Source of the DNA: Bacteroidales bacterium
Lineage (GTDB): Bacteria; Bacteroidota; Bacteroidia; Bacteroidales; UBA932
Assembly (NCBI GenBank): GCA_017471965.1
Contig: JAFURF010000035.1
Span: forward strand, 1-49,734
Direction of reading: 5' to 3'
DNA: 49,734 bases
Part shown: piece by piece, positions 1-49,734 of the stretch
Layout of the letters: every line of letters begins with the position of its first letter
Numbering within the stretch: the stretch's first letter is position 1
Notes under the pieces: generated by a model
Database searches by the model: none
What the model saw: the letters and a program-made list of their open reading frames with translations, nothing else
What the model was told of the DNA's origin: nothing
Program-made: the position numbers and the translations under genes

Positions 1-398
1 AGATCAGGGTTGGCCTTCACCATTGCGATGAACTCGTCATATGTGTACTCGTCCTTGTCAAGAGCAGGCATCTCCACCATGAATGCAGGGAAAACCTCGT
101 TCTCGAGCACTGTGCGTGAGATAGGGAACTCGCCCTTCATGAGAGGGTTCCACTGCTCGAGACCGTCAACTGTCTGGACATATGTCTTGATGTCCATCTT
201 TCCGTTGCGGATCTTGGTGTTGTTGATATCGTTCTTGCGTGAGATGATGTAGATTTCGTCGCTTTCACGCTCCCATACCTTTTCAGGTACAGGAACAGAA
301 AGACGAGCCATCCTCTTGTGTGCCTCGCAGAAGCACTGTCCGAATGAGCGGAACTCGAAACGTGGCTTCGAGATCTCGCCGATCTTCAATTCTGCCAT
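1..398 (-). CDS. CYTH-like domain protein, 3' end outside window
   Basis: The ATG at 398 opens a frame that stays open to the window edge, so only the first 132 residues are visible. The N-terminus has a charged strand (KPRFEFRSF), and further on a pattern NNTKIRNGKMDIKTYVQ, resembling the alternating basic strands of CYTH (triphosphate-binding tunnel) proteins, whose members handle polyphosphate, thiamine triphosphate or cyclic AMP. No signal peptide is seen, so it should be cytosolic. It follows the lamin-tail lipoprotein gene by 32 bp and is the last visible member of a six-gene minus-strand run with phosphate-related neighbours. The CYTH assignment is by pattern only; the catalytic half is not visible. 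Confidence 0.5.
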   Translation of the reverse strand, partial: MAELKIGEISKPRFEFRSFGQCFCEAHKRMARLSVPVPEKVWERESDEIYIISRKNDINNTKIRNGKMDIKTYVQTVDGLEQWNPLMKGEFPISRTVLENEVFPAFMVEMPALDKDEYTYDEFIAMVKANPD

Positions 399-430
399 GA
401 TATTCTATTATGATTAAAGTTGGTTTTTCA

Positions 431-1996
431 TTACTGTTTCTTTGTATATCCCTGTATCTCGCCGGTCGACTCGCCATTGGCAGCACCTGGAGTAGGAACT
501 GCATATGCCCAGTCACCTGTTCCGTTCGGAACGCGGGAGAATGATGCATCTGTCCTTTCATCATCCTTGAACGACTCTTCCATGAACGGATCCTCATCTG
601 CTCCACGAACGAATCTGTCCACTACATTACCCTCTGCATCGACAAGTTCAAACTTGACTCCCTTCTTTGCTGAAAGACCGGCATTGAAGCCAAGAGCAGG
701 ATCTGTCTGATCTGCCTCAAGAACAAGGTACTGGCCGACACCAAGTTTAGTGCCTGAAGGTGCTGTCCAGCATACGTTGTATTTTCCGGCAACATCCTCT
801 GCATCGGCTGCATATTTCCTGATTGTCCATCCTTCAAGAGAACCCTCTGCATCACCGGCATTGTAAAGTTCAATGTACTTCTGAGGACCATCTGGAATCT
901 TGTTGCCGCAAAGTTCATTCAGAACCACCTTTGCTGCTGCAGATGGCTGGTCTGGCTCTGATGGCTGATCCGGTTCAGGAGTCTCGGTTCCTTCAAGAAC
1001 CTCGGCATTGTTGTTTGAAGCATTCTTTGTCGCTGTCTTGAAGATCACCAGATTGGTCGAGCCGTCCGGCTTGCGTCCGAAAGTATAACCGTTGTCGCGA
1101 AGACCTGAATCCTTAGAGAATGCCGGGATCTCGATTTCCTCAACTATCTCACCTGCCTTGTCATGCAGGAAAAGCCAGTCACCGCCGGCACCAAGTCCGA
1201 ATGATGGATTTGTAGGATCATCCTTGTCAACATCGATAGTAAAGAATCCGCCTGCAGGGACCACTGTACCCTCTGGGAATACGAACTTGGTCTCCTCCTC
1301 ATGCTTGTCATCATAGAGAGAATAACCTGAAATGTCGAAATCAGCAGAAGTAGAGTTATAGAACTCGATCCAGTCGACAGAAGCATCCCATCCGTCAGCG
1401 ACATACACATCAGAATTGTCATGATATACCTCGTTGACATAAAGTCCGCAGGTATTCACGAACTGACCGCGTGCAGGACCTTCATTCTTTACGCCCTTGG
1501 TTCCGTTCTGGAAAATCTGCCACTCCTTAGCGCCGTCAGTAACACGACCGTAAGTCTCGTTCTCATTCATGCTTGGAAGAGCGACCTCATCGATTACCTT
1601 GAGGTCGGAATTTGCAAGAACGATCACCTCTTCAGGTCCCTTGCTGAGACCCCATGCAGGATACTTCACAGGGTTGTTGAGAAGACCGTACTTGTCGCAG
1701 TCAACGACAAGGTGTCCCTTGGCAGCGATGACTGTACCCTTAGGGAAAGCCCAAGCCTCTTCTGATCCGCCGCCTTCCCACAAGAGGACATCAGTAAGGT
1801 CTATATCCTCGTTGGTGGTATTGTAAAGTTCGATCCAATCGAGGTCATCTGCCTCAGACTGGTCGCTGAATGTGTACACCTCGTTGATGACCACACCCGT
1901 TACATCAGTGATGTGGAAATATGTACTTTCATCCCTTACGCAAGACACTGAGGTCATGGCGATGAGGGCAGCAAGTGCTAAAAATAACTTTTTCAT
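431..1996 (-). CDS. Secreted lipoprotein with three lamin-tail domains
   Basis: 521 residues. The N-terminus MKKLFLALAALIAMTSVSC is a lipoprotein signal peptide with the lipidated Cys at residue 19. Three lamin-tail-like beta-sandwich domains follow, each opening with the hallmark V(I/L)NE(V/L) and carrying a W/Y-IE-(L/F)YN motif: roughly residues 35-100, 185-255 and 355-430. A Pro/Glu/Asp-rich linker (EPDQPSEPDQPS) separates the second and third. Bacterial lamin-tail domains are surface adhesion or scaffold modules, often beside nucleases, phosphatases or CotH/VTC-type genes. It lies 58 bp after the porin gene and 32 bp before the CYTH-like gene, so is probably co-transcribed. No catalytic domain is visible; the specific role is unknown. 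Confidence 0.8.
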   Translation of the reverse strand: MKKLFLALAALIAMTSVSCVRDESTYFHITDVTGVVINEVYTFSDQSEADDLDWIELYNTTNEDIDLTDVLLWEGGGSEEAWAFPKGTVIAAKGHLVVDCDKYGLLNNPVKYPAWGLSKGPEEVIVLANSDLKVIDEVALPSMNENETYGRVTDGAKEWQIFQNGTKGVKNEGPARGQFVNTCGLYVNEVYHDNSDVYVADGWDASVDWIEFYNSTSADFDISGYSLYDDKHEEETKFVFPEGTVVPAGGFFTIDVDKDDPTNPSFGLGAGGDWLFLHDKAGEIVEEIEIPAFSKDSGLRDNGYTFGRKPDGSTNLVIFKTATKNASNNNAEVLEGTETPEPDQPSEPDQPSAAAKVVLNELCGNKIPDGPQKYIELYNAGDAEGSLEGWTIRKYAADAEDVAGKYNVCWTAPSGTKLGVGQYLVLEADQTDPALGFNAGLSAKKGVKFELVDAEGNVVDRFVRGADEDPFMEESFKDDERTDASFSRVPNGTGDWAYAVPTPGAANGESTGEIQGYTKKQ

Positions 1997-2054
1997 TTCT
2001 GTTCTTTGTGAATTGTTTGTTTATATATCCATCGACAAACCCTGGAGGACATTG

Positions 2055-3491
2055 TTAGAATGCAACCTGGAAACGGAGAGCAAGCATCTGGTAGTCGACA
2101 CCGGCTTTGCCGTTTGGAGCAACAACCTTTTCAGGATTCTTTGTAGGAACACCCTTATCGTCATATCCGACATAACTCTTGCCCTTTGCGTTTGCATAGC
2201 GGTCGTTGTCATTATACTGCCAGTTGAGGACGATCTTCACGTTCTTTGTAGGATAGTAGTTGAGACCCACTGTATAAGCCTGGCCGCTACCTCCGAAGAT
2301 GTTGGTGTCAGCGACCTTGCTGGAGAAGAGTTTGCCGGTGTTGAAGTCAGCATACTCATAACGGAAAGCGATCTCGAGGTTGCCCCACTTGTGCTCTGAA
2401 GTGGTACGGGTGTACTTTGCGCCGTCTGCGTCATAGTTCTGAGAGCCACCGAAAAGAAGCCAACTTGCCTGTGCATACCAACCCTCTGCCCACTGGGTAG
2501 GAAGCGGATTCACCTTCTGGTCGAGGTACATACCGCGTGCGATGTAGGCAGTCTCATAGCGGAGTTGCTTCCAGTGACCTGCGAGTTCCACTGTCCATGC
2601 GAGTTCATGGTCAAGACCCTTTACATCATCTGTGTCAAGATACTTCTTGCGGTTTATGCTGGTAGAGTTGCGTGAACTGTAACGACCTACGAAATAACCG
2701 TCTGTGCTGGTGAGTTTAGGCTCACGATATGAAACGGCACCACCGATGTGGAGAGAAGAGGTCTCATTGTTGACAGGACGGAAGACAACCTTTCCTGTGT
2801 ATGAAAGTCCTTCGTTGTAACCGTAGTCCTTGTTGCCGTCTTCCATGTAGGTCTGCTCCTCAGAACTGCTGAGTTCAGGACCGAACACTCCTGCAGATCC
2901 CCAGAACCACTTGTTGGACCATGTAGCATTGATACCGAGGTGGCGTGAAGGAGCGAGGTAAGTCACCATTGCACGCTCCATGAACATGAGGTAGCGTGAA
3001 GTGGTGTTTCTCTGGATAGAGAAGTTCTCCTTGAAGTTACCGGCCTTGATTTCAAGACCAGGGACTCCGGTGAAGGCTACAAAGGCGTCCTTGAGTTCAG
3101 GAGTACCGCTTGTCCAGTCTGTATCAAGTTCACCATACCAGTTCTTGTCGAGTTGCGCCTTCACGGCAAAACGGGTACGACGCAGACTCATACCGTTTCC
3201 GATATGACTTGTGTTTGACTTGCCGTCAAGTTCCTTGGCGCAGAAATCAGGAGCACCGAAGAATACGGCAGCATCTGCCTGAACACGTACGTCAAACCAC
3301 ATCTTGTAGTTCGCCTTCTTGTTCTGGAATACAAGGATACCATCCTGCATCACTGCCTGAACAGGAAGAGACTGTACTGTCTGTCCATACTGGTTGACGT
3401 CCAGAACCTCCTCTGCCTCCTGTGCGGCATCCTGTGCTGAAGCAGCAAACGAAGTCATAGCCGCCAGAGCGATTAACATTAACTTTTTCAT
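2055..3491 (-). CDS. Porin O/P family outer-membrane protein
   Basis: 478 residues with a cleavable signal peptide (MKKLMLIALAAMTSFAASAQ). The mature protein has the porin O/P layout: a short N-terminal region, the early strand motif SLRRTRFAVKAQLDKNWYGELDTDW, alternating aromatic and charged strands, and a C-terminal strand ending in F (ALRFQVAF). Members related to Pseudomonas OprO/OprP transport phosphate or pyrophosphate across the outer membrane, although many Bacteroidota homologues have unknown substrate. The gene starts 21 bp after the Pit-HTH gene, and DUF47 lies one gene further upstream; this supports phosphate as substrate but does not prove it. Confidence 0.82.
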   Translation of the reverse strand: MKKLMLIALAAMTSFAASAQDAAQEAEEVLDVNQYGQTVQSLPVQAVMQDGILVFQNKKANYKMWFDVRVQADAAVFFGAPDFCAKELDGKSNTSHIGNGMSLRRTRFAVKAQLDKNWYGELDTDWTSGTPELKDAFVAFTGVPGLEIKAGNFKENFSIQRNTTSRYLMFMERAMVTYLAPSRHLGINATWSNKWFWGSAGVFGPELSSSEEQTYMEDGNKDYGYNEGLSYTGKVVFRPVNNETSSLHIGGAVSYREPKLTSTDGYFVGRYSSRNSTSINRKKYLDTDDVKGLDHELAWTVELAGHWKQLRYETAYIARGMYLDQKVNPLPTQWAEGWYAQASWLLFGGSQNYDADGAKYTRTTSEHKWGNLEIAFRYEYADFNTGKLFSSKVADTNIFGGSGQAYTVGLNYYPTKNVKIVLNWQYNDNDRYANAKGKSYVGYDDKGVPTKNPEKVVAPNGKAGVDYQMLALRFQVAF

Positions 3492-3512
3492 AATCAGTTG
3501 TTTTAAATGGGT

Positions 3513-5138
3513 TTATATTGATTTTATGAAATTAACAAGGTTATCTCCCTTTGAAAGGCCGAGTTTCTGCCGCAGGCGGTACCTGCTTATCTCAACGCTT
3601 TTGGGAGTGATGTTCATCAGTGTAGCGATGTATTTTGAAGAGAAACCCAATCGCAGCATCGTTGCAAGCCGTATTTCCTGCTGGGTCAGGTCCGGGAAGC
3701 GTCCGGTAAGTTTCGCATTGAAGTCTTCATGGAGATACTCTGCCTGAGCATAGAAATACTGCGAATCCACATCCCTGTCGTACGAGAGTCTCTGCTTGAG
3801 CGAGGCGCTGAGTCTTGCAATCAGTTCATTACGTTCCGACTCGTCAGCGGATTTCGACAGTTTCCGGACAATTTCATTCAGAGACTCAAGAAATTCCTTC
3901 TGTTCCACTATGCTCAAAGCCACATTCATCACCTCCTGCTTCTTCATCTCTATGGAATTATGGAGGGCCTGGTTCTCGGAAAGGACGACCTTCAGTTCCA
4001 TGTCGTTCAACGCCCTGCTGTTCTCATATATCTGCTGCTGCTGCAGGTACACCAGACCCGCCATTGCCTCACGCTGTCTGCGGCTGCGGTGCATGTATCC
4101 GGCAAAGACCAGAGCAATCACCAGAATCAGGGTCGATGCCAGAACAGTGAAGTCAACTATATGTTCTTCGTTTCTTATCGATATATGGATAAGTATGAAG
4201 GATAACAGAAACGAGCCTGTCGGGGCAGAGATGAGAGCAAAAGCCTCTCTGACGTATTCCTCGGTCTCGACAAGTCGTGTCCTTTTCACAAATCCTGCCC
4301 CCGCTATGGCCGCAAAGACCAGAGAACTGACTGATATAGGGGCAGGGTGCAGGCCCAGCATTGATGTCGGACGCTCGAACGAGAAAAAGAACAGGGTTCC
4401 GGCCACCGCAAAACCTACAGACAATATAGTGTATATTGAAAAATCCTCATACAGGTCGGCATTCCTGTCACTTTCAGAGCGGAGCAGCGATGAGAGCACT
4501 GTCATCACAGCCACCAGAATCAGAACCGCCACCACTATGGCCAGATCATTACCGAATATTACAGATGTCCCTGCCAGAAGGAATCCTCCACAGTTCAATC
4601 CTATGGCGCATCCGGTCAGCACCATACCGGCGATGACCGCAAGCCTCATATAGTATGACAAGGTCACAAGATGGATATGCGACCTGTGTAGAGTCTTCTT
4701 GAATATATATCTGAATGATGCGGACAGCAGAAATGCCATCAGAGGAGCGGCAAGAAAAGAAAACATCATTCCTGCATTGAGGTCACCGGTCGTACAATAG
4801 CCATATGCTGCCATCGCACCGATAAAAGCATAGGCCACCGACCCCGAAACGGAGAACATCTTCAATATGACAAGTATCAGGAGCGAAGAAAGGATACAGA
4901 GTATGAGGTATTGTCCATCCCCGGCCCCGAACCTCCAGCATTCCATCAGCGATTCTCCGACTCCGGCTCTGCCGCTGAGCATGACACACGAAACAAGGGC
5001 CAGAGCGAGCAATACCTTGGAATACACCCTCTTCAGTGCCGATGCATGCATATAGACATCCGTCACTGCAGGATACTCCTTCGCGAAGAACCACAAGGAG
5101 ACAAGAGCCAGAAACGATATGAGGCAGATCAGGGACAT
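3513..5138 (-). CDS. Pit-permease-like membrane domain fused to coiled coil and LuxR-type HTH
   Basis: 541 residues from the ATG at 5138, chosen because it lies 4 bp after the DUF47 stop; an in-frame ATG at 5174 would overlap that gene. Residues 1-350 are multi-pass membrane. Their order matches the two-fold repeat of Pit/PNaS phosphate permeases: FSVSGSVAYAFIGAMAAYGY near 95 fits the PVSTTHxLxGAxxGxG repeat, and APISVSSLVFAAIAGAGF near 266 fits its second copy. The diagnostic GxNDxxNA motifs are absent; TGCAIGLNCGG near 175 lies where the second is expected. Residues 355-480 are coiled-coil-like. Residues 484-541 (LTQQEIRLATMLRLGFSSKYIA and onward) form a LuxR/GerE-type DNA-binding domain. 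I infer a transport-dead phosphate sensor acting directly on DNA; active transport is the alternative. Confidence 0.68.
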   Translation of the reverse strand: MSLICLISFLALVSLWFFAKEYPAVTDVYMHASALKRVYSKVLLALALVSCVMLSGRAGVGESLMECWRFGAGDGQYLILCILSSLLILVILKMFSVSGSVAYAFIGAMAAYGYCTTGDLNAGMMFSFLAAPLMAFLLSASFRYIFKKTLHRSHIHLVTLSYYMRLAVIAGMVLTGCAIGLNCGGFLLAGTSVIFGNDLAIVVAVLILVAVMTVLSSLLRSESDRNADLYEDFSIYTILSVGFAVAGTLFFFSFERPTSMLGLHPAPISVSSLVFAAIAGAGFVKRTRLVETEEYVREAFALISAPTGSFLLSFILIHISIRNEEHIVDFTVLASTLILVIALVFAGYMHRSRRQREAMAGLVYLQQQQIYENSRALNDMELKVVLSENQALHNSIEMKKQEVMNVALSIVEQKEFLESLNEIVRKLSKSADESERNELIARLSASLKQRLSYDRDVDSQYFYAQAEYLHEDFNAKLTGRFPDLTQQEIRLATMLRLGFSSKYIATLMNITPKSVEISRYRLRQKLGLSKGDNLVNFIKSI

Positions 5139-5142
5139 TGTG

Positions 5143-5790
5143 CTACATTGTGCGTCGTATGGCCATGACGGCAAGTTGGTCCGCTACATTTTCAGCCGCC
5201 TTCGAAAGATTCTCGATATGAAGGGCAAAGTATCTCAGATGGAACTTCTCACTGAGTTTCAGGTCGGTCATGTTATGGAAAACCGACCGTTTGATGGTCT
5301 GGGAATACTTGACAGCCTCCTTCTCATAGAAATAAGTCCTGCTTATCTTGTCCGGCACAGTCTCAGGAGACCTGAAATAAGCCTTGGCGGCCGGAATCAC
5401 AGCCTCAACGGCAAGTGTAGAGAACTCCGTCAGTTTCATGAATTCCTGATTAAGTTCTGACGGAATGAAAGGTGTCTCTATCTCAAACTGGAAAAGACTG
5501 TCGTTAAGAATGCCTGTGATATTTCTTGTCTTTTCGAAAAGACGCATCACATCACCTCTTGAGCGCACCAGGGCGGTCTGAGTGTAGAGGGAGTTCTCTA
5601 TTTCCCGTCGGAGAACCTCAGACTCGCTTTCAAGAGAAGACATCCTCTGAAGATTGCCTTCAAAATCCTTCTTGTTGGAATAGAGATAATTCCTGACACC
5701 GTCCTTGAATACAAGCACAGCCTGATCCATCAGATCGAAATAACGGTCAATGTCGTCAATCAGTTTGTTAATTTTCTTTCGTCCGAACAT
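5143..5790 (-). CDS. DUF47 family PhoU-like protein (Pit accessory)
   Basis: 215 residues, almost entirely helical, with the MFGRKKINKLIDDIDRYFDLMDQA start and the YFYEKEAVKYSQTIKRSVF and FALHIENLSKAAENVADQLAVMAIRR segments typical of the DUF47 family. DUF47 proteins resemble PhoU, are cytosolic, and are usually encoded beside Pit phosphate permeases, which they are thought to regulate. Here the downstream neighbour, 4 bp away, is the Pit-like membrane protein with an HTH, which fits that pairing. It begins 13 bp after the beta-propeller gene, so translation is probably coupled within the operon. Confidence 0.85.
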   Translation of the reverse strand: MFGRKKINKLIDDIDRYFDLMDQAVLVFKDGVRNYLYSNKKDFEGNLQRMSSLESESEVLRREIENSLYTQTALVRSRGDVMRLFEKTRNITGILNDSLFQFEIETPFIPSELNQEFMKLTEFSTLAVEAVIPAAKAYFRSPETVPDKISRTYFYEKEAVKYSQTIKRSVFHNMTDLKLSEKFHLRYFALHIENLSKAAENVADQLAVMAIRRTM

Positions 5791-5803
5791 CTCAGATAAA
5801 TGT

Positions 5804-6559
5804 TTAGAAACTGAAATCTATCTTGTAAAGTCTGGTGGCATCCTCATCGCTTCCCACCCAGATGCAATTGCGTTCCCTGTCCACACAGACAGATTCCGCA
5901 TTATCTATGAAAGGTACCGGATATGACGCCAGCAATTCTCCTTCGACAGTGCATATGAAAATCATGGCCTTCTTGGAATCCGCCACCCAAAGCAGATCCT
6001 CCTGCGGCTCATAACAAAGACCCGCAATTTCAGATGCAAATGACGAGAGGGATATCTTGGATATCATGGTACCGTCCTTGCGATACTGCCACAGGTTAGC
6101 ATCTTTCTGACTTCCGACCAAGAGAATGTCATCTTTATAATACTCGACCGCTTCAAGGCCGCTGTTCTTATAGTTGTCTTCGACCGCCTCGCTTACAGCA
6201 AAAGCGATCTCCTGCGAATCATAGGCAGGAGCCGCAAGAACATGGACCTCCTGCTTTCCCTCGATGGCAAGGTATATGTCGCCTGAAGACGGATCGACAG
6301 TGATTCCCTCCATATCCGAACCATATGTCCAGACATCGGTCACCTCACCCTCGAATGATATCTCCTTGACCACACCTTTATCCCCGCATGAAAGAAGCGC
6401 AGTACCGGCCCTGTTCATACACAGGCCCGAAAGTTCATCCACGTCCACCTCATAGACTGAATAATCACCTGCGACAGGCATACTGACATATTCGTTGCAT
6501 GCAGTCGGAACCTGTGAAGCGAGAAGAACAACAAAAAGAAGAATTCTGATATTTTTCAT
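5804..6559 (-). CDS. SdiA-regulated/phytase-like beta-propeller lipoprotein
   Basis: 251 residues from the ATG at 6559. That start gives a signal peptide with a lipobox-like end (LLASQVPTAC) and lies about 24 bp after a TAACTTTG promoter box, whereas the longer open frame to 6703 would run through the promoter. The body shows propeller-blade repeats (ELSGLCMNRAGTALLSCGD, MEGITVDPSSGDIYLAIEG, GLEAVEYYKDDILLVGS, IAGLCYEPQEDLLWVADS, AESVCVDRERNCIWVGSDE), the pattern of the SdiA-regulated (YjiK-like) family, related in fold to esterase-like phytase propellers. First gene of the putative phosphate operon. Enzymatic activity cannot be judged from the sequence. Confidence 0.75.
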   Translation of the reverse strand: MKNIRILLFVVLLASQVPTACNEYVSMPVAGDYSVYEVDVDELSGLCMNRAGTALLSCGDKGVVKEISFEGEVTDVWTYGSDMEGITVDPSSGDIYLAIEGKQEVHVLAAPAYDSQEIAFAVSEAVEDNYKNSGLEAVEYYKDDILLVGSQKDANLWQYRKDGTMISKISLSSFASEIAGLCYEPQEDLLWVADSKKAMIFICTVEGELLASYPVPFIDNAESVCVDRERNCIWVGSDEDATRLYKIDFSF

Positions 6560-6582
6560 ATGATAGTAATGAAAACTTTCCG

Positions 6583-6590
6583 CAAAGTTA
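6583..6590 (-). promoter_or_regulatory. Bacteroidota -7 box for the phosphate-type operon
   Basis: On the minus strand the bases read TAACTTTG, fitting TAnnTTTG, 23 bp before the ATG at 6559. No clear TTTG is seen at -33, so the promoter may need an activator. Confidence 0.5.
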
Positions 6591-6749
6591 TCCATTTTTA
6601 GTTCTTTTCGCTTTGTAGAGGGGGTAGGCCTATTCATGGAGTCAGAGCGACACCACAGGGAATCCAACAATATATAATTATCTATCAAGGACTTATGAAA
6701 CAAATAAACCCTTGTTAAATTTCAGTTACAGAGAGGAATTGTAGAGGTT

Positions 6750-7106
6750 TTATAGAGTCTTATATGACAGGATATGGGCCGTTATTGCAGCCGCAAGGGC
6801 TATAAAGAAGAGGCGGAAGGCCCAATGCTCAGCGACGAACACGGCACAGTTCAGAAGGGTGATCCACACCATGCTCACCGAGATTATCTTGATCCTTAGA
6901 GGTATGGCCTTGTGCACCATGAAACTGCTGATGTAAGGACCAAGCCTCGGATGGTTGAGAAGCCAGTCATATAGAGGCCTGGATGATTTGAGGAAGAGAG
7001 CGGCAGACAGCAGGAGGAAAGGAGTGGTCGGCAGTACGGGCAAAAAAATCCCGACCACGCCCAGACACAAGGAAACCAGACCTATACCTGCCAGCAGATA
7101 CTTCAT
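6750..7106 (-). CDS. DUF454 (YbaN-like) inner-membrane protein
   Basis: 118 residues. It has the family signature at the N-terminus (GLVSLCLGVVGIFLPVLPTTPFLLLSAALF), followed by a short loop (RPLYDWLLNHPRLGPYI) and two more hydrophobic segments near 75-90 and 93-112. Length and layout match the DUF454/YbaN family, whose function is not established. It is monocistronic and divergent from the DUF4491 gene, with which it shares an interlocked promoter region. Confidence 0.88.
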   Translation of the reverse strand: MKYLLAGIGLVSLCLGVVGIFLPVLPTTPFLLLSAALFLKSSRPLYDWLLNHPRLGPYISSFMVHKAIPLRIKIISVSMVWITLLNCAVFVAEHWAFRLFFIALAAAITAHILSYKTL

Positions 7107-7131
7107 ATACCGATCCTATCACAATAATGAG

Positions 7132-7166
7132 TTGCAAAGATATCCAGAAAAATTGTACCTTTGCAA
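7132..7166. promoter_or_regulatory. Interlocked divergent promoters of the DUF454 and DUF4491 genes
   Basis: Plus strand: TTG at 7132-7134, 21 bp, then TACCTTTG at 7156-7163, with the ATG at 7179. Minus strand: TTG (CAA at 7164-7166), 21 bp, then TATCTTTG (7142-7135), with the ATG at 7106. The two form an inverted repeat, TTGCAAAGATA against TACCTTTGCAA, so each -33 element abuts the opposite -7 box and the two promoters cannot easily be occupied together. Confidence 0.65.
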
Positions 7167-7178
7167 CTCTCAAAAATA

Positions 7179-7499
7179 ATGGGTAAGAAAACCGTAAAGA
7201 TAATGATAAACTTCTCTGGCATAATTACTGGACTTGCAACCTTCTTTATAATAGGATTATTTCACCCGATAGTGATAAAGGCCGAGTACCATTTCGGCAA
7301 AGGATGCTGGTGGGTCTTCGCATTGGCAGGAGTTGCCTTTGCAGTACTGTCACTGTTCATTGAGAGTCTGGTGTGGTCGACCATCACCGGTGTAACGGCA
7401 TTCTCATGCTTCTGGTCAATCCACGAACTCATAGAACAGGAACGCCGCGTTGCCCGCGGCTGGTTCCCGTCCAATCCTAAGCGCCGCAAGAATTCCTGA
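7179..7499 (+). CDS. DUF4491 family small membrane protein
   Basis: 106 residues from the ATG at 7179; an upstream in-frame TTG at 7161 lies inside the -7 box and is rejected. Three hydrophobic segments (residues about 8-25, 38-55 and 58-75) are followed by a conserved-looking tail (SIHELIEQERRVARGWFPSNPKRR). This matches the small DUF4491 family of Bacteroidota and Firmicutes, of unknown function. The stop is 4 bp from the convergent rnr stop, leaving no room for a terminator between them. Confidence 0.8.
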   Translation: MGKKTVKIMINFSGIITGLATFFIIGLFHPIVIKAEYHFGKGCWWVFALAGVAFAVLSLFIESLVWSTITGVTAFSCFWSIHELIEQERRVARGWFPSNPKRRKNS

Positions 7500-7503
7500 A
7501 ACG

Positions 7504-9864
7504 CTATTTCTTCTTTGAGTTCCTGCGACGGGCCTGACGCTTTGATTCCTGGATGGCCTTGCGGACCTTTTCCTTGCGCGCGGCCTTGTTGATTCCGACA
7601 GTCACATTGTCGAACGAGCCGTCTTCACCTTTGATGAATGACGTGCCGCGACCATATTCGTAATCTATACGGTCATACACTCGCTCTTCCAGTCCGGTCT
7701 CGATCAGTTCATAATCGAGAAGTTTCTGCTCCAGGTTGGTCTTCTTGACGCGGATGCGCACAGGATCACCGAGGTTATAGACCACCTTCGACCGCTTTCC
7801 CACAAGCCTGTAATGGTCGGCATCAAACTCGAAGAAATCGCTTCTGATGTCCCTGAGAGCCACCATTCCCTCGATCATGGTAGGTTCGATCTCCACATAC
7901 ATTCCCCACTCCGTCAATCCTGAGATGTGACCGCCGAAGGTGTAACCTACCTTGTCTTCCATGAACTCGACAAGTTTGTACTTGATGCTCGCCCTTTCAG
8001 CCTCTGCCGCAACGATCTCACGCTCAGTAGCATATTTGCACATCTTGTCGTAGGTCTCCTTCTTTACCGACTCCCCTCCCGACAGATAGCGCTCCAGAAG
8101 CCTGTGTACAAGCATGTCCGGATAGCGTCTGATAGGCGATGTGAAATGGGTGTAATACTTGAATGCCAGTCCGTAATGACCAAGATTCTCCGTATCATAT
8201 CTTGCCTTGGCCATCGTCCTCAGAGAAAGGAGTTCTATGGCATTGTATTCAGGAGTATCCTTGGCCGCAGCGAAGAGAGAGTTGAGTTCCCTTGAGATTT
8301 CCTTTCCGCTGTTTGTCGGGCCCATCTTATAGCCGAAATTGCCGATGAAGTTGCGCAGGTTCTCGACCTTCTCCTGATTCGGTTCGTCATGGACACGATA
8401 GACGAAGGTCTTTGCCGCCTTACGTCCCTTGGACGGTTCTCCTGCAACGCCCTTGCATCCTGTGGCCACGAATTCCGCAACGCATCTGTTGGCAAGAAGC
8501 ATGAATTCCTCTATGAGCCAGTTGGCTTCCTTCGTCACCTTCTGATACACGTTCACCGGACGTCCCTTCTCATCGACCTCCACCTTCATCTCAGGCCTCT
8601 CGAAACTGATGGCGCCACTTGCAAATCTCTTCTTTCTAAGTTTCGAGGCAAGGGAGTTCAGAACCAGCACGGCATTCTTCACATCTTCGGAGACACCTTC
8701 ATGGACGGCCTTCGGACCGGCCTCGATGATAGCCTGTGCCTCTTCGTACGAGAAACGCTGGTCGGAATATATGACTGTCTTTCCGAACCACTGGCCGGCA
8801 ATCCTTCCCAAAGGAGTGATCTCAAAGACCGCAGAGAAGGTCAGTTTCTCCTCATGAGGGCGGAGAGAGCAGAGTTTGTTGCACAGTTTCTCCGGCAGCA
8901 TAGGCACGGTCCTGTCTACAAGATATACGGATGTCCCTCGACTGCGGGCCTCTTCATCTACAACCGATCCCGGGCGGACATAATGCGTCACATCAGCGAT
9001 ATGGACTCCGACTTCATAATTGCCGTTTTCAAGACAACGAAACGACAGTGCATCATCGAAGTCCTTGGCATCGGCAGGGTCTATAGTGAATGTCAGGACA
9101 TCGCGGAAATCACGACGGTAAGCCCTGTCCTCATCGGTTATATCCTCGGATATCTGGTCGGCAGCATTAGCCACGGCCGACTCGAAGCGGTATGGAAGGG
9201 CATATTCCGCGAGTATCGCATGCATCTCGGTATCATTGTCTCCCGGCTCTCCAAGGACATCTACAATACGTCCGCGAGGATTCATCTCACTGCGAGGCCA
9301 ATCCTCTACAACAGCGGCAACCTTCATCCCGGAACGTGCCTGGAGTTCACGCTTTCCATATCCGTCCTCCCCCGTTTCGAACACGCCGTGAACTGCAAAG
9401 AGGTCATCGGACACCGGCTTGAGATATCCTGTCTCGTCCTTCTGCTCCGCAACCGGGCGGTTTGTCTTATGCCTGCGGAAACGTGACTGGTCGCTTTCGG
9501 TAAACGGTATGGTTATATCGTATGGCATGAAACGGCTCTGCATGAGCACCCATGCCTGATTTCCGACTATATGAAGGATGCCTATGAACGGCTTCGGCGA
9601 CCTCTCCAGAATCGCCACAACCTCTCCTTCACGACGCTGGGTATCGGTCTTAGGTCTGGTAACCGCCACCCTCACAGTATCTCCGTTCAGGGCTCCATGT
9701 GTCTTGGACGCCTTCACGAACACATCATCTTCCTCGCCTTCCACAATGACAAAGATATAGCCTTCCCTTGTCATCTGCACCCTTCCTTCCACCAACGGGA
9801 AAGACTTCTTTTCCTTCTTGCTTCTGTTGCGGCCCTTGCCGCGCGAATTGTTCTTTCTTGCCAT
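7504..9864 (-). CDS. rnr: Ribonuclease R
   Basis: 786 residues from the ATG at 9864 (MARKNNSRGKGRNR); the longer frame to 9897 is AT-rich upstream sequence. RNase R is a processive 3'-5' exoribonuclease degrading structured RNA. Order: basic N-terminal tail, two cold-shock OB domains (about 30-200), the RNB catalytic domain with the metal-binding signature TIDPADAKDFDDALS near 260, the HFTSPIRRYPDMLVHRLL segment near 590, an S1 domain (YTFGGHISGLTEWGMYVEI, near 650-730), and a Lys/Arg-rich tail ending RRRNSKKK. Length is normal for the family. Transcribed alone, convergent with DUF4491. Confidence 0.96.
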   Translation of the reverse strand: MARKNNSRGKGRNRSKKEKKSFPLVEGRVQMTREGYIFVIVEGEEDDVFVKASKTHGALNGDTVRVAVTRPKTDTQRREGEVVAILERSPKPFIGILHIVGNQAWVLMQSRFMPYDITIPFTESDQSRFRRHKTNRPVAEQKDETGYLKPVSDDLFAVHGVFETGEDGYGKRELQARSGMKVAAVVEDWPRSEMNPRGRIVDVLGEPGDNDTEMHAILAEYALPYRFESAVANAADQISEDITDEDRAYRRDFRDVLTFTIDPADAKDFDDALSFRCLENGNYEVGVHIADVTHYVRPGSVVDEEARSRGTSVYLVDRTVPMLPEKLCNKLCSLRPHEEKLTFSAVFEITPLGRIAGQWFGKTVIYSDQRFSYEEAQAIIEAGPKAVHEGVSEDVKNAVLVLNSLASKLRKKRFASGAISFERPEMKVEVDEKGRPVNVYQKVTKEANWLIEEFMLLANRCVAEFVATGCKGVAGEPSKGRKAAKTFVYRVHDEPNQEKVENLRNFIGNFGYKMGPTNSGKEISRELNSLFAAAKDTPEYNAIELLSLRTMAKARYDTENLGHYGLAFKYYTHFTSPIRRYPDMLVHRLLERYLSGGESVKKETYDKMCKYATEREIVAAEAERASIKYKLVEFMEDKVGYTFGGHISGLTEWGMYVEIEPTMIEGMVALRDIRSDFFEFDADHYRLVGKRSKVVYNLGDPVRIRVKKTNLEQKLLDYELIETGLEERVYDRIDYEYGRGTSFIKGEDGSFDNVTVGINKAARKEKVRKAIQESKRQARRRNSKKK

Positions 9865-9928
9865 GTTTTCCAATAAAAAATCAGACAAATTTAACAAATT
9901 TTATTCGATATAAACGGGCGTTTATGAG

Positions 9929-9936
9929 TATCTTTG
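9929..9936 (+). promoter_or_regulatory. -7 box TATCTTTG of the RND efflux operon
   Basis: TATCTTTG ends 24 bp before the ATG at 9961, giving a leader of roughly 20 nt. The region upstream is AT-rich but lacks a clean TTTG at -33. An in-frame TTG at 9934 lies inside the box and is not the start. Confidence 0.6.
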
Positions 9937-9960
9937 CAAAACTTTAACAAACATACGACG

Positions 9961-11079
9961 ATGAGACGAATAACAACAGCAATCCTCACTCTCGGCATCC
10001 TGATTCTTGCTTCCTGCAAGGAAGGAGCCAAGACCACCACAAAAGAACCGAACTACTATGAAACAGTCGAGATCACTCTCGGAACACGCACCCTCACCAC
10101 CGGATATTCGGCAGCGATAAGCGGAGTGCAGACAGTCGAGATCCGTCCGCAGGTCAGCGGCATGATCACCGACATCCTGATCGAGGAAGGAGAGAGCGTC
10201 AAGAAGGATCAGGTGCTCTTCGTGATTGACCAGACCCCATACAAGGCGGCATACGAGATTGCTGTAGCGAATGTAAAGAGCGCAGAGGCAGCCCTTTCCA
10301 CAGCACAACTCATCCTCGAAAGCAACAAGGACCTGTACGAGCAGGATGTCATATCGGAATTCGACCTCATGACGGCACAGAACAACCTCACAGAGGCCGA
10401 AGCACGTCTGGCCCTCTGCAAGGCAGAAGAGGTCAACGCAAGCAACAATCTGTCCTACACCGAAGTACGTTCTCCCGTCAACGGAGTTGCATCAATGATC
10501 CCATACCGTGTCGGAGCCCTCGTCAGCAGCAGCATAAACCAGCCGCTTGTAACAGTGTCGGACGACAGCCGCGTATATGCATATTTTTCAATGGCAGAGA
10601 ACCAGATGCTGGACATGGTGCAGCAGTACGGCTCCCTCAACAACGCCATAAGGCAGATGCCGGAAGTGGAACTGATAATGAGCAACGGGGACAGATACGA
10701 ACACACGGGAAAGATCAACGCAATCAGCGGCACCATCAGCGAGAGCACCGGCGCCGTAAGCCTCAGGGCCGTGTTCAGCAACCGCAACCACCTGCTGCGC
10801 AACGGAGGAAGCGGCACGATCATCATCCCTGTCACCCTCAAGGACTGCATAGTGATCCCCCAGTCTGCGACATATGAACTCCAGGACCGCGTATTCGTAT
10901 ACAAGGTAGTGGACGGAAAGGCATCGTCTACTGAAATCCGCATCGCACCGCAGAACAACGGAAAGGAATACATCGTCGAGGAAGGACTTGAAGTGGGAGA
11001 CATCATCATTGCCGAAGGAGCGGGCCTGATCAAGGAAGGCACGCCTATACGCACCAGAAAAGAGGAGGGACAGGAGTAA
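9961..11079 (+). CDS. RND efflux periplasmic adaptor (membrane fusion protein)
   Basis: 372 residues from the ATG at 9961. The signal peptide ends in a lipobox (ILILASC), so the adaptor is anchored to the inner membrane by lipid. Typical HlyD/AcrA layout: lipoyl half-motif (VEIRPQVSGMITDILIEEGESVKKDQVLFVID) near 55-85, a helical hairpin (about 90-160), the second lipoyl half (YTEVRSPVNGVASMIPYRVGALVS), then beta-barrel and membrane-proximal domains. Its TAA overlaps the ATG of the RND pump by one base, showing translational coupling. It links pump and outer-membrane channel; the substrate is not predictable. Confidence 0.95.
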   Translation: MRRITTAILTLGILILASCKEGAKTTTKEPNYYETVEITLGTRTLTTGYSAAISGVQTVEIRPQVSGMITDILIEEGESVKKDQVLFVIDQTPYKAAYEIAVANVKSAEAALSTAQLILESNKDLYEQDVISEFDLMTAQNNLTEAEARLALCKAEEVNASNNLSYTEVRSPVNGVASMIPYRVGALVSSSINQPLVTVSDDSRVYAYFSMAENQMLDMVQQYGSLNNAIRQMPEVELIMSNGDRYEHTGKINAISGTISESTGAVSLRAVFSNRNHLLRNGGSGTIIIPVTLKDCIVIPQSATYELQDRVFVYKVVDGKASSTEIRIAPQNNGKEYIVEEGLEVGDIIIAEGAGLIKEGTPIRTRKEEGQE

Positions 11080-14000
11080 TGAATATAAAGACATTCATAG
11101 ACCGTCCGATCCTGGCGGGAGTGATCTCCGTGATGATCCTTCTTGTCGGCCTCATCGGACTGAGCCAACTGCCTGTGGAGCAGTTTCCTGAAATCGCACC
11201 TCCGACAGTAAGCGTATCGGCAGCATATGCCGGAGCAAATGCGGAGACCGTCCAGAAGAGCGTGCTCGTACCCCTCGAAGAGGCCATCAACGGCGTAGAG
11301 GACATGATGTACATGGTGTCATCTGCCACCAACAACGGTTCCGCCAGCATCCAGATATATTTCCGCCAGGGAACAGACGGCGACATGGCCATGGTCAACG
11401 TGCAGAACCGTATAGCATCCGCCCAGAGCCTTCTGCCTGCAGAGGTGACCCGAAGCGGAGTGACCGTACGCAAGCGTCAGACGAGCCGCATCAAGACCCT
11501 CGCGGTATATAGTCCGGACAATTCCTTCGACCGCAAGTTCATCACCAACTACCTGAAGATCAACATAGAACCGCGACTTTCGCGTATTGCGGGCGTCGGA
11601 GAGGTCGACGTACGTGGCGGAGACTATTCCCTCCGCATATGGCTTGACCCGGGCAAGATGGCCAAATATAGCCTCATGCCGTCTGACATCTCTGCAGTAT
11701 TGGCAGAGCAGAACCTCGAGGCACCGACCGGAACCCTCGGAGCAGAATCCGAGAACACATTCAGATATGTATTGAAATACCGTGGCCGATATGAGGACGT
11801 CACCGACTACGAGAACATGGTCATCCGTGCCGAAAGCGACGGTACGGTACTGCGCCTGAAGGATGTCGCGAGCATAGAACTCGGCGAGAGGAGTTACGAC
11901 TACGTGGGTCTGGTGAACGGCCATCCGGGCACCACCATCAGCATATCGCAGACCTCGGGATCCAATGCCAACGAAATCATCGAGGCTGTCGACGCCGAGG
12001 TCGAGAAGATCAGCGCCGACCTTCCCAAAGGTCTGGCCATCATAGACCTGATGAGTACCAAGGACTTCCTTGACGCTTCCATAAAGAATGTCATCAAGAC
12101 CCTTCTCGAGGCGATCCTCCTTGTCATCCTCGTCGTGTACATATTCCTTCAGAGCCTCAGGTCAACCATCATTCCTACCATTTCCATCATCGTATCCCTG
12201 GTGGGAACCTTCGCGTTCCTGATGGTGGCGGGATTCAGTCTGAACATGATCACGCTTTTCGCCCTCGTGCTTGTCATCGGTACGGTCGTGGACGACTCCA
12301 TCGTGGTGGTGGAGGCAGTGCAGGCAAAGTTCGACGAAGGATACAAATCCTCATACAAGGCATCGGTGGATGCCATGGGAGGCATATCCACCGCCCTTCT
12401 GGCAACGACATTCGTCTTCATGGCAGTGTTCATCCCCGTGAGTTTCATGGGAGGGACTACGGGTACCTTCTACACTCAGTTCGGACTCACGATGGCCGTG
12501 GCTGTGGGTATCTCCCTCATCAACTCACTGACATTGTCCCCTGCCCTCTGCTCCCTCATCATGACTCCTCACGAGGAAGTGAAGCCAGGCGAAAAGGTCA
12601 GTTTCTCTACAAGGTTCCATAATGCCTTCGACAGCGCATTCCATTCGCTTGTAAACAAATACAAGCACATAGTGCTCTTCATGTTCAAGCGCAGATGGCT
12701 TACGTTTGTACTGCTTGTCATCTCATGCGGAGGACTTGCCTACCTCATGAACACCACAAAGACCGGTCTCGTTCCGAAAGAAGACATGGGATCCATCAAC
12801 ATGGATGTGCGCACACCTCCGGGCACCAACATCGCCGAGACCGACAAGGTCCTCGCCGAAATAGACCGCAGGATCAGGGATATCCCTCAGATCGAGGCAT
12901 ATTCAAGGACCACCGGATGGGGAATGATGTTCGGACAGGGATCGTCTACAGGAAACTTCGTCATCCGTCTGAAGGACTGGGACGAACGTAAAGGGAAGGA
13001 GGACAACATCGACGCGGTGATCGAGGAAATGTACGCCCGCACCGCCGACATCACATCCGCCGACATCATGATATACACCCGAGGAATGATTCCGGGATAC
13101 GGTTCGGGAAGCGGATTCGAACTTTATGTACAGGATCAGAAGGGAGGTAAACTCGAAGACCTGCAGAAGATAACCAATGACTTCATAATCGAACTGAACA
13201 AAAGGCCGGAAGTATCCCGTGCAAAGACATCATTCGACACCAGTTATCCTATGTATCTGGTAGAGGTGGATGCCGTACAGTGCAAACGCAACGGAATTTC
13301 CCCTGGAGACGTCCTCAGTGTCCTTTCCGGATATGTAGGAGGAAGTTATGCGTCCAACATGAACCGTTTCTCGAAACTATACAGGGTCATGCTGCAGGCC
13401 GCTCCAGAATTCCGTCTTGACACGGAATCGCTGCAGAACATGTTCGTGCGCAACTCGCAGGGAGAGATGTCGCCTATCAACCAGTATCTCAAACTCACCA
13501 GGATATATGGTCCTCAGTCCATCTCCCGCTTCAATCTCTTCACAGCCATCTCCATAAACGGGCAGTCTGCCGAGGGCTACAGTTCCGGCCAGACAATCCA
13601 GGCCGTGCGTGAAGTTGCAGAACAGGTACTGCCTGCCGGATATGGATACGAATTCGGAGGAATGTCGAGAGAAGAGGCAAACCAGGGCAACTCGGTGGCA
13701 GTGATCTTCGCCATCTGTGTGATATTCATCTATCTGATTCTGTGCGCATTGTATGAGAGTCTGTTCATTCCTGCGGTCATCATACTTTCAGTGCCGTTCG
13801 GACTGGCGGGAAGTTTCCTTTTCGCGAGGATGTTCGGACTGGAAAACAACATCTATCTGCAGATCGGACTCCTGATGCTCATCGGACTCCTGGCCAAGAC
13901 AGCCATCCTTCTGACGGAATACGCATCCCAGAAGAGAGCAGAGGGCATGACGATAACTCAGGCGGCGATGTCGGCGGCGAAGGCACGACTCAGACCTATC

Positions 14001-14210
14001 CTGATGACATCACTGACAATGATATTCGGTATGCTTCCTCTCATGTTCGCTTCCGGTGTCGGTGCCAACGGAAACATCTCCATCGGAGTGGGAACAGTCG
14101 GAGGAATGCTCATCGGTACCATTGCCCTTCTGGTCATCGTACCTGCACTCTTCATCGTCTTCCAGCACATAGAAGAAAAAGTGATGCCTGAACGCTCAAA
14201 AAGACAATGA
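11079..14210 (+). CDS. RND (HAE1/AcrB-type) efflux pump
   Basis: 1043 residues, full length for the family. The proton-relay residues are present: the Asp pair in TM4 (VIGTVVDDSIVVVEAV) and the Lys in TM10 (GLLAKTAILLTEYA). Other hallmarks are the N-terminal FIDRPILAGVISVMILLVGLIGLSQLP, the SFMGG motif after TM6, and the large periplasmic loops between TM1/TM2 and TM7/TM8. It exports amphiphilic compounds from the inner membrane or periplasm using proton motive force. The gene overlaps its upstream neighbour by one base and its downstream neighbour by four (ATGA). Confidence 0.96.
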   Translation: MNIKTFIDRPILAGVISVMILLVGLIGLSQLPVEQFPEIAPPTVSVSAAYAGANAETVQKSVLVPLEEAINGVEDMMYMVSSATNNGSASIQIYFRQGTDGDMAMVNVQNRIASAQSLLPAEVTRSGVTVRKRQTSRIKTLAVYSPDNSFDRKFITNYLKINIEPRLSRIAGVGEVDVRGGDYSLRIWLDPGKMAKYSLMPSDISAVLAEQNLEAPTGTLGAESENTFRYVLKYRGRYEDVTDYENMVIRAESDGTVLRLKDVASIELGERSYDYVGLVNGHPGTTISISQTSGSNANEIIEAVDAEVEKISADLPKGLAIIDLMSTKDFLDASIKNVIKTLLEAILLVILVVYIFLQSLRSTIIPTISIIVSLVGTFAFLMVAGFSLNMITLFALVLVIGTVVDDSIVVVEAVQAKFDEGYKSSYKASVDAMGGISTALLATTFVFMAVFIPVSFMGGTTGTFYTQFGLTMAVAVGISLINSLTLSPALCSLIMTPHEEVKPGEKVSFSTRFHNAFDSAFHSLVNKYKHIVLFMFKRRWLTFVLLVISCGGLAYLMNTTKTGLVPKEDMGSINMDVRTPPGTNIAETDKVLAEIDRRIRDIPQIEAYSRTTGWGMMFGQGSSTGNFVIRLKDWDERKGKEDNIDAVIEEMYARTADITSADIMIYTRGMIPGYGSGSGFELYVQDQKGGKLEDLQKITNDFIIELNKRPEVSRAKTSFDTSYPMYLVEVDAVQCKRNGISPGDVLSVLSGYVGGSYASNMNRFSKLYRVMLQAAPEFRLDTESLQNMFVRNSQGEMSPINQYLKLTRIYGPQSISRFNLFTAISINGQSAEGYSSGQTIQAVREVAEQVLPAGYGYEFGGMSREEANQGNSVAVIFAICVIFIYLILCALYESLFIPAVIILSVPFGLAGSFLFARMFGLENNIYLQIGLLMLIGLLAKTAILLTEYASQKRAEGMTITQAAMSAAKARLRPILMTSLTMIFGMLPLMFASGVGANGNISIGVGTVGGMLIGTIALLVIVPALFIVFQHIEEKVMPERSKRQ

Positions 14211-15580
14211 TCATGAAAATATTCAAAAATATAATATCTGTGGCGGTCATGCTGGCAGGCCTCAGCAGTTGCGGACTGTACCAGAAATATGAAAGAGAAG
14301 AGATGTGGTTCGTCGACAGCCTCTACAGACGCATGACAGTCCCGACAGACTCCATATCTACTGCATCGATATCATGGGACATGATGTTCACCGACCCTAT
14401 CCTTCAGGAATGGATAGACCACGGACTTGCATACAACTGTGACATGAACATCGCACGACTGAAGGTGGAAGAGGCCGAAGCAGCGCTTCTTTCAGCAAGA
14501 TGGGCCTTGCTCCCGGGCGCAGGGTTCACTGCCCAAGGAGGACTTCCCGGCAGTTTTTCCGCGAACGCTAATGTCAGTTGGGAAGCCGACATATTCGGAA
14601 GTCTGCGCAATTCCAGACGCAAGGCACAGGCAGCATTGGAGCAGAGCAAGGCCTACAAGCACGCAGTCCAGACCCAACTTGTCGCGACCATCGCTAACAG
14701 TTACTACACCCTGCTCATGCTTGACGAGCAACTCGCCATAAGCCAGCGCACCCTCAAGACATGGGAAGAGAACATCAGGACATTGGAAGCACTGAAAAGG
14801 GCCGGAAAGACAAATGAAGCGGCCGTACTTCAGGCCAAGGCCAACAGACTTAATGTCGAGGCATCCGTGCTCACGCTTGAAAAGGAAAGGCTTGCAATGG
14901 AAAACTCTTTCTGCTCCCTTCTCGGTATTGTTCCCATGCAGATAGAGCGAGGCACTCTGGACGAACAGGAGTTTCCTGAAGAACTTTCAGCCGGCGTCCC
15001 TGTAGAACTTCTCAGCAGACGTCCGGATGTGCGGCAGGCTGAGATGAAACTCGCACAGGCATTCTACAGCAGAAATGCAGCGAAAGCGGCCTTCTACCCA
15101 TCGCTGAACCTCGGCGGATCAATCGGCTGGACAACAGGAAACGGAAACATTGTCCTCGACCCGGGCAGCATCATATCCAATCTGATAGCCTCCCTTACAC
15201 AGCCGATATTCGGCAGAGGAGCCAACAAGGCACGTCTCAAGGCAGCACAGGCGCAACTGCACATCGCCTCATATGAATTCAGGCAAAGTCTTCTCGACGC
15301 AGGAGTAGAGGTCAACAATGCCATCACCATGTGGCAGACCGCCAAGAAAAGGGTCGAACTGGACAAGAAGCAGATACTCAACCTTCAGGCCGCTGTCTGG
15401 AACACGCAACTGCTCATGAAGCACGGCAATACCAACTATCTGGAAGTGCTCACGGCACAGAAGAACCTCCTGTCGGCAGAACTCTCGGAGGTCTCGGACA
15501 GACACGATGAGATCCAGAGCATCATCAATCTCTACCGTGCTCTCGGAGGCGGATACGACTCCGAGCCTATTGCAGAATAA
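14207..15580 (+). CDS. TolC/OprM-type outer-membrane efflux lipoprotein
   Basis: 457 residues from an ATG overlapping the RND stop; a second ATG at 14213 is also possible. The N-terminus (VMLAGLSSCG) is a lipoprotein signal. Two repeats of the outer-membrane efflux family are visible: one starting around NCDMNIARLKVEEAEAALLSA, the other after ELLSRRPDVRQAEMKLAQA, the near-invariant NodT/OprM motif (S/R)RPDVRxAE. It forms the trimeric exit duct for the pump encoded just upstream, and is the last gene of a three-gene operon. Confidence 0.94.
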   Translation: MIMKIFKNIISVAVMLAGLSSCGLYQKYEREEMWFVDSLYRRMTVPTDSISTASISWDMMFTDPILQEWIDHGLAYNCDMNIARLKVEEAEAALLSARWALLPGAGFTAQGGLPGSFSANANVSWEADIFGSLRNSRRKAQAALEQSKAYKHAVQTQLVATIANSYYTLLMLDEQLAISQRTLKTWEENIRTLEALKRAGKTNEAAVLQAKANRLNVEASVLTLEKERLAMENSFCSLLGIVPMQIERGTLDEQEFPEELSAGVPVELLSRRPDVRQAEMKLAQAFYSRNAAKAAFYPSLNLGGSIGWTTGNGNIVLDPGSIISNLIASLTQPIFGRGANKARLKAAQAQLHIASYEFRQSLLDAGVEVNNAITMWQTAKKRVELDKKQILNLQAAVWNTQLLMKHGNTNYLEVLTAQKNLLSAELSEVSDRHDEIQSIINLYRALGGGYDSEPIAE

Positions 15581-15599
15581 CGGATTTTTGTTATCTTTG
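15570..15599 (+). promoter_or_regulatory. Promoter of the first small outer-membrane protein
   Basis: TTG at 15570-15572 and TATCTTTG at 15592-15599 are separated by 19 bp, a good match to the Bacteroidota -33/-7 arrangement. The leader to the ATG at 15657 is about 50 nt. The -33 element overlaps the end of the efflux gene. Confidence 0.65.
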
Positions 15600-15656
15600 C
15601 AATATGCACACATGTACTCGGTTGTACTGTGAAACCTTTAACCAAATATTACAATT

Positions 15657-16109
15657 ATGAAAAAGATCGTTCTTATCGCAGCAATGGTACTCGGATTTGC
15701 AGTTGCTGCATCGGCTCAGCCAAGAGCACTCGGTGTACGTGTAGGAAACGGTGGTGAAATCAGTTATCAGCATTCACTTGGAGCAAACTTCCTCGAAGTT
15801 GACGGAGGACTTGGTTTAGGCTTTGACGGCACATTCAACGTCGGAGCAACTGGTATCTACAACTTCATGATTTCTGAATTCGGAGACGGATTCGGTTTCT
15901 ATGCAGGACCTGGTGCAAGTGTCGGACTCGGTCTCGGAGAAGCAAATTACTTTGCTCTTGCAGTTGCAGGTATGGTTGGTATCGAGTATAACTTCAACAT
16001 TCCTCTCCAACTCTCACTAGACTTCAGACAGCATGTAGGTATCGGATTAGGAGGACATGGAGGATGGTATCCATCAAGTATCGGTCTCGGTATCCGCTAC
16101 AGATTCTGA
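15657..16109 (+). CDS. Small outer-membrane beta-barrel protein (tandem paralogue 1)
   Basis: 150 residues with signal peptide MKKIVLIAAMVLGFAVAASAQ. The mature part is Gly-rich with alternating strands and ends in GLGIRYRF, a C-terminal aromatic as in barrels inserted by the Bam machinery. About eight strands fit the length. It shares QPRxxGxRxG after the signal, an AGPG turn and the segment FN(I/F)PLQLSLD(F/I)R with the next gene, so the two are tandem duplicates. Function unknown; possibly an envelope-stress or adhesion barrel. A hairpin terminator follows. Confidence 0.75.
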   Translation: MKKIVLIAAMVLGFAVAASAQPRALGVRVGNGGEISYQHSLGANFLEVDGGLGLGFDGTFNVGATGIYNFMISEFGDGFGFYAGPGASVGLGLGEANYFALAVAGMVGIEYNFNIPLQLSLDFRQHVGIGLGGHGGWYPSSIGLGIRYRF

Positions 16110-16130
16110 TAAGGAACATACGGAACACAA

Positions 16131-16165
16131 AAATCGGCGGCCACTATGGTGACCGTCGATTTTTT
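16131..16165 (+). terminator. Intrinsic terminator after paralogue 1
   Basis: A 13-bp stem (AATCGGCGGCCAC against GTGACCGTCGATT, one GU pair and one mismatch) is followed by a T run. It ends just before the next promoter box, so the two barrels are separate transcription units. Confidence 0.7.
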
Positions 16166-16168
16166 ATG

Positions 16169-16176
16169 TATCTTTG
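16169..16176 (+). promoter_or_regulatory. -7 box TATCTTTG of the second small barrel gene
   Basis: TATCTTTG lies 24 bp before the ATG at 16201, immediately after the upstream terminator hairpin. Confidence 0.55.
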
Positions 16177-16200
16177 ACATCGGATATAAAACAACAAGCA

Positions 16201-16779
16201 ATGAAAAGAATCATCTTAACCATTTCCATCATTCTATCTGCCGTCACGATAGTTTCGGCACAGCCAAGGTCTGCAGGTATCCGCATGGGAGCCACAGGTC
16301 TTGACGCCACCTACCAGCACAGCATGAACAGCGACCAGTTCATTGAAGGCAATCTGGGGCTTGATTTCGGATATAACGTAAACGGGAAGGCCGGATTCAG
16401 GGCCACAGCGACATATAACTTCATATGGGCCCGTCCGGCATGGACAGAACAAGGTTCCTGGGCACTTTACGCCGGTCCCGGCATTACACTCGGCGGGGTC
16501 AACGACATGGCTGTATATAAATTCGGGAAGGAAAGACTCGGATATCTGGACGGAGGCTTCATGATCGCTCTTGCGGCACAGGTCGGACTTGAATACAACT
16601 TCGATTTCCCTCTGCAACTTTCCCTTGACATCAGACCGTGCTTCGGACTTCATGTGAACGACGGCAGATATTACAGTGTAATCGATCAGGAAAACAAGAG
16701 TTACGGCAGTACAGTAGGATTCTACGACAACGGCCTTCTCGGCTTCGCCCCTACCCTCTCCGTACGATATAGATTCTGA
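16201..16779 (+). CDS. Small outer-membrane beta-barrel protein (tandem paralogue 2)
   Basis: 192 residues from the ATG at 16201; an in-frame TTG at 16174 lies in the promoter box. Signal peptide MKRIILTISIILSAVTIVSAQ, then strands with the same landmarks as its upstream paralogue (QPRSAGIRMG, YAGPGITLGG, FDFPLQLSLDIR) and a terminal VRYRF. It is about 40 residues longer, mainly from extra loop sequence near residues 95-110 and 155-175. Convergent with the hybrid two-component regulator and separated from it by a strong palindrome. Specific function unknown. Confidence 0.75.
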   Translation: MKRIILTISIILSAVTIVSAQPRSAGIRMGATGLDATYQHSMNSDQFIEGNLGLDFGYNVNGKAGFRATATYNFIWARPAWTEQGSWALYAGPGITLGGVNDMAVYKFGKERLGYLDGGFMIALAAQVGLEYNFDFPLQLSLDIRPCFGLHVNDGRYYSVIDQENKSYGSTVGFYDNGLLGFAPTLSVRYRF

Positions 16780-16787
16780 TTACGGAC

Positions 16788-16856
16788 AAAACGATACAGT
16801 CCTTTCGGGAAACATTTCTCCTAAATTCCTGTTTCCCGAAAGGACTGTATTGTTTT
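16788..16856. terminator. Bidirectional terminator, 26-bp stem
   Basis: Arms 16788-16813 and 16831-16856 are complementary at 25 of 26 positions (the exception is a GU pair), with a 17-nt loop. A runs on the left and T runs on the right serve both the plus-strand barrel gene and the minus-strand regulator ending at 16866. Confidence 0.85.
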
Positions 16857-16865
16857 TGAGACCGG

Positions 16866-19628
16866 TCAGGAATTTCGGAAGGCAGTAGGAGTAAGTCCGG
16901 TACCCTTCTTGAAAAGGGTGCTGAAATATCCGACATCATCTATACCGCACCGAATAGCGATTTCACCTATCTGCAGGTCTGTATCCTTAAGAAGTTGCTT
17001 TGCCTTGGAAAGACGGGCCATCTGAATATATTCCGTTGTCTTATAACCGGTCACAGCCTTCATCTTTCTATTCAACTGCACACGTCCGATACACAAGGAC
17101 GAAGCGAGGGCTTCACAATCGACCTTACCGGCAGCAAATGCAGCCTCCAGAGCATCATCGACTTTCTTCAGGAAAGACCGGCCGGCTCCGACCTGGTCAT
17201 CCTGGACTTTTCCTGCCTGGAATTCACCATTGGCAAACACTTCCTTGAGCGTCCTGCGCTGATCCAGAAGCATCCTCACTCTCAAGGCAAGTTCCTTTTC
17301 ATCATACGGCTTTTCCAGATATGCATCAGCACCTGCCTCCAGTCCCTGGAGACGGTCATCATGTGCAGCCTTTGCCGTCACCATTATGACAGGCACATGA
17401 CAAAGCAGTTCCGATGACCGGATACGGCGGCACATTTCGACACCGTCCATCACCGGCATCATAACATCAGTAATGATGAGGTCCGGAACGATATCTTCTG
17501 CCTTCCGCAATCCTTCCGCACCATCAGAAGCAAACCAGAACGCATATTCAGGACCCAACTGCCGCATTTCCCAACGCGCCACTTCAGGAGCATCTTCCAC
17601 GATCAGAATACGTATCGCGTCCTGCTCTAAAACAGACGAATCAACATTCAGCAACGGTTCCACCGAGTCAGTCGCCACCGCAGATGATTTCAGAGGAATC
17701 GTAACATCAAACACCGACCCTGCCCCAACCTCGCTCCGCACAGAGACACTGCCTCCCATAGACTCCGCCGACAACTTGACGACAGCAAGCCCTATTCCCG
17801 ACCCGACATTCCGGAAGCCTCCATCTGCCCGATAGAAAGGCCGGAACGCATCCTTTATCTGTTCCTCTGTCATCCCGATGCCGGTATCCTTCACAGAAAT
17901 CAGGACAGACCTGCCATCATCAGAAAGGCACATGGACACGGATACTGCGTCACCACGGTCTGATATCTTTATGGCATTGGACAGAAGGTTCTGCACTATC
18001 TGTCTCATCATATCAGGTACAAAATCAGTCTCTACCACATCACGGTCAGAATCAAACCGGATCCATACTCCCTTCTCCTCTGCATATCTGTGCATCTTCC
18101 GGCACTCATCATGAACATAAGCGACAATATTTCCATGACGCCAAACTGGGGCAGGAGCAATCGATGACGTCATTCTGGTGATATCCAATACCTGATTCAC
18201 AAGATTTAGAAGAGAATCCGAATGCTTGAGGATATCAGACGCATCATCCTTCACGGAAGAATCATCAGGACTTGAACGGAAAATCTCGGATGCTGCCGAT
18301 CGTATGACAGTGATAGGAGTACGGAATTCATGGGCTACATTGGTGAAATAATTGTTCTTGGTCTCATCAAGTTCCTTGAGCATCCTGTTGTTTCTTGAAC
18401 GCAGACGGAACGCATATGCCAGAACAAAAACTGCCGTCAAAGCAAGGAACAGGAATGCTACTGAACTCAATATTATCATCCTGTCACGGTGCGCCTTCTG
18501 CATGTGCTCTTCCTGAAGCATCCTGAGTTCCGTCCTGCTCTTCTCCCTCTCATAACCTGCTCTAAGTTCGGAAATGTCATTACGTCGTTTCTCTTCCTGA
18601 AACGAATCCTTGCTCTCGCTGAATCTTTCGAGATACTGCAATGCATTGGCGTACCTGCCTTCTGACTTTTCAAGAGAGTATGCAATATGATAGATTTCAA
18701 CAAGATGTCCAGGAGAATCTATATCTGCAGCAACTTCCTCCGCCTCATGAAGATACTTTTTCGTTTCAGCATAACGCCCCACCTTCATATTGACACGGGC
18801 AAGCGATATGCATGATTCCAGCCAATGCCATTTGTCCTCGCTCTCATGCATCGCCTCATACGATGCATTATATTCGCGAAGAGCCACCTCATAATCGCCG
18901 TCCTTCTCTGCAAGACGACCGAAATGGTTATGGCAAAGGGATATTCCCAACTCTGAACCTATCTCTTCATTGTAGCCCATGGAAAGGGAGTAATAGTATC
19001 TGGCGGAATCCAGTTGACCGCCAGCCTCAAACAAAGCACCGATATTGGCACAGTTGATGGCCATTCCCAATCTGCTGCCAAGTCTTGTCTCACCTTCCAG
19101 AGCCTCAATGAACGCCCTCATTGCCCGCTCGTTTTCGCCAAGTGACAGAAGGATGTTGCCTATACCGTTCAGGGATACGACCCTGTTCTTCAATGCAGTA
19201 TTGTCTCTCATGCTCCATTCGTCACACATCGAAAGGGCCCTATAATGCCATAGTGCAGCCTCATCCAGCATCCCCATCCTTCTATAAGCAGTACCGATAT
19301 TGTTCAGAGCCTGGATCACCTGCAGGGTATCACAGATTTCCTCTGCCACCGCAAGACCCCGTTTATGAACGTCCACAGATTCTTCGTATCTTGTCGCATT
19401 ACGATAAGCCTTGCCGAGTTCGCGACACGCCACGACCTCACCAAGAAGATTTTCTTCCTTCGCGAAACGCTCTACAAGCACACTCAACGAATCTATGCTT
19501 CGGTCAGCATATACCAGAGAATCTATGTATTCCTGACCATGACGGGGACTGTCATTACTCTTAACACCACATGACACAATAGCGCAGAGTATCGATACAT
19601 AATTGAGAATGCCGAACAGAGTTTTCAT
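16866..19628 (-). CDS. Hybrid two-component regulator: TPR sensor, kinase, receiver, AraC HTH
   Basis: 920 residues from the ATG at 19628, chosen because it gives a signal-like N-terminus (VSILCAIVSC) and lies 22 bp after a TATATTTG box; the open frame extends to 19760. Order: TPR-type helical repeats (about 60-350, periplasmic), TM segment (384-406), HisKA with phospho-acceptor His433 (NVAHEFRTPI), HATPase (QNLLSNAIK, DTGIGM, GSGIGLAVV), receiver with Asp721 (LIITDVMMP) and Lys773, and a C-terminal AraC domain (RLSKAKQLL, GYFSTLFKKGTGLTPTAFR). The TPR sensor differs from the propeller-repeat sensors of polysaccharide-locus regulators, and no SusC/D genes lie nearby, so the target is unclear. 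Confidence 0.93.
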   Translation of the reverse strand: MKTLFGILNYVSILCAIVSCGVKSNDSPRHGQEYIDSLVYADRSIDSLSVLVERFAKEENLLGEVVACRELGKAYRNATRYEESVDVHKRGLAVAEEICDTLQVIQALNNIGTAYRRMGMLDEAALWHYRALSMCDEWSMRDNTALKNRVVSLNGIGNILLSLGENERAMRAFIEALEGETRLGSRLGMAINCANIGALFEAGGQLDSARYYYSLSMGYNEEIGSELGISLCHNHFGRLAEKDGDYEVALREYNASYEAMHESEDKWHWLESCISLARVNMKVGRYAETKKYLHEAEEVAADIDSPGHLVEIYHIAYSLEKSEGRYANALQYLERFSESKDSFQEEKRRNDISELRAGYEREKSRTELRMLQEEHMQKAHRDRMIILSSVAFLFLALTAVFVLAYAFRLRSRNNRMLKELDETKNNYFTNVAHEFRTPITVIRSAASEIFRSSPDDSSVKDDASDILKHSDSLLNLVNQVLDITRMTSSIAPAPVWRHGNIVAYVHDECRKMHRYAEEKGVWIRFDSDRDVVETDFVPDMMRQIVQNLLSNAIKISDRGDAVSVSMCLSDDGRSVLISVKDTGIGMTEEQIKDAFRPFYRADGGFRNVGSGIGLAVVKLSAESMGGSVSVRSEVGAGSVFDVTIPLKSSAVATDSVEPLLNVDSSVLEQDAIRILIVEDAPEVARWEMRQLGPEYAFWFASDGAEGLRKAEDIVPDLIITDVMMPVMDGVEMCRRIRSSELLCHVPVIMVTAKAAHDDRLQGLEAGADAYLEKPYDEKELALRVRMLLDQRRTLKEVFANGEFQAGKVQDDQVGAGRSFLKKVDDALEAAFAAGKVDCEALASSLCIGRVQLNRKMKAVTGYKTTEYIQMARLSKAKQLLKDTDLQIGEIAIRCGIDDVGYFSTLFKKGTGLTPTAFRNS

Positions 19629-19650
19629 AAGATACAGGTATTTACAGATA

Positions 19651-19658
19651 CAAATATA
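19651..19658 (-). promoter_or_regulatory. -7 box TATATTTG of the hybrid regulator gene
   Basis: Minus strand TATATTTG, 22 bp before the ATG at 19628. It supports the shorter start; no clear -33 element. Confidence 0.5.
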
Positions 19659-19796
19659 TGCACCTGAGTAGATTTGCGTATCGAAAAATGTGACCTGAAT
19701 CTTAAAAAATGTAACATCCCGCCTTTCTGAAAGACATGCCGACCTATGACACGCCATCAAAAAAGACGGGATAAAACATTATACATCAATATTTTA

Positions 19797-19994
19797 CTAA
19801 GGATTCATAAGATCAACATTTACAAATCCGTTGATCTCCTGCATAAGTTCGACAGAAGCCAAGGCCTTACGCCTTATGTCATCCGTGACATCCGAAGCCT
19901 CCGCGGCTTCGCGATATACGTTGATGGCCTCACCGAAACGATTGTTACGCCTCAGTTCCTCTGCCATTTCCAATAATTCCTTTGCACTTTTCAT
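19797..19994 (-). CDS. Small TPR-like helical protein
   Basis: 65 residues from the ATG at 19994; the frame extends to a TTG at 20021 inside a repeat and that start is rejected. The sequence KELLEMAEELRRNNRFGEAINVYREAAEA is a TPR-like helix pair, followed by another helix (RRKALASVELMQEI) and a tail (NGFVNVDLMNP). No signal or membrane segment. It lies between the hybrid regulator and the repeats downstream of rnfA, all on the same strand. Function unknown; it could be a small adaptor. Confidence 0.65.
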   Translation of the reverse strand: MKSAKELLEMAEELRRNNRFGEAINVYREAAEASDVTDDIRRKALASVELMQEINGFVNVDLMNP

Positions 19995-20012
19995 AACATA
20001 AAATCCACACCC

Positions 20013-20133
20013 CACCTTCAACGAAGGGACAGGTTCAGAACCTTTTTATTTCTGCAATCAGGCGGAGATTGTCGGAGGTGACATCGCACCACACCTTCAA
20101 CGAAGGGACAGGTTCAGAACCTTTTTATTTCTG
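20013..20133. repeat. Two 42-bp direct repeats downstream of the Rnf operon
   Basis: Identical 42-bp copies at 20013-20054 and 20092-20133, 37 bp apart. Each contains two tiny inverted repeats (CCTTC-GAAGG and GGTTC-GAACC) and ends in a T-rich tail on the plus strand. Confidence 0.9.
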
Positions 20134-20136
20134 TTC

Positions 20137-20229
20137 AAAGGGTGTGGTTTGTTATAGGAGACATGCCACCCCCGGCCAGGGGGTGCCCACGAAGTGGGCG
20201 GGGGTCTCCGGTAACAAACCACACCCTTT
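20137..20229 (-). repeat. 18-bp palindrome enclosing a 53-bp double-hairpin element (copy A)
   Basis: Perfect 18-bp inverted arms at 20137-20154 and 20212-20229 flank an element at 20157-20209 whose own ends are GGAGAC/GTCTCC. Inside, on the minus strand, is a hairpin GCCCAC-TTC-GTGGGC, then a second hairpin CCCCC-TGGCC-GGGGG. It begins 21 bp after the rnfA stop. Blocks GAGAnCC, CCCACTnCGTGGGC and ATGTCTC are shared with copy C at 41701-41753. It probably also ends Rnf transcription. Confidence 0.8.
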
Positions 20230-20250
20230 GTAACCCTACACTATAAAATT

Positions 20251-20850
20251 CTAAACCAGTCCCGAGAATCCCATGAACGCCATAGCCAGAATACCAGCAG
20301 TAACCAACGCGATAGGAACACCCTTGAAAGACTTAGGCACCTCATTCAGAGCCAGCTGCTCACGAAGACCGGCAAAAAGTACCATTGCAAGTCCGAAACC
20401 GAGCGATGTTGCAAATGCATATACGGTAGCCTCGCCGAGGTTGAACATACCGTCAGCGGCTGCCGCAAACGGAGATGACTTCTGCACCACAGTCAAAGCG
20501 ACACCGAGGACAGCACAGTTGGTAGTGATCAGAGGAAGGAAGATACCGAGAGAAGCATACAGCGCAGGACTGATCTTCTTAAGCACGATCTCCACCATCT
20601 GCACAAGAGCAGCGATCACAAGGATGAACGAGATGGTCTGCAGGAACTCAAGACCGAACTTCACCAGAAGCGAATTCAACAGGAAAGTCACCACAGTCGC
20701 AAGCGTGATCACAAAGCACACGGCCAGGGACATACCTGTCGCAGTGCTGAGTTTGTTGGAAACTCCCAGGAAAGGACATACACCAAGGAACTGGGACAGC
20801 AGGATATTGTTTACGAATATCGCTGAAATGATGATAAGTATATATTCCAT
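20251..20850 (-). CDS. rnfA: Rnf complex subunit A
   Basis: 199 residues, six hydrophobic segments. The start YILIIISAIFVNNILLSQFLGVCPFLGVSNKL is the RnfA/NqrE signature, with the conserved Cys that helps bind a membrane-embedded iron-sulfur centre between RnfA and RnfE; the second half carries LITTNCAVLGVAL with the partner Cys. RnfA and RnfE are inverted-topology homologues forming the core of the complex that couples ferredoxin:NAD+ electron transfer to ion pumping across the inner membrane. Last gene of the rnfBCDGEA order; 11 bp after rnfE. Confidence 0.96.
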   Translation of the reverse strand: MEYILIIISAIFVNNILLSQFLGVCPFLGVSNKLSTATGMSLAVCFVITLATVVTFLLNSLLVKFGLEFLQTISFILVIAALVQMVEIVLKKISPALYASLGIFLPLITTNCAVLGVALTVVQKSSPFAAAADGMFNLGEATVYAFATSLGFGLAMVLFAGLREQLALNEVPKSFKGVPIALVTAGILAMAFMGFSGLV

Positions 20851-20861
20851 AACTACTCTGC

Positions 20862-21458
20862 CTATTTAGTTGTCAATTTCCTGAAGATAACGATAAGATA
20901 TCCCAGCGCAAGGAAGGCTCCCGGAGCAAGCACGAAGGCAAGGATACCGTCTCCCTCGATGAACTTCCAGCCGAACATTGAGCCGCTGCCAAGGATTTCA
21001 CGCACAAGACCGAGGACCGTAAGGGACAGGGTGAATCCGAGTCCGATACCGATTCCGTCAAGAGCAGAATCCACAACACCGTTCTTGTTAGCGAATGCCT
21101 CTGCACGTCCGAGCACGATACAGTTCACCACGATGAGAGGGATGAACAGACCGAGAGTCTCATAGATATCCGGAACATATGCCTGCATCACAAACTGAAG
21201 GAGGGTCACGAAAGTCGCGATCACCACAATATATGAAGGAATACGCACCTTGTCAGGGATATACGCTGCAATTGCAGAAATTACGATATTGGAGAGGATG
21301 AGGACAAATGTAGTGGCAAGTCCCATGCTCATACCGTTAATGGCCGACGTGGTCGTAGCGAGTGTCGGACACATACCCAGAAGAAGGACGAACGTAGGGT
21401 TCTCCTTGATCCGGCCTTTAGTTATAAGTTGAAATTTTCCCATTTTCTGTTCCTCCAT
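20862..21458 (-). CDS. rnfE: Rnf complex subunit E
   Basis: 198 residues, six membrane segments. Landmarks: KENPTFVLLLGMCPTLATTTSAINGMSMG at the N-terminus and IPLIVVNCIVLGRAEAFA in the middle, each carrying one of the paired Cys residues mirrored in RnfA. It forms the heterodimeric membrane core with RnfA. The ATG overlaps the rnfG stop by one base (TAATG), so translation is coupled. An alternative start at Met6 (MGKFQL) is possible. Confidence 0.96.
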   Translation of the reverse strand: MEEQKMGKFQLITKGRIKENPTFVLLLGMCPTLATTTSAINGMSMGLATTFVLILSNIVISAIAAYIPDKVRIPSYIVVIATFVTLLQFVMQAYVPDIYETLGLFIPLIVVNCIVLGRAEAFANKNGVVDSALDGIGIGLGFTLSLTVLGLVREILGSGSMFGWKFIEGDGILAFVLAPGAFLALGYLIVIFRKLTTK

Positions 21459-22042
21459 TATTCGTTAAGGGGCATAGGGGTCTGTGCGATGGCCTGGAAG
21501 ACCTTCACAGCAAGAGCCACACCGTCAGTATATGCGCGGGAAGTGATGGTGGATGCAGTGATGGCGTCTACATCTCCTCCGTCCTTCTTCACTGCAAGTT
21601 TCTTCTGTGCCGGGTCGAAACCCTTGAACTGCTCTGAGAATGATGCCTCTACACATTTTGCTCCAAGACCCGGAGTCTCTGCCTGAGAAAGCACCTTTGT
21701 ATTCCATATCACGCCTGAAGCATCGAAACCGACCTTTATCGAAATCGGGCCTCCGAAGCCTACAGGGGCAACATTGATGGCACATCCTACTGTATTTCCG
21801 GCCTCATCGTATGCAAGGTTGTAGGCATATGATGCACCCTCGAAATCAACAGTCCTTTCCTCTTCTATAGTCACTGCAGTCTCAGGAAGGACTTCCTTGA
21901 TAGCAGCCTCGTTCTTTGAAGCAGCAGCGGCATCGATAGGAGCCTTTGTAAGCGCATAGACTCCTGCAAGAAGCGACGAGCACACGATACAGATGGCGAA
22001 GAGGCACACTGTCATGTTCTTGAATGATGATTGTACTGCCAT
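21458..22042 (-). CDS. rnfG: Rnf complex subunit G (covalent FMN)
   Basis: 194 residues: one N-terminal membrane anchor (FKNMTVCLFAICIVCSSLLAGVYAL), then a periplasmic FMN-binding domain. The covalent-FMN motif is DAITASTITSRAYTDGV near residue 165, with Thr in the S(T)GAT-like position. Other conserved parts are GFGGPISIKVGFD and AETPGLGAK. It relays electrons on the periplasmic side of the Rnf complex. It begins 3 bp after rnfD. Confidence 0.95.
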   Translation of the reverse strand: MAVQSSFKNMTVCLFAICIVCSSLLAGVYALTKAPIDAAAASKNEAAIKEVLPETAVTIEEERTVDFEGASYAYNLAYDEAGNTVGCAINVAPVGFGGPISIKVGFDASGVIWNTKVLSQAETPGLGAKCVEASFSEQFKGFDPAQKKLAVKKDGGDVDAITASTITSRAYTDGVALAVKVFQAIAQTPMPLNE

Positions 22043-22045
22043 ATC

Positions 22046-23008
22046 CTACCTCCCGTATTTTTTAGCGTGGCACACCTTGTTGATGAGAGGCACCACAGAG
22101 TTCATGATAAGGATTGCGAATGACACACCTTCCGGATATGCACCGAAATAACGTATCAGCATTGTGATGATACCGATGCCGACTCCGAAGATCACTCCGC
22201 CCCAGTTGCTCATAGGAGAGGTCACATAGTCGGTAGCCATGAAGATGGAACCGAGAAGAAGACCACCGGTGAGAAGGTTGAAGAGAGGGTCGGTGTATGT
22301 CATAGGGTCGATAGCCCAGAAGATGCCCGAGAAGACAGCGACTGTAGCAAGAATCGAAAGCGTGATGTACGGACGGATCACCTTGCGGACAAGCAGATAT
22401 ACGAATCCGATGAGCAGCGCGATCGCAGAAAGTTCACCGGCAGAACCGCCGATGTTGTAGAACAGCATGTCCATATAATCAAGTCCTTCTACTGCAGCGA
22501 CACCGCCCTCCTTTGCAAGTCCCAGAGGAGTTGCTCCTGAAAGCGCATCAAGACCGCCTCCGATGAAACCCTGAGGTCTTGTCCAGTCGGTCATCTGTGC
22601 AGGGAACGAGATCAGAAGGAACACACGGCCCACGATCGCCGGATTGAAAAGATTCTGTCCGAGTCCTCCGAATGTCATCTTTGCCACTCCGATCGCCACA
22701 ACGGCACCGATGAACACGATCCACCAAGGAGTGGTTGAAGGGAGGTTGAGCGCAAGAAGAATACCGGTCACAACTGCAGAGAAATCTCCTACAGAGCATG
22801 GCTTCTTCAGCAGATATCTTGTGATCACATACTCGAGCAGCACGCATGATGCGACACTGACACCCAGGATCAGCAGTTCGGACCATCCGTAGAAGAGGAC
22901 TGACACAACCACTGCAGGCAGGAGGGCGATCACAACGTCACGCATCAGAGACTTCGTGGAAGTCTTCGTATGAAGATGCGGCGACGGTGAAACTAAAAGT
23001 TTATCCAT
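22046..23008 (-). CDS. rnfD: Rnf complex subunit D (covalent FMN)
   Basis: 320 residues, multiple membrane helices. Landmarks: N-terminal SPSPHLHTKTSTKSLMRDVVIALLPA, the GGLGQNLFNPAIVGRVFLLISFP segment, the covalent-FMN site DALSGATPLGLA near residue 180, and MATDYVTSPMSNWGG toward the end. RnfD is the NqrB-like ion-pathway subunit. Unlike the other rnf genes here it is separated from its upstream neighbour by 114 bp, which contain palindrome copy B. Confidence 0.96.
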   Translation of the reverse strand: MDKLLVSPSPHLHTKTSTKSLMRDVVIALLPAVVVSVLFYGWSELLILGVSVASCVLLEYVITRYLLKKPCSVGDFSAVVTGILLALNLPSTTPWWIVFIGAVVAIGVAKMTFGGLGQNLFNPAIVGRVFLLISFPAQMTDWTRPQGFIGGGLDALSGATPLGLAKEGGVAAVEGLDYMDMLFYNIGGSAGELSAIALLIGFVYLLVRKVIRPYITLSILATVAVFSGIFWAIDPMTYTDPLFNLLTGGLLLGSIFMATDYVTSPMSNWGGVIFGVGIGIITMLIRYFGAYPEGVSFAILIMNSVVPLINKVCHAKKYGR

Positions 23009-23039
23009 TTTATTATACGTTGTTTAGTTATCAATTATT

Positions 23040-23151
23040 GAGGCAGGGGGCAACAGGGTAAAAAACGTGGCCGCCCGTGGCCTCGTGAACGGGAGGGGCC
23101 CATCGCTTGCGATGGGAGGGATTTATTTTTTACCCTGCTGGACCCTGCCTC
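23040..23151 (-). repeat. Intra-operon palindrome enclosing a double-hairpin element (copy B)
   Basis: Arms 23040-23065 and 23126-23151 pair over 26 bp with a few mismatches; the right arm is the last coding part of rnfC (codons for GRVQQGKK), so the left arm is an inverted copy of the gene's 3' end. The loop holds, on the minus strand, hairpin CCATCGC-AA-GCGATGG then a GC-rich second hairpin, with the ATCC(C/T)TCCCA and TGGGCC blocks shared with copy C. It separates rnfC from rnfD and could attenuate or process the operon transcript. Confidence 0.75.
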
Positions 23152-24493
23152 TTATAATTCTGATGACGTCGCCCTTGGCAAGACGGATGATGTCCAGAAG
23201 CGGAATGTTCGCAGGACAACTGTACAGGCAGCAGCCGCACTCGATGCAGTCCTGGATGGCATTCTCCTCAAGTTCATCCATCATGTTGTTGCGTGCGTAC
23301 TTGTTGAGAAGGAACGGCTCAAGACCCATAGGACAAGCCTCCGCACACTTTCCGCAGCGGATACATGCCGACTCGACTCCACGTACTGTCTGCTCTGCAG
23401 TCAGATACAGAAGCGAAGACGAACCCTTCACTGTAGTCGCATCCATATTCGCGATGGCCTTACCCATCATAGGACCTCCGCTGATGATCTTTGCAGCCTC
23501 TGCAGGCACTCCGCCGGCAACCTCCGCTATATATGAGAGAGGCATACCTATACGGAACTTGTAGTTGTGCTGCTTCTCCAGAGGGAGACAGTCACCGGTC
23601 ACCGTAAGAACATTGGTGATCAGAGGGATGTTCTTCTGCACAGCCTCGTATACTGCAAGGGATGTAGCCACATTCTGAACCACTGCTCCCACATCGATAG
23701 GGAGACCCATTGACTTCACCTGACGGCCCATCACAGCATCGATCAACTGCTTCTCACCTCCCTGAGGATATTTCTTCTTCAGTGTCATGACCGATATGCC
23801 GTCATAGCCCTTTGCAGTCTTCTGAAGTTCAGCAACCGCAGCAGTCATGGCCTTGATGGCCTCCGGCTTGTTCTCCTCGATACCGATCACTGCAGGACAT
23901 CCGCCGAGCACCTGCTTCATGATGGCTGCTCCGACCACGATCTCCTTGCTTCTCTCGAGCATGATACGATAGTCAGAGGTAAGATAAGGCTCACACTCCG
24001 CACCATTGAGGATGAGGCAGTCAGCCTTCTTGCCAGGAGGCGGGCAAAGTTTCACATGTGCCGGGAAAGTAGCACCTCCGAGACCTACGACACCGCACAT
24101 CTTGATCTTCTCAAGAATGGCCTTGTTGTCTTCAGGTATCGCAGTGATGAGGGTATCGGAAAGATCCGCTTCCTCTATCCACTCGTCACCTTCCACATCG
24201 ATCTCGATATGGGTCATATTGTTGCCGGCCAGGTCCTTGCGCGGTCCGACGGACTTCACCGTACCTGAAACGGACGAATGCACATATGCCGAAATGAAGC
24301 CGGCTGGCTCTGCAATCACCTGTCCGACCTTCACCTGGTCACCTACCTTCACTACAGGAGTTGCAGGAGCACCGAGGTGCTGCGCAACCGAAATGAAAAC
24401 CTTTGAAGGTACAGGAAGGACCTCGATCTTGCAGTCCTTTGAAATCTTGCTGTCGCTCGGGTGGATACCACCTATTGAAAATGTCTTCATCAT
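23123..24493 (-). CDS. rnfC: Rnf complex subunit C (ferredoxin/NADH module)
   Basis: 456 residues; Met1 and Met2 are both possible starts. The N-terminal barrel-like region carries a lipoyl-like patch (VKVGDQVKVGQVIAEPAGFISAYVHSSVSGTVKSV). Next come the flavin/NADH-binding GLGGATFPAHVKLCPPPGK and NGAECEPYLTSDYRIM motifs of the NqrF/NuoF-like fold, then two 4Fe-4S clusters near the C-terminus (CIRCGKCAEACPMGL and CIECGCCLYSCPANIP). It is the cytosolic electron-entry subunit. Starts 4 bp after rnfB; its last codons form one arm of palindrome copy B. Confidence 0.96.
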   Translation of the reverse strand: MMKTFSIGGIHPSDSKISKDCKIEVLPVPSKVFISVAQHLGAPATPVVKVGDQVKVGQVIAEPAGFISAYVHSSVSGTVKSVGPRKDLAGNNMTHIEIDVEGDEWIEEADLSDTLITAIPEDNKAILEKIKMCGVVGLGGATFPAHVKLCPPPGKKADCLILNGAECEPYLTSDYRIMLERSKEIVVGAAIMKQVLGGCPAVIGIEENKPEAIKAMTAAVAELQKTAKGYDGISVMTLKKKYPQGGEKQLIDAVMGRQVKSMGLPIDVGAVVQNVATSLAVYEAVQKNIPLITNVLTVTGDCLPLEKQHNYKFRIGMPLSYIAEVAGGVPAEAAKIISGGPMMGKAIANMDATTVKGSSSLLYLTAEQTVRGVESACIRCGKCAEACPMGLEPFLLNKYARNNMMDELEENAIQDCIECGCCLYSCPANIPLLDIIRLAKGDVIRIIRGRVQQGKK

Positions 24494-24497
24494 AGTC

Positions 24498-25397
24498 CTA
24501 TTCCTCCTTCTTTACTGGTTCTGCAACTGGAGCAGTTGGTTCTGCAGGAGCCTCAGCGGCAGGCTTCGGCTTGATCACTGGGAAGTTGACAGCATGAATG
24601 GCACCTGTAGGGCACTCAGCCACACACTTCTTGCAGAGTTTACACTTGGTGAAGTCGATGTATGCGACATTGTTCTCGACAGTGATCGCATCGAACGCAC
24701 ATACCTTCGCACACTTGCCGCAACCGATGCAGGCAGCCTTGCAGGCCTTGCGTGCAACCGCACCCTTGTCCTTGTTCACGCATGAAACGAAGACACGCAT
24801 GTTCCTGCGGCCTTTGTTGCGGAGTTCGATGATGTTCTTAGGGCAAGCCTTCACGCAGGCGCCGCAGGCAGTACATTTCTCTTCATCCACTACAGGAAGA
24901 CCTGTTGCAGGATCCATTGAGATGGCACCGAACTGGCAGGCGTTCACACAGTCTCCACAACCGAGACATCCGAAAGAACAGCCGGTATCGCCACTGTAGA
25001 GAGCAGCCTTCACACGGCATGACTGATAACCACCGTACTCATTCGTGCGAGGACGGTTCTCACAAGTTCCGTTGCAACGCACTACGGCTACCTGAGGCTC
25101 CTTTGCGGCAACCTCGACACCGAGAACGGCTGCAACCTTCTGCATGCCTTCGTTGCCGCCGACAGGACAGAAACACTTGTCCAGGTTCGGAGACGACTCG
25201 ACACAGAACTGAGCGAAAGCACGACAGCCGGCCTGTCCGCAGCCTCCGCAGTTTGCACCAGGCAAGACCTTCTCGACCTCATCGATCCTCGGGTCTTCCT
25301 CCACCTTGAACTTTTCAGCGACAAAGTAGAGCACTACCGCCAGAACCGCACCAAGGACGGTAAGGATTGCAATAGTCCAGATAATTGTTGTTGTCAT
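24498..25397 (-). CDS. rnfB: Rnf complex subunit B (polyferredoxin)
   Basis: 299 residues. One N-terminal membrane helix is followed by the 4Fe-4S motif GANCGGCGQAGCRAFAQF and then several ferredoxin-type clusters (CSFGCLGCGDCVNACQFGAI, CTACGACVKACPKNI, CIGCGKCAKVCAFDAI, CKLCKKCVAECPTGAI). This is more than the minimal RnfB and is usual for anaerobes. The C-terminal tail is a Pro/Ala/Glu-rich linker of about 25 residues (EAPAEPTAPVAEP). It accepts electrons from reduced ferredoxin. It starts 12 bp after rseC. Confidence 0.96.
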   Translation of the reverse strand: MTTTIIWTIAILTVLGAVLAVVLYFVAEKFKVEEDPRIDEVEKVLPGANCGGCGQAGCRAFAQFCVESSPNLDKCFCPVGGNEGMQKVAAVLGVEVAAKEPQVAVVRCNGTCENRPRTNEYGGYQSCRVKAALYSGDTGCSFGCLGCGDCVNACQFGAISMDPATGLPVVDEEKCTACGACVKACPKNIIELRNKGRRNMRVFVSCVNKDKGAVARKACKAACIGCGKCAKVCAFDAITVENNVAYIDFTKCKLCKKCVAECPTGAIHAVNFPVIKPKPAAEAPAEPTAPVAEPVKKEE

Positions 25398-25409
25398 TAT
25401 ATTTTATGT

Positions 25410-25832
25410 TTAGTTGTTGTCTATATAAAACACAAACTCGTTCTGCAACCTGCCTCTTAAGAGCCAGATACAGAAATAGTAAAGGGCGACACCACCTATC
25501 GCCAACAGGCCGACAAGCAGTTCGTTACCGATAACGGAGGACAAAGATAATATTAAAATCATTAAAACAGCCAAAGGAATGACATAAGATATCCACACAG
25601 CCTTCAACCCCATCGTCATTTTTGTCTTCACCTTGACTTCGTCGCCGACCTTATATTCCGAATAAGGATCTGTAGGCACCATTATCACCTTTTCCTCATC
25701 TTCGGACATGCCGCAGAGGCTCTTCGCATGACATGCCGAGCATGCCGAAGAGACGATTATCTGCACAGTAGTAAAGTCCCTGTCGATCTCCAGTATCCTG
25801 CCCATATGGGCGATTTCATTCTTCCTTGCCAT
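25410..25832 (-). CDS. rseC: RseC/MucC-family SoxR-reducing system protein
   Basis: 140 residues: a small N-terminal domain with a Cys cluster (SSACSACHAKSLCGMS), then two membrane helices (about 77-98 and 103-125). RseC-family proteins often accompany rnf genes and are proposed to help an Rnf-type complex reduce SoxR or to modulate envelope stress signalling. The ATG overlaps the stop of the DUF3108 gene by one base (TAATG). An alternative start at Met10 is possible. Confidence 0.85.
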   Translation of the reverse strand: MARKNEIAHMGRILEIDRDFTTVQIIVSSACSACHAKSLCGMSEDEEKVIMVPTDPYSEYKVGDEVKVKTKMTMGLKAVWISYVIPLAVLMILILSLSSVIGNELLVGLLAIGGVALYYFCIWLLRGRLQNEFVFYIDNN

Positions 25833-26716
25833 TATCTTTTCTTTCTTTTATCTGTTATCAGCGATTCGAACGGATGCTTAAGACCGTCACAGGCAGACAT
25901 CCTTCCTGCCGCAACTCCTACCAGAAGAGGAGCCTCGAAGTATACAGGAAGACGGTTCTCATCATCCGAAATCCATATCATCATGTCTTCTTCGCCCTTG
26001 AACACCTCGCCTTCAAGCAGTTTGGCGGCAAACTTTATCGTTCTCACGGTTCCCAGTCCTTTCACCTTAATGGTCTCCCTGCCATACAGGATGAAATACA
26101 CATTATAAACATCATCGTCTATCGCAAATGTCATCGGATAACGCCTGCCGGGCTCGACATTGTCTATATCCATGTTCCTTGCAAAAAAGAACAGGGCCGG
26201 CAGATCATATGTACATGGAGTCAGAGGGAGTTCCATGGAAGTCTGCCCACGCTTCGAGGTATATATGTCTGCAGCAATATGAGGCTCTGCAGCATCCCAT
26301 TCATAGAGGTACGTATTCCTTGCCTCGTAGCCGCCCTCATAAGTGTCTCTTGTAAACTTCAGCGGCTTCAGACCGTCACGTGTGAACCAGGACCTGAAAT
26401 CCTCCCTTACGCGGAAGATGCGGTCGAACATCCTGGTGGTCTGCCCCTTGACCGAGCAGCAGAAGGCCTCATGGCCATTGAATGTCAGAGAATCAAGAGA
26501 AACAGTTGCAGTGCCGACATCAGTATTGATCATTCCCCATCTGTAATGAAGGATGAAATTCATTGACTCGCCAGCCTGAAAAGCAAGTCCGTCTTCATCG
26601 ACTGTACGCACCGGCACACATGAAGTCCCTTTTAAATCAGCATTCTCCTGTGCATGCAACAGGCTTGCCGCCAGACATGTACACAGGAGAATGCATATTT
26701 CCTTCCACAATTTCAT
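25832..26716 (-). CDS. DUF3108 family exported protein
   Basis: 294 residues with a signal peptide (ILLCTCLAASLLHA). The mature protein begins with FQAGESMNFILHYRWGMINTDVGTATVSL and contains the family pattern FRVREDFRSWFTRDGLKPLKFTRDTYEGGY, a beta-rich fold of envelope proteins. Its role is not established. Only 3 bp separate it from dnaB upstream, and it overlaps rseC downstream, so it is co-transcribed with replication and redox genes. Confidence 0.82.
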   Translation of the reverse strand: MKLWKEICILLCTCLAASLLHAQENADLKGTSCVPVRTVDEDGLAFQAGESMNFILHYRWGMINTDVGTATVSLDSLTFNGHEAFCCSVKGQTTRMFDRIFRVREDFRSWFTRDGLKPLKFTRDTYEGGYEARNTYLYEWDAAEPHIAADIYTSKRGQTSMELPLTPCTYDLPALFFFARNMDIDNVEPGRRYPMTFAIDDDVYNVYFILYGRETIKVKGLGTVRTIKFAAKLLEGEVFKGEEDMMIWISDDENRLPVYFEAPLLVGVAAGRMSACDGLKHPFESLITDKRKKR

Positions 26717-26719
26717 TTA

Positions 26720-28204
26720 CTACATGAAATCATTGTTTGTACCAAAATCATCATTCATTGCAGAAGCATAGGACATATTGTCTGCCTGATTCACAAGGCT
26801 CTCGGATTCATCTACGAATCTCACCTCTTCCGCACGGAAGCGCATGTCTATATCGGCGATCGCACCGTTTCTGTGCTTGGCGATGATGATCTGTGTCCTT
26901 CCCACATCATCCGGATTGTCGGACAGTCCCTGATAGTCATACCTGTGGATGAAGATCACCATATCCGCATCCTGCTCGATTGATCCCGATTCACGCAGGT
27001 CACTGAGTTGAGGACGGCGGTTGCTGCCCTGACGGTTCTCAGACTGACGGGACAACTGCGACAGAGCAATGATAGGGACATTCATCTCCTTGGCTGTCGC
27101 CTTGAGGGTCCTGGAAATGGCAGCCACCTCCTGCTCACGCATTCCACGAAGTTCGGCAGGGCCCTGCATCAACTGAAGGTAGTCCACGACAATCAGTCTC
27201 ACGCCCTTCTGCTTGACCAGTTTCTTTACCTTGGAACGGAACTCCATCACCGGAAGCGAAGGAGTGTCATCGATATATATAGGGGCCTTGGCGAGTCTCT
27301 TCAACTGGATGTCGAGCTGCTCCCACTCCCAGTTCTCCAACTTGACACCTCCCTTGATCTTGTCAGCACTAAGTCGTGTCTCGGACACCATCATTCGCTT
27401 TACGAGTTGGATGGCAGGCATTTCAAGAGAGAAGAACGCCACCGGCATATTATGGTCCACTGCAGCATTACGGGCCAGATTGAGGACAAATGCGGTCTTT
27501 CCGACAGAAGGACGGGCCGCAAGGATGATAAGGTCCGAGGCCTGCCATCCGAGGGTGATCTTGTCCACTGAAGCAAAACCGGAAGGGACACCGCTCAGTC
27601 CGGAAGTGTTCTGAAGGCGCTGGATATCGTCCAGGGCATCATTGATGACCTTGCCGATTTCCTGCACATCCTTCTTCACATTGTTCTGGATGGCTGCAAA
27701 CACCTTTGTCTGAGCCATATCGATGAGATCATCCACGTTGGTCGCCTCATCATATGATGATTTCAGGATATCGTAGGAAGCCGTGATGAGTTCCCTCTGG
27801 ATACACTTCTGCTTCAGAATCCTGATGTAGTACTCTATGTGAGCCGCAGCACCGATCTTCTGGGAAAGCTGGACAAGAGCGACCGTCCCTCCCACAGTCT
27901 CAAGATTGCCTTTCTCCTTGAGTTTCTGTGAAACGGACAGAATGTCAAGAGCGACATGCTCGCTGACAAGCGAACGCATGGAGTCAAATATCATGCGATG
28001 CTTCTCGCTATAGAAGCAGTTGGACGAAAGTTCGTCCATAGCCTCATCGATACAGTTCGGCTCGATCAGAAGCGCTCCGAGGACAGCCTCTTCGACATCA
28101 AGAGCCTGAGGCGGTCTGTTTCCCATCTCAAGCCCTAGTGTATCCAGATTGACTGACGGATTCTTTCTTCTGGCCGAGGTCCTTTTCTTTCCCTCTTCCG
28201 CCAT
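26720..28204 (-). CDS. dnaB: Replicative DNA helicase DnaB
   Basis: 494 residues. N-terminal primase-interacting domain (about 25-130), linker, then the RecA-like motor with Walker A (AARPSVGKTAF), Walker B (RLIVVDYLQLM), and the conserved ALSQLSR and LRESGSIEQDADMVIFIHR motifs. It unwinds DNA at the replication fork as a hexamer. The C-terminal tail after the motor is short and acidic. No intein is visible. Lies in a long minus-strand run, 8 bp after the zinc-ribbon gene. Confidence 0.97.
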   Translation of the reverse strand: MAEEGKKRTSARRKNPSVNLDTLGLEMGNRPPQALDVEEAVLGALLIEPNCIDEAMDELSSNCFYSEKHRMIFDSMRSLVSEHVALDILSVSQKLKEKGNLETVGGTVALVQLSQKIGAAAHIEYYIRILKQKCIQRELITASYDILKSSYDEATNVDDLIDMAQTKVFAAIQNNVKKDVQEIGKVINDALDDIQRLQNTSGLSGVPSGFASVDKITLGWQASDLIILAARPSVGKTAFVLNLARNAAVDHNMPVAFFSLEMPAIQLVKRMMVSETRLSADKIKGGVKLENWEWEQLDIQLKRLAKAPIYIDDTPSLPVMEFRSKVKKLVKQKGVRLIVVDYLQLMQGPAELRGMREQEVAAISRTLKATAKEMNVPIIALSQLSRQSENRQGSNRRPQLSDLRESGSIEQDADMVIFIHRYDYQGLSDNPDDVGRTQIIIAKHRNGAIADIDMRFRAEEVRFVDESESLVNQADNMSYASAMNDDFGTNNDFM

Positions 28205-28212
28205 ATCCTTAA

Positions 28213-29022
28213 TTATTCGAAGTCAGGATTTACAAGGATCCTTCCGCAGTATTCGCAGATGATCATCTTCCTGTTGGATGCTATGTCGATAAGTCTCTGA
28301 GGCGCGATGGTATTGAAGCATCCTCCGCAAGAGTCGCTGTTGAACACAGATACCACAGCAAGGTGATTGTTGCTGCTGTGACGGATGTGCTCATACGCGC
28401 TCATTGTCCTGGCATCGATCTTGGCAGCACATGCATCCCTGTCGGCACGGAGTTTCTCCTCCTCTGCAGCAGTAGACTCGACGATGGTAGAAAGTTCTTC
28501 CTTCTTCGCCTTGAGGTCTTCTGTCCTCACTGCGATCTTTTCCTTAACGACTTCAAGGTCATTCTTCTTGTCGAATATGCGCTCCTTGGTCTCGGCGATA
28601 TGCTTTTCAGCAATCTGCCTGAGAAGGCCTACATTCTCTATCTCCTTGTTCAAAGAGTCATACTCACGGCTGTTTGCCACATTCTCAAGTTGAGACCTGT
28701 ATTTCTCGATCTGATCGTCGCACTCCGTGATGTTGTGCTTGTTCTCTGTAATGAACTTGTTGTACTCTTCGATCATCTCCGCAGTACGTGCAGCCTTTGC
28801 CTTGAGGTCTGCAATCTCGTTCTCCAGATTCTCAACCTCGACAGGGAGTTCGCCCCTGAGTTGAAGAATCTTGTCGATTGCAGTGTCTGCCTGCTGAAGC
28901 ACATAGAGGGTCTTCAGTTTCTCTGCGACACTAAGATCAGAATCTGCAAAACTCTTCTGAATGGATACGAAGGTTTCTCTCTGGTCGATCGGAGTCTCGA
29001 TCTTCTTTGTCTTTTTAGCCAT
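28213..29022 (-). CDS. Coiled-coil protein with C4 zinc ribbon (DUF164/CT398-like)
   Basis: 269 residues. Residues about 30-200 form a long antiparallel coiled coil rich in Glu and Lys; the C-terminus holds a zinc ribbon (CGGCFNTIAPQR...CEYCGRILV), four Cys in two CxxC pairs. This is the CT398/FlgZ-like layout of cytosolic proteins that bind partners, in some bacteria sigma-54 or the flagellar export machinery. No flagellar genes are present, so the partner is unknown. Five bp after nif3. Confidence 0.85.
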   Translation of the reverse strand: MAKKTKKIETPIDQRETFVSIQKSFADSDLSVAEKLKTLYVLQQADTAIDKILQLRGELPVEVENLENEIADLKAKAARTAEMIEEYNKFITENKHNITECDDQIEKYRSQLENVANSREYDSLNKEIENVGLLRQIAEKHIAETKERIFDKKNDLEVVKEKIAVRTEDLKAKKEELSTIVESTAAEEEKLRADRDACAAKIDARTMSAYEHIRHSSNNHLAVVSVFNSDSCGGCFNTIAPQRLIDIASNRKMIICEYCGRILVNPDFE

Positions 29023-29027
29023 ATCGC

Positions 29028-29810
29028 TTAAAAATAAAATATCGGGTTACTATATATATTCTGCGTAATGCGAACCGCAAAGTTAGGAAATTTTTTCCTT
29101 ATCAAAGAAAATAAAATGTCAACTATCTCTATTTCACTTTCATAATGGCCTATATCCATTATCATGAAGTCATCTCCGGTAAAGAAATTATGATAGGAAA
29201 TGTCACCGCTGAGGTAAAGTTGAGCCCCCGAACGCTTCGCTGCACCGATCAGAGACCCTCCCGAACCACCGCACATGGCAACTCTTGAAACAAGGCCGTC
29301 CAACGGTCTGGAAGCCCTCAGGACCTTGAGATTGAACCTTTCCTTGACGAGCCTTACCGCATCCTCGGAAGTGACAGGTGCCGGCAGGTCTCCTACCACT
29401 CCGAGCCCTGTACCTTCTCCATCTTCATCGAGGATGGTGACATTCTCAAGACCCAGTCTTGCAGCCATGGCGCCACTGACCCCGGCAATCACCTTGTCGG
29501 CACTTGTGTGAGCCGCATATATGCTGATGCCGGCCTTTATCGCCTTGATCACGGCAGCACCGACCTGATCCTCCGGCGAAATCTTCTTCAGTCCGGAAAA
29601 TATCAGAGGATGGTGCGTCACGATCATATCTGCACCGCACTCCACAGCCTCATCCACAAGTTCAGGAGTGCAGTCCAGACCTAAGAGGACAGAACTGACC
29701 GCCGCCTCAGGCGAACCTATGCACAAGCCGCTGTTGTCCCATCCTTCCTGAATTGAAAGCGGCGCAAACTCTTCGATTGCCGCCACCACGTCCTTTACCT
29801 TATACATCAT
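29028..29810 (-). CDS. Nif3-like dinuclear metal centre protein
   Basis: 260 residues, NIF3/YbgI family, forming a hexameric toroid with a two-metal site. Visible ligands: THHPLIF near 65, the AHTSAD segment near 98 (usually HTNLD), and GHYESE near 225. The C-terminus KKFPNFAVRITQNIYSNPIFYF fits the family's NPI end. Its biochemical role is unsettled (possibly GTP cyclohydrolase-like or a metal chaperone). The ATG overlaps the merR stop by four bases. Confidence 0.92.
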   Translation of the reverse strand: MMYKVKDVVAAIEEFAPLSIQEGWDNSGLCIGSPEAAVSSVLLGLDCTPELVDEAVECGADMIVTHHPLIFSGLKKISPEDQVGAAVIKAIKAGISIYAAHTSADKVIAGVSGAMAARLGLENVTILDEDGEGTGLGVVGDLPAPVTSEDAVRLVKERFNLKVLRASRPLDGLVSRVAMCGGSGGSLIGAAKRSGAQLYLSGDISYHNFFTGDDFMIMDIGHYESEIEIVDILFSLIRKKFPNFAVRITQNIYSNPIFYF

Positions 29811-30124
29811 AGATCATCACGGATTTCCAGAAGTTGCTGACGGATAGCCTTGAGAGTCTCAAGGACGCGGGCTTTGTTTATGACATCCTTCTTGTCTCCC
29901 TTAAGTCTCTTGGCAGCACCTTCAAGAGTCAGACCTTCGACCTTTACCAGCATGTGGATATGCTTGAAGGTCTCCAGATCTTCCTTTGTAAAAAGGCGGT
30001 TACCCTTTGCATTGCGCTTGGGCTTGATGAATTTCGGGAACTCGTTTGCCCAGAAACGCACAAGAGAGGTGCTTTCACCTAGAATCTCGGCAGTCTCGCC
30101 TACTGTGTACAAATACTTTTCCAT
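29807..30124 (-). CDS. MerR-family transcriptional regulator
   Basis: 105 residues. The N-terminal winged helix (YTVGETAEILGESTSLVRFWANEF...KRNAKGNRLFTKEDLETFKHI) is a MerR DNA-binding domain, followed by a short dimerisation helix (ETLKAIRQQLLEIRDDL) and no effector domain. This short form is common in Bacteroidota, where it sits beside M23 peptidase and alaS genes as here. Target and signal are unknown. Confidence 0.88.
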   Translation of the reverse strand: MEKYLYTVGETAEILGESTSLVRFWANEFPKFIKPKRNAKGNRLFTKEDLETFKHIHMLVKVEGLTLEGAAKRLKGDKKDVINKARVLETLKAIRQQLLEIRDDL

Positions 30125-30136
30125 ATATCTAGATCC

Positions 30137-30203
30137 TCACGTCGTTTTACTCTTCAGGATGACGGCAGTCACGTCGTTTTACTAACAGTCACGTCGTTTT
30201 ACT
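30137..30203. repeat. Three 15-bp direct repeats between merR and the M23 peptidase
   Basis: TCACGTCGTTTTACT occurs at 30137-30151, 30169-30183 and 30189-30203. The first and third are each followed by TCAGGATGAC. The block lies in the 97-bp gap between genes on the same strand, directly upstream of merR. Confidence 0.85.
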
Positions 30204-30221
30204 CCTCAGGATGACAAGTTG

Positions 30222-31172
30222 TCAATCCATAGACTGTCCTGTAGATACGGACATGATCATCATATTCACATATTCCTCCGGACTCACTGAGGCGAAGAAA
30301 TGGTTCACCGGATCCAAGACCAGAGTGTCCCTCAGGACCTCATAATGAAGGTGAGGGGCAAACGAATTACCTGACACTCCGACATAGCCGATCCGCGTAC
30401 CCTTCTTCAGAGAACGCCCCTTGCGGACTTCCACATCAGCAAGATGGGCATATCTGGTCACATATCCGTTACCATGGTCGATCTCCACCACATTTCCCAA
30501 TCCTTTCCTGGACCTGATGACATTGCGGACCACACCGTCTGCAGATGCATATACCGGTTCTCCTGATGGAGCGATGAGGTCCAACCCGTCATGCCTGATG
30601 CTTACTTTATAGAAAGGATTGATCTTGTCCCCCACAGAAGCACCTGTCTGAGCAAACGAAAAATTCTCAAGCGGGTTGGTCATCGGCGGCATCACGAAGC
30701 CTTCTGCCTGCACCATCTCCATCACCTTGCGGAAATTATCCTCCACCCTGGATGCCGACTCCTCCACCATCTCAAGTTTATCCGCAGAATACTTCACGAT
30801 ATCCTTGTCGGGAATGGAATCCAACCCTTCCAGAAACGACATGGAAGACATCGGGTCCATGCTTGGAGCAGAAGTATGGAATATCTCCTCATAGATCCTG
30901 TCATCCCTGGTCTGAAGACCGTCAACAACATCCGATACCAGACGCTCCTTACGGGCCAGTTCCGGATACTCGTTCTCATACATCCGGTTCTCCTGCTTCA
31001 GTTTCCTTTCCTCATCAGTACTGAATACCAGGGCGAATATTATATAATATAGTATCGCCATCGATACGGATGCGACAAAAAACATCAGTATCCTGCGTAT
31101 GACCGCCCACACTGATGTCTTCTTCTTCCTGAATCTTATGTCGTTGTCGTCGAATATGTAGTTGCTGCTCAT
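30222..31172 (-). CDS. M23 family peptidase, membrane-anchored
   Basis: 316 residues. A membrane helix near residues 25-50 is followed by a periplasmic coiled-coil-like region (55-150) and a LytM/M23 domain with zinc-site motifs HDGLD (residues about 193-197) and HLHYE, which appear intact. It should cleave, or regulate cleavage of, peptidoglycan cross-links. Its ATG overlaps the stop of the upstream M23 gene by four bases, so two related peptidases form a pair; paralogous by gene order and domain layout. Confidence 0.92.
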   Translation of the reverse strand: MSSNYIFDDNDIRFRKKKTSVWAVIRRILMFFVASVSMAILYYIIFALVFSTDEERKLKQENRMYENEYPELARKERLVSDVVDGLQTRDDRIYEEIFHTSAPSMDPMSSMSFLEGLDSIPDKDIVKYSADKLEMVEESASRVEDNFRKVMEMVQAEGFVMPPMTNPLENFSFAQTGASVGDKINPFYKVSIRHDGLDLIAPSGEPVYASADGVVRNVIRSRKGLGNVVEIDHGNGYVTRYAHLADVEVRKGRSLKKGTRIGYVGVSGNSFAPHLHYEVLRDTLVLDPVNHFFASVSPEEYVNMMIMSVSTGQSMD

Positions 31173-32191
31173 GAACGGCCTCCGACTTTTTTCCTATGCG
31201 ACGGATGCAGTGTCAGTTTCTCGGACATGTCTGCCGTATTCTGAACCATTGTCGAATATTCCTCAGGAGTGATCGTCAGGTCATAGTAGTTGCTCGGATT
31301 GACATGGCGGCCCTTGTAGATCACCTCATAGTGGAGGTGCGGTCCTGTAGATTTTCCGGAATTGCCGCTCTCTCCGATACATTCTCCCCTCTTGACCTTC
31401 ATCCCTTCCACAACTCCGATATTCTTGAGATGGGCATACCTCGTCTTGTATCCGAACCCGTGGTCGATGACTACGCTGTTACCGTAACCGAAGAATTCGA
31501 AACTTACGCTCTCCACCACACCGTCTCCAGTCGAATAGATCGGATTGCCCGGCTTCATGGCGAAGTCTACGCCTGTATGCAGTGCCGTACGGCCATAAAC
31601 AGGATCGACCCTATAGCCGAAACCGCTTGAAAGACGATATCTTGTAGGATCAGGATTGACAGGAGGGATGGCAGGGATGCATGACGCCATGTCACCCGCT
31701 CTCTTGGACAAAAGGGCGACCTCATCAAAAGACTTGCTTTGGACATATGTCTTCTTGGTGAGGACATCGAGCCTGACAGCGGTACTCTTGAGGAGACCGT
31801 TCTGATCCATGCCGTCGTAGTGCGCATACCTGTTCACACCACCGAATCCGGCATTCCTTACCTCGGCAGGAATCTCATTCATACCGAAAATGGACCTGTA
31901 TATGTCGTCATCCCTCATCTGGAGGGATGCCAATGCATCCTCATGAGCGTCCAACTGCCTGTTCATCACCTCCATCCTCGAACACCACTCGGCATTCTTC
32001 TTCTTCAGAAGAGCCGTCTTGGGAAGTTCAAGGCCAAGGACCGAAGTATAGAGCCAGAAATACACGACCGCAAGACCGAGACTCAACGCGAAAAGGATTG
32101 CGGATCTCAGTACCCTCGATCTTCTGGAGCGCTTCTTGACCTCATAGGTCAGCGTCCTGGTGTTGAAAATATACTTTTTACTTTTGGACAT
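31169..32191 (-). CDS. M23 family peptidase, membrane-anchored
   Basis: 340 residues from the ATG at 32191 (MSKSKKYIFNTRTLTYEVKK). The frame can be extended to a TTG at 32209, but that overlaps the promoter box. Membrane helix near 30-55, a coiled region, then the M23 domain with HTGVD and HLHYE, the complete zinc-binding set. Acts on peptidoglycan in the periplasm. First gene of a 14-gene minus-strand run, divergent from alaS as in other Bacteroidota, but here separated from it by a repeat block. Confidence 0.92.
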   Translation of the reverse strand: MSKSKKYIFNTRTLTYEVKKRSRRSRVLRSAILFALSLGLAVVYFWLYTSVLGLELPKTALLKKKNAEWCSRMEVMNRQLDAHEDALASLQMRDDDIYRSIFGMNEIPAEVRNAGFGGVNRYAHYDGMDQNGLLKSTAVRLDVLTKKTYVQSKSFDEVALLSKRAGDMASCIPAIPPVNPDPTRYRLSSGFGYRVDPVYGRTALHTGVDFAMKPGNPIYSTGDGVVESVSFEFFGYGNSVVIDHGFGYKTRYAHLKNIGVVEGMKVKRGECIGESGNSGKSTGPHLHYEVIYKGRHVNPSNYYDLTITPEEYSTMVQNTADMSEKLTLHPSHRKKVGGRS

Positions 32192-32198
32192 ACGGGCG

Positions 32199-32206
32199 CA
32201 AAGATA
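32199..32206 (-). promoter_or_regulatory. -7 box TATCTTTG of the M23 peptidase gene, nearly leaderless
   Basis: The box on the minus strand ends only 7 bp before the ATG at 32191. With initiation a few bases after the box, the transcript would have about 0-5 nt before the start codon. Confidence 0.55.
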
Positions 32207-32426
32207 CAAAAAGTCATTGAATTACAATATAAAAAAAATAATTATTGATTATTGGCCCCTATTTAACTTTCCGGAAAGGTCAACAACATATGGCGAAGTG
32301 ATTTTCCGGTAATTATTTGGCATTCCCTCCCATCCAATGTACATTTGCGGGCCTGCCTCGACAACAGCGGGAACATTGACATCCAGTCAAAGGCTAAAAG
32401 GCAGGGGTTATGTATTCGGTTACTTA

Positions 32427-32549
32427 ATTCAGTTCAACACCTGTGTCACTTTCTGCCCGAAAACTGTCACAGGTATGGCTAAAATGGTCGTTTTACCCGG
32501 GTTTGGGGAACACCTGTGACAGTTTTGAACGATTTTCTGACACAGGTGT
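32427..32549 (+). repeat. 123-bp nested-palindrome repeat, copy 1
   Basis: Identical to 33245-33367 at 119 of 123 positions without gaps. Outer arms ACACCTGTGTCA and TGACACAGGTGT are perfectly complementary; inner arms ACTGTCACAGGT and ACCTGTGACAGT likewise. The arms share the core ACCTGTG/CACAGGT, so the element can also fold as two separate hairpins. Confidence 0.92.
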
Positions 32550-32600
32550 GTCTCAGGTGGCACCAAGCCACCAATCGGAAAAATCATCATATCACACTAC

Positions 32601-32710
32601 ACCCTGAATGACAACAAAGGGTACCGAGGATTACAGCAAAGGGCACCCTGAATGACAGTGAAGGGTACCCAGGATAACAACAAAGGGTACCCGGGATTAC
32701 AGCAAAGTGA
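32601..32710 (+). repeat. Five tandem 22-bp repeats
   Basis: Units at 32601, 32623, 32645, 32667 and 32689, each exactly 22 bp, consensus ACCC(g/t)(g)GATnACAnCAAAGGG(T/C). They alternate between two subtypes (ACCCTGAATGACA and ACC(C/G)nGGATTACA), hinting at a 44-bp higher-order unit. No spacers, so not a CRISPR array. Confidence 0.88.
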
Positions 32711-32801
32711 CACTCCGGATGGCAAGGCACATTGTTCGTTCAAGTACACCTTGCAGAGAGAAAAACCACCAAAAAAGTTGTCCATGGTCTCTAGAGACCG
32801 G

Positions 32802-32876
32802 AACGGGCGGCGAGGGAGCGGAGCATTTCCCTATGCTCCTGCGGAGCGACCCGCCGTCCGTCCCGGTCTTCCGCAC
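32802..32876. repeat. GC-rich imperfect hairpin
   Basis: Outer arms near 32805-32825 (ACCGGAACGGGCGGCG) and 32854-32875 (CCCGCCGTCCGTCCCGGTCT) enclose an inner stem GGAGCAT/ATGCTCC and the small hairpin GCTCC-TGC-GGAGC. Its GC content differs sharply from the AT-rich sequences around it; possibly a diverged relative of the double-hairpin elements. Confidence 0.65.
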
Positions 32877-32880
32877 AGGA

Positions 32881-32966
32881 GATGGCAGGCGCCATCTGTA
32901 CGATGACAGGCACCATCTGCACGATGACAGACCCATCTGTCTGTACGATGACAGGTCCATCTGTAC
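32881..32966 (+). repeat. Four tandem 20-24-bp repeats
   Basis: Units at 32881-32901, 32902-32922, 32923-32946 and 32947-32966 with consensus GATGACAGGCnCCATCTGTAC; the third carries an internal CTGT duplication. Each unit contains GATG and CCATC as short inverted ends. Confidence 0.85.
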
Positions 32967-32991
32967 AAGAGACAATGACATCCATCAACAG

Positions 32992-33114
32992 AGTTACGAT
33001 CAAAAAATCAGTGCATTTTTCGTTTGCAACCCGCATTTCCCTCGGAATTGTCATAAAAACCGTCCTTTTTCATGGTTTGGATCAAAAAAAACAACTGATT
33101 TTTTGATCGTAACT
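32992..33114. mobile_element. MITE-like 123-bp sequence with perfect 21-bp inverted ends
   Basis: Arms 32992-33012 and 33094-33114 are exact reverse complements over 21 bp (core GATCAAAAAATC), enclosing 81 non-coding bp. No transposase gene is present. No convincing target-site duplication is visible, so mobility is inferred only from the terminal inverted repeats. Confidence 0.6.
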
Positions 33115-33244
33115 AAAAACTGCTGCACCACCCGACAGTCAGCTTCCACCAAAACCGCACCACCCGGCCAAAGTCATCTCCGGAAAACCTTTGCTCATGA
33201 CAATCACTGGAACAACATCGGGAACAAGGGAAAGCACCCTGTCG

Positions 33245-33367
33245 ATTCTGTTCAACACCTGTGTCACTTTCTGCCCGAAAACTGTCACAGGTATGGCTAA
33301 AATGGTCGTTTTACCCGGGTTTGGGGAACACCTGTGACAGTTTTGAATGATTTTTTGTCACAGGTGT
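33245..33367 (+). repeat. 123-bp nested-palindrome repeat, copy 2
   Basis: Same orientation as copy 1. Four substitutions, three of them in the right arm region, leave one mismatch in the outer stem. The two copies bracket the 695 bp of other repeats. Confidence 0.92.
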
Positions 33368-33457
33368 AGACACAGAGTCCTATAGGAGCATGGATGTGCA
33401 GATAACAGGCACATATGAATTCAGTTTTTCAAATTTTCAGTTTACCGAAAAAATATG

Positions 33458-33465
33458 TATTTTTG
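33458..33465 (+). promoter_or_regulatory. -7 box TATTTTTG of alaS
   Basis: TATTTTTG fits TAnnTTTG and lies 60 bp before the ATG at 33526. No clean -33 element is seen. Confidence 0.5.
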
Positions 33466-33525
33466 CAGGTTATTATGCGGTTAAGCGCCTTGACCGCTCT
33501 AAATCGAAAATAAAAGAAACAGCAT

Positions 33526-36141
33526 ATGACTTCAAAGGAAATCAGAAAAGCCTTCCTGGACTTCTTTGCATCCAAGGGGCATCAGATTGTGCCATCGGCA
33601 CCTATGGTAGTAAAGAACGACCCGACACTCATGTTCACCAATGCAGGAATGAACCAGTTCAAGGACTGGTTCCTCGGCAACAGCCCGGCAAAGTGGAAAA
33701 GGGTTGCAGACAGCCAGAAATGCCTCAGGGTCAGCGGAAAGCACAACGACCTCGAAGAAGTGGGACGCGACACATATCACCATACGATGTTCGAGATGCT
33801 CGGAAACTGGAGTTTCGGAGACTATTTCAAGGATGAGGCCATCGACTGGGCATGGGAACTCCTGACTGACGTGTATAAACTCGACAAGGACAGACTCTAC
33901 GCTACAGTATTCGAAGGATCGGAGGCTGACGGAACCCAACTTGACACAGAGGCGATGGAGGCATGGAAGAGACACCTTCCTGAAGACCGCATCCTCCTTG
34001 GAAACAAGAAGGACAACTTCTGGGAAATGGGCGATACGGGTCCTTGCGGTCCATGTTCGGAGATCCATATCGACCTCCGCGACGATGAGGAAAGAAATGC
34101 CGTTCCGGGAGCATCACTCGTGAACAAGGACCATCCGCTCGTAATCGAGATATGGAACAACGTGTTCATGCAGTACAACCGCAAGGCAAACGGAGAACTC
34201 GAACTCCTGCCGAACAAGAACGTCGACACAGGAATGGGATTCGAGCGCCTCTGCATGGCACTTCAGGGCAAGAAATCAAACTACGACACAGACGTGTTCA
34301 CCGGAATGATCGCCAAGATCGAGGAACTTTCCGGCCATAAATACGGAACCACATCAGAGGAAGACATCGCGATGCGTGTGATCGCCGACCACATCCGTGC
34401 AATCAGTTTCTCGATCGCTGACGGACAGTTGCCGTCAAACGTGAAGGCAGGATATGTGATCCGACGTATTCTCCGCCGTGCTGTCAGATACGGATACACC
34501 TTCCTCGGATTCAACGAGCCTTTCCTCTGCCGTCTCGTGGGACAACTCGTGGACGACATGGGAGAGTTCTATCCTGAGATCGTGAAACAGCAGACCCTCA
34601 TCGAGCGCGTCATCAAGGAAGAGGAGATGGCTTTCCTCCGCACTCTCGACAGAGGTATCCGCCTGATGGACAACATCATGGCCAAGTCTGCAGAGACCAA
34701 GGTGATAAGCGGGGAAGATGCCTTCGTCCTCTATGACACCTTCGGCTTCCCTATCGACCTTTCAGAACTCATCGCATCGGAGAAGGGATACACCATCGAC
34801 CTCGAAGGATTCCAGGTGGAACTCCAGAAACAGAAGGACAGGGCACGCAACGCCACTGCCATCGAGTCCGGAGACTGGGTGGAATTCGCTCATTGCGACA
34901 ACATCGAGTTCCTCGGCTACGACTGCACCGACCTCGACGGCGTACAACTCACCCGTCACCGCACCGTGAAGGCCAAGAACAAGACGATGTACCAGCTCGT
35001 CTTCGAGCGCACTCCTTTCTATGCCGAGATGGGAGGTCAGGTAGGAGACACCGGCTACATCCTTTCGGAAAGCGGAGAGAAGATCAGCATAATCAATACG
35101 ATAAAGGAGAACAACCTTACCATCCATGTGGCCGAGCGCATCCCTGCAGACTGCACTGAAAGTTTCAGCCTCCATGTGGACAGTGAGAGAAGACTCCAGA
35201 TCGAGAACAATCATACTGCAACCCACCTTCTCCATCAGGCTCTCCGCGAGATTCTCGGAACTCATGTGGAGCAGAAGGGTTCATATGTATGCGACCAGTA
35301 TTTCCGTTTCGACTTCTCTCATTTCGAGAAACTCACGGAAGAGCAGATCGACCTCGTGGAGAAGCGTGTGAACGCACTCATCAGAGCGAACTATCCTCTC
35401 GACGAGAACCGCAACGCCACAATGGAAGAGGCTCAGGAAATGGGTGCAATGGCACTGTTCGGAGAGAAATACGGAGACAAGGTCCGCGTCGTGAAATTCG
35501 GCGGTTCATGTGAACTCTGCGGTGGAACCCACGCCGCGGCAACCGGCCAGATCGGATTCTTCAAGATAACCTCAGAGTCTGCGATCGCTGCAGGAGTACG
35601 ACGCATCGAGGCTACCACTGGCGTCTATGCAGAGATGATCGTAGACAGCATGGAGACGTCTCTCCGCATAGCAAAGGCATTCTTCAACAACGCCCCTGAC
35701 CTTGCTGCAGCAATAAAGAAGATGGTGGACGAGAACGAGGCATACAGGAAGCAGATGGAGGAGATCATCAAGGAGAAGACAGTAACCCTGAAGAACAGCC
35801 TCAAGGAGATTGCCAAGGAGGTGAACGGGGTGAACCTTGTAACCATCGACTACTCTGTAGACCCTGCCATGCTGAAGAATGCTGCGTTCATGCTTCAGAA
35901 GGAGGCTCAGAACCTTGCGATTGCAGCGGCTTTCGAGGCAGCAGGCAAGCCTCAACTCCTCCTCATGTACTCGGACGACCTCGTGAAGGCAGGACATAAT
36001 GCCGGAGCGGATGTCCGCGAAGCAGCAAAGTGCATCATGGGTGGCGGCGGCGGACAGCCTGGCCTAGCCACGGCCGGAGGCAAGAATACTGACGGCCTCA
36101 AGGACGCACTGGCAAAACTCATAGAATCAGCGACAAGATAA
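33526..36141 (+). CDS. alaS: Alanyl-tRNA synthetase
   Basis: 871 residues, full length. Class II catalytic domain with motif [20 protein letters not shown] and [17 protein letters not shown]; tRNA-recognition domain; editing domain with zinc-site motifs [11 protein letters not shown] and [14 protein letters not shown]; and a C-terminal C-Ala domain ending in [16 protein letters not shown]. It charges tRNA-Ala and edits mischarged Ser/Gly. Its stop is followed after 1 bp by the ATG of the LptF-Fmt gene, so the two are probably co-transcribed. Confidence 0.98.
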
Positions 36142-36142
36142 A

Positions 36143-38605
36143 ATGAAGAAACTCGACCAGTTCATATTGAAGTCGTTCATAGGACCGTTCATAGCGATCC
36201 TGCTGGTCGTTGTATTCATACTGGTGATGCAGTTCCTGTGGCTCTATATCGACGAACTCGTCGGCAAGGGCCTCAGTATGAAGGTGATACTGGAATTTCT
36301 CGGATGGGGCAGTATAACCATGCTGCCTCTGTCACTGCCTCTTGCCACTCTTCTTGCATCTATGATGACACTGGGAACCCTCGGAGAGAACAACGAACTT
36401 CTGGCCATCAAGGCCGCAGGAATATCACTGCAGAGGATGTTCATACCTCTTGGAGTCGCGTGTCTGGTCATAAGCATAGGGGCATTCTTCGTTTCGAATG
36501 ACCTTATGCCTGTGGCGTTCAACAAGATATATCAGTTGAGAGCGGATATAGGCAAGACCAAGGAGGAGATCAAGATCCCGACAGGAACTTTCTACAACGG
36601 AATCGACGGCTATATCCTTCGTGTGGACGAGCGCGATGACGATACAGGCATCATGCATGGGGTAATGGTATATAACCATACCAAGAACAAGGGAAACACG
36701 AGCCTCACACTCGCCGACTCCGCAATGATGAAGATGTCCAGGGACAAGACCTACCTGTCATTCATACTGTTCAACGGCACCAACTACGAAGAGACCAACA
36801 TCAGAAAGTACCGGGATACGACTCTGCAACTCCAGAAGATCGACTTCCAGAGACAGGAACTTATCATTCCGCTGGAAAACTATGCTTTCCAGAAGTCAGA
36901 TTCCAGCAGGTTCAATGATCAGGTCAAATCAATGAATCTGGAACAGTTGAGATACAGTCAGGATTCGATCGGAGTGCTCAACACAGAGGGCAAGGCCAAA
37001 AACATAGAGTCCATGCGTGCTTCCAGGACCTTGAGGTACAATTCTCAACTGGACACGGCATCACGACTTAATGCAAAGACACCTTTTATAAGAGAAGATG
37101 CCGGGACATGGGAGAAGATAGATGACGAGATTGCATCCGTAGAAAAGGCACGAAGAAATGCAGAAGAACTTCAGATGGCCCTCAATTCATACTCAAGGGA
37201 AAGGTACCATCACACCTATACCCTACGTCTGATAGACATCGAGATTTTCAAGAAGTTCGCTCTGTCGATAGCATGCTTCATCTTCTTCTTCATCGGAGCG
37301 CCTCTTGGAGCGATCATCAGAAAGGGAGGACTGGGAATGTCCGCAATCATCTCCGTCCTGTTCTTCGTTGCATATTGGGTCATCGACATATCAGGAACGA
37401 AACTGGCAAGGGACGGTGCCGTCGGGGCATTCCATGGAGTGTTCTTCTCAAGTTACATACTCCTGCCTACCGGCCTCTTCCTCACCTGGAAGGCAGTCAA
37501 TGATTCATCATTCTTCAATCTCGACACAATCAAGAGCGAATTCAAAAAGATAAAGGCCAAGATCATGGGCATATTCAAAAAGACGCGCATCGTATATATG
37601 GGAACCCCTGAGTTCGCTGTCGCACCTCTCGACGCACTCATCAAGGGTGGCTATAATGTCGTAGGAGTCGTGACTGTTGCCGACAAGGCAAGCGGGCGAG
37701 GTCTCAAGATAAATGAGAGTGCAGTGAAGAAATATGCGGTAGAGCACAATCTTCCTGTCCTTCAGCCTCTTTCACTTAAAGACCCTCAGTTCCTTGAAGA
37801 CCTGAAGGCATGGAAGGCAGACATATTTGTAGTTGTCGCATTCAGGATGCTGCCTAAGGTTGTGTGGGGAATGCCGAAACTGGGAACATTCAATCTGCAT
37901 GCGGCCCTTCTGCCTCAATACCGTGGAGCAGCACCGATCAACTGGGCGGTCATCAATGGAGAAAAGACCACCGGCGTCACCACATTCATGATTGACGACG
38001 GTATGGACACCGGAGGCATCATGTACAGGTACGACTGCAGGATAGGACCGGACGAAACTGTCGGCGAAGTTCATGACAAACTCATGGAAATGGGTGCGAC
38101 ACTCGTAGTGAACACAGTGGAGGCGATCATAGAAAACAACGTGGAACTCCGCGTACAGAGAAGTTTCATCCAGGGATCTGAGATCCTGAAACCGGCTCCT
38201 AAGATCACACGCGAACTCTGCCACATAGACTGGAACGGAAAGACCTCTGACATCTACAACCTGATTCGAGGACTCAGTCCATATCCTGCGGCATTCACCG
38301 AACTCACGAAGGAAGAGAAGATACTCCAGATGAAGATATACAGGACAGAAAAGGTGACAGGCGATCAATTTGCAGCAATGCTGGAAGCATCGGGACTTGA
38401 GTCCACCGCACCGGGGACTGTACTTTCAGACGGAAAGAACTATCTTGCGATAACAACCGCTGACGGGGCGATATCCATAACGGAACTCCAGATATCCGGC
38501 AAGAAGAAAATGCCGGTGAAGGATTTCCTTATCGGATTCCGCGAGCCTCAGTCATACGGAACAACACAAGGCACATCCTCCCAGATAACAGGAAAACATG
38601 CATAA
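36143..38605 (+). CDS. LptF-type LPS-export permease fused to methionyl-tRNA formyltransferase
   Basis: 820 residues in one uninterrupted frame. Residues 1-474 are a YjgP/YjgQ (LptF) permease: N-terminal helices (KSFIGPFIAILLVVVFILVM, MLPLSLPLATLLASMMTLG, ELLAIKAAGIS), a periplasmic beta region, C-terminal helices (GAPLGAIIRKGGLG). Residues 475-820 are a complete Fmt: TRIVYMGTPEFAVAPLDAL, catalytic Asn584 and His586 (FNLHAALLPQYRGAAPINW), Asp622 (DDGMDTGG), and the C-terminal OB domain. Met475 (ATG at 37565) could allow separate Fmt initiation. LptF ends in the cytoplasm, so a tethered Fmt is topologically possible. No stop or frameshift is visible at the junction. Confidence 0.9.
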   Translation: MKKLDQFILKSFIGPFIAILLVVVFILVMQFLWLYIDELVGKGLSMKVILEFLGWGSITMLPLSLPLATLLASMMTLGTLGENNELLAIKAAGISLQRMFIPLGVACLVISIGAFFVSNDLMPVAFNKIYQLRADIGKTKEEIKIPTGTFYNGIDGYILRVDERDDDTGIMHGVMVYNHTKNKGNTSLTLADSAMMKMSRDKTYLSFILFNGTNYEETNIRKYRDTTLQLQKIDFQRQELIIPLENYAFQKSDSSRFNDQVKSMNLEQLRYSQDSIGVLNTEGKAKNIESMRASRTLRYNSQLDTASRLNAKTPFIREDAGTWEKIDDEIASVEKARRNAEELQMALNSYSRERYHHTYTLRLIDIEIFKKFALSIACFIFFFIGAPLGAIIRKGGLGMSAIISVLFFVAYWVIDISGTKLARDGAVGAFHGVFFSSYILLPTGLFLTWKAVNDSSFFNLDTIKSEFKKIKAKIMGIFKKTRIVYMGTPEFAVAPLDALIKGGYNVVGVVTVADKASGRGLKINESAVKKYAVEHNLPVLQPLSLKDPQFLEDLKAWKADIFVVVAFRMLPKVVWGMPKLGTFNLHAALLPQYRGAAPINWAVINGEKTTGVTTFMIDDGMDTGGIMYRYDCRIGPDETVGEVHDKLMEMGATLVVNTVEAIIENNVELRVQRSFIQGSEILKPAPKITRELCHIDWNGKTSDIYNLIRGLSPYPAAFTELTKEEKILQMKIYRTEKVTGDQFAAMLEASGLESTAPGTVLSDGKNYLAITTADGAISITELQISGKKKMPVKDFLIGFREPQSYGTTQGTSSQITGKHA

Positions 38606-39263
38606 CACAGCAGTCATAATCTGTGACGGGAAATTCCCGACAACGGAATATCCCAGATATCTCATCCGCACGGCAGACTTCATCATCTGCTGCGACGGTG
38701 CCCTGAAGAAATTCCTGAGGAACAGCAAAGCGATATTCGGAACGGAACGTCTGCCTGACCGGGTGATCGGAGACATGGACTCGCTGTCTCCATCCATGCA
38801 GTCAAAATACAAGGATATTCTGATACAGATCGACGAACAGGAGCACAACGACCAGACAAAAGCCTTCAGATGGGTTCTGGAGAATCTCGAAGGCATTTCC
38901 CAGGTCTATATCCTTGGGGCGACAGGAGAAAGGGAAGACCACACGATAGGCAACATATCCCTTCTGATGGAATATGCCAGGACATTCGACCTTGAATCAA
39001 TGGGGATCCGTGTAGAAATGGTTACAGACCATGGAACCATATTCGCCGCTACAGAATCCTTCGAGATGGACTGCGGAGAAGGTCGCGCCGTATCCATCTT
39101 CAGTCCTGACAACAGTCTCAGGATCAGGTCAGAAGGCCTTGTATGGCCGACTGATGACGTCATATTCGACAACTGGTGGAAGGCTACCCTGAACAAGGCG
39201 TCACGAGACAATGTCCGTCTTGAATTCAGCCATAAGTCAATAGCACTCATCATATTGAACTGA
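38598..39263 (+). CDS. thiN: Thiamine pyrophosphokinase
   Basis: 221 residues. ThiN/Tnr3-type: CDGKFPTTEYP and DFIICCDGALKKFL near the N-terminus, GDMDSLS near 60, the substrate-site EQEHNDQTKAFRW near 80, and ILGATGEREDHTIGNISLLMEY near 105-125; the C-terminal beta domain has SIFSPDN and SEGLVWP. It transfers pyrophosphate from ATP to thiamine, making the cofactor TPP. The ATG overlaps the LptF-Fmt gene by 8 bp, indicating translational coupling. Confidence 0.93.
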   Translation: MHNTAVIICDGKFPTTEYPRYLIRTADFIICCDGALKKFLRNSKAIFGTERLPDRVIGDMDSLSPSMQSKYKDILIQIDEQEHNDQTKAFRWVLENLEGISQVYILGATGEREDHTIGNISLLMEYARTFDLESMGIRVEMVTDHGTIFAATESFEMDCGEGRAVSIFSPDNSLRIRSEGLVWPTDDVIFDNWWKATLNKASRDNVRLEFSHKSIALIILN

Positions 39264-39310
39264 CGACAAGAAATTTTCAACAATTATTAGGATTTCCGCG
39301 ATTTAAATTA

Positions 39311-39318
39311 TATTTTTG
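39311..39318 (+). promoter_or_regulatory. -7 box TATTTTTG of ilvA-ilvE
   Basis: TATTTTTG fits TAnnTTTG and lies 38 bp before the ATG at 39357, in a 93-bp AT-rich gap. No attenuator-like hairpin or leader peptide is seen. Confidence 0.5.
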
Positions 39319-39356
39319 ACAGAGAAATCACATTATGATTTTAATTCATAACTGAA

Positions 39357-40616
39357 ATGAGCGAAACGAAGTACTTCCCTACCACCGAAGCGATTGACAA
39401 GGCTGCCAAAGTGCTTTCGGAAATTCTGGAACCTACACCGTTCCAGAAGAACAACAATCTTTCTGACATCTACGAAGCAGACATCTACCTTAAAAGAGAG
39501 GATCTTCAGATGGTCAGATCATACAAGATACGTGGTGCATACAACAAGATCAGGTCACTTGAGCCGGAATTCCTGGAGAAGGGAATTGTCTGCGCAAGCG
39601 CAGGAAACCACGCACAGGGTGTTGCTTTTTCATGCAACAAACTCCACATCATGGGTTCGATATTCATGCCTGTCACCACTCCTAAGCAGAAGATCGAGCA
39701 GGTCAGGATGTTCGGAAAGGAATTCATAGAGATTGTTCTCACAGGGGATACATTCGACGCAGCAAATGCCGCAGCCATCGCATACGCGACTGAAAACGGA
39801 AAGACATTCATTCCTCCGTTTGACGACCCTAAGGTCATGGAAGGTCAGGGTACCATCGGACGCGAGATCATGGCACAGGCCCCTGACAGACTTGACTACA
39901 TATTCGTCCCTATCGGAGGAGGCGGACTTGCATCAGGCCTCGGAGCATACATCAAGGCGATGTCACCTGAGACAAAGGTCATCGGTGTGGAGCCAGGTGG
40001 AGCACCATGCATGAAGACTGCCATCGACAAAGGCGAGATTGTGGACCTGCCTGAAATCGACAAGTTCGTTGACGGAGCGGCTGTAAAGAAAGCCGGAGAA
40101 AAGACATTCGAGGTATGCCGCCAGGTTCTTGACGACATCGTTATTGTCCCTGAGGGCGCAGTATGTACCATGATCATACAGATGTACAACAAGAGTGCGA
40201 TCGTAGTGGAACCAGCGGGAGCACTGTCGACCGCAGCACTCAGATTCTACGCAGACAAGATCAAGGGCAAGAAGGTGGCATGCATCGTCAGCGGAAGCAA
40301 CAACGACATCACCCGCATGGAAGAGATCCGCGAAAAGTCCCTTCTCTACGAAGGACTCAAGCATTACTTCATAGTGAACTTCCCTCAGAAGTCCGGTGCT
40401 GTGGTATCGTTCATCAGCAATGTGATCGGACCGACTGACGACCTTGTGCACATACAGTACATCAAGAAGACCAACAAGAATTCAGGACCGGCGCTCATCG
40501 GTATCGAGATCGCCGCGAAGGAGGACTTCGAGCCGCTCCTGCGCAGGATGGACGAGCACGGAATCAAATACGAATACATAAACGACAACAACCTGCTTTT
40601 TGAAATACTAATCTGA
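39357..40616 (+). CDS. ilvA: Threonine ammonia-lyase
   Basis: 419 residues. PLP-dependent fold type II with the Lys motif VRSYKIRGAYN, the SAGNHAQGVAF substrate loop and the phosphate-binding GGGGLASGLG. A C-terminal regulatory domain of about 90 residues (KHYFIVNFPQKSGAVVSFI and onward) has the ACT-like form of the short biosynthetic enzymes rather than the two-ACT E. coli type. It makes 2-oxobutanoate for isoleucine. Followed after 17 bp by ilvE, which fits a biosynthetic role. Confidence 0.94.
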   Translation: MSETKYFPTTEAIDKAAKVLSEILEPTPFQKNNNLSDIYEADIYLKREDLQMVRSYKIRGAYNKIRSLEPEFLEKGIVCASAGNHAQGVAFSCNKLHIMGSIFMPVTTPKQKIEQVRMFGKEFIEIVLTGDTFDAANAAAIAYATENGKTFIPPFDDPKVMEGQGTIGREIMAQAPDRLDYIFVPIGGGGLASGLGAYIKAMSPETKVIGVEPGGAPCMKTAIDKGEIVDLPEIDKFVDGAAVKKAGEKTFEVCRQVLDDIVIVPEGAVCTMIIQMYNKSAIVVEPAGALSTAALRFYADKIKGKKVACIVSGSNNDITRMEEIREKSLLYEGLKHYFIVNFPQKSGAVVSFISNVIGPTDDLVHIQYIKKTNKNSGPALIGIEIAAKEDFEPLLRRMDEHGIKYEYINDNNLLFEILI

Positions 40617-40633
40617 TAACTATACACAACGAC

Positions 40634-41668
40634 ATGGCAAACATTGACTGGAACAAACTGACATTCTCGTACACGAAGACTAACACCATCCTGAAGACCA
40701 CCTTCAAAGACGGTGCATGGACCCCGGTAGAAAGCCTTACCGATGACTATCTGAGCCTCAGTTCGTATGCTGGCGCACTTCACTATGCGATCGAATGCTT
40801 CGAGGGACTTAAGGCATTCAGAGGCAAGGATGGCAGAATCCGTCTCTTCAGACCTGAAGAGAACGCAAAACGTCTGATAAGGTCTGCACAATACCTTGGA
40901 ATCGAAGCCCCTTCTGTAGAGATGTTCGTGGACATCTGCAAAAAGGCAGTACTGGAGAACGAGGACTTCCTTCCTCCATATGAGGTATCCGGAGCATCCC
41001 TCTATCTCCGTCCTACACTCATCGGTTCGAATCCTCAGTTGGGAGTCCAGTCATCTAAGGAAAGCACATTCCTTCTTCTCTGCTCGCCTGTAGGAGCATA
41101 TGTAGGTGGTGCTCTTGATGCTGTCGATGTCGTGATCGCACGAAACTATGACAGGGCTGCACCTAACGGATCAGGCGCATTCAAGGTCGGCGGCAACTAT
41201 GCATGCTCGCTCCGCTCGCTCAACATCGCCCACGAACAAGGATATAAGGCCGTCCTGTATCTGGACCCTGCCACAAAGACACATATCGATGAATTCAACT
41301 CATCGAACTTCTTTGGAATCAAGGGCAACTCATACATCACACCTAAGTCTGAGTCCATCCTTCCTTCAATCACAAACATGTCGCTAGAGACTGTCGCAGC
41401 ACACCTTGGCATGACAGTGGAGAGAAGGCCTGTTCCGGTTGAGGAACTCAGTACATTCGAAGAGGTGGGAGAATGCGGAACTGCAGTAGTGATCACTCCT
41501 GTACACAAACTTGTAGACAAGCCGTTCCTCGAGTCTGATGAAGAGACCGTATACACATACGGCGACGGTCAGTGCGGTCCTAAGTCACTTAAACTCTACA
41601 ACTATATCAAAGCCATCCAGCGCGGAGAAATCGAGGACGAATTCGGCTGGATAGTATATGTAGACTAG
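40634..41668 (+). CDS. ilvE: Branched-chain amino acid aminotransferase
   Basis: 344 residues, class IV PLP aminotransferase of the longer (BCAT group II) type. Landmarks: GALHYAIECFEGLKAFRGKDGRIRLFRPEEN, YLRPTLIGSNPQLGV, the Lys-containing FKVGGNYACSLRS, YLDPATKTHIDEFNSSNFFGIK and the ECGTAVVITPVHKL segment. It catalyses the last step of Ile, Leu and Val synthesis. Second gene of the ilvA operon, ending 8 bp before palindrome copy C. Confidence 0.95.
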   Translation: MANIDWNKLTFSYTKTNTILKTTFKDGAWTPVESLTDDYLSLSSYAGALHYAIECFEGLKAFRGKDGRIRLFRPEENAKRLIRSAQYLGIEAPSVEMFVDICKKAVLENEDFLPPYEVSGASLYLRPTLIGSNPQLGVQSSKESTFLLLCSPVGAYVGGALDAVDVVIARNYDRAAPNGSGAFKVGGNYACSLRSLNIAHEQGYKAVLYLDPATKTHIDEFNSSNFFGIKGNSYITPKSESILPSITNMSLETVAAHLGMTVERRPVPVEELSTFEEVGECGTAVVITPVHKLVDKPFLESDEETVYTYGDGQCGPKSLKLYNYIKAIQRGEIEDEFGWIVYVD

Positions 41669-41676
41669 TATCTTCC

Positions 41677-41777
41677 ATAAAGTCTCCGGACTTCTGATTC
41701 AGAGATCCTTCCCACTACGTGGGCCTCTTCCCTTTTCGGGAGCCAATGTCTCTTAGTCAGAAGTCCGGAGACTTTAT
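41677..41777 (+). terminator. 21-bp palindrome enclosing a 53-bp double-hairpin element (copy C)
   Basis: Perfect 21-bp arms at 41677-41697 and 41757-41777. Inside, 41701-41753 starts AGAGATCC and ends ATGTCTCT, with hairpin 1 CCCAC-TAC-GTGGG and hairpin 2 CTTCCC-TTTT-CGGGAG. Sits between convergent ilvE and lptG, so probably also a two-way terminator; the core is homologous to copy A downstream of rnfA and has the same 53-bp length. Confidence 0.82.
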
Positions 41778-41820
41778 ATCCGGCAACTTGTCCGGTTGGA
41801 AAACGTTCCGATCACCGCCT

Positions 41821-42918
41821 CTATTTAGGCGCTATTCGATACAGGACGGCTGCAATTACTGCAAACACGATGTTAGGAAGCCACAGAGCGACCGCAGGAG
41901 ACAGAGTATCCGTATGGACGAACATCTCGCTGAACTTCATGAAAAGGATGTAAGTGAAAGCAAGGGCGATACCTGCGCCGATGTTCCATCCGATTCCTCC
42001 CCTCCTCTTCTTGGATGACAGAGCGACTCCCATTATAGTCAGGATGAATGCAGAGAAAGGCAAGGCTAAACGATTGTTCTTCTGTATGAGGGAGTATCTC
42101 ACATTCGCATCTCCACGCATCTTCTGCGTACGGATCATCTCTTCAAGTTCAAAATAGTTCTGAGTCTCCACCGACTTCTCGTTCCAATAGAAATCCTTCA
42201 CGGACAAAGCAAGGGCGGTATCCAACTGTCTGCCGCTGCTGATCTTGTCCGTCAGGTCGTCATTATATTCCCTGATGAAATATTTCTTCAACCTCCATAC
42301 ATTCCTTATTGTATCGTATACAGCGGTCTCTGCCGTGATCTTGGAAACCAATCTGCTGTCTTCTATCTTCTCAAGAGTAAATCTGTAAGCGGTATTGTTC
42401 CAGGCACTGAAGGACTCAGCAAATGCAAATTCCCCTGGAGCGATCTGATAGTGGACATTACGTCCGACGCTCTTTGTCTTGTCCTTAATGTATTTCGTCT
42501 CAAAGGCAATCCTGTCCTTGTTGGATTCAGGAATGACGAAGAGGTTCAGGGTCAGCGAAAATATGGCTATCAGCGCTGCAGAAAAAAGATACGGGACCAT
42601 CATCCTGTGAAAACTGATACCGCAGGAAAGGATGGCGACGATTTCGGAATCCGCTGCCATCTTCGAAGTGAAGAAGATAACCGTTATGAACACGAACAGA
42701 GGACTGAACATATTCATGAAGTAGGGAACGAAGTTGACATAATAGTCAAATATGATGGCACGCAGAGGAGCCTCCTTCTCTACGAAATCGTCGATCTTCT
42801 CGCTGATGTCGAAGATGATGACGATGCCGATGATAAGGATCAGAGCCACGAAAAACGTGCTTATGAACTTCTTGACTATGTATATGTCAAGTTTTCTGGG
42901 TCTGAGATCGAACTCCAT
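41821..42918 (-). CDS. lptG: LptG/LptF-family LPS-export permease
   Basis: 365 residues, YjgP/YjgQ family. N-terminal helices (IVKKFISTFFVALILIIGIVIIFDISEKIDDF; YFMNMFSPLFVFITVIFFTSKMAADSEIVAILSCGIS), a periplasmic beta domain (about 125-260), and C-terminal helices (LPFSAFILTIMGVALSSKKRRGG). With LptF and LptB it extracts LPS from the inner membrane. Its partner LptF is the fused gene at 36143-38605. It starts 3 bp after tgt, a queuosine gene, in a two-gene operon. F/G naming between the paralogues is by elimination. Confidence 0.88.
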   Translation of the reverse strand: MEFDLRPRKLDIYIVKKFISTFFVALILIIGIVIIFDISEKIDDFVEKEAPLRAIIFDYYVNFVPYFMNMFSPLFVFITVIFFTSKMAADSEIVAILSCGISFHRMMVPYLFSAALIAIFSLTLNLFVIPESNKDRIAFETKYIKDKTKSVGRNVHYQIAPGEFAFAESFSAWNNTAYRFTLEKIEDSRLVSKITAETAVYDTIRNVWRLKKYFIREYNDDLTDKISSGRQLDTALALSVKDFYWNEKSVETQNYFELEEMIRTQKMRGDANVRYSLIQKNNRLALPFSAFILTIMGVALSSKKRRGGIGWNIGAGIALAFTYILFMKFSEMFVHTDTLSPAVALWLPNIVFAVIAAVLYRIAPK

Positions 42919-42921
42919 ATC

Positions 42922-44052
42922 TTATAGCCTTGTTGTTATCCTGCGGACGGTCTCGTCCTTCCATGACTTGAAGTCGCCCGCTTTTATATGCTTGCGTGCC
43001 TCACGCACAAGATCGAGATAGAAGGCCAGATTATGCTCACTTGCAATCTGTCCCGCGAATATCTCCCCTGCCACAAAAAGATGGCGCAGGTATGCCTTGG
43101 TGTATGTATGGTCGACAAACGATGTCCCCTTCGGATCCAGAGGAGAGAAATCGTCCGCCCACTTCCTGTTCTTCATGTTGATGATGCCGTCCCAGGTGAA
43201 CAGCATTCCGTTACGGCCGTTGCGGGTAGGCATGACACAGTCGAACATGTCAACTCCCCTTGCGATGCCTTCCAGAAGATTGGCTGGAGTACCGACTCCC
43301 ATCAGATACCTCGGCTTGTCTTCAGGCAAGATAGGGCAAACCACTTCCAGCATCTCATACATCTTCTCTGTAGGCTCACCTACAGCAAGACCACCGATGG
43401 CATACCCCTCACGGTCAAGAGCGGCCGCATGATCCACTGCCTCACGACGCAGGTCAGGATACACGCACCCCTGGATGATAGGAAATAGCGCCTGCGAGTA
43501 GCCGTACAGAGGCTCAGTCTCATCGAAATGCTTCACACATCTCTCCAGCCATCTCTGGGTAAGAGCCAAGGACTTCTTTGCGTATCTGTAGTCAGCATCT
43601 CCCGGACAGCACTCGTCAAGGGCCATCACGATATCGGCACCAATGATGCGCTGCGTGTCCATATTGTTCTCTGGAGTGAATATATGCTTGGAACCGTCTA
43701 TATGCGAACGGAAGATACAGCCGTCCTCGGTAAGTTTACGTATAGGGCTCAGGGAGAACACCTGGAATCCGCCGCTGTCAGTCAGGATCGGCCTGTCCCA
43801 GGACTCGAACTTATGCAGTCCGCCCGCAGCCTTCAGTACATCAAGTCCCGGACGGAGATAAAGATGATATGTGTTTCCCAGAATGATCTCTGCCTTTATA
43901 TCTTCCTTCAGGTCCCTATGATATATGCCCTTGACAGAACCGACAGTGCCCACCGGCATGAAGATCGGAGTCTCGATCTGTCCGTGATCGGTAGTGATGA
44001 CTCCACATCTTGCCGATGACTGAGGGTCGTTATGCGTCTTTACGAATTTCAT
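42922..44052 (-). CDS. tgt: Queuine tRNA-ribosyltransferase
   Basis: 376 residues. TIM-barrel Tgt with DSGGFQVFSL (catalytic-site Asp), ALDECCPGDADY, GGLAVGEP, and the nucleophile region DMFDCVMPTRNGRNG. Exchanges guanine for preQ1 at the wobble position of tRNAs reading NAY codons. The usual CxCxxC zinc ligands before AYLRHL are replaced (DPKGTSFVDHTYTKAYLRHL holds no Cys), so the structural zinc site appears to be lost; I believe this occurs in other Bacteroidota Tgt proteins. Operon with lptG. Confidence 0.95.
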   Translation of the reverse strand: MKFVKTHNDPQSSARCGVITTDHGQIETPIFMPVGTVGSVKGIYHRDLKEDIKAEIILGNTYHLYLRPGLDVLKAAGGLHKFESWDRPILTDSGGFQVFSLSPIRKLTEDGCIFRSHIDGSKHIFTPENNMDTQRIIGADIVMALDECCPGDADYRYAKKSLALTQRWLERCVKHFDETEPLYGYSQALFPIIQGCVYPDLRREAVDHAAALDREGYAIGGLAVGEPTEKMYEMLEVVCPILPEDKPRYLMGVGTPANLLEGIARGVDMFDCVMPTRNGRNGMLFTWDGIINMKNRKWADDFSPLDPKGTSFVDHTYTKAYLRHLFVAGEIFAGQIASEHNLAFYLDLVREARKHIKAGDFKSWKDETVRRITTRL

Positions 44053-44070
44053 TCAAATCAATTTAACCCT

Positions 44071-44108
44071 CAAAGATAGCAACTTTTAGTCAAAAACGAC
44101 TATCTTTG
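44071..44108. promoter_or_regulatory. Divergent -7 boxes of tgt-lptG and the nucleoside permease gene
   Basis: Minus-strand TATCTTTG at 44078-44071, 18 bp before the tgt ATG (44052), and plus-strand TATCTTTG at 44101-44108, 51 bp before the permease ATG (44160). Only 22 bp lie between the two boxes. Clear -33 elements are not seen. Confidence 0.6.
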
Positions 44109-44159
44109 TCTGATACATAGCGAAAAGATGCTAATGAAAAACATTAAAAACTGATAACA

Positions 44160-45440
44160 ATGAATAAATCCATCAAACTGAGACTGATCGTGATGAACAT
44201 CATCCAATGGGCAGTATGGGGTTCATACCTCACATCAATGGGAAGTTACCTCGCATCAGTCGGACTCGCGACAAGGATCGGAATCTTCTACTCGATGCAG
44301 GGAATTGTATCCATCTTCATGCCTACCATCATGGGTATCGTCGCCGATAAATTCATCCCTGCTCAGAAACTTCTCGGCCTCTGCCATGGTATAGCAGGCG
44401 CAGCAATGCTCGGGGCAGGATTATACGGAATGACTGCAGGCAGTGAGATATCATTCGGCATCCTTTTCGGTCTGTACGCACTCAGCGTGGCCTTCTACAT
44501 GCCGACCATAGCGCTCTCCAATTCCGTTGCATACAACATTCTGGAGAAAAACGGATATGACACAGTCAAGGACTTCCCTCCTATCCGCGTCTTCGGCACC
44601 ATCGGATTCATCTGCGCGATGCTCTTCGTGAACTTCGCCACCAACGGAAACGGAGTCCAGTATCAGCACTCATACAACCAGTTCATCGTTTCAGGCATAT
44701 GCGGCCTGGCGATGCTGCTCTACTGCTTCACTCTTCCTGAGTGCCCTTGCAACAAGGCGGCAGGCGAGAACCAGACACTCGGACAGAGATTCGGTCTTGA
44801 TGCATTTTCACTTTTCAAGGACAGGCAGATGGCTATATTCTTCATCTTCTCGATGCTCCTTGGAGTTGCTCTTCAGATCACCAACGGATTTGCCAATCCT
44901 TTCATCTCGCATTTCCAGGAGGTGCCTGAATTTGCAGACAGTTGGGGCGCAAGAAACGCCAATGCACTGATCTCCATATCACAGATTTCAGAGACCCTAG
45001 GCATCCTTCTCATACCTGTAGCCATGCGTCTTTTCGGCATCAAGAAAGTGATGCTCATCGCAATGTTCGCATGGGTATTCCGTTTCGGCCTTTTCGGAGC
45101 CGGAGACACAGGTTCAGGCGTATGGATGCTCATCCTCTCGATGATCGTATACGGTGTGGCATTCGACTTCTTCAACATTTCCGGTTCACTCTATGTCAAC
45201 CAAAGGACCACATCAAAGATTCAGAACAGCGCACAGGGACTCTTCATGCTCATGACCAACGGTATCGGAGCCACGATAGGCACACTCAGTGCCCAGACAG
45301 TCGTAAATCATTTCGTCTACAACGCTGCCGAACCGAACTGGAGCGCAGCGTGGTATGCATTTGCAATCTACGCCCTGGTTGTAGCACTCCTATTCATGGT
45401 CCTGTTCAAGGAACCTAAGACTGAGGATAAGATAGCATAA
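44160..45440 (+). CDS. Nucleoside permease, NupG/XapB-type MFS
   Basis: 426 residues, twelve membrane helices. The N-terminus LRLIVMNIIQWAVWGSYLTSMGSYL and the motif GIVADKFIPAQKLLG match the nucleoside:H+ symporter family; helix 10 region has FFNISGSLYVNQRTTSKIQNSAQGLFMLMTNGIG, also typical. It imports nucleosides by proton symport. Monocistronic with its own promoter and a 26-bp palindromic terminator. Exact substrate not determinable. Confidence 0.88.
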   Translation: MNKSIKLRLIVMNIIQWAVWGSYLTSMGSYLASVGLATRIGIFYSMQGIVSIFMPTIMGIVADKFIPAQKLLGLCHGIAGAAMLGAGLYGMTAGSEISFGILFGLYALSVAFYMPTIALSNSVAYNILEKNGYDTVKDFPPIRVFGTIGFICAMLFVNFATNGNGVQYQHSYNQFIVSGICGLAMLLYCFTLPECPCNKAAGENQTLGQRFGLDAFSLFKDRQMAIFFIFSMLLGVALQITNGFANPFISHFQEVPEFADSWGARNANALISISQISETLGILLIPVAMRLFGIKKVMLIAMFAWVFRFGLFGAGDTGSGVWMLILSMIVYGVAFDFFNISGSLYVNQRTTSKIQNSAQGLFMLMTNGIGATIGTLSAQTVVNHFVYNAAEPNWSAAWYAFAIYALVVALLFMVLFKEPKTEDKIA

Positions 45441-45457
45441 TCCTGACATATCCTGAT

Positions 45458-45531
45458 ACATCAGGCCCCTTCATCAGAAAGACCGGAAACAAGCGTCCGC
45501 TAAACGTCTTTCTAATGAAGGGGCCTGATGT
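45458..45531. terminator. Bidirectional terminator, 26-bp stem
   Basis: Arms 45458-45483 and 45506-45531 pair at 25 of 26 positions with a 22-nt loop containing a small CGGA/TCCG stem. Lies between the convergent permease and M3 peptidase genes. No GC-rich double-hairpin core is present here. Confidence 0.85.
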
Positions 45532-45547
45532 CATGCTTTGGTCCGGA

Positions 45548-47638
45548 CTATTTCACCAGCCCGAGTTTCTCCATGAGGGCCTCAGGCTGAGGATCATGTC
45601 CACGGAAGTTGCGGTAGAGCACTGCAGCATCCTCTGTACCACCCTTTGAGAGGATGTTCTCACGGAAAGATGAAGCCACCTCAGTGTTGAAGATACCTTT
45701 TTCCTTGAAGAGAGAGAAAGCGTCAGCCTCGAGAACCTCCGCCCACTTATATGAGTAGTATCCAGCGGCATATCCGCCTGAGAATATATGCGAGAACGAA
45801 GTCGAGAATGCAGAACCGTCGACAGAAGGCATGATTGAATAAGGAGCAAGAGTATTCTGCTCAAACTCTATTGTGCCCTGAGATGGAAGTTCCGTAAGTG
45901 AATGCCATGCCATGTCGAGATATCCGAAATGGAGTTGGCGTACCTGGCCATAACCGGCAAGATAATTCTTTGCGGCCACGACTTTCTCTATCAGTTCGGC
46001 CGGAATAGGCTCTCCTGTCTGGTAATGCTTTGCAAATGAATTGAGATATTCAGGTTCGAATGCCCAGTTCTCCATTATCTGAGACGGAAGTTCCACAAAG
46101 TCCCTGCTGACGTTGGTTCCGGTAAGAGAACCATAACGTCCCTGAGCGAACATGCCGTGCAGAGCGTGTCCGAACTCGTGAAGGAAAGTAGTGAGTTCAT
46201 CATGAGTGATAAGTGCCGGGGTATCAGCAGTCGGTTTGGTAAAGTTCATGACTGTGCTGATGAAAGGTCTGCGCTCCACTCCATCCTTTATGCTCTGGCC
46301 ACGGAACTCTGTCATCCACGCACCGCCTCTCTTGCTTGCGCGAGGGAAGAAGTCGGCATAGAAAAGAGCAAGATGGCTGCCGTCCGCATCCTTCACTTCA
46401 TACACCTTGACATCTTCATGGTACACAGGCACGTTGTCAAGTTCGGTGAACGAGATTCCGTAAAGACGGGTTGCAAGGCCGAATACAGCATCGATGCAGT
46501 TCTCAAGTTGGAAATAAGGCTTCAGTTCCTCGGCACTGAGAGCATATTCAGCCTGCTGATATTTCTCTGACCAGTAACTGAAGTCCCATGGCATCAAGGC
46601 CTCTCCCTCAAACCCGTTCTTCTTCGCAAAAGACAGCACATCAGCGACATCCTTTCTGGCAAATTCCATTGACGGCTCAAGAAGATCCATCACGAAATCG
46701 TTTACTGTACTCTTGCTCTTTGCCATTCTCTCCTCAAGAGCATAATCCGCATAAGTCTCATAACCGAGAATATTCGCAATACGGATACGGAGGTCGACGA
46801 TCTGACGCACGATATCGGTATTGTCAAATTCGCCGCTTGTAGCCCTTGTGTTGTACGCAGTCCACATCTGTCTGCGGAGTTCCCTGTTTGAACTATATTT
46901 GAGGAAAGGGCCGTAACTTGGAGCATGAAGAGTGAAAGCCCATCCTTCAAGTCCTTTCTCCTTCGCGGTTTCCGCACCCATGGACTTCACGAAATCCGGA
47001 AGACCTGCGAGTTCAGCGGAATCCGTGATCTCAAGTACATATGCGTTCGTAGCGGCCAGGACATTCTTGCTGAACTGAAGGGTAGCAAGCGAAAGTTCCT
47101 CCGACCATTTGCTGTACAGAGCCTTGTCCTCATCCGAAAGGTTTGCACCACCACGGACAAAACTCTTGTAGTTGTCTTCGAGAAGTTTCATCTGGTCCTT
47201 GTCGAGGCCGAGTTCGTCCTTCTTGGCATACACTGCCTTCACCCTCTCGAAAAGTTTCTCATTCAGAGACACATACATAGAGTATTCCGTAAGCATCGGG
47301 GAAATCTGCTCTGCTATGGCCTGCATTTCGTCATCCGTATCTGCCTCCATGAGGTTGTAGAAGATGCCGGCCACACGGTCAAGAGTCTCTCCAGAGTACT
47401 CCATGGCCTCGATGGTATTCTCGAATGTAGGTTCATCAGGATTGGCGACTATGGCATCAATCTCTGCCTTGGCCTCTGCGATTCCGGCCTCGAAGGCTGG
47501 AAGATAATGTTCATTTTCGATCTTGTCGAACTGTGGAGCCCCGAACGGTGCTGATGACTCCACAAGAAGCGGATTCTTCATTGTGCAACTGCTGATAAGT
47601 GCAAGCGCTGCGCCTGCGATAAGTAGTTTCTTTGTCAT
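45548..47638 (-). CDS. M3 family metallopeptidase lipoprotein (peptidyl-dipeptidase type)
   Basis: 696 residues from the ATG at 47638, which gives a lipoprotein signal (LLIAGAALALISSC); the open frame continues to 47680 without a sensible signal. The zinc motif HEFGHALHGMF near residue 490 (HExxH variant HEFGH) and downstream ELPSQIMENWAFEP supply the ligands of Dcp/oligopeptidase F-type enzymes. It trims dipeptides or short peptides, probably in the periplasm or at the surface. Monocistronic; the promoter box TAAATTTG is at 47678-47685. Confidence 0.94.
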   Translation of the reverse strand: MTKKLLIAGAALALISSCTMKNPLLVESSAPFGAPQFDKIENEHYLPAFEAGIAEAKAEIDAIVANPDEPTFENTIEAMEYSGETLDRVAGIFYNLMEADTDDEMQAIAEQISPMLTEYSMYVSLNEKLFERVKAVYAKKDELGLDKDQMKLLEDNYKSFVRGGANLSDEDKALYSKWSEELSLATLQFSKNVLAATNAYVLEITDSAELAGLPDFVKSMGAETAKEKGLEGWAFTLHAPSYGPFLKYSSNRELRRQMWTAYNTRATSGEFDNTDIVRQIVDLRIRIANILGYETYADYALEERMAKSKSTVNDFVMDLLEPSMEFARKDVADVLSFAKKNGFEGEALMPWDFSYWSEKYQQAEYALSAEELKPYFQLENCIDAVFGLATRLYGISFTELDNVPVYHEDVKVYEVKDADGSHLALFYADFFPRASKRGGAWMTEFRGQSIKDGVERRPFISTVMNFTKPTADTPALITHDELTTFLHEFGHALHGMFAQGRYGSLTGTNVSRDFVELPSQIMENWAFEPEYLNSFAKHYQTGEPIPAELIEKVVAAKNYLAGYGQVRQLHFGYLDMAWHSLTELPSQGTIEFEQNTLAPYSIMPSVDGSAFSTSFSHIFSGGYAAGYYSYKWAEVLEADAFSLFKEKGIFNTEVASSFRENILSKGGTEDAAVLYRNFRGHDPQPEALMEKLGLVK

Positions 47639-47677
47639 ATCTTTCAAGTATTGATTTGCTGATTCCGTACCAGCGTG

Positions 47678-47685
47678 CAAATTTA
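47678..47685 (-). promoter_or_regulatory. -7 box TAAATTTG of the M3 peptidase gene
   Basis: Minus-strand TAAATTTG, 39 bp before the ATG at 47638. It overlaps the stop codon of the upstream zinc-finger gene at 47683. Confidence 0.5.
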
Positions 47686-48066
47686 GTCAAAGTTTTGTAT
47701 TTTCATTATAGAATATACACGCGTGCGCGTCATAATGTACTTTATGTCAAAGCATCCGTATTCATTGTGCTTCCCTACCTTGGAATAAGAGGTCACAAAA
47801 GTGGGAGAGAACCCCATTGCTGCAAGGTCGATCATATCGATTGATTCCACACCAGCCTTTATCAGGCCTTCCAGCACCTCATGGTTTCTGACCAGAATAC
47901 GGAATACACGTCTTCGGAAAGCCCTTCCGCTTCTGGCTGCAGCATTGTAATGACGCGTCCTGCAGTCATCACAACAGAACTTCTTGTCAGTACGCCCATA
48001 CCTTATGCGGTCTCCGCATTCAAGGCACACCGGCATGTGCCTTCCACCTTTCTTTTCATATCCCAT
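47683..48066 (-). CDS. Zinc-ribbon protein of unknown function
   Basis: 127 residues from the ATG at 48066, or 117 from Met11 (48036, MPVCLECGD). The N-terminus has CLECGDRIRYGRTDKKFCCDDCRTRHYNAAAR, a zinc ribbon followed by a basic helix (RAFRRRVFRILVRN), and a C-terminal domain of about 60 residues (IDMIDLAAMGFSPTFVTSY). This architecture, a ribbon plus a small alpha/beta tail, recurs in short uncharacterised Bacteroidota proteins. Nucleic-acid binding is plausible from the basic helix but unproven. Confidence 0.7.
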   Translation of the reverse strand: MGYEKKGGRHMPVCLECGDRIRYGRTDKKFCCDDCRTRHYNAAARSGRAFRRRVFRILVRNHEVLEGLIKAGVESIDMIDLAAMGFSPTFVTSYSKVGKHNEYGCFDIKYIMTRTRVYSIMKIQNFD

Positions 48067-48424
48067 CTCTTTTCCGAAATTTTACGCAAGCACCTTTGCG
48101 ATGCGGCATGCAAATATGAGAAGCGGGAACTGATCTTCAAATAGCGGAAATACGGTTTTTCTTTTTCTTTGCCAAAGTTTTTCCGTTTCTTATCATTCGG
48201 CATACATAAAGAAAAATTTTTGCATGACTAAAATAAATCTTTATGTGCATAAAATAAATTTTAGTGTGTGCAAGAAAAAGAAAAAAGGCAAAGAAAAAGA
48301 AAAAAATGCCTTTACAAGGCCATCCGGGCGCGGTTTGAAGAAAGTTTTTCCTTTACTTTGCCCTCAACCTGTCATGTGCGCACAATGCTGGGGATATGAA
48401 TATTAACATTTAAAAGTGAAGGAA
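48067..48424. other. 358-bp AT-rich gap with long inverted repeat, upstream of ssb-like gene
   Basis: No gene seen. It holds an 18-bp perfect inverted repeat, 48156-48173 (pyrimidine) and 48287-48304 (purine), enclosing a very AT-rich loop with smaller inverted pieces (CTAAAAT). Toward the SSB gene, TTTG at 48334-48337 and TTACTTTG at 48353-48360 may form its promoter. AAAGTTTTTCC occurs twice (near 48174 and 48341). Confidence 0.6.
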
Positions 48425-48763
48425 ATGGATCACACAAACAGGATCGAACTCCGAGGACGCGTCGGCAGCGTACGGACGAATGTCGTCGGAGAGACAAAAG
48501 TCGCCAACTTTTCAATGGTGACCGATTATCTTTACAAGACACGCGACGGTGGAGCAGTCAACGAAACCACATGGATGTACATCGTTGCCTGGGACGGAAA
48601 GGACATGCCGGACCTGGAACAGATTGTCAAAGGCATCCCCTTACATATCATAGGCAGGATCCGGGCTGCCAGATACACTACTGCAGAGGGAGTGGAAAAA
48701 CAGATGTATGAAGTCGTTGCAAACAAGATAAGGATATTGTCAGAAGAAGAATTCAACAGATAA
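48425..48763 (+). CDS. Single-stranded DNA-binding protein family (short OB fold)
   Basis: 112 residues from the ATG at 48425 (MDHTNRIELRG); a GTG at 48416 in frame is less likely. The OB fold is recognisable: NRIELRGRVGSVRTN, VANFSMVTDYLYKTRDGG, TTWMYIVAWDG, and GIPLHIIGRIRAARYT...KQMYEVVANKIRIL. It lacks the acidic C-terminal tip (DDIPF) of the main replicative SSB, ending EEEFNR, so it is probably an accessory SSB. Stands alone before a palindrome and pflB. Confidence 0.85.
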   Translation: MDHTNRIELRGRVGSVRTNVVGETKVANFSMVTDYLYKTRDGGAVNETTWMYIVAWDGKDMPDLEQIVKGIPLHIIGRIRAARYTTAEGVEKQMYEVVANKIRILSEEEFNR

Positions 48764-48786
48764 AGACATCAGACTCAGGGAAAACC

Positions 48787-48821
48787 GTGTGATTTTGTTT
48801 GAATTTCAAACAAAATCACAC
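48787..48821. promoter_or_regulatory. 35-bp near-perfect palindrome between ssb-like gene and pflB
   Basis: Arms 48787-48803 and 48805-48821 are perfect 17-bp inverted repeats around a single T (centre TTTGAATTTCAAA). It ends 9 bp before the pflB -33 element. It may be the SSB terminator, an operator for a dimeric regulator of pflB, or both; there is no T run on the plus-strand side. Confidence 0.6.
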
Positions 48822-48829
48822 ATTTATAA

Positions 48830-48860
48830 TTGCAAATTGTAGTTTTTGAAGGTATCTTTG
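48830..48860 (+). promoter_or_regulatory. Promoter of pflB
   Basis: TTG at 48830-48832 and TATCTTTG at 48853-48860, separated by 20 bp, a good Bacteroidota promoter match. Leader of about 25 nt to the ATG at 48888. Confidence 0.65.
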
Positions 48861-48887
48861 CCGCCGAAATTAAAGAGCAGATTTTTT

Positions 48888-49734
48888 ATGATTCAGAAAT
48901 TCAACGACGGCAGATGGAGCCGCAGAATCGATGTTGCTGATTTTGTCTACACCAACATCACACCTTATGAAGGAGATGCATCATTCCTCCAGGGTCCTAC
49001 AGAGCGCACAAAGAAACTTTGGAACAAGTGCGTAGAGGCTCTCGCTGAAGAGCGAGCAAACGGCGGCGTACGTTCAATCGACGCCAAGACCATTTCGACA
49101 ATCACTTCACATGCAGCAGGATATATCGACAGGGAGAACGAACTTATCGTCGGACTCCAGACAGACGAACTCCTCAAAAGGGCCATCAAGCCTTTCGGAG
49201 GTCTGAAGGTAGTCGAGAAGGCATGTCTGGAGAACGGTGTTGAACTCGATCCTAAGGTAAAGGAGATCTTCACCCACTACAGAAAGACACACAACGACGG
49301 AGTATTCGACGTATATACAGAAGAGATCCGCAAGTACAGGTCGCTCGGATTCCTTACCGGACTTCCGGACAACTACTCACGCGGACGTATCATCGGTGAC
49401 TACAGACGTCTTGCCCTTTACGGCATAGACAGACTCATCGAGGCCAAGAGGGAAGACCTCAGAAACCTCACCGGTACTATGACCCGTTCACGCATCACCC
49501 TCCGCGAGGAAGTTGCTGACCAGATCAAGGCTCTTCAGGAGATCAAGATCATGGGCGAGTACTACGGACTCGACCTCAGCAGGCCTGCAAGCAGTGCCCA
49601 GGAGGCGGTTCAGTGGCTCTACATGGCATATCTTGCTGCTGTCAAGGAGCAGGACGGAGCAGCGATGTCACTCGGAAACGTATCATCTTTCCTCGACATC
49701 TTCATCCAGTACGATCTCGACCACAATATCATCG
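48888..49734 (+). CDS. pflB: Formate acetyltransferase (pyruvate formate-lyase), N-terminal part
   Basis: 282 residues visible before the window edge, of an expected 740-760. The start IQKFNDGRWSRRIDVADFVYTNITPYEGDASFL and segments GLQTDELLKRAIKPFGG, LTGLPDNYSRGRIIGDYRRLALYGIDRLI and SAQEAVQWLYMAYLAAVKEQDGAAMSLGN are diagnostic for PflB. The glycyl-radical loop and the Cys pair are beyond the edge. Converts pyruvate and CoA to formate and acetyl-CoA without oxygen, consistent with an anaerobe that also has Rnf. The pflA activase is not in view. Confidence 0.95.
   Translation, partial: MIQKFNDGRWSRRIDVADFVYTNITPYEGDASFLQGPTERTKKLWNKCVEALAEERANGGVRSIDAKTISTITSHAAGYIDRENELIVGLQTDELLKRAIKPFGGLKVVEKACLENGVELDPKVKEIFTHYRKTHNDGVFDVYTEEIRKYRSLGFLTGLPDNYSRGRIIGDYRRLALYGIDRLIEAKREDLRNLTGTMTRSRITLREEVADQIKALQEIKIMGEYYGLDLSRPASSAQEAVQWLYMAYLAAVKEQDGAAMSLGNVSSFLDIFIQYDLDHNII

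Follow-up and report, generated by a model that had tools for sequence, protein, structure and literature searches.

The question raised by this locus is whether a transporter can be turned into a receptor that acts directly on DNA. In the window, by which is meant the whole 49,734-nt stretch of Bacteroidales DNA analyzed here, translation, Pfam and a Pit profile identify a minus-strand gene (3513..5138) for a 541-aa protein composed of an eroded Pit domain, a long helix and a LuxR-type helix-turn-helix (HTH). An initial annotation had proposed, with no strand given, that one frame at this place joins a membrane region to an HTH, and this is borne out: the frame runs from 5138 to 3513 with no internal stops, and the plus strand across 3513-5138 has many. 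Residues 1 to approximately 318 are Pit-like, an extra membrane helix lies at approximately 327-345, and a GerE HTH occupies residues 484-530 (PF00196, E 6.7e-7, 29.3 bits against a cut-off of 23.5), with a sub-cut-off Pfam match to Sigma70_r4_2 overlapping it. A Pfam scan of the protein at E ≤ 1 detected no PHO4 (PF01384), kinase or SSS domain. With moderate confidence, the protein is read here as a one-component activator that derives from a transporter, is held in the membrane, senses phosphate and switches on the operon encoding it. The annotation had likewise suggested a transporter converted into a kinase-free sensor acting on DNA; of that proposal the Pit ancestry and the HTH hold, and phosphate sensing and loss of transport are what we infer from the evidence below.

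The relatives of the protein provide most of this evidence. Five relatives in Bacteroidales MAGs, of which two come from goat, one from buffalo, one from sheep and one from a source not stated, can be aligned with it end to end at 54-60% identity. Across these six sequences 138 of 182 positions are invariant in residues 360-541, as opposed to 72 of 345 in residues 1-345, and the recognition helix KSVEISRYRLRQKLGL, beginning at residue 513, is identical in all six. A family-level search of 149 genomes added nine full-length eroded relatives together with two loci, L016 and L017, in which an unmistakable Pit domain is joined to the same type of C-terminal end. Among 295 Bacteroidales genomes, at least 20 fused loci lie outside the family of the window (L067-L085 and L087); the query is matched over nearly its full length in 18 of them (L067-L084), and L085 and L087 have longer linkers. 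The same genomes contain an unfused Pit at no fewer than 10 loci (L086 and L088-L096), all of these counts being lower bounds since at most four candidates were scored per genome. Outside the order, 14 of 392 genomes of the phylum gave a match at E ≤ 1e-40, and the 12 loci that were read all look unfused by eye, with a DUF47 gene upstream. The genome search suggested by the annotation thus recovered 15 eroded fusions, including the window, and 21 motif-bearing ones in Bacteroidales. GerE is matched at E ≤ 0.1 by all 15 of the former.

The set of 36 leaves out L071, a motif-bearing fusion broken by one in-frame stop (L071:1498-3315), and L018, which has no Pit. The latter, seen in genome G066 only (L018:838-1821), joins DUF47 in frame to a LuxR HTH and contains an N run inside the DUF47 part. 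L086 is counted as unfused, yet it stops 10 codons short of where the fusion match ends and could be a truncated fusion; downstream of it, stops were seen but no HTH. At L028:1-2463, a short LuxR protein that lacks a Pit is by eye encoded next to genes for a canonical Pit and a DUF47-like protein.

That the membrane region is related to Pit, as the annotation held, is upheld by profiles built from these relatives and not by Pfam. Both stretches that it had quoted were found, VSGSVAYAFIGAMAAYG starting at residue 97 and APISVSSLVFAAIAGAG at residue 266. PHO4 is clear in L016 (E 3.8e-55) and L017 (E 2.9e-54), with two motif-bearing fusions scoring 188 and 185 bits, and it is matched at E ≤ 0.1 by five of the 15 eroded fusions, L008 exceeding the cut-off (36.4 vs 33.7 bits). 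A profile of motif-bearing fused Pits scores the window membrane part at 38.6 bits and the 15 eroded domains at 12.4-92.7 bits; 3,000 shuffles of those domains peak at 10.6 bits, and none of the 15 is reported when reversed. In the reciprocal search, the query was a profile of eroded domains and the targets were 363 ORFs from the window and the fetched loci. Eroded fusions ranked first, DUF47-linked Pits second (at least 78 bits, the exception being one half of the L071 frame with its stop, at 38.6), and canonical Pits third, from 27 bits down into noise (an L028 ORF at 16.6 bits). Because the scores exceed both controls and the reciprocal ranking agrees, the membrane region is, on this profile evidence, a decayed PiT domain sharing common ancestry with the transporters. 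A canonical-Pit profile, built from the 12 of 30 loci that passed a motif filter, reports just three of the 15, with scores of 9.0, 7.4 and 4.2 bits that are barely or not at all above the best shuffle at 7.2, and the link to Pit thus runs via the DUF47-linked subfamily.

The structural check that the annotation had proposed for this region gave little. Two AlphaFold2 runs of six sequences each reached mean pLDDT values of 58.6 and 49.7. Searched with Foldseek, the full weak model had no match at E ≤ 0.001, found response-regulator HTHs at probability 1.00 and did not place TmPiT (6l85) among the best 50 of 408 matches; with the membrane part of the model, 6l85_B ranks 23rd at E 4.5. PDB sequences gave no match at E ≤ 10 to the 15-sequence eroded membrane profile. 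The low-confidence model of the window protein does contain a single long helix at residues 324-429, which goes some way toward the coiled coil of the annotation: the helix is there in the model, and the segment between the last membrane helix and the HTH is probably a coiled coil.

As far as gene content and sequence can tell, Bacteroidales preserve a series in which DUF47 accompanies first an unfused Pit, then a motif-bearing Pit-LuxR fusion and finally an eroded one. In a tree of C-terminal ends, the 36 fusions group together against four other LuxR ends (support 99/94; four of 17 candidate outgroup loci passed the motif filter). The 15 eroded fusions are united (94/95), the group in which they nest (93/87) also contains motif-bearing ones, and the first split sets L082, L085 and L087 apart from the rest. 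The membrane-domain tree also unites the eroded group (100/99) and sets it apart on very long branches. Long branches can mislead, and the order of events is therefore taken from the C-terminal tree.

Has the eroded domain stopped transporting? The window protein lacks the two GANDxANA signatures with the critical Asp, and the missing GxNDxxNA motif of the annotation is confirmed, as the aligned stretches read WFFAKEYPA and IGLNCGGFL. Human PiT2 requires D28, E55, S113, D506, E575 and S593 (PMC3126765), positions that were mapped onto the fusions via TmPiT and L016. A protein that still moves phosphate through altered residues while regulating could account for several of the remnants: all 15 eroded fusions have an acidic residue at D28, the first-motif Asp (Glu in the window), and retain the second-motif Asn, and Ser persists at S113 in the first hairpin in 12 of 15 and at S593 in seven of 15. 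This reading is nonetheless improbable, given that the closing Asn of both signatures is gone in all 15, that PHO4 goes undetected in the window protein and that the membrane part has diverged far more than that of the motif-bearing fusions. We consider it likely that the eroded domain no longer transports.

Single residues must be weighed with care. E55 is missing, D506 is Asn and E575 varies in both the motif-bearing fusions (21) and their unfused sisters (10), so that the term motif-bearing is no proof of transport and the Asp missing at D506 in the eroded fusions counts for little. The first signature is changed in the fused L081, L083 and L084 and in the unfused L093 (Glu for Asp). Outside Bacteroidales, the first-motif Asp is His or Asn in seven of 12 unfused DUF47-linked Pits, which may still transport, a further point for a transporting regulator; loss of this Asp alone is thus not a sensor hallmark. 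These seven (L120, L122, L123, L124, L125, L127 and L128) read GANHAVN, GANHAVG or GANNAVG at the first signature and have no HTH.

What distinguishes the eroded fusions is where constraint falls. Mean identity of the membrane and C-terminal parts is 25.9 and 54.2% among the 15 eroded fusions vs 57.0 and 41.4% among the 21 motif-bearing ones; constraint has swapped from the membrane end to the C-terminal end. The membrane part remains under purifying selection, with dN/dS of 0.11-0.21 in six of eight eroded pairs (dS being often near saturation, and saturated in the other two) and of 0.06-0.07 in two motif-bearing pairs (dS again often near saturation). The eroded fusion is therefore not a dying gene, although selection of this kind would also be expected of a protein that still transports. 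S127, N182 and D232 are invariant across the 15 eroded fusions.

These invariant residues also bear on whether the membrane domain is a mere anchor, with the signal arriving via DUF47 or the coiled coil. The domain is weakly conserved between genera, and L018 joins DUF47 straight to the HTH, Pit-less and with a porin gene next to it, as an anchor would allow. Against this stand the three invariant residues and a polytopic domain of approximately 320 residues that is kept in all 15 eroded fusions and is under selection in the pairs tested; L018, moreover, is a single case with an N run in its DUF47 part. A mere anchor is therefore rather unlikely, and a receptor function for the domain is preferred.

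The gene neighborhood of the fusion offers a possible connection to phosphate. Four bases upstream of it lies a gene for a 215-aa DUF47/PhoU_div (PitR-like) protein (5143..5790, minus strand; PF01865, E 1.7e-7), and 21 bases downstream a gene for a 478-aa outer-membrane porin of the Porin_O_P family (2055..3491, minus strand; PF07396, E 8e-32). The first operon gene (5804..6559, minus strand; PF06977, E 4.4e-9) encodes an SdiA-regulated/NHL-type exported protein; its ATG is at 6559, which places it between the candidate operator and DUF47, and no such ORF of at least 150 aa was seen in the corresponding place in L001-L005. The operon possibly ends with a gene for a lamin-tail-domain protein (431..1996, minus strand; PF00932, E 1.2e-42), and by eye a lipoprotein-like gene follows the porin in four of L001-L005, L001 being the exception. 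By tblastn, all 15 eroded fusions have DUF47 upstream and the porin downstream, DUF47 is beside all 21 motif-bearing fusions, and the porin accompanies 18 of the 20 motif-bearing fusions with DNA beyond the gene. The exceptions are L080 and L085, the latter with 646 bases of contig left after the gene and no porin next to it; L067 reaches the end of its contig and falls outside this count. Porin_O_P was confirmed by Pfam in the window, L016, L068 and L018, where the porin follows the DUF47-HTH gene. A CYTH-domain gene, for a possible inorganic triphosphatase, is found near DUF47-Pit in L001 (9824-10294, by Pfam), L002, L003, L005, L080, L088, L089, L091, L092, L095 and L096.

NptA, from another Pi transporter family, is present in all 10 family-search genomes with an eroded fusion, and six of those ten also encode a further PHO4 protein. 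NptA occurs in 18 of 21 genomes searched, including genomes without the fusion. PstB (TIGR00972) is above cut-off in five of the 21, and since G029 alone among these has a fusion, no link between PstB and the fusion is seen.

The ligand could instead be another oxyanion such as sulfate, which we regard as unlikely yet worth keeping in mind: two motif-bearing fusions match the sulfate permease (CysP) model below its cut-off, at 77 and 94 bits vs 400, making sulfate or another oxyanion possible, and the "phosphate-selective" label of the Porin_O_P family is a loose one. On the other side, DUF47 adjoins all 36 fusions, CYTH genes are near some loci, and the PHO4 scores of two motif-bearing fusions reach 188 and 185 bits, it being understood that sulfate permeases belong to the PHO4 family too. 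A survey of 926 genomes further argues for phosphate, as it found PitA in 97.8% of genomes with PitR, adjacent with one exception (PMC13170248). We lean slightly toward phosphate as the signal.

Topology bears on whether the HTH lies in the cytoplasm. A simple hydropathy scan finds 11 hydrophobic segments in the window protein. In all 36 fusions the Pit core and the coiled coil are separated by an extra hydrophobic segment, with a mean above 1.5 over 19 residues, and in all 36 it is followed by 2-7 basic residues within 15 positions, L087 having an equal number before it; the three unfused proteins scanned, L091, L094 and L096, terminate at the preceding helix. Tag studies place the C-terminal end of PiT1 and PiT2 outside, and another model places it inside (both cited in PMC3126765). 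If the Pit end is outside, a single added helix would put the HTH in the cytoplasm, and the basic residues after this helix likewise place the following part there.

Where would the HTH bind? A repeated CTCTACAA was spotted in the upstream DNA of the eroded group. In the window, the putative proximal operator copy (6613..6620, minus strand) starts 30 bases upstream of TAACTTTG (6583..6590, minus strand), which fits TAnnTTTG, the Bacteroides -7 box consensus. The putative distal operator consists of an exact copy (6739..6746, minus strand) 126 bases from the proximal one, an imperfect copy CTCTATAA (6750..6757, minus strand) 11 bases from the distal exact copy and a weak copy with two mismatches, CTCTGTAA (6726..6733, minus strand), at whose position L002, L004 and L005 carry CTCTACAA or CTCTACAT.

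Sites were counted in the 260 bases before each operon and compared with shuffles. The eroded group has 25 exact sites in forward and none in reverse orientation, at 11 of 15 loci (shuffled mean 0.09), and, with up to one mismatch, 43 forward and two reverse sites, at all 15 (shuffled 2.2). The motif was chosen from this group, and only the motif-bearing and unfused groups are therefore an independent test. Among motif-bearing promoters, sites with up to one mismatch number 28 forward and two reverse, at 18 of 19 loci (mean of shuffles 3.0, maximum 8), and exact sites occur at five of 19 (shuffled 0.12). Unfused DUF47-Pit promoters have a site with up to one mismatch in one of nine (shuffled 0.69) and an exact site in none. 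The 19 include L071 and exclude L018 as well as L079, whose 96 upstream bases lack TCTACA; the nine exclude L089 (55 upstream bases). L016 and L017 are outside the 19, and their upstream DNA was examined separately (as L115 and L116): there are two exact sites for L017 and, within approximately 200 upstream bases, none in operon orientation for L016.

Spacing and natural variants add to this picture. Distal and proximal copies are 125-127 bases apart in seven eroded loci (the window, L001-L005 and L008), this pair having been chosen by hand where several copies exist, and the other eight differ. In the motif-bearing L067, L068, L081 and L084, three copies are 42-43 and 54-56 bases apart. L068, L071, L073, L074, L075, L077 and L078 agree in the distance of 66-69 bases from the start of the nearest copy to the -7 box, other loci differing. 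L080, a single case, is the one locus of the 19 that lacks a site, and its recognition helix, ETDTAIQSIRNKL, is degenerate; a CYTH-type gene stands in the place of the porin, which was not found in the L080 DNA examined. In L009 and L011, EVC replaces EIS in the recognition helix and CACTACAA replaces CTCTACAA, which in close relatives counts as one event. L013 has only a one-mismatch site, and L085 has a site though its next gene is not a porin.

It is conceivable that a regulator other than the fusion, such as a PhoB homologue, recognizes the CTCTACA repeats. With direct repeats of 7 bases and gaps of 4, their arrangement is like that of the E. coli Pho box, and the tandem copies here show the same 11-base period. 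For B. fragilis, a paper on PhoB names a Pho box, without a sequence in the passage concerned (PMC3547664). Such a regulator is nevertheless very improbable, as the sites track the HTH fusion and not DUF47-Pit alone (18 of 19 vs one of nine), and L080, with its broken helix, has none. The tandem pattern CTCTACAN{4,6}CTCTACA, moreover, has eight matches in 26 genomes, six of them in the fusion-operon promoter (G029, G092 and G440-G443); the pattern run backwards as a control has six in the same genomes. It is absent from nine of the 15 eroded-fusion genomes, including the window's own (64% complete), whose distal copies are imperfect. Across 198 genomes of the order it has 14 matches in 13 genomes, and none in the 12 motif-bearing carriers recognized among the genomes listed. 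One genome, G163, has 35 matches to the backwards control vs at most 1 per strand in the other genomes listed, perhaps a repeat family. A wider regulon was not found by the tandem-pattern scan or at NptA loci: no phosphate gene was recognized by eye near two tandem matches outside the fusion-operon promoter (L097 and L104), and an exact CTCTACAA is somewhere, inside or outside a promoter, in two of 10 NptA loci (L111 and L113).

Taken together, these observations make it very likely that the HTH of the fusion recognizes direct repeats of the CTCTACA type in the promoter from which the fusion itself is expressed, and the fusion probably regulates both itself and the porin. Activation is suggested by the copy that lies approximately 30 bases upstream of the -7 box, close to position -33. 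The 126-base spacing is approximately 12 helical turns, and a loop between distal and proximal sites is thus possible, though we propose it only tentatively. In the mechanism envisaged, the Pit fold together with DUF47 would read the phosphate supply; when phosphate is short, DUF47 would let go, fusion dimers would form through the coiled coil, and the porin, DUF47 and the receptor itself would then be made. An evolutionary account, plausible at best, is that a phosphate importer was first joined to a transcription factor, so that it monitored the phosphate it carried and acted directly on DNA, and that transport was then lost in the family of the window. What was left would be a dedicated phosphate receptor, holding phased promoter sites in a loop at the membrane. 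Under this account, decay would have started at least twice more among the fusions (in L081, and in L083 and L084).

Bacterial phosphate sensing is usually pictured as a transporter and PhoU or PitR coupled to a kinase pair. The fusion described here may unite receptor and DNA binding in one chain, and its extant relatives seem to record how a transporter became a receptor, step by step. With a predicted operator and natural variants at hand, the idea is open to direct tests, and fusions that still bear the motifs could show whether transport itself is the signal.

Membrane LuxRs, transporter-kinase fusions and a transporter-guided CadC are known already; what appears to be new is the combination of Pit and LuxR. 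As the annotation had surmised, no regulator of this kind was found in the open-licence literature searched. By architecture, with 11 hydrophobic segments and an HTH, the window protein belongs with the 10-12 TM LuxRs. The E. lenta 12-TM LuxRs (DadR, CadR and HcdR) likewise have 10-12 membrane helices and a C-terminal LuxR HTH and are membrane activators of neighboring genes, but they come from an Actinobacterium and respond to catechol inducers (PMC9734109). The main text of that paper does not contain the word "transporter", and its passages on these proteins mention no Pit, DUF47 or motif-bearing intermediate. CbrA and MxtR also couple a transporter domain to a signaling output, and CbrA still transports histidine; they differ in having an SLC5 fold and a histidine kinase with a separate response regulator as output (PMC7918813), and the SLC5-kinase combination of SSS/STAC sensor kinases is absent from the window protein. 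CadC is likewise a membrane-held one-component regulator that receives part of its signal via a transporter, LysP, but it has an N-terminal DNA-binding domain and the transporter is a separate protein (PMC5936718). The window protein is also without the cytoplasmic N-terminal winged HTH, single membrane helix and C-terminal periplasmic sensor of ToxR-like regulators (PMC5936718). With PiT transporters (TmPiT 6l85 and human PiT2) it has ancestry, the two-fold repeat and hairpin remnants in common, and it differs from them in lacking GxNDxxNA and several PiT2-critical residues and in its DNA-binding end. A parallel in gene order is the PitR-PitA pair, in which a DUF47-type accessory protein, named PitR in S. 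aureus (PMC7326077), is encoded next to a Pit and works with its cognate transporter (PMC13170248). In S. aureus, however, the output of PitR-PitA passes via the two-component PhoPR (PMC13170248), whereas in the window the Pit relative itself has the DNA-binding domain.
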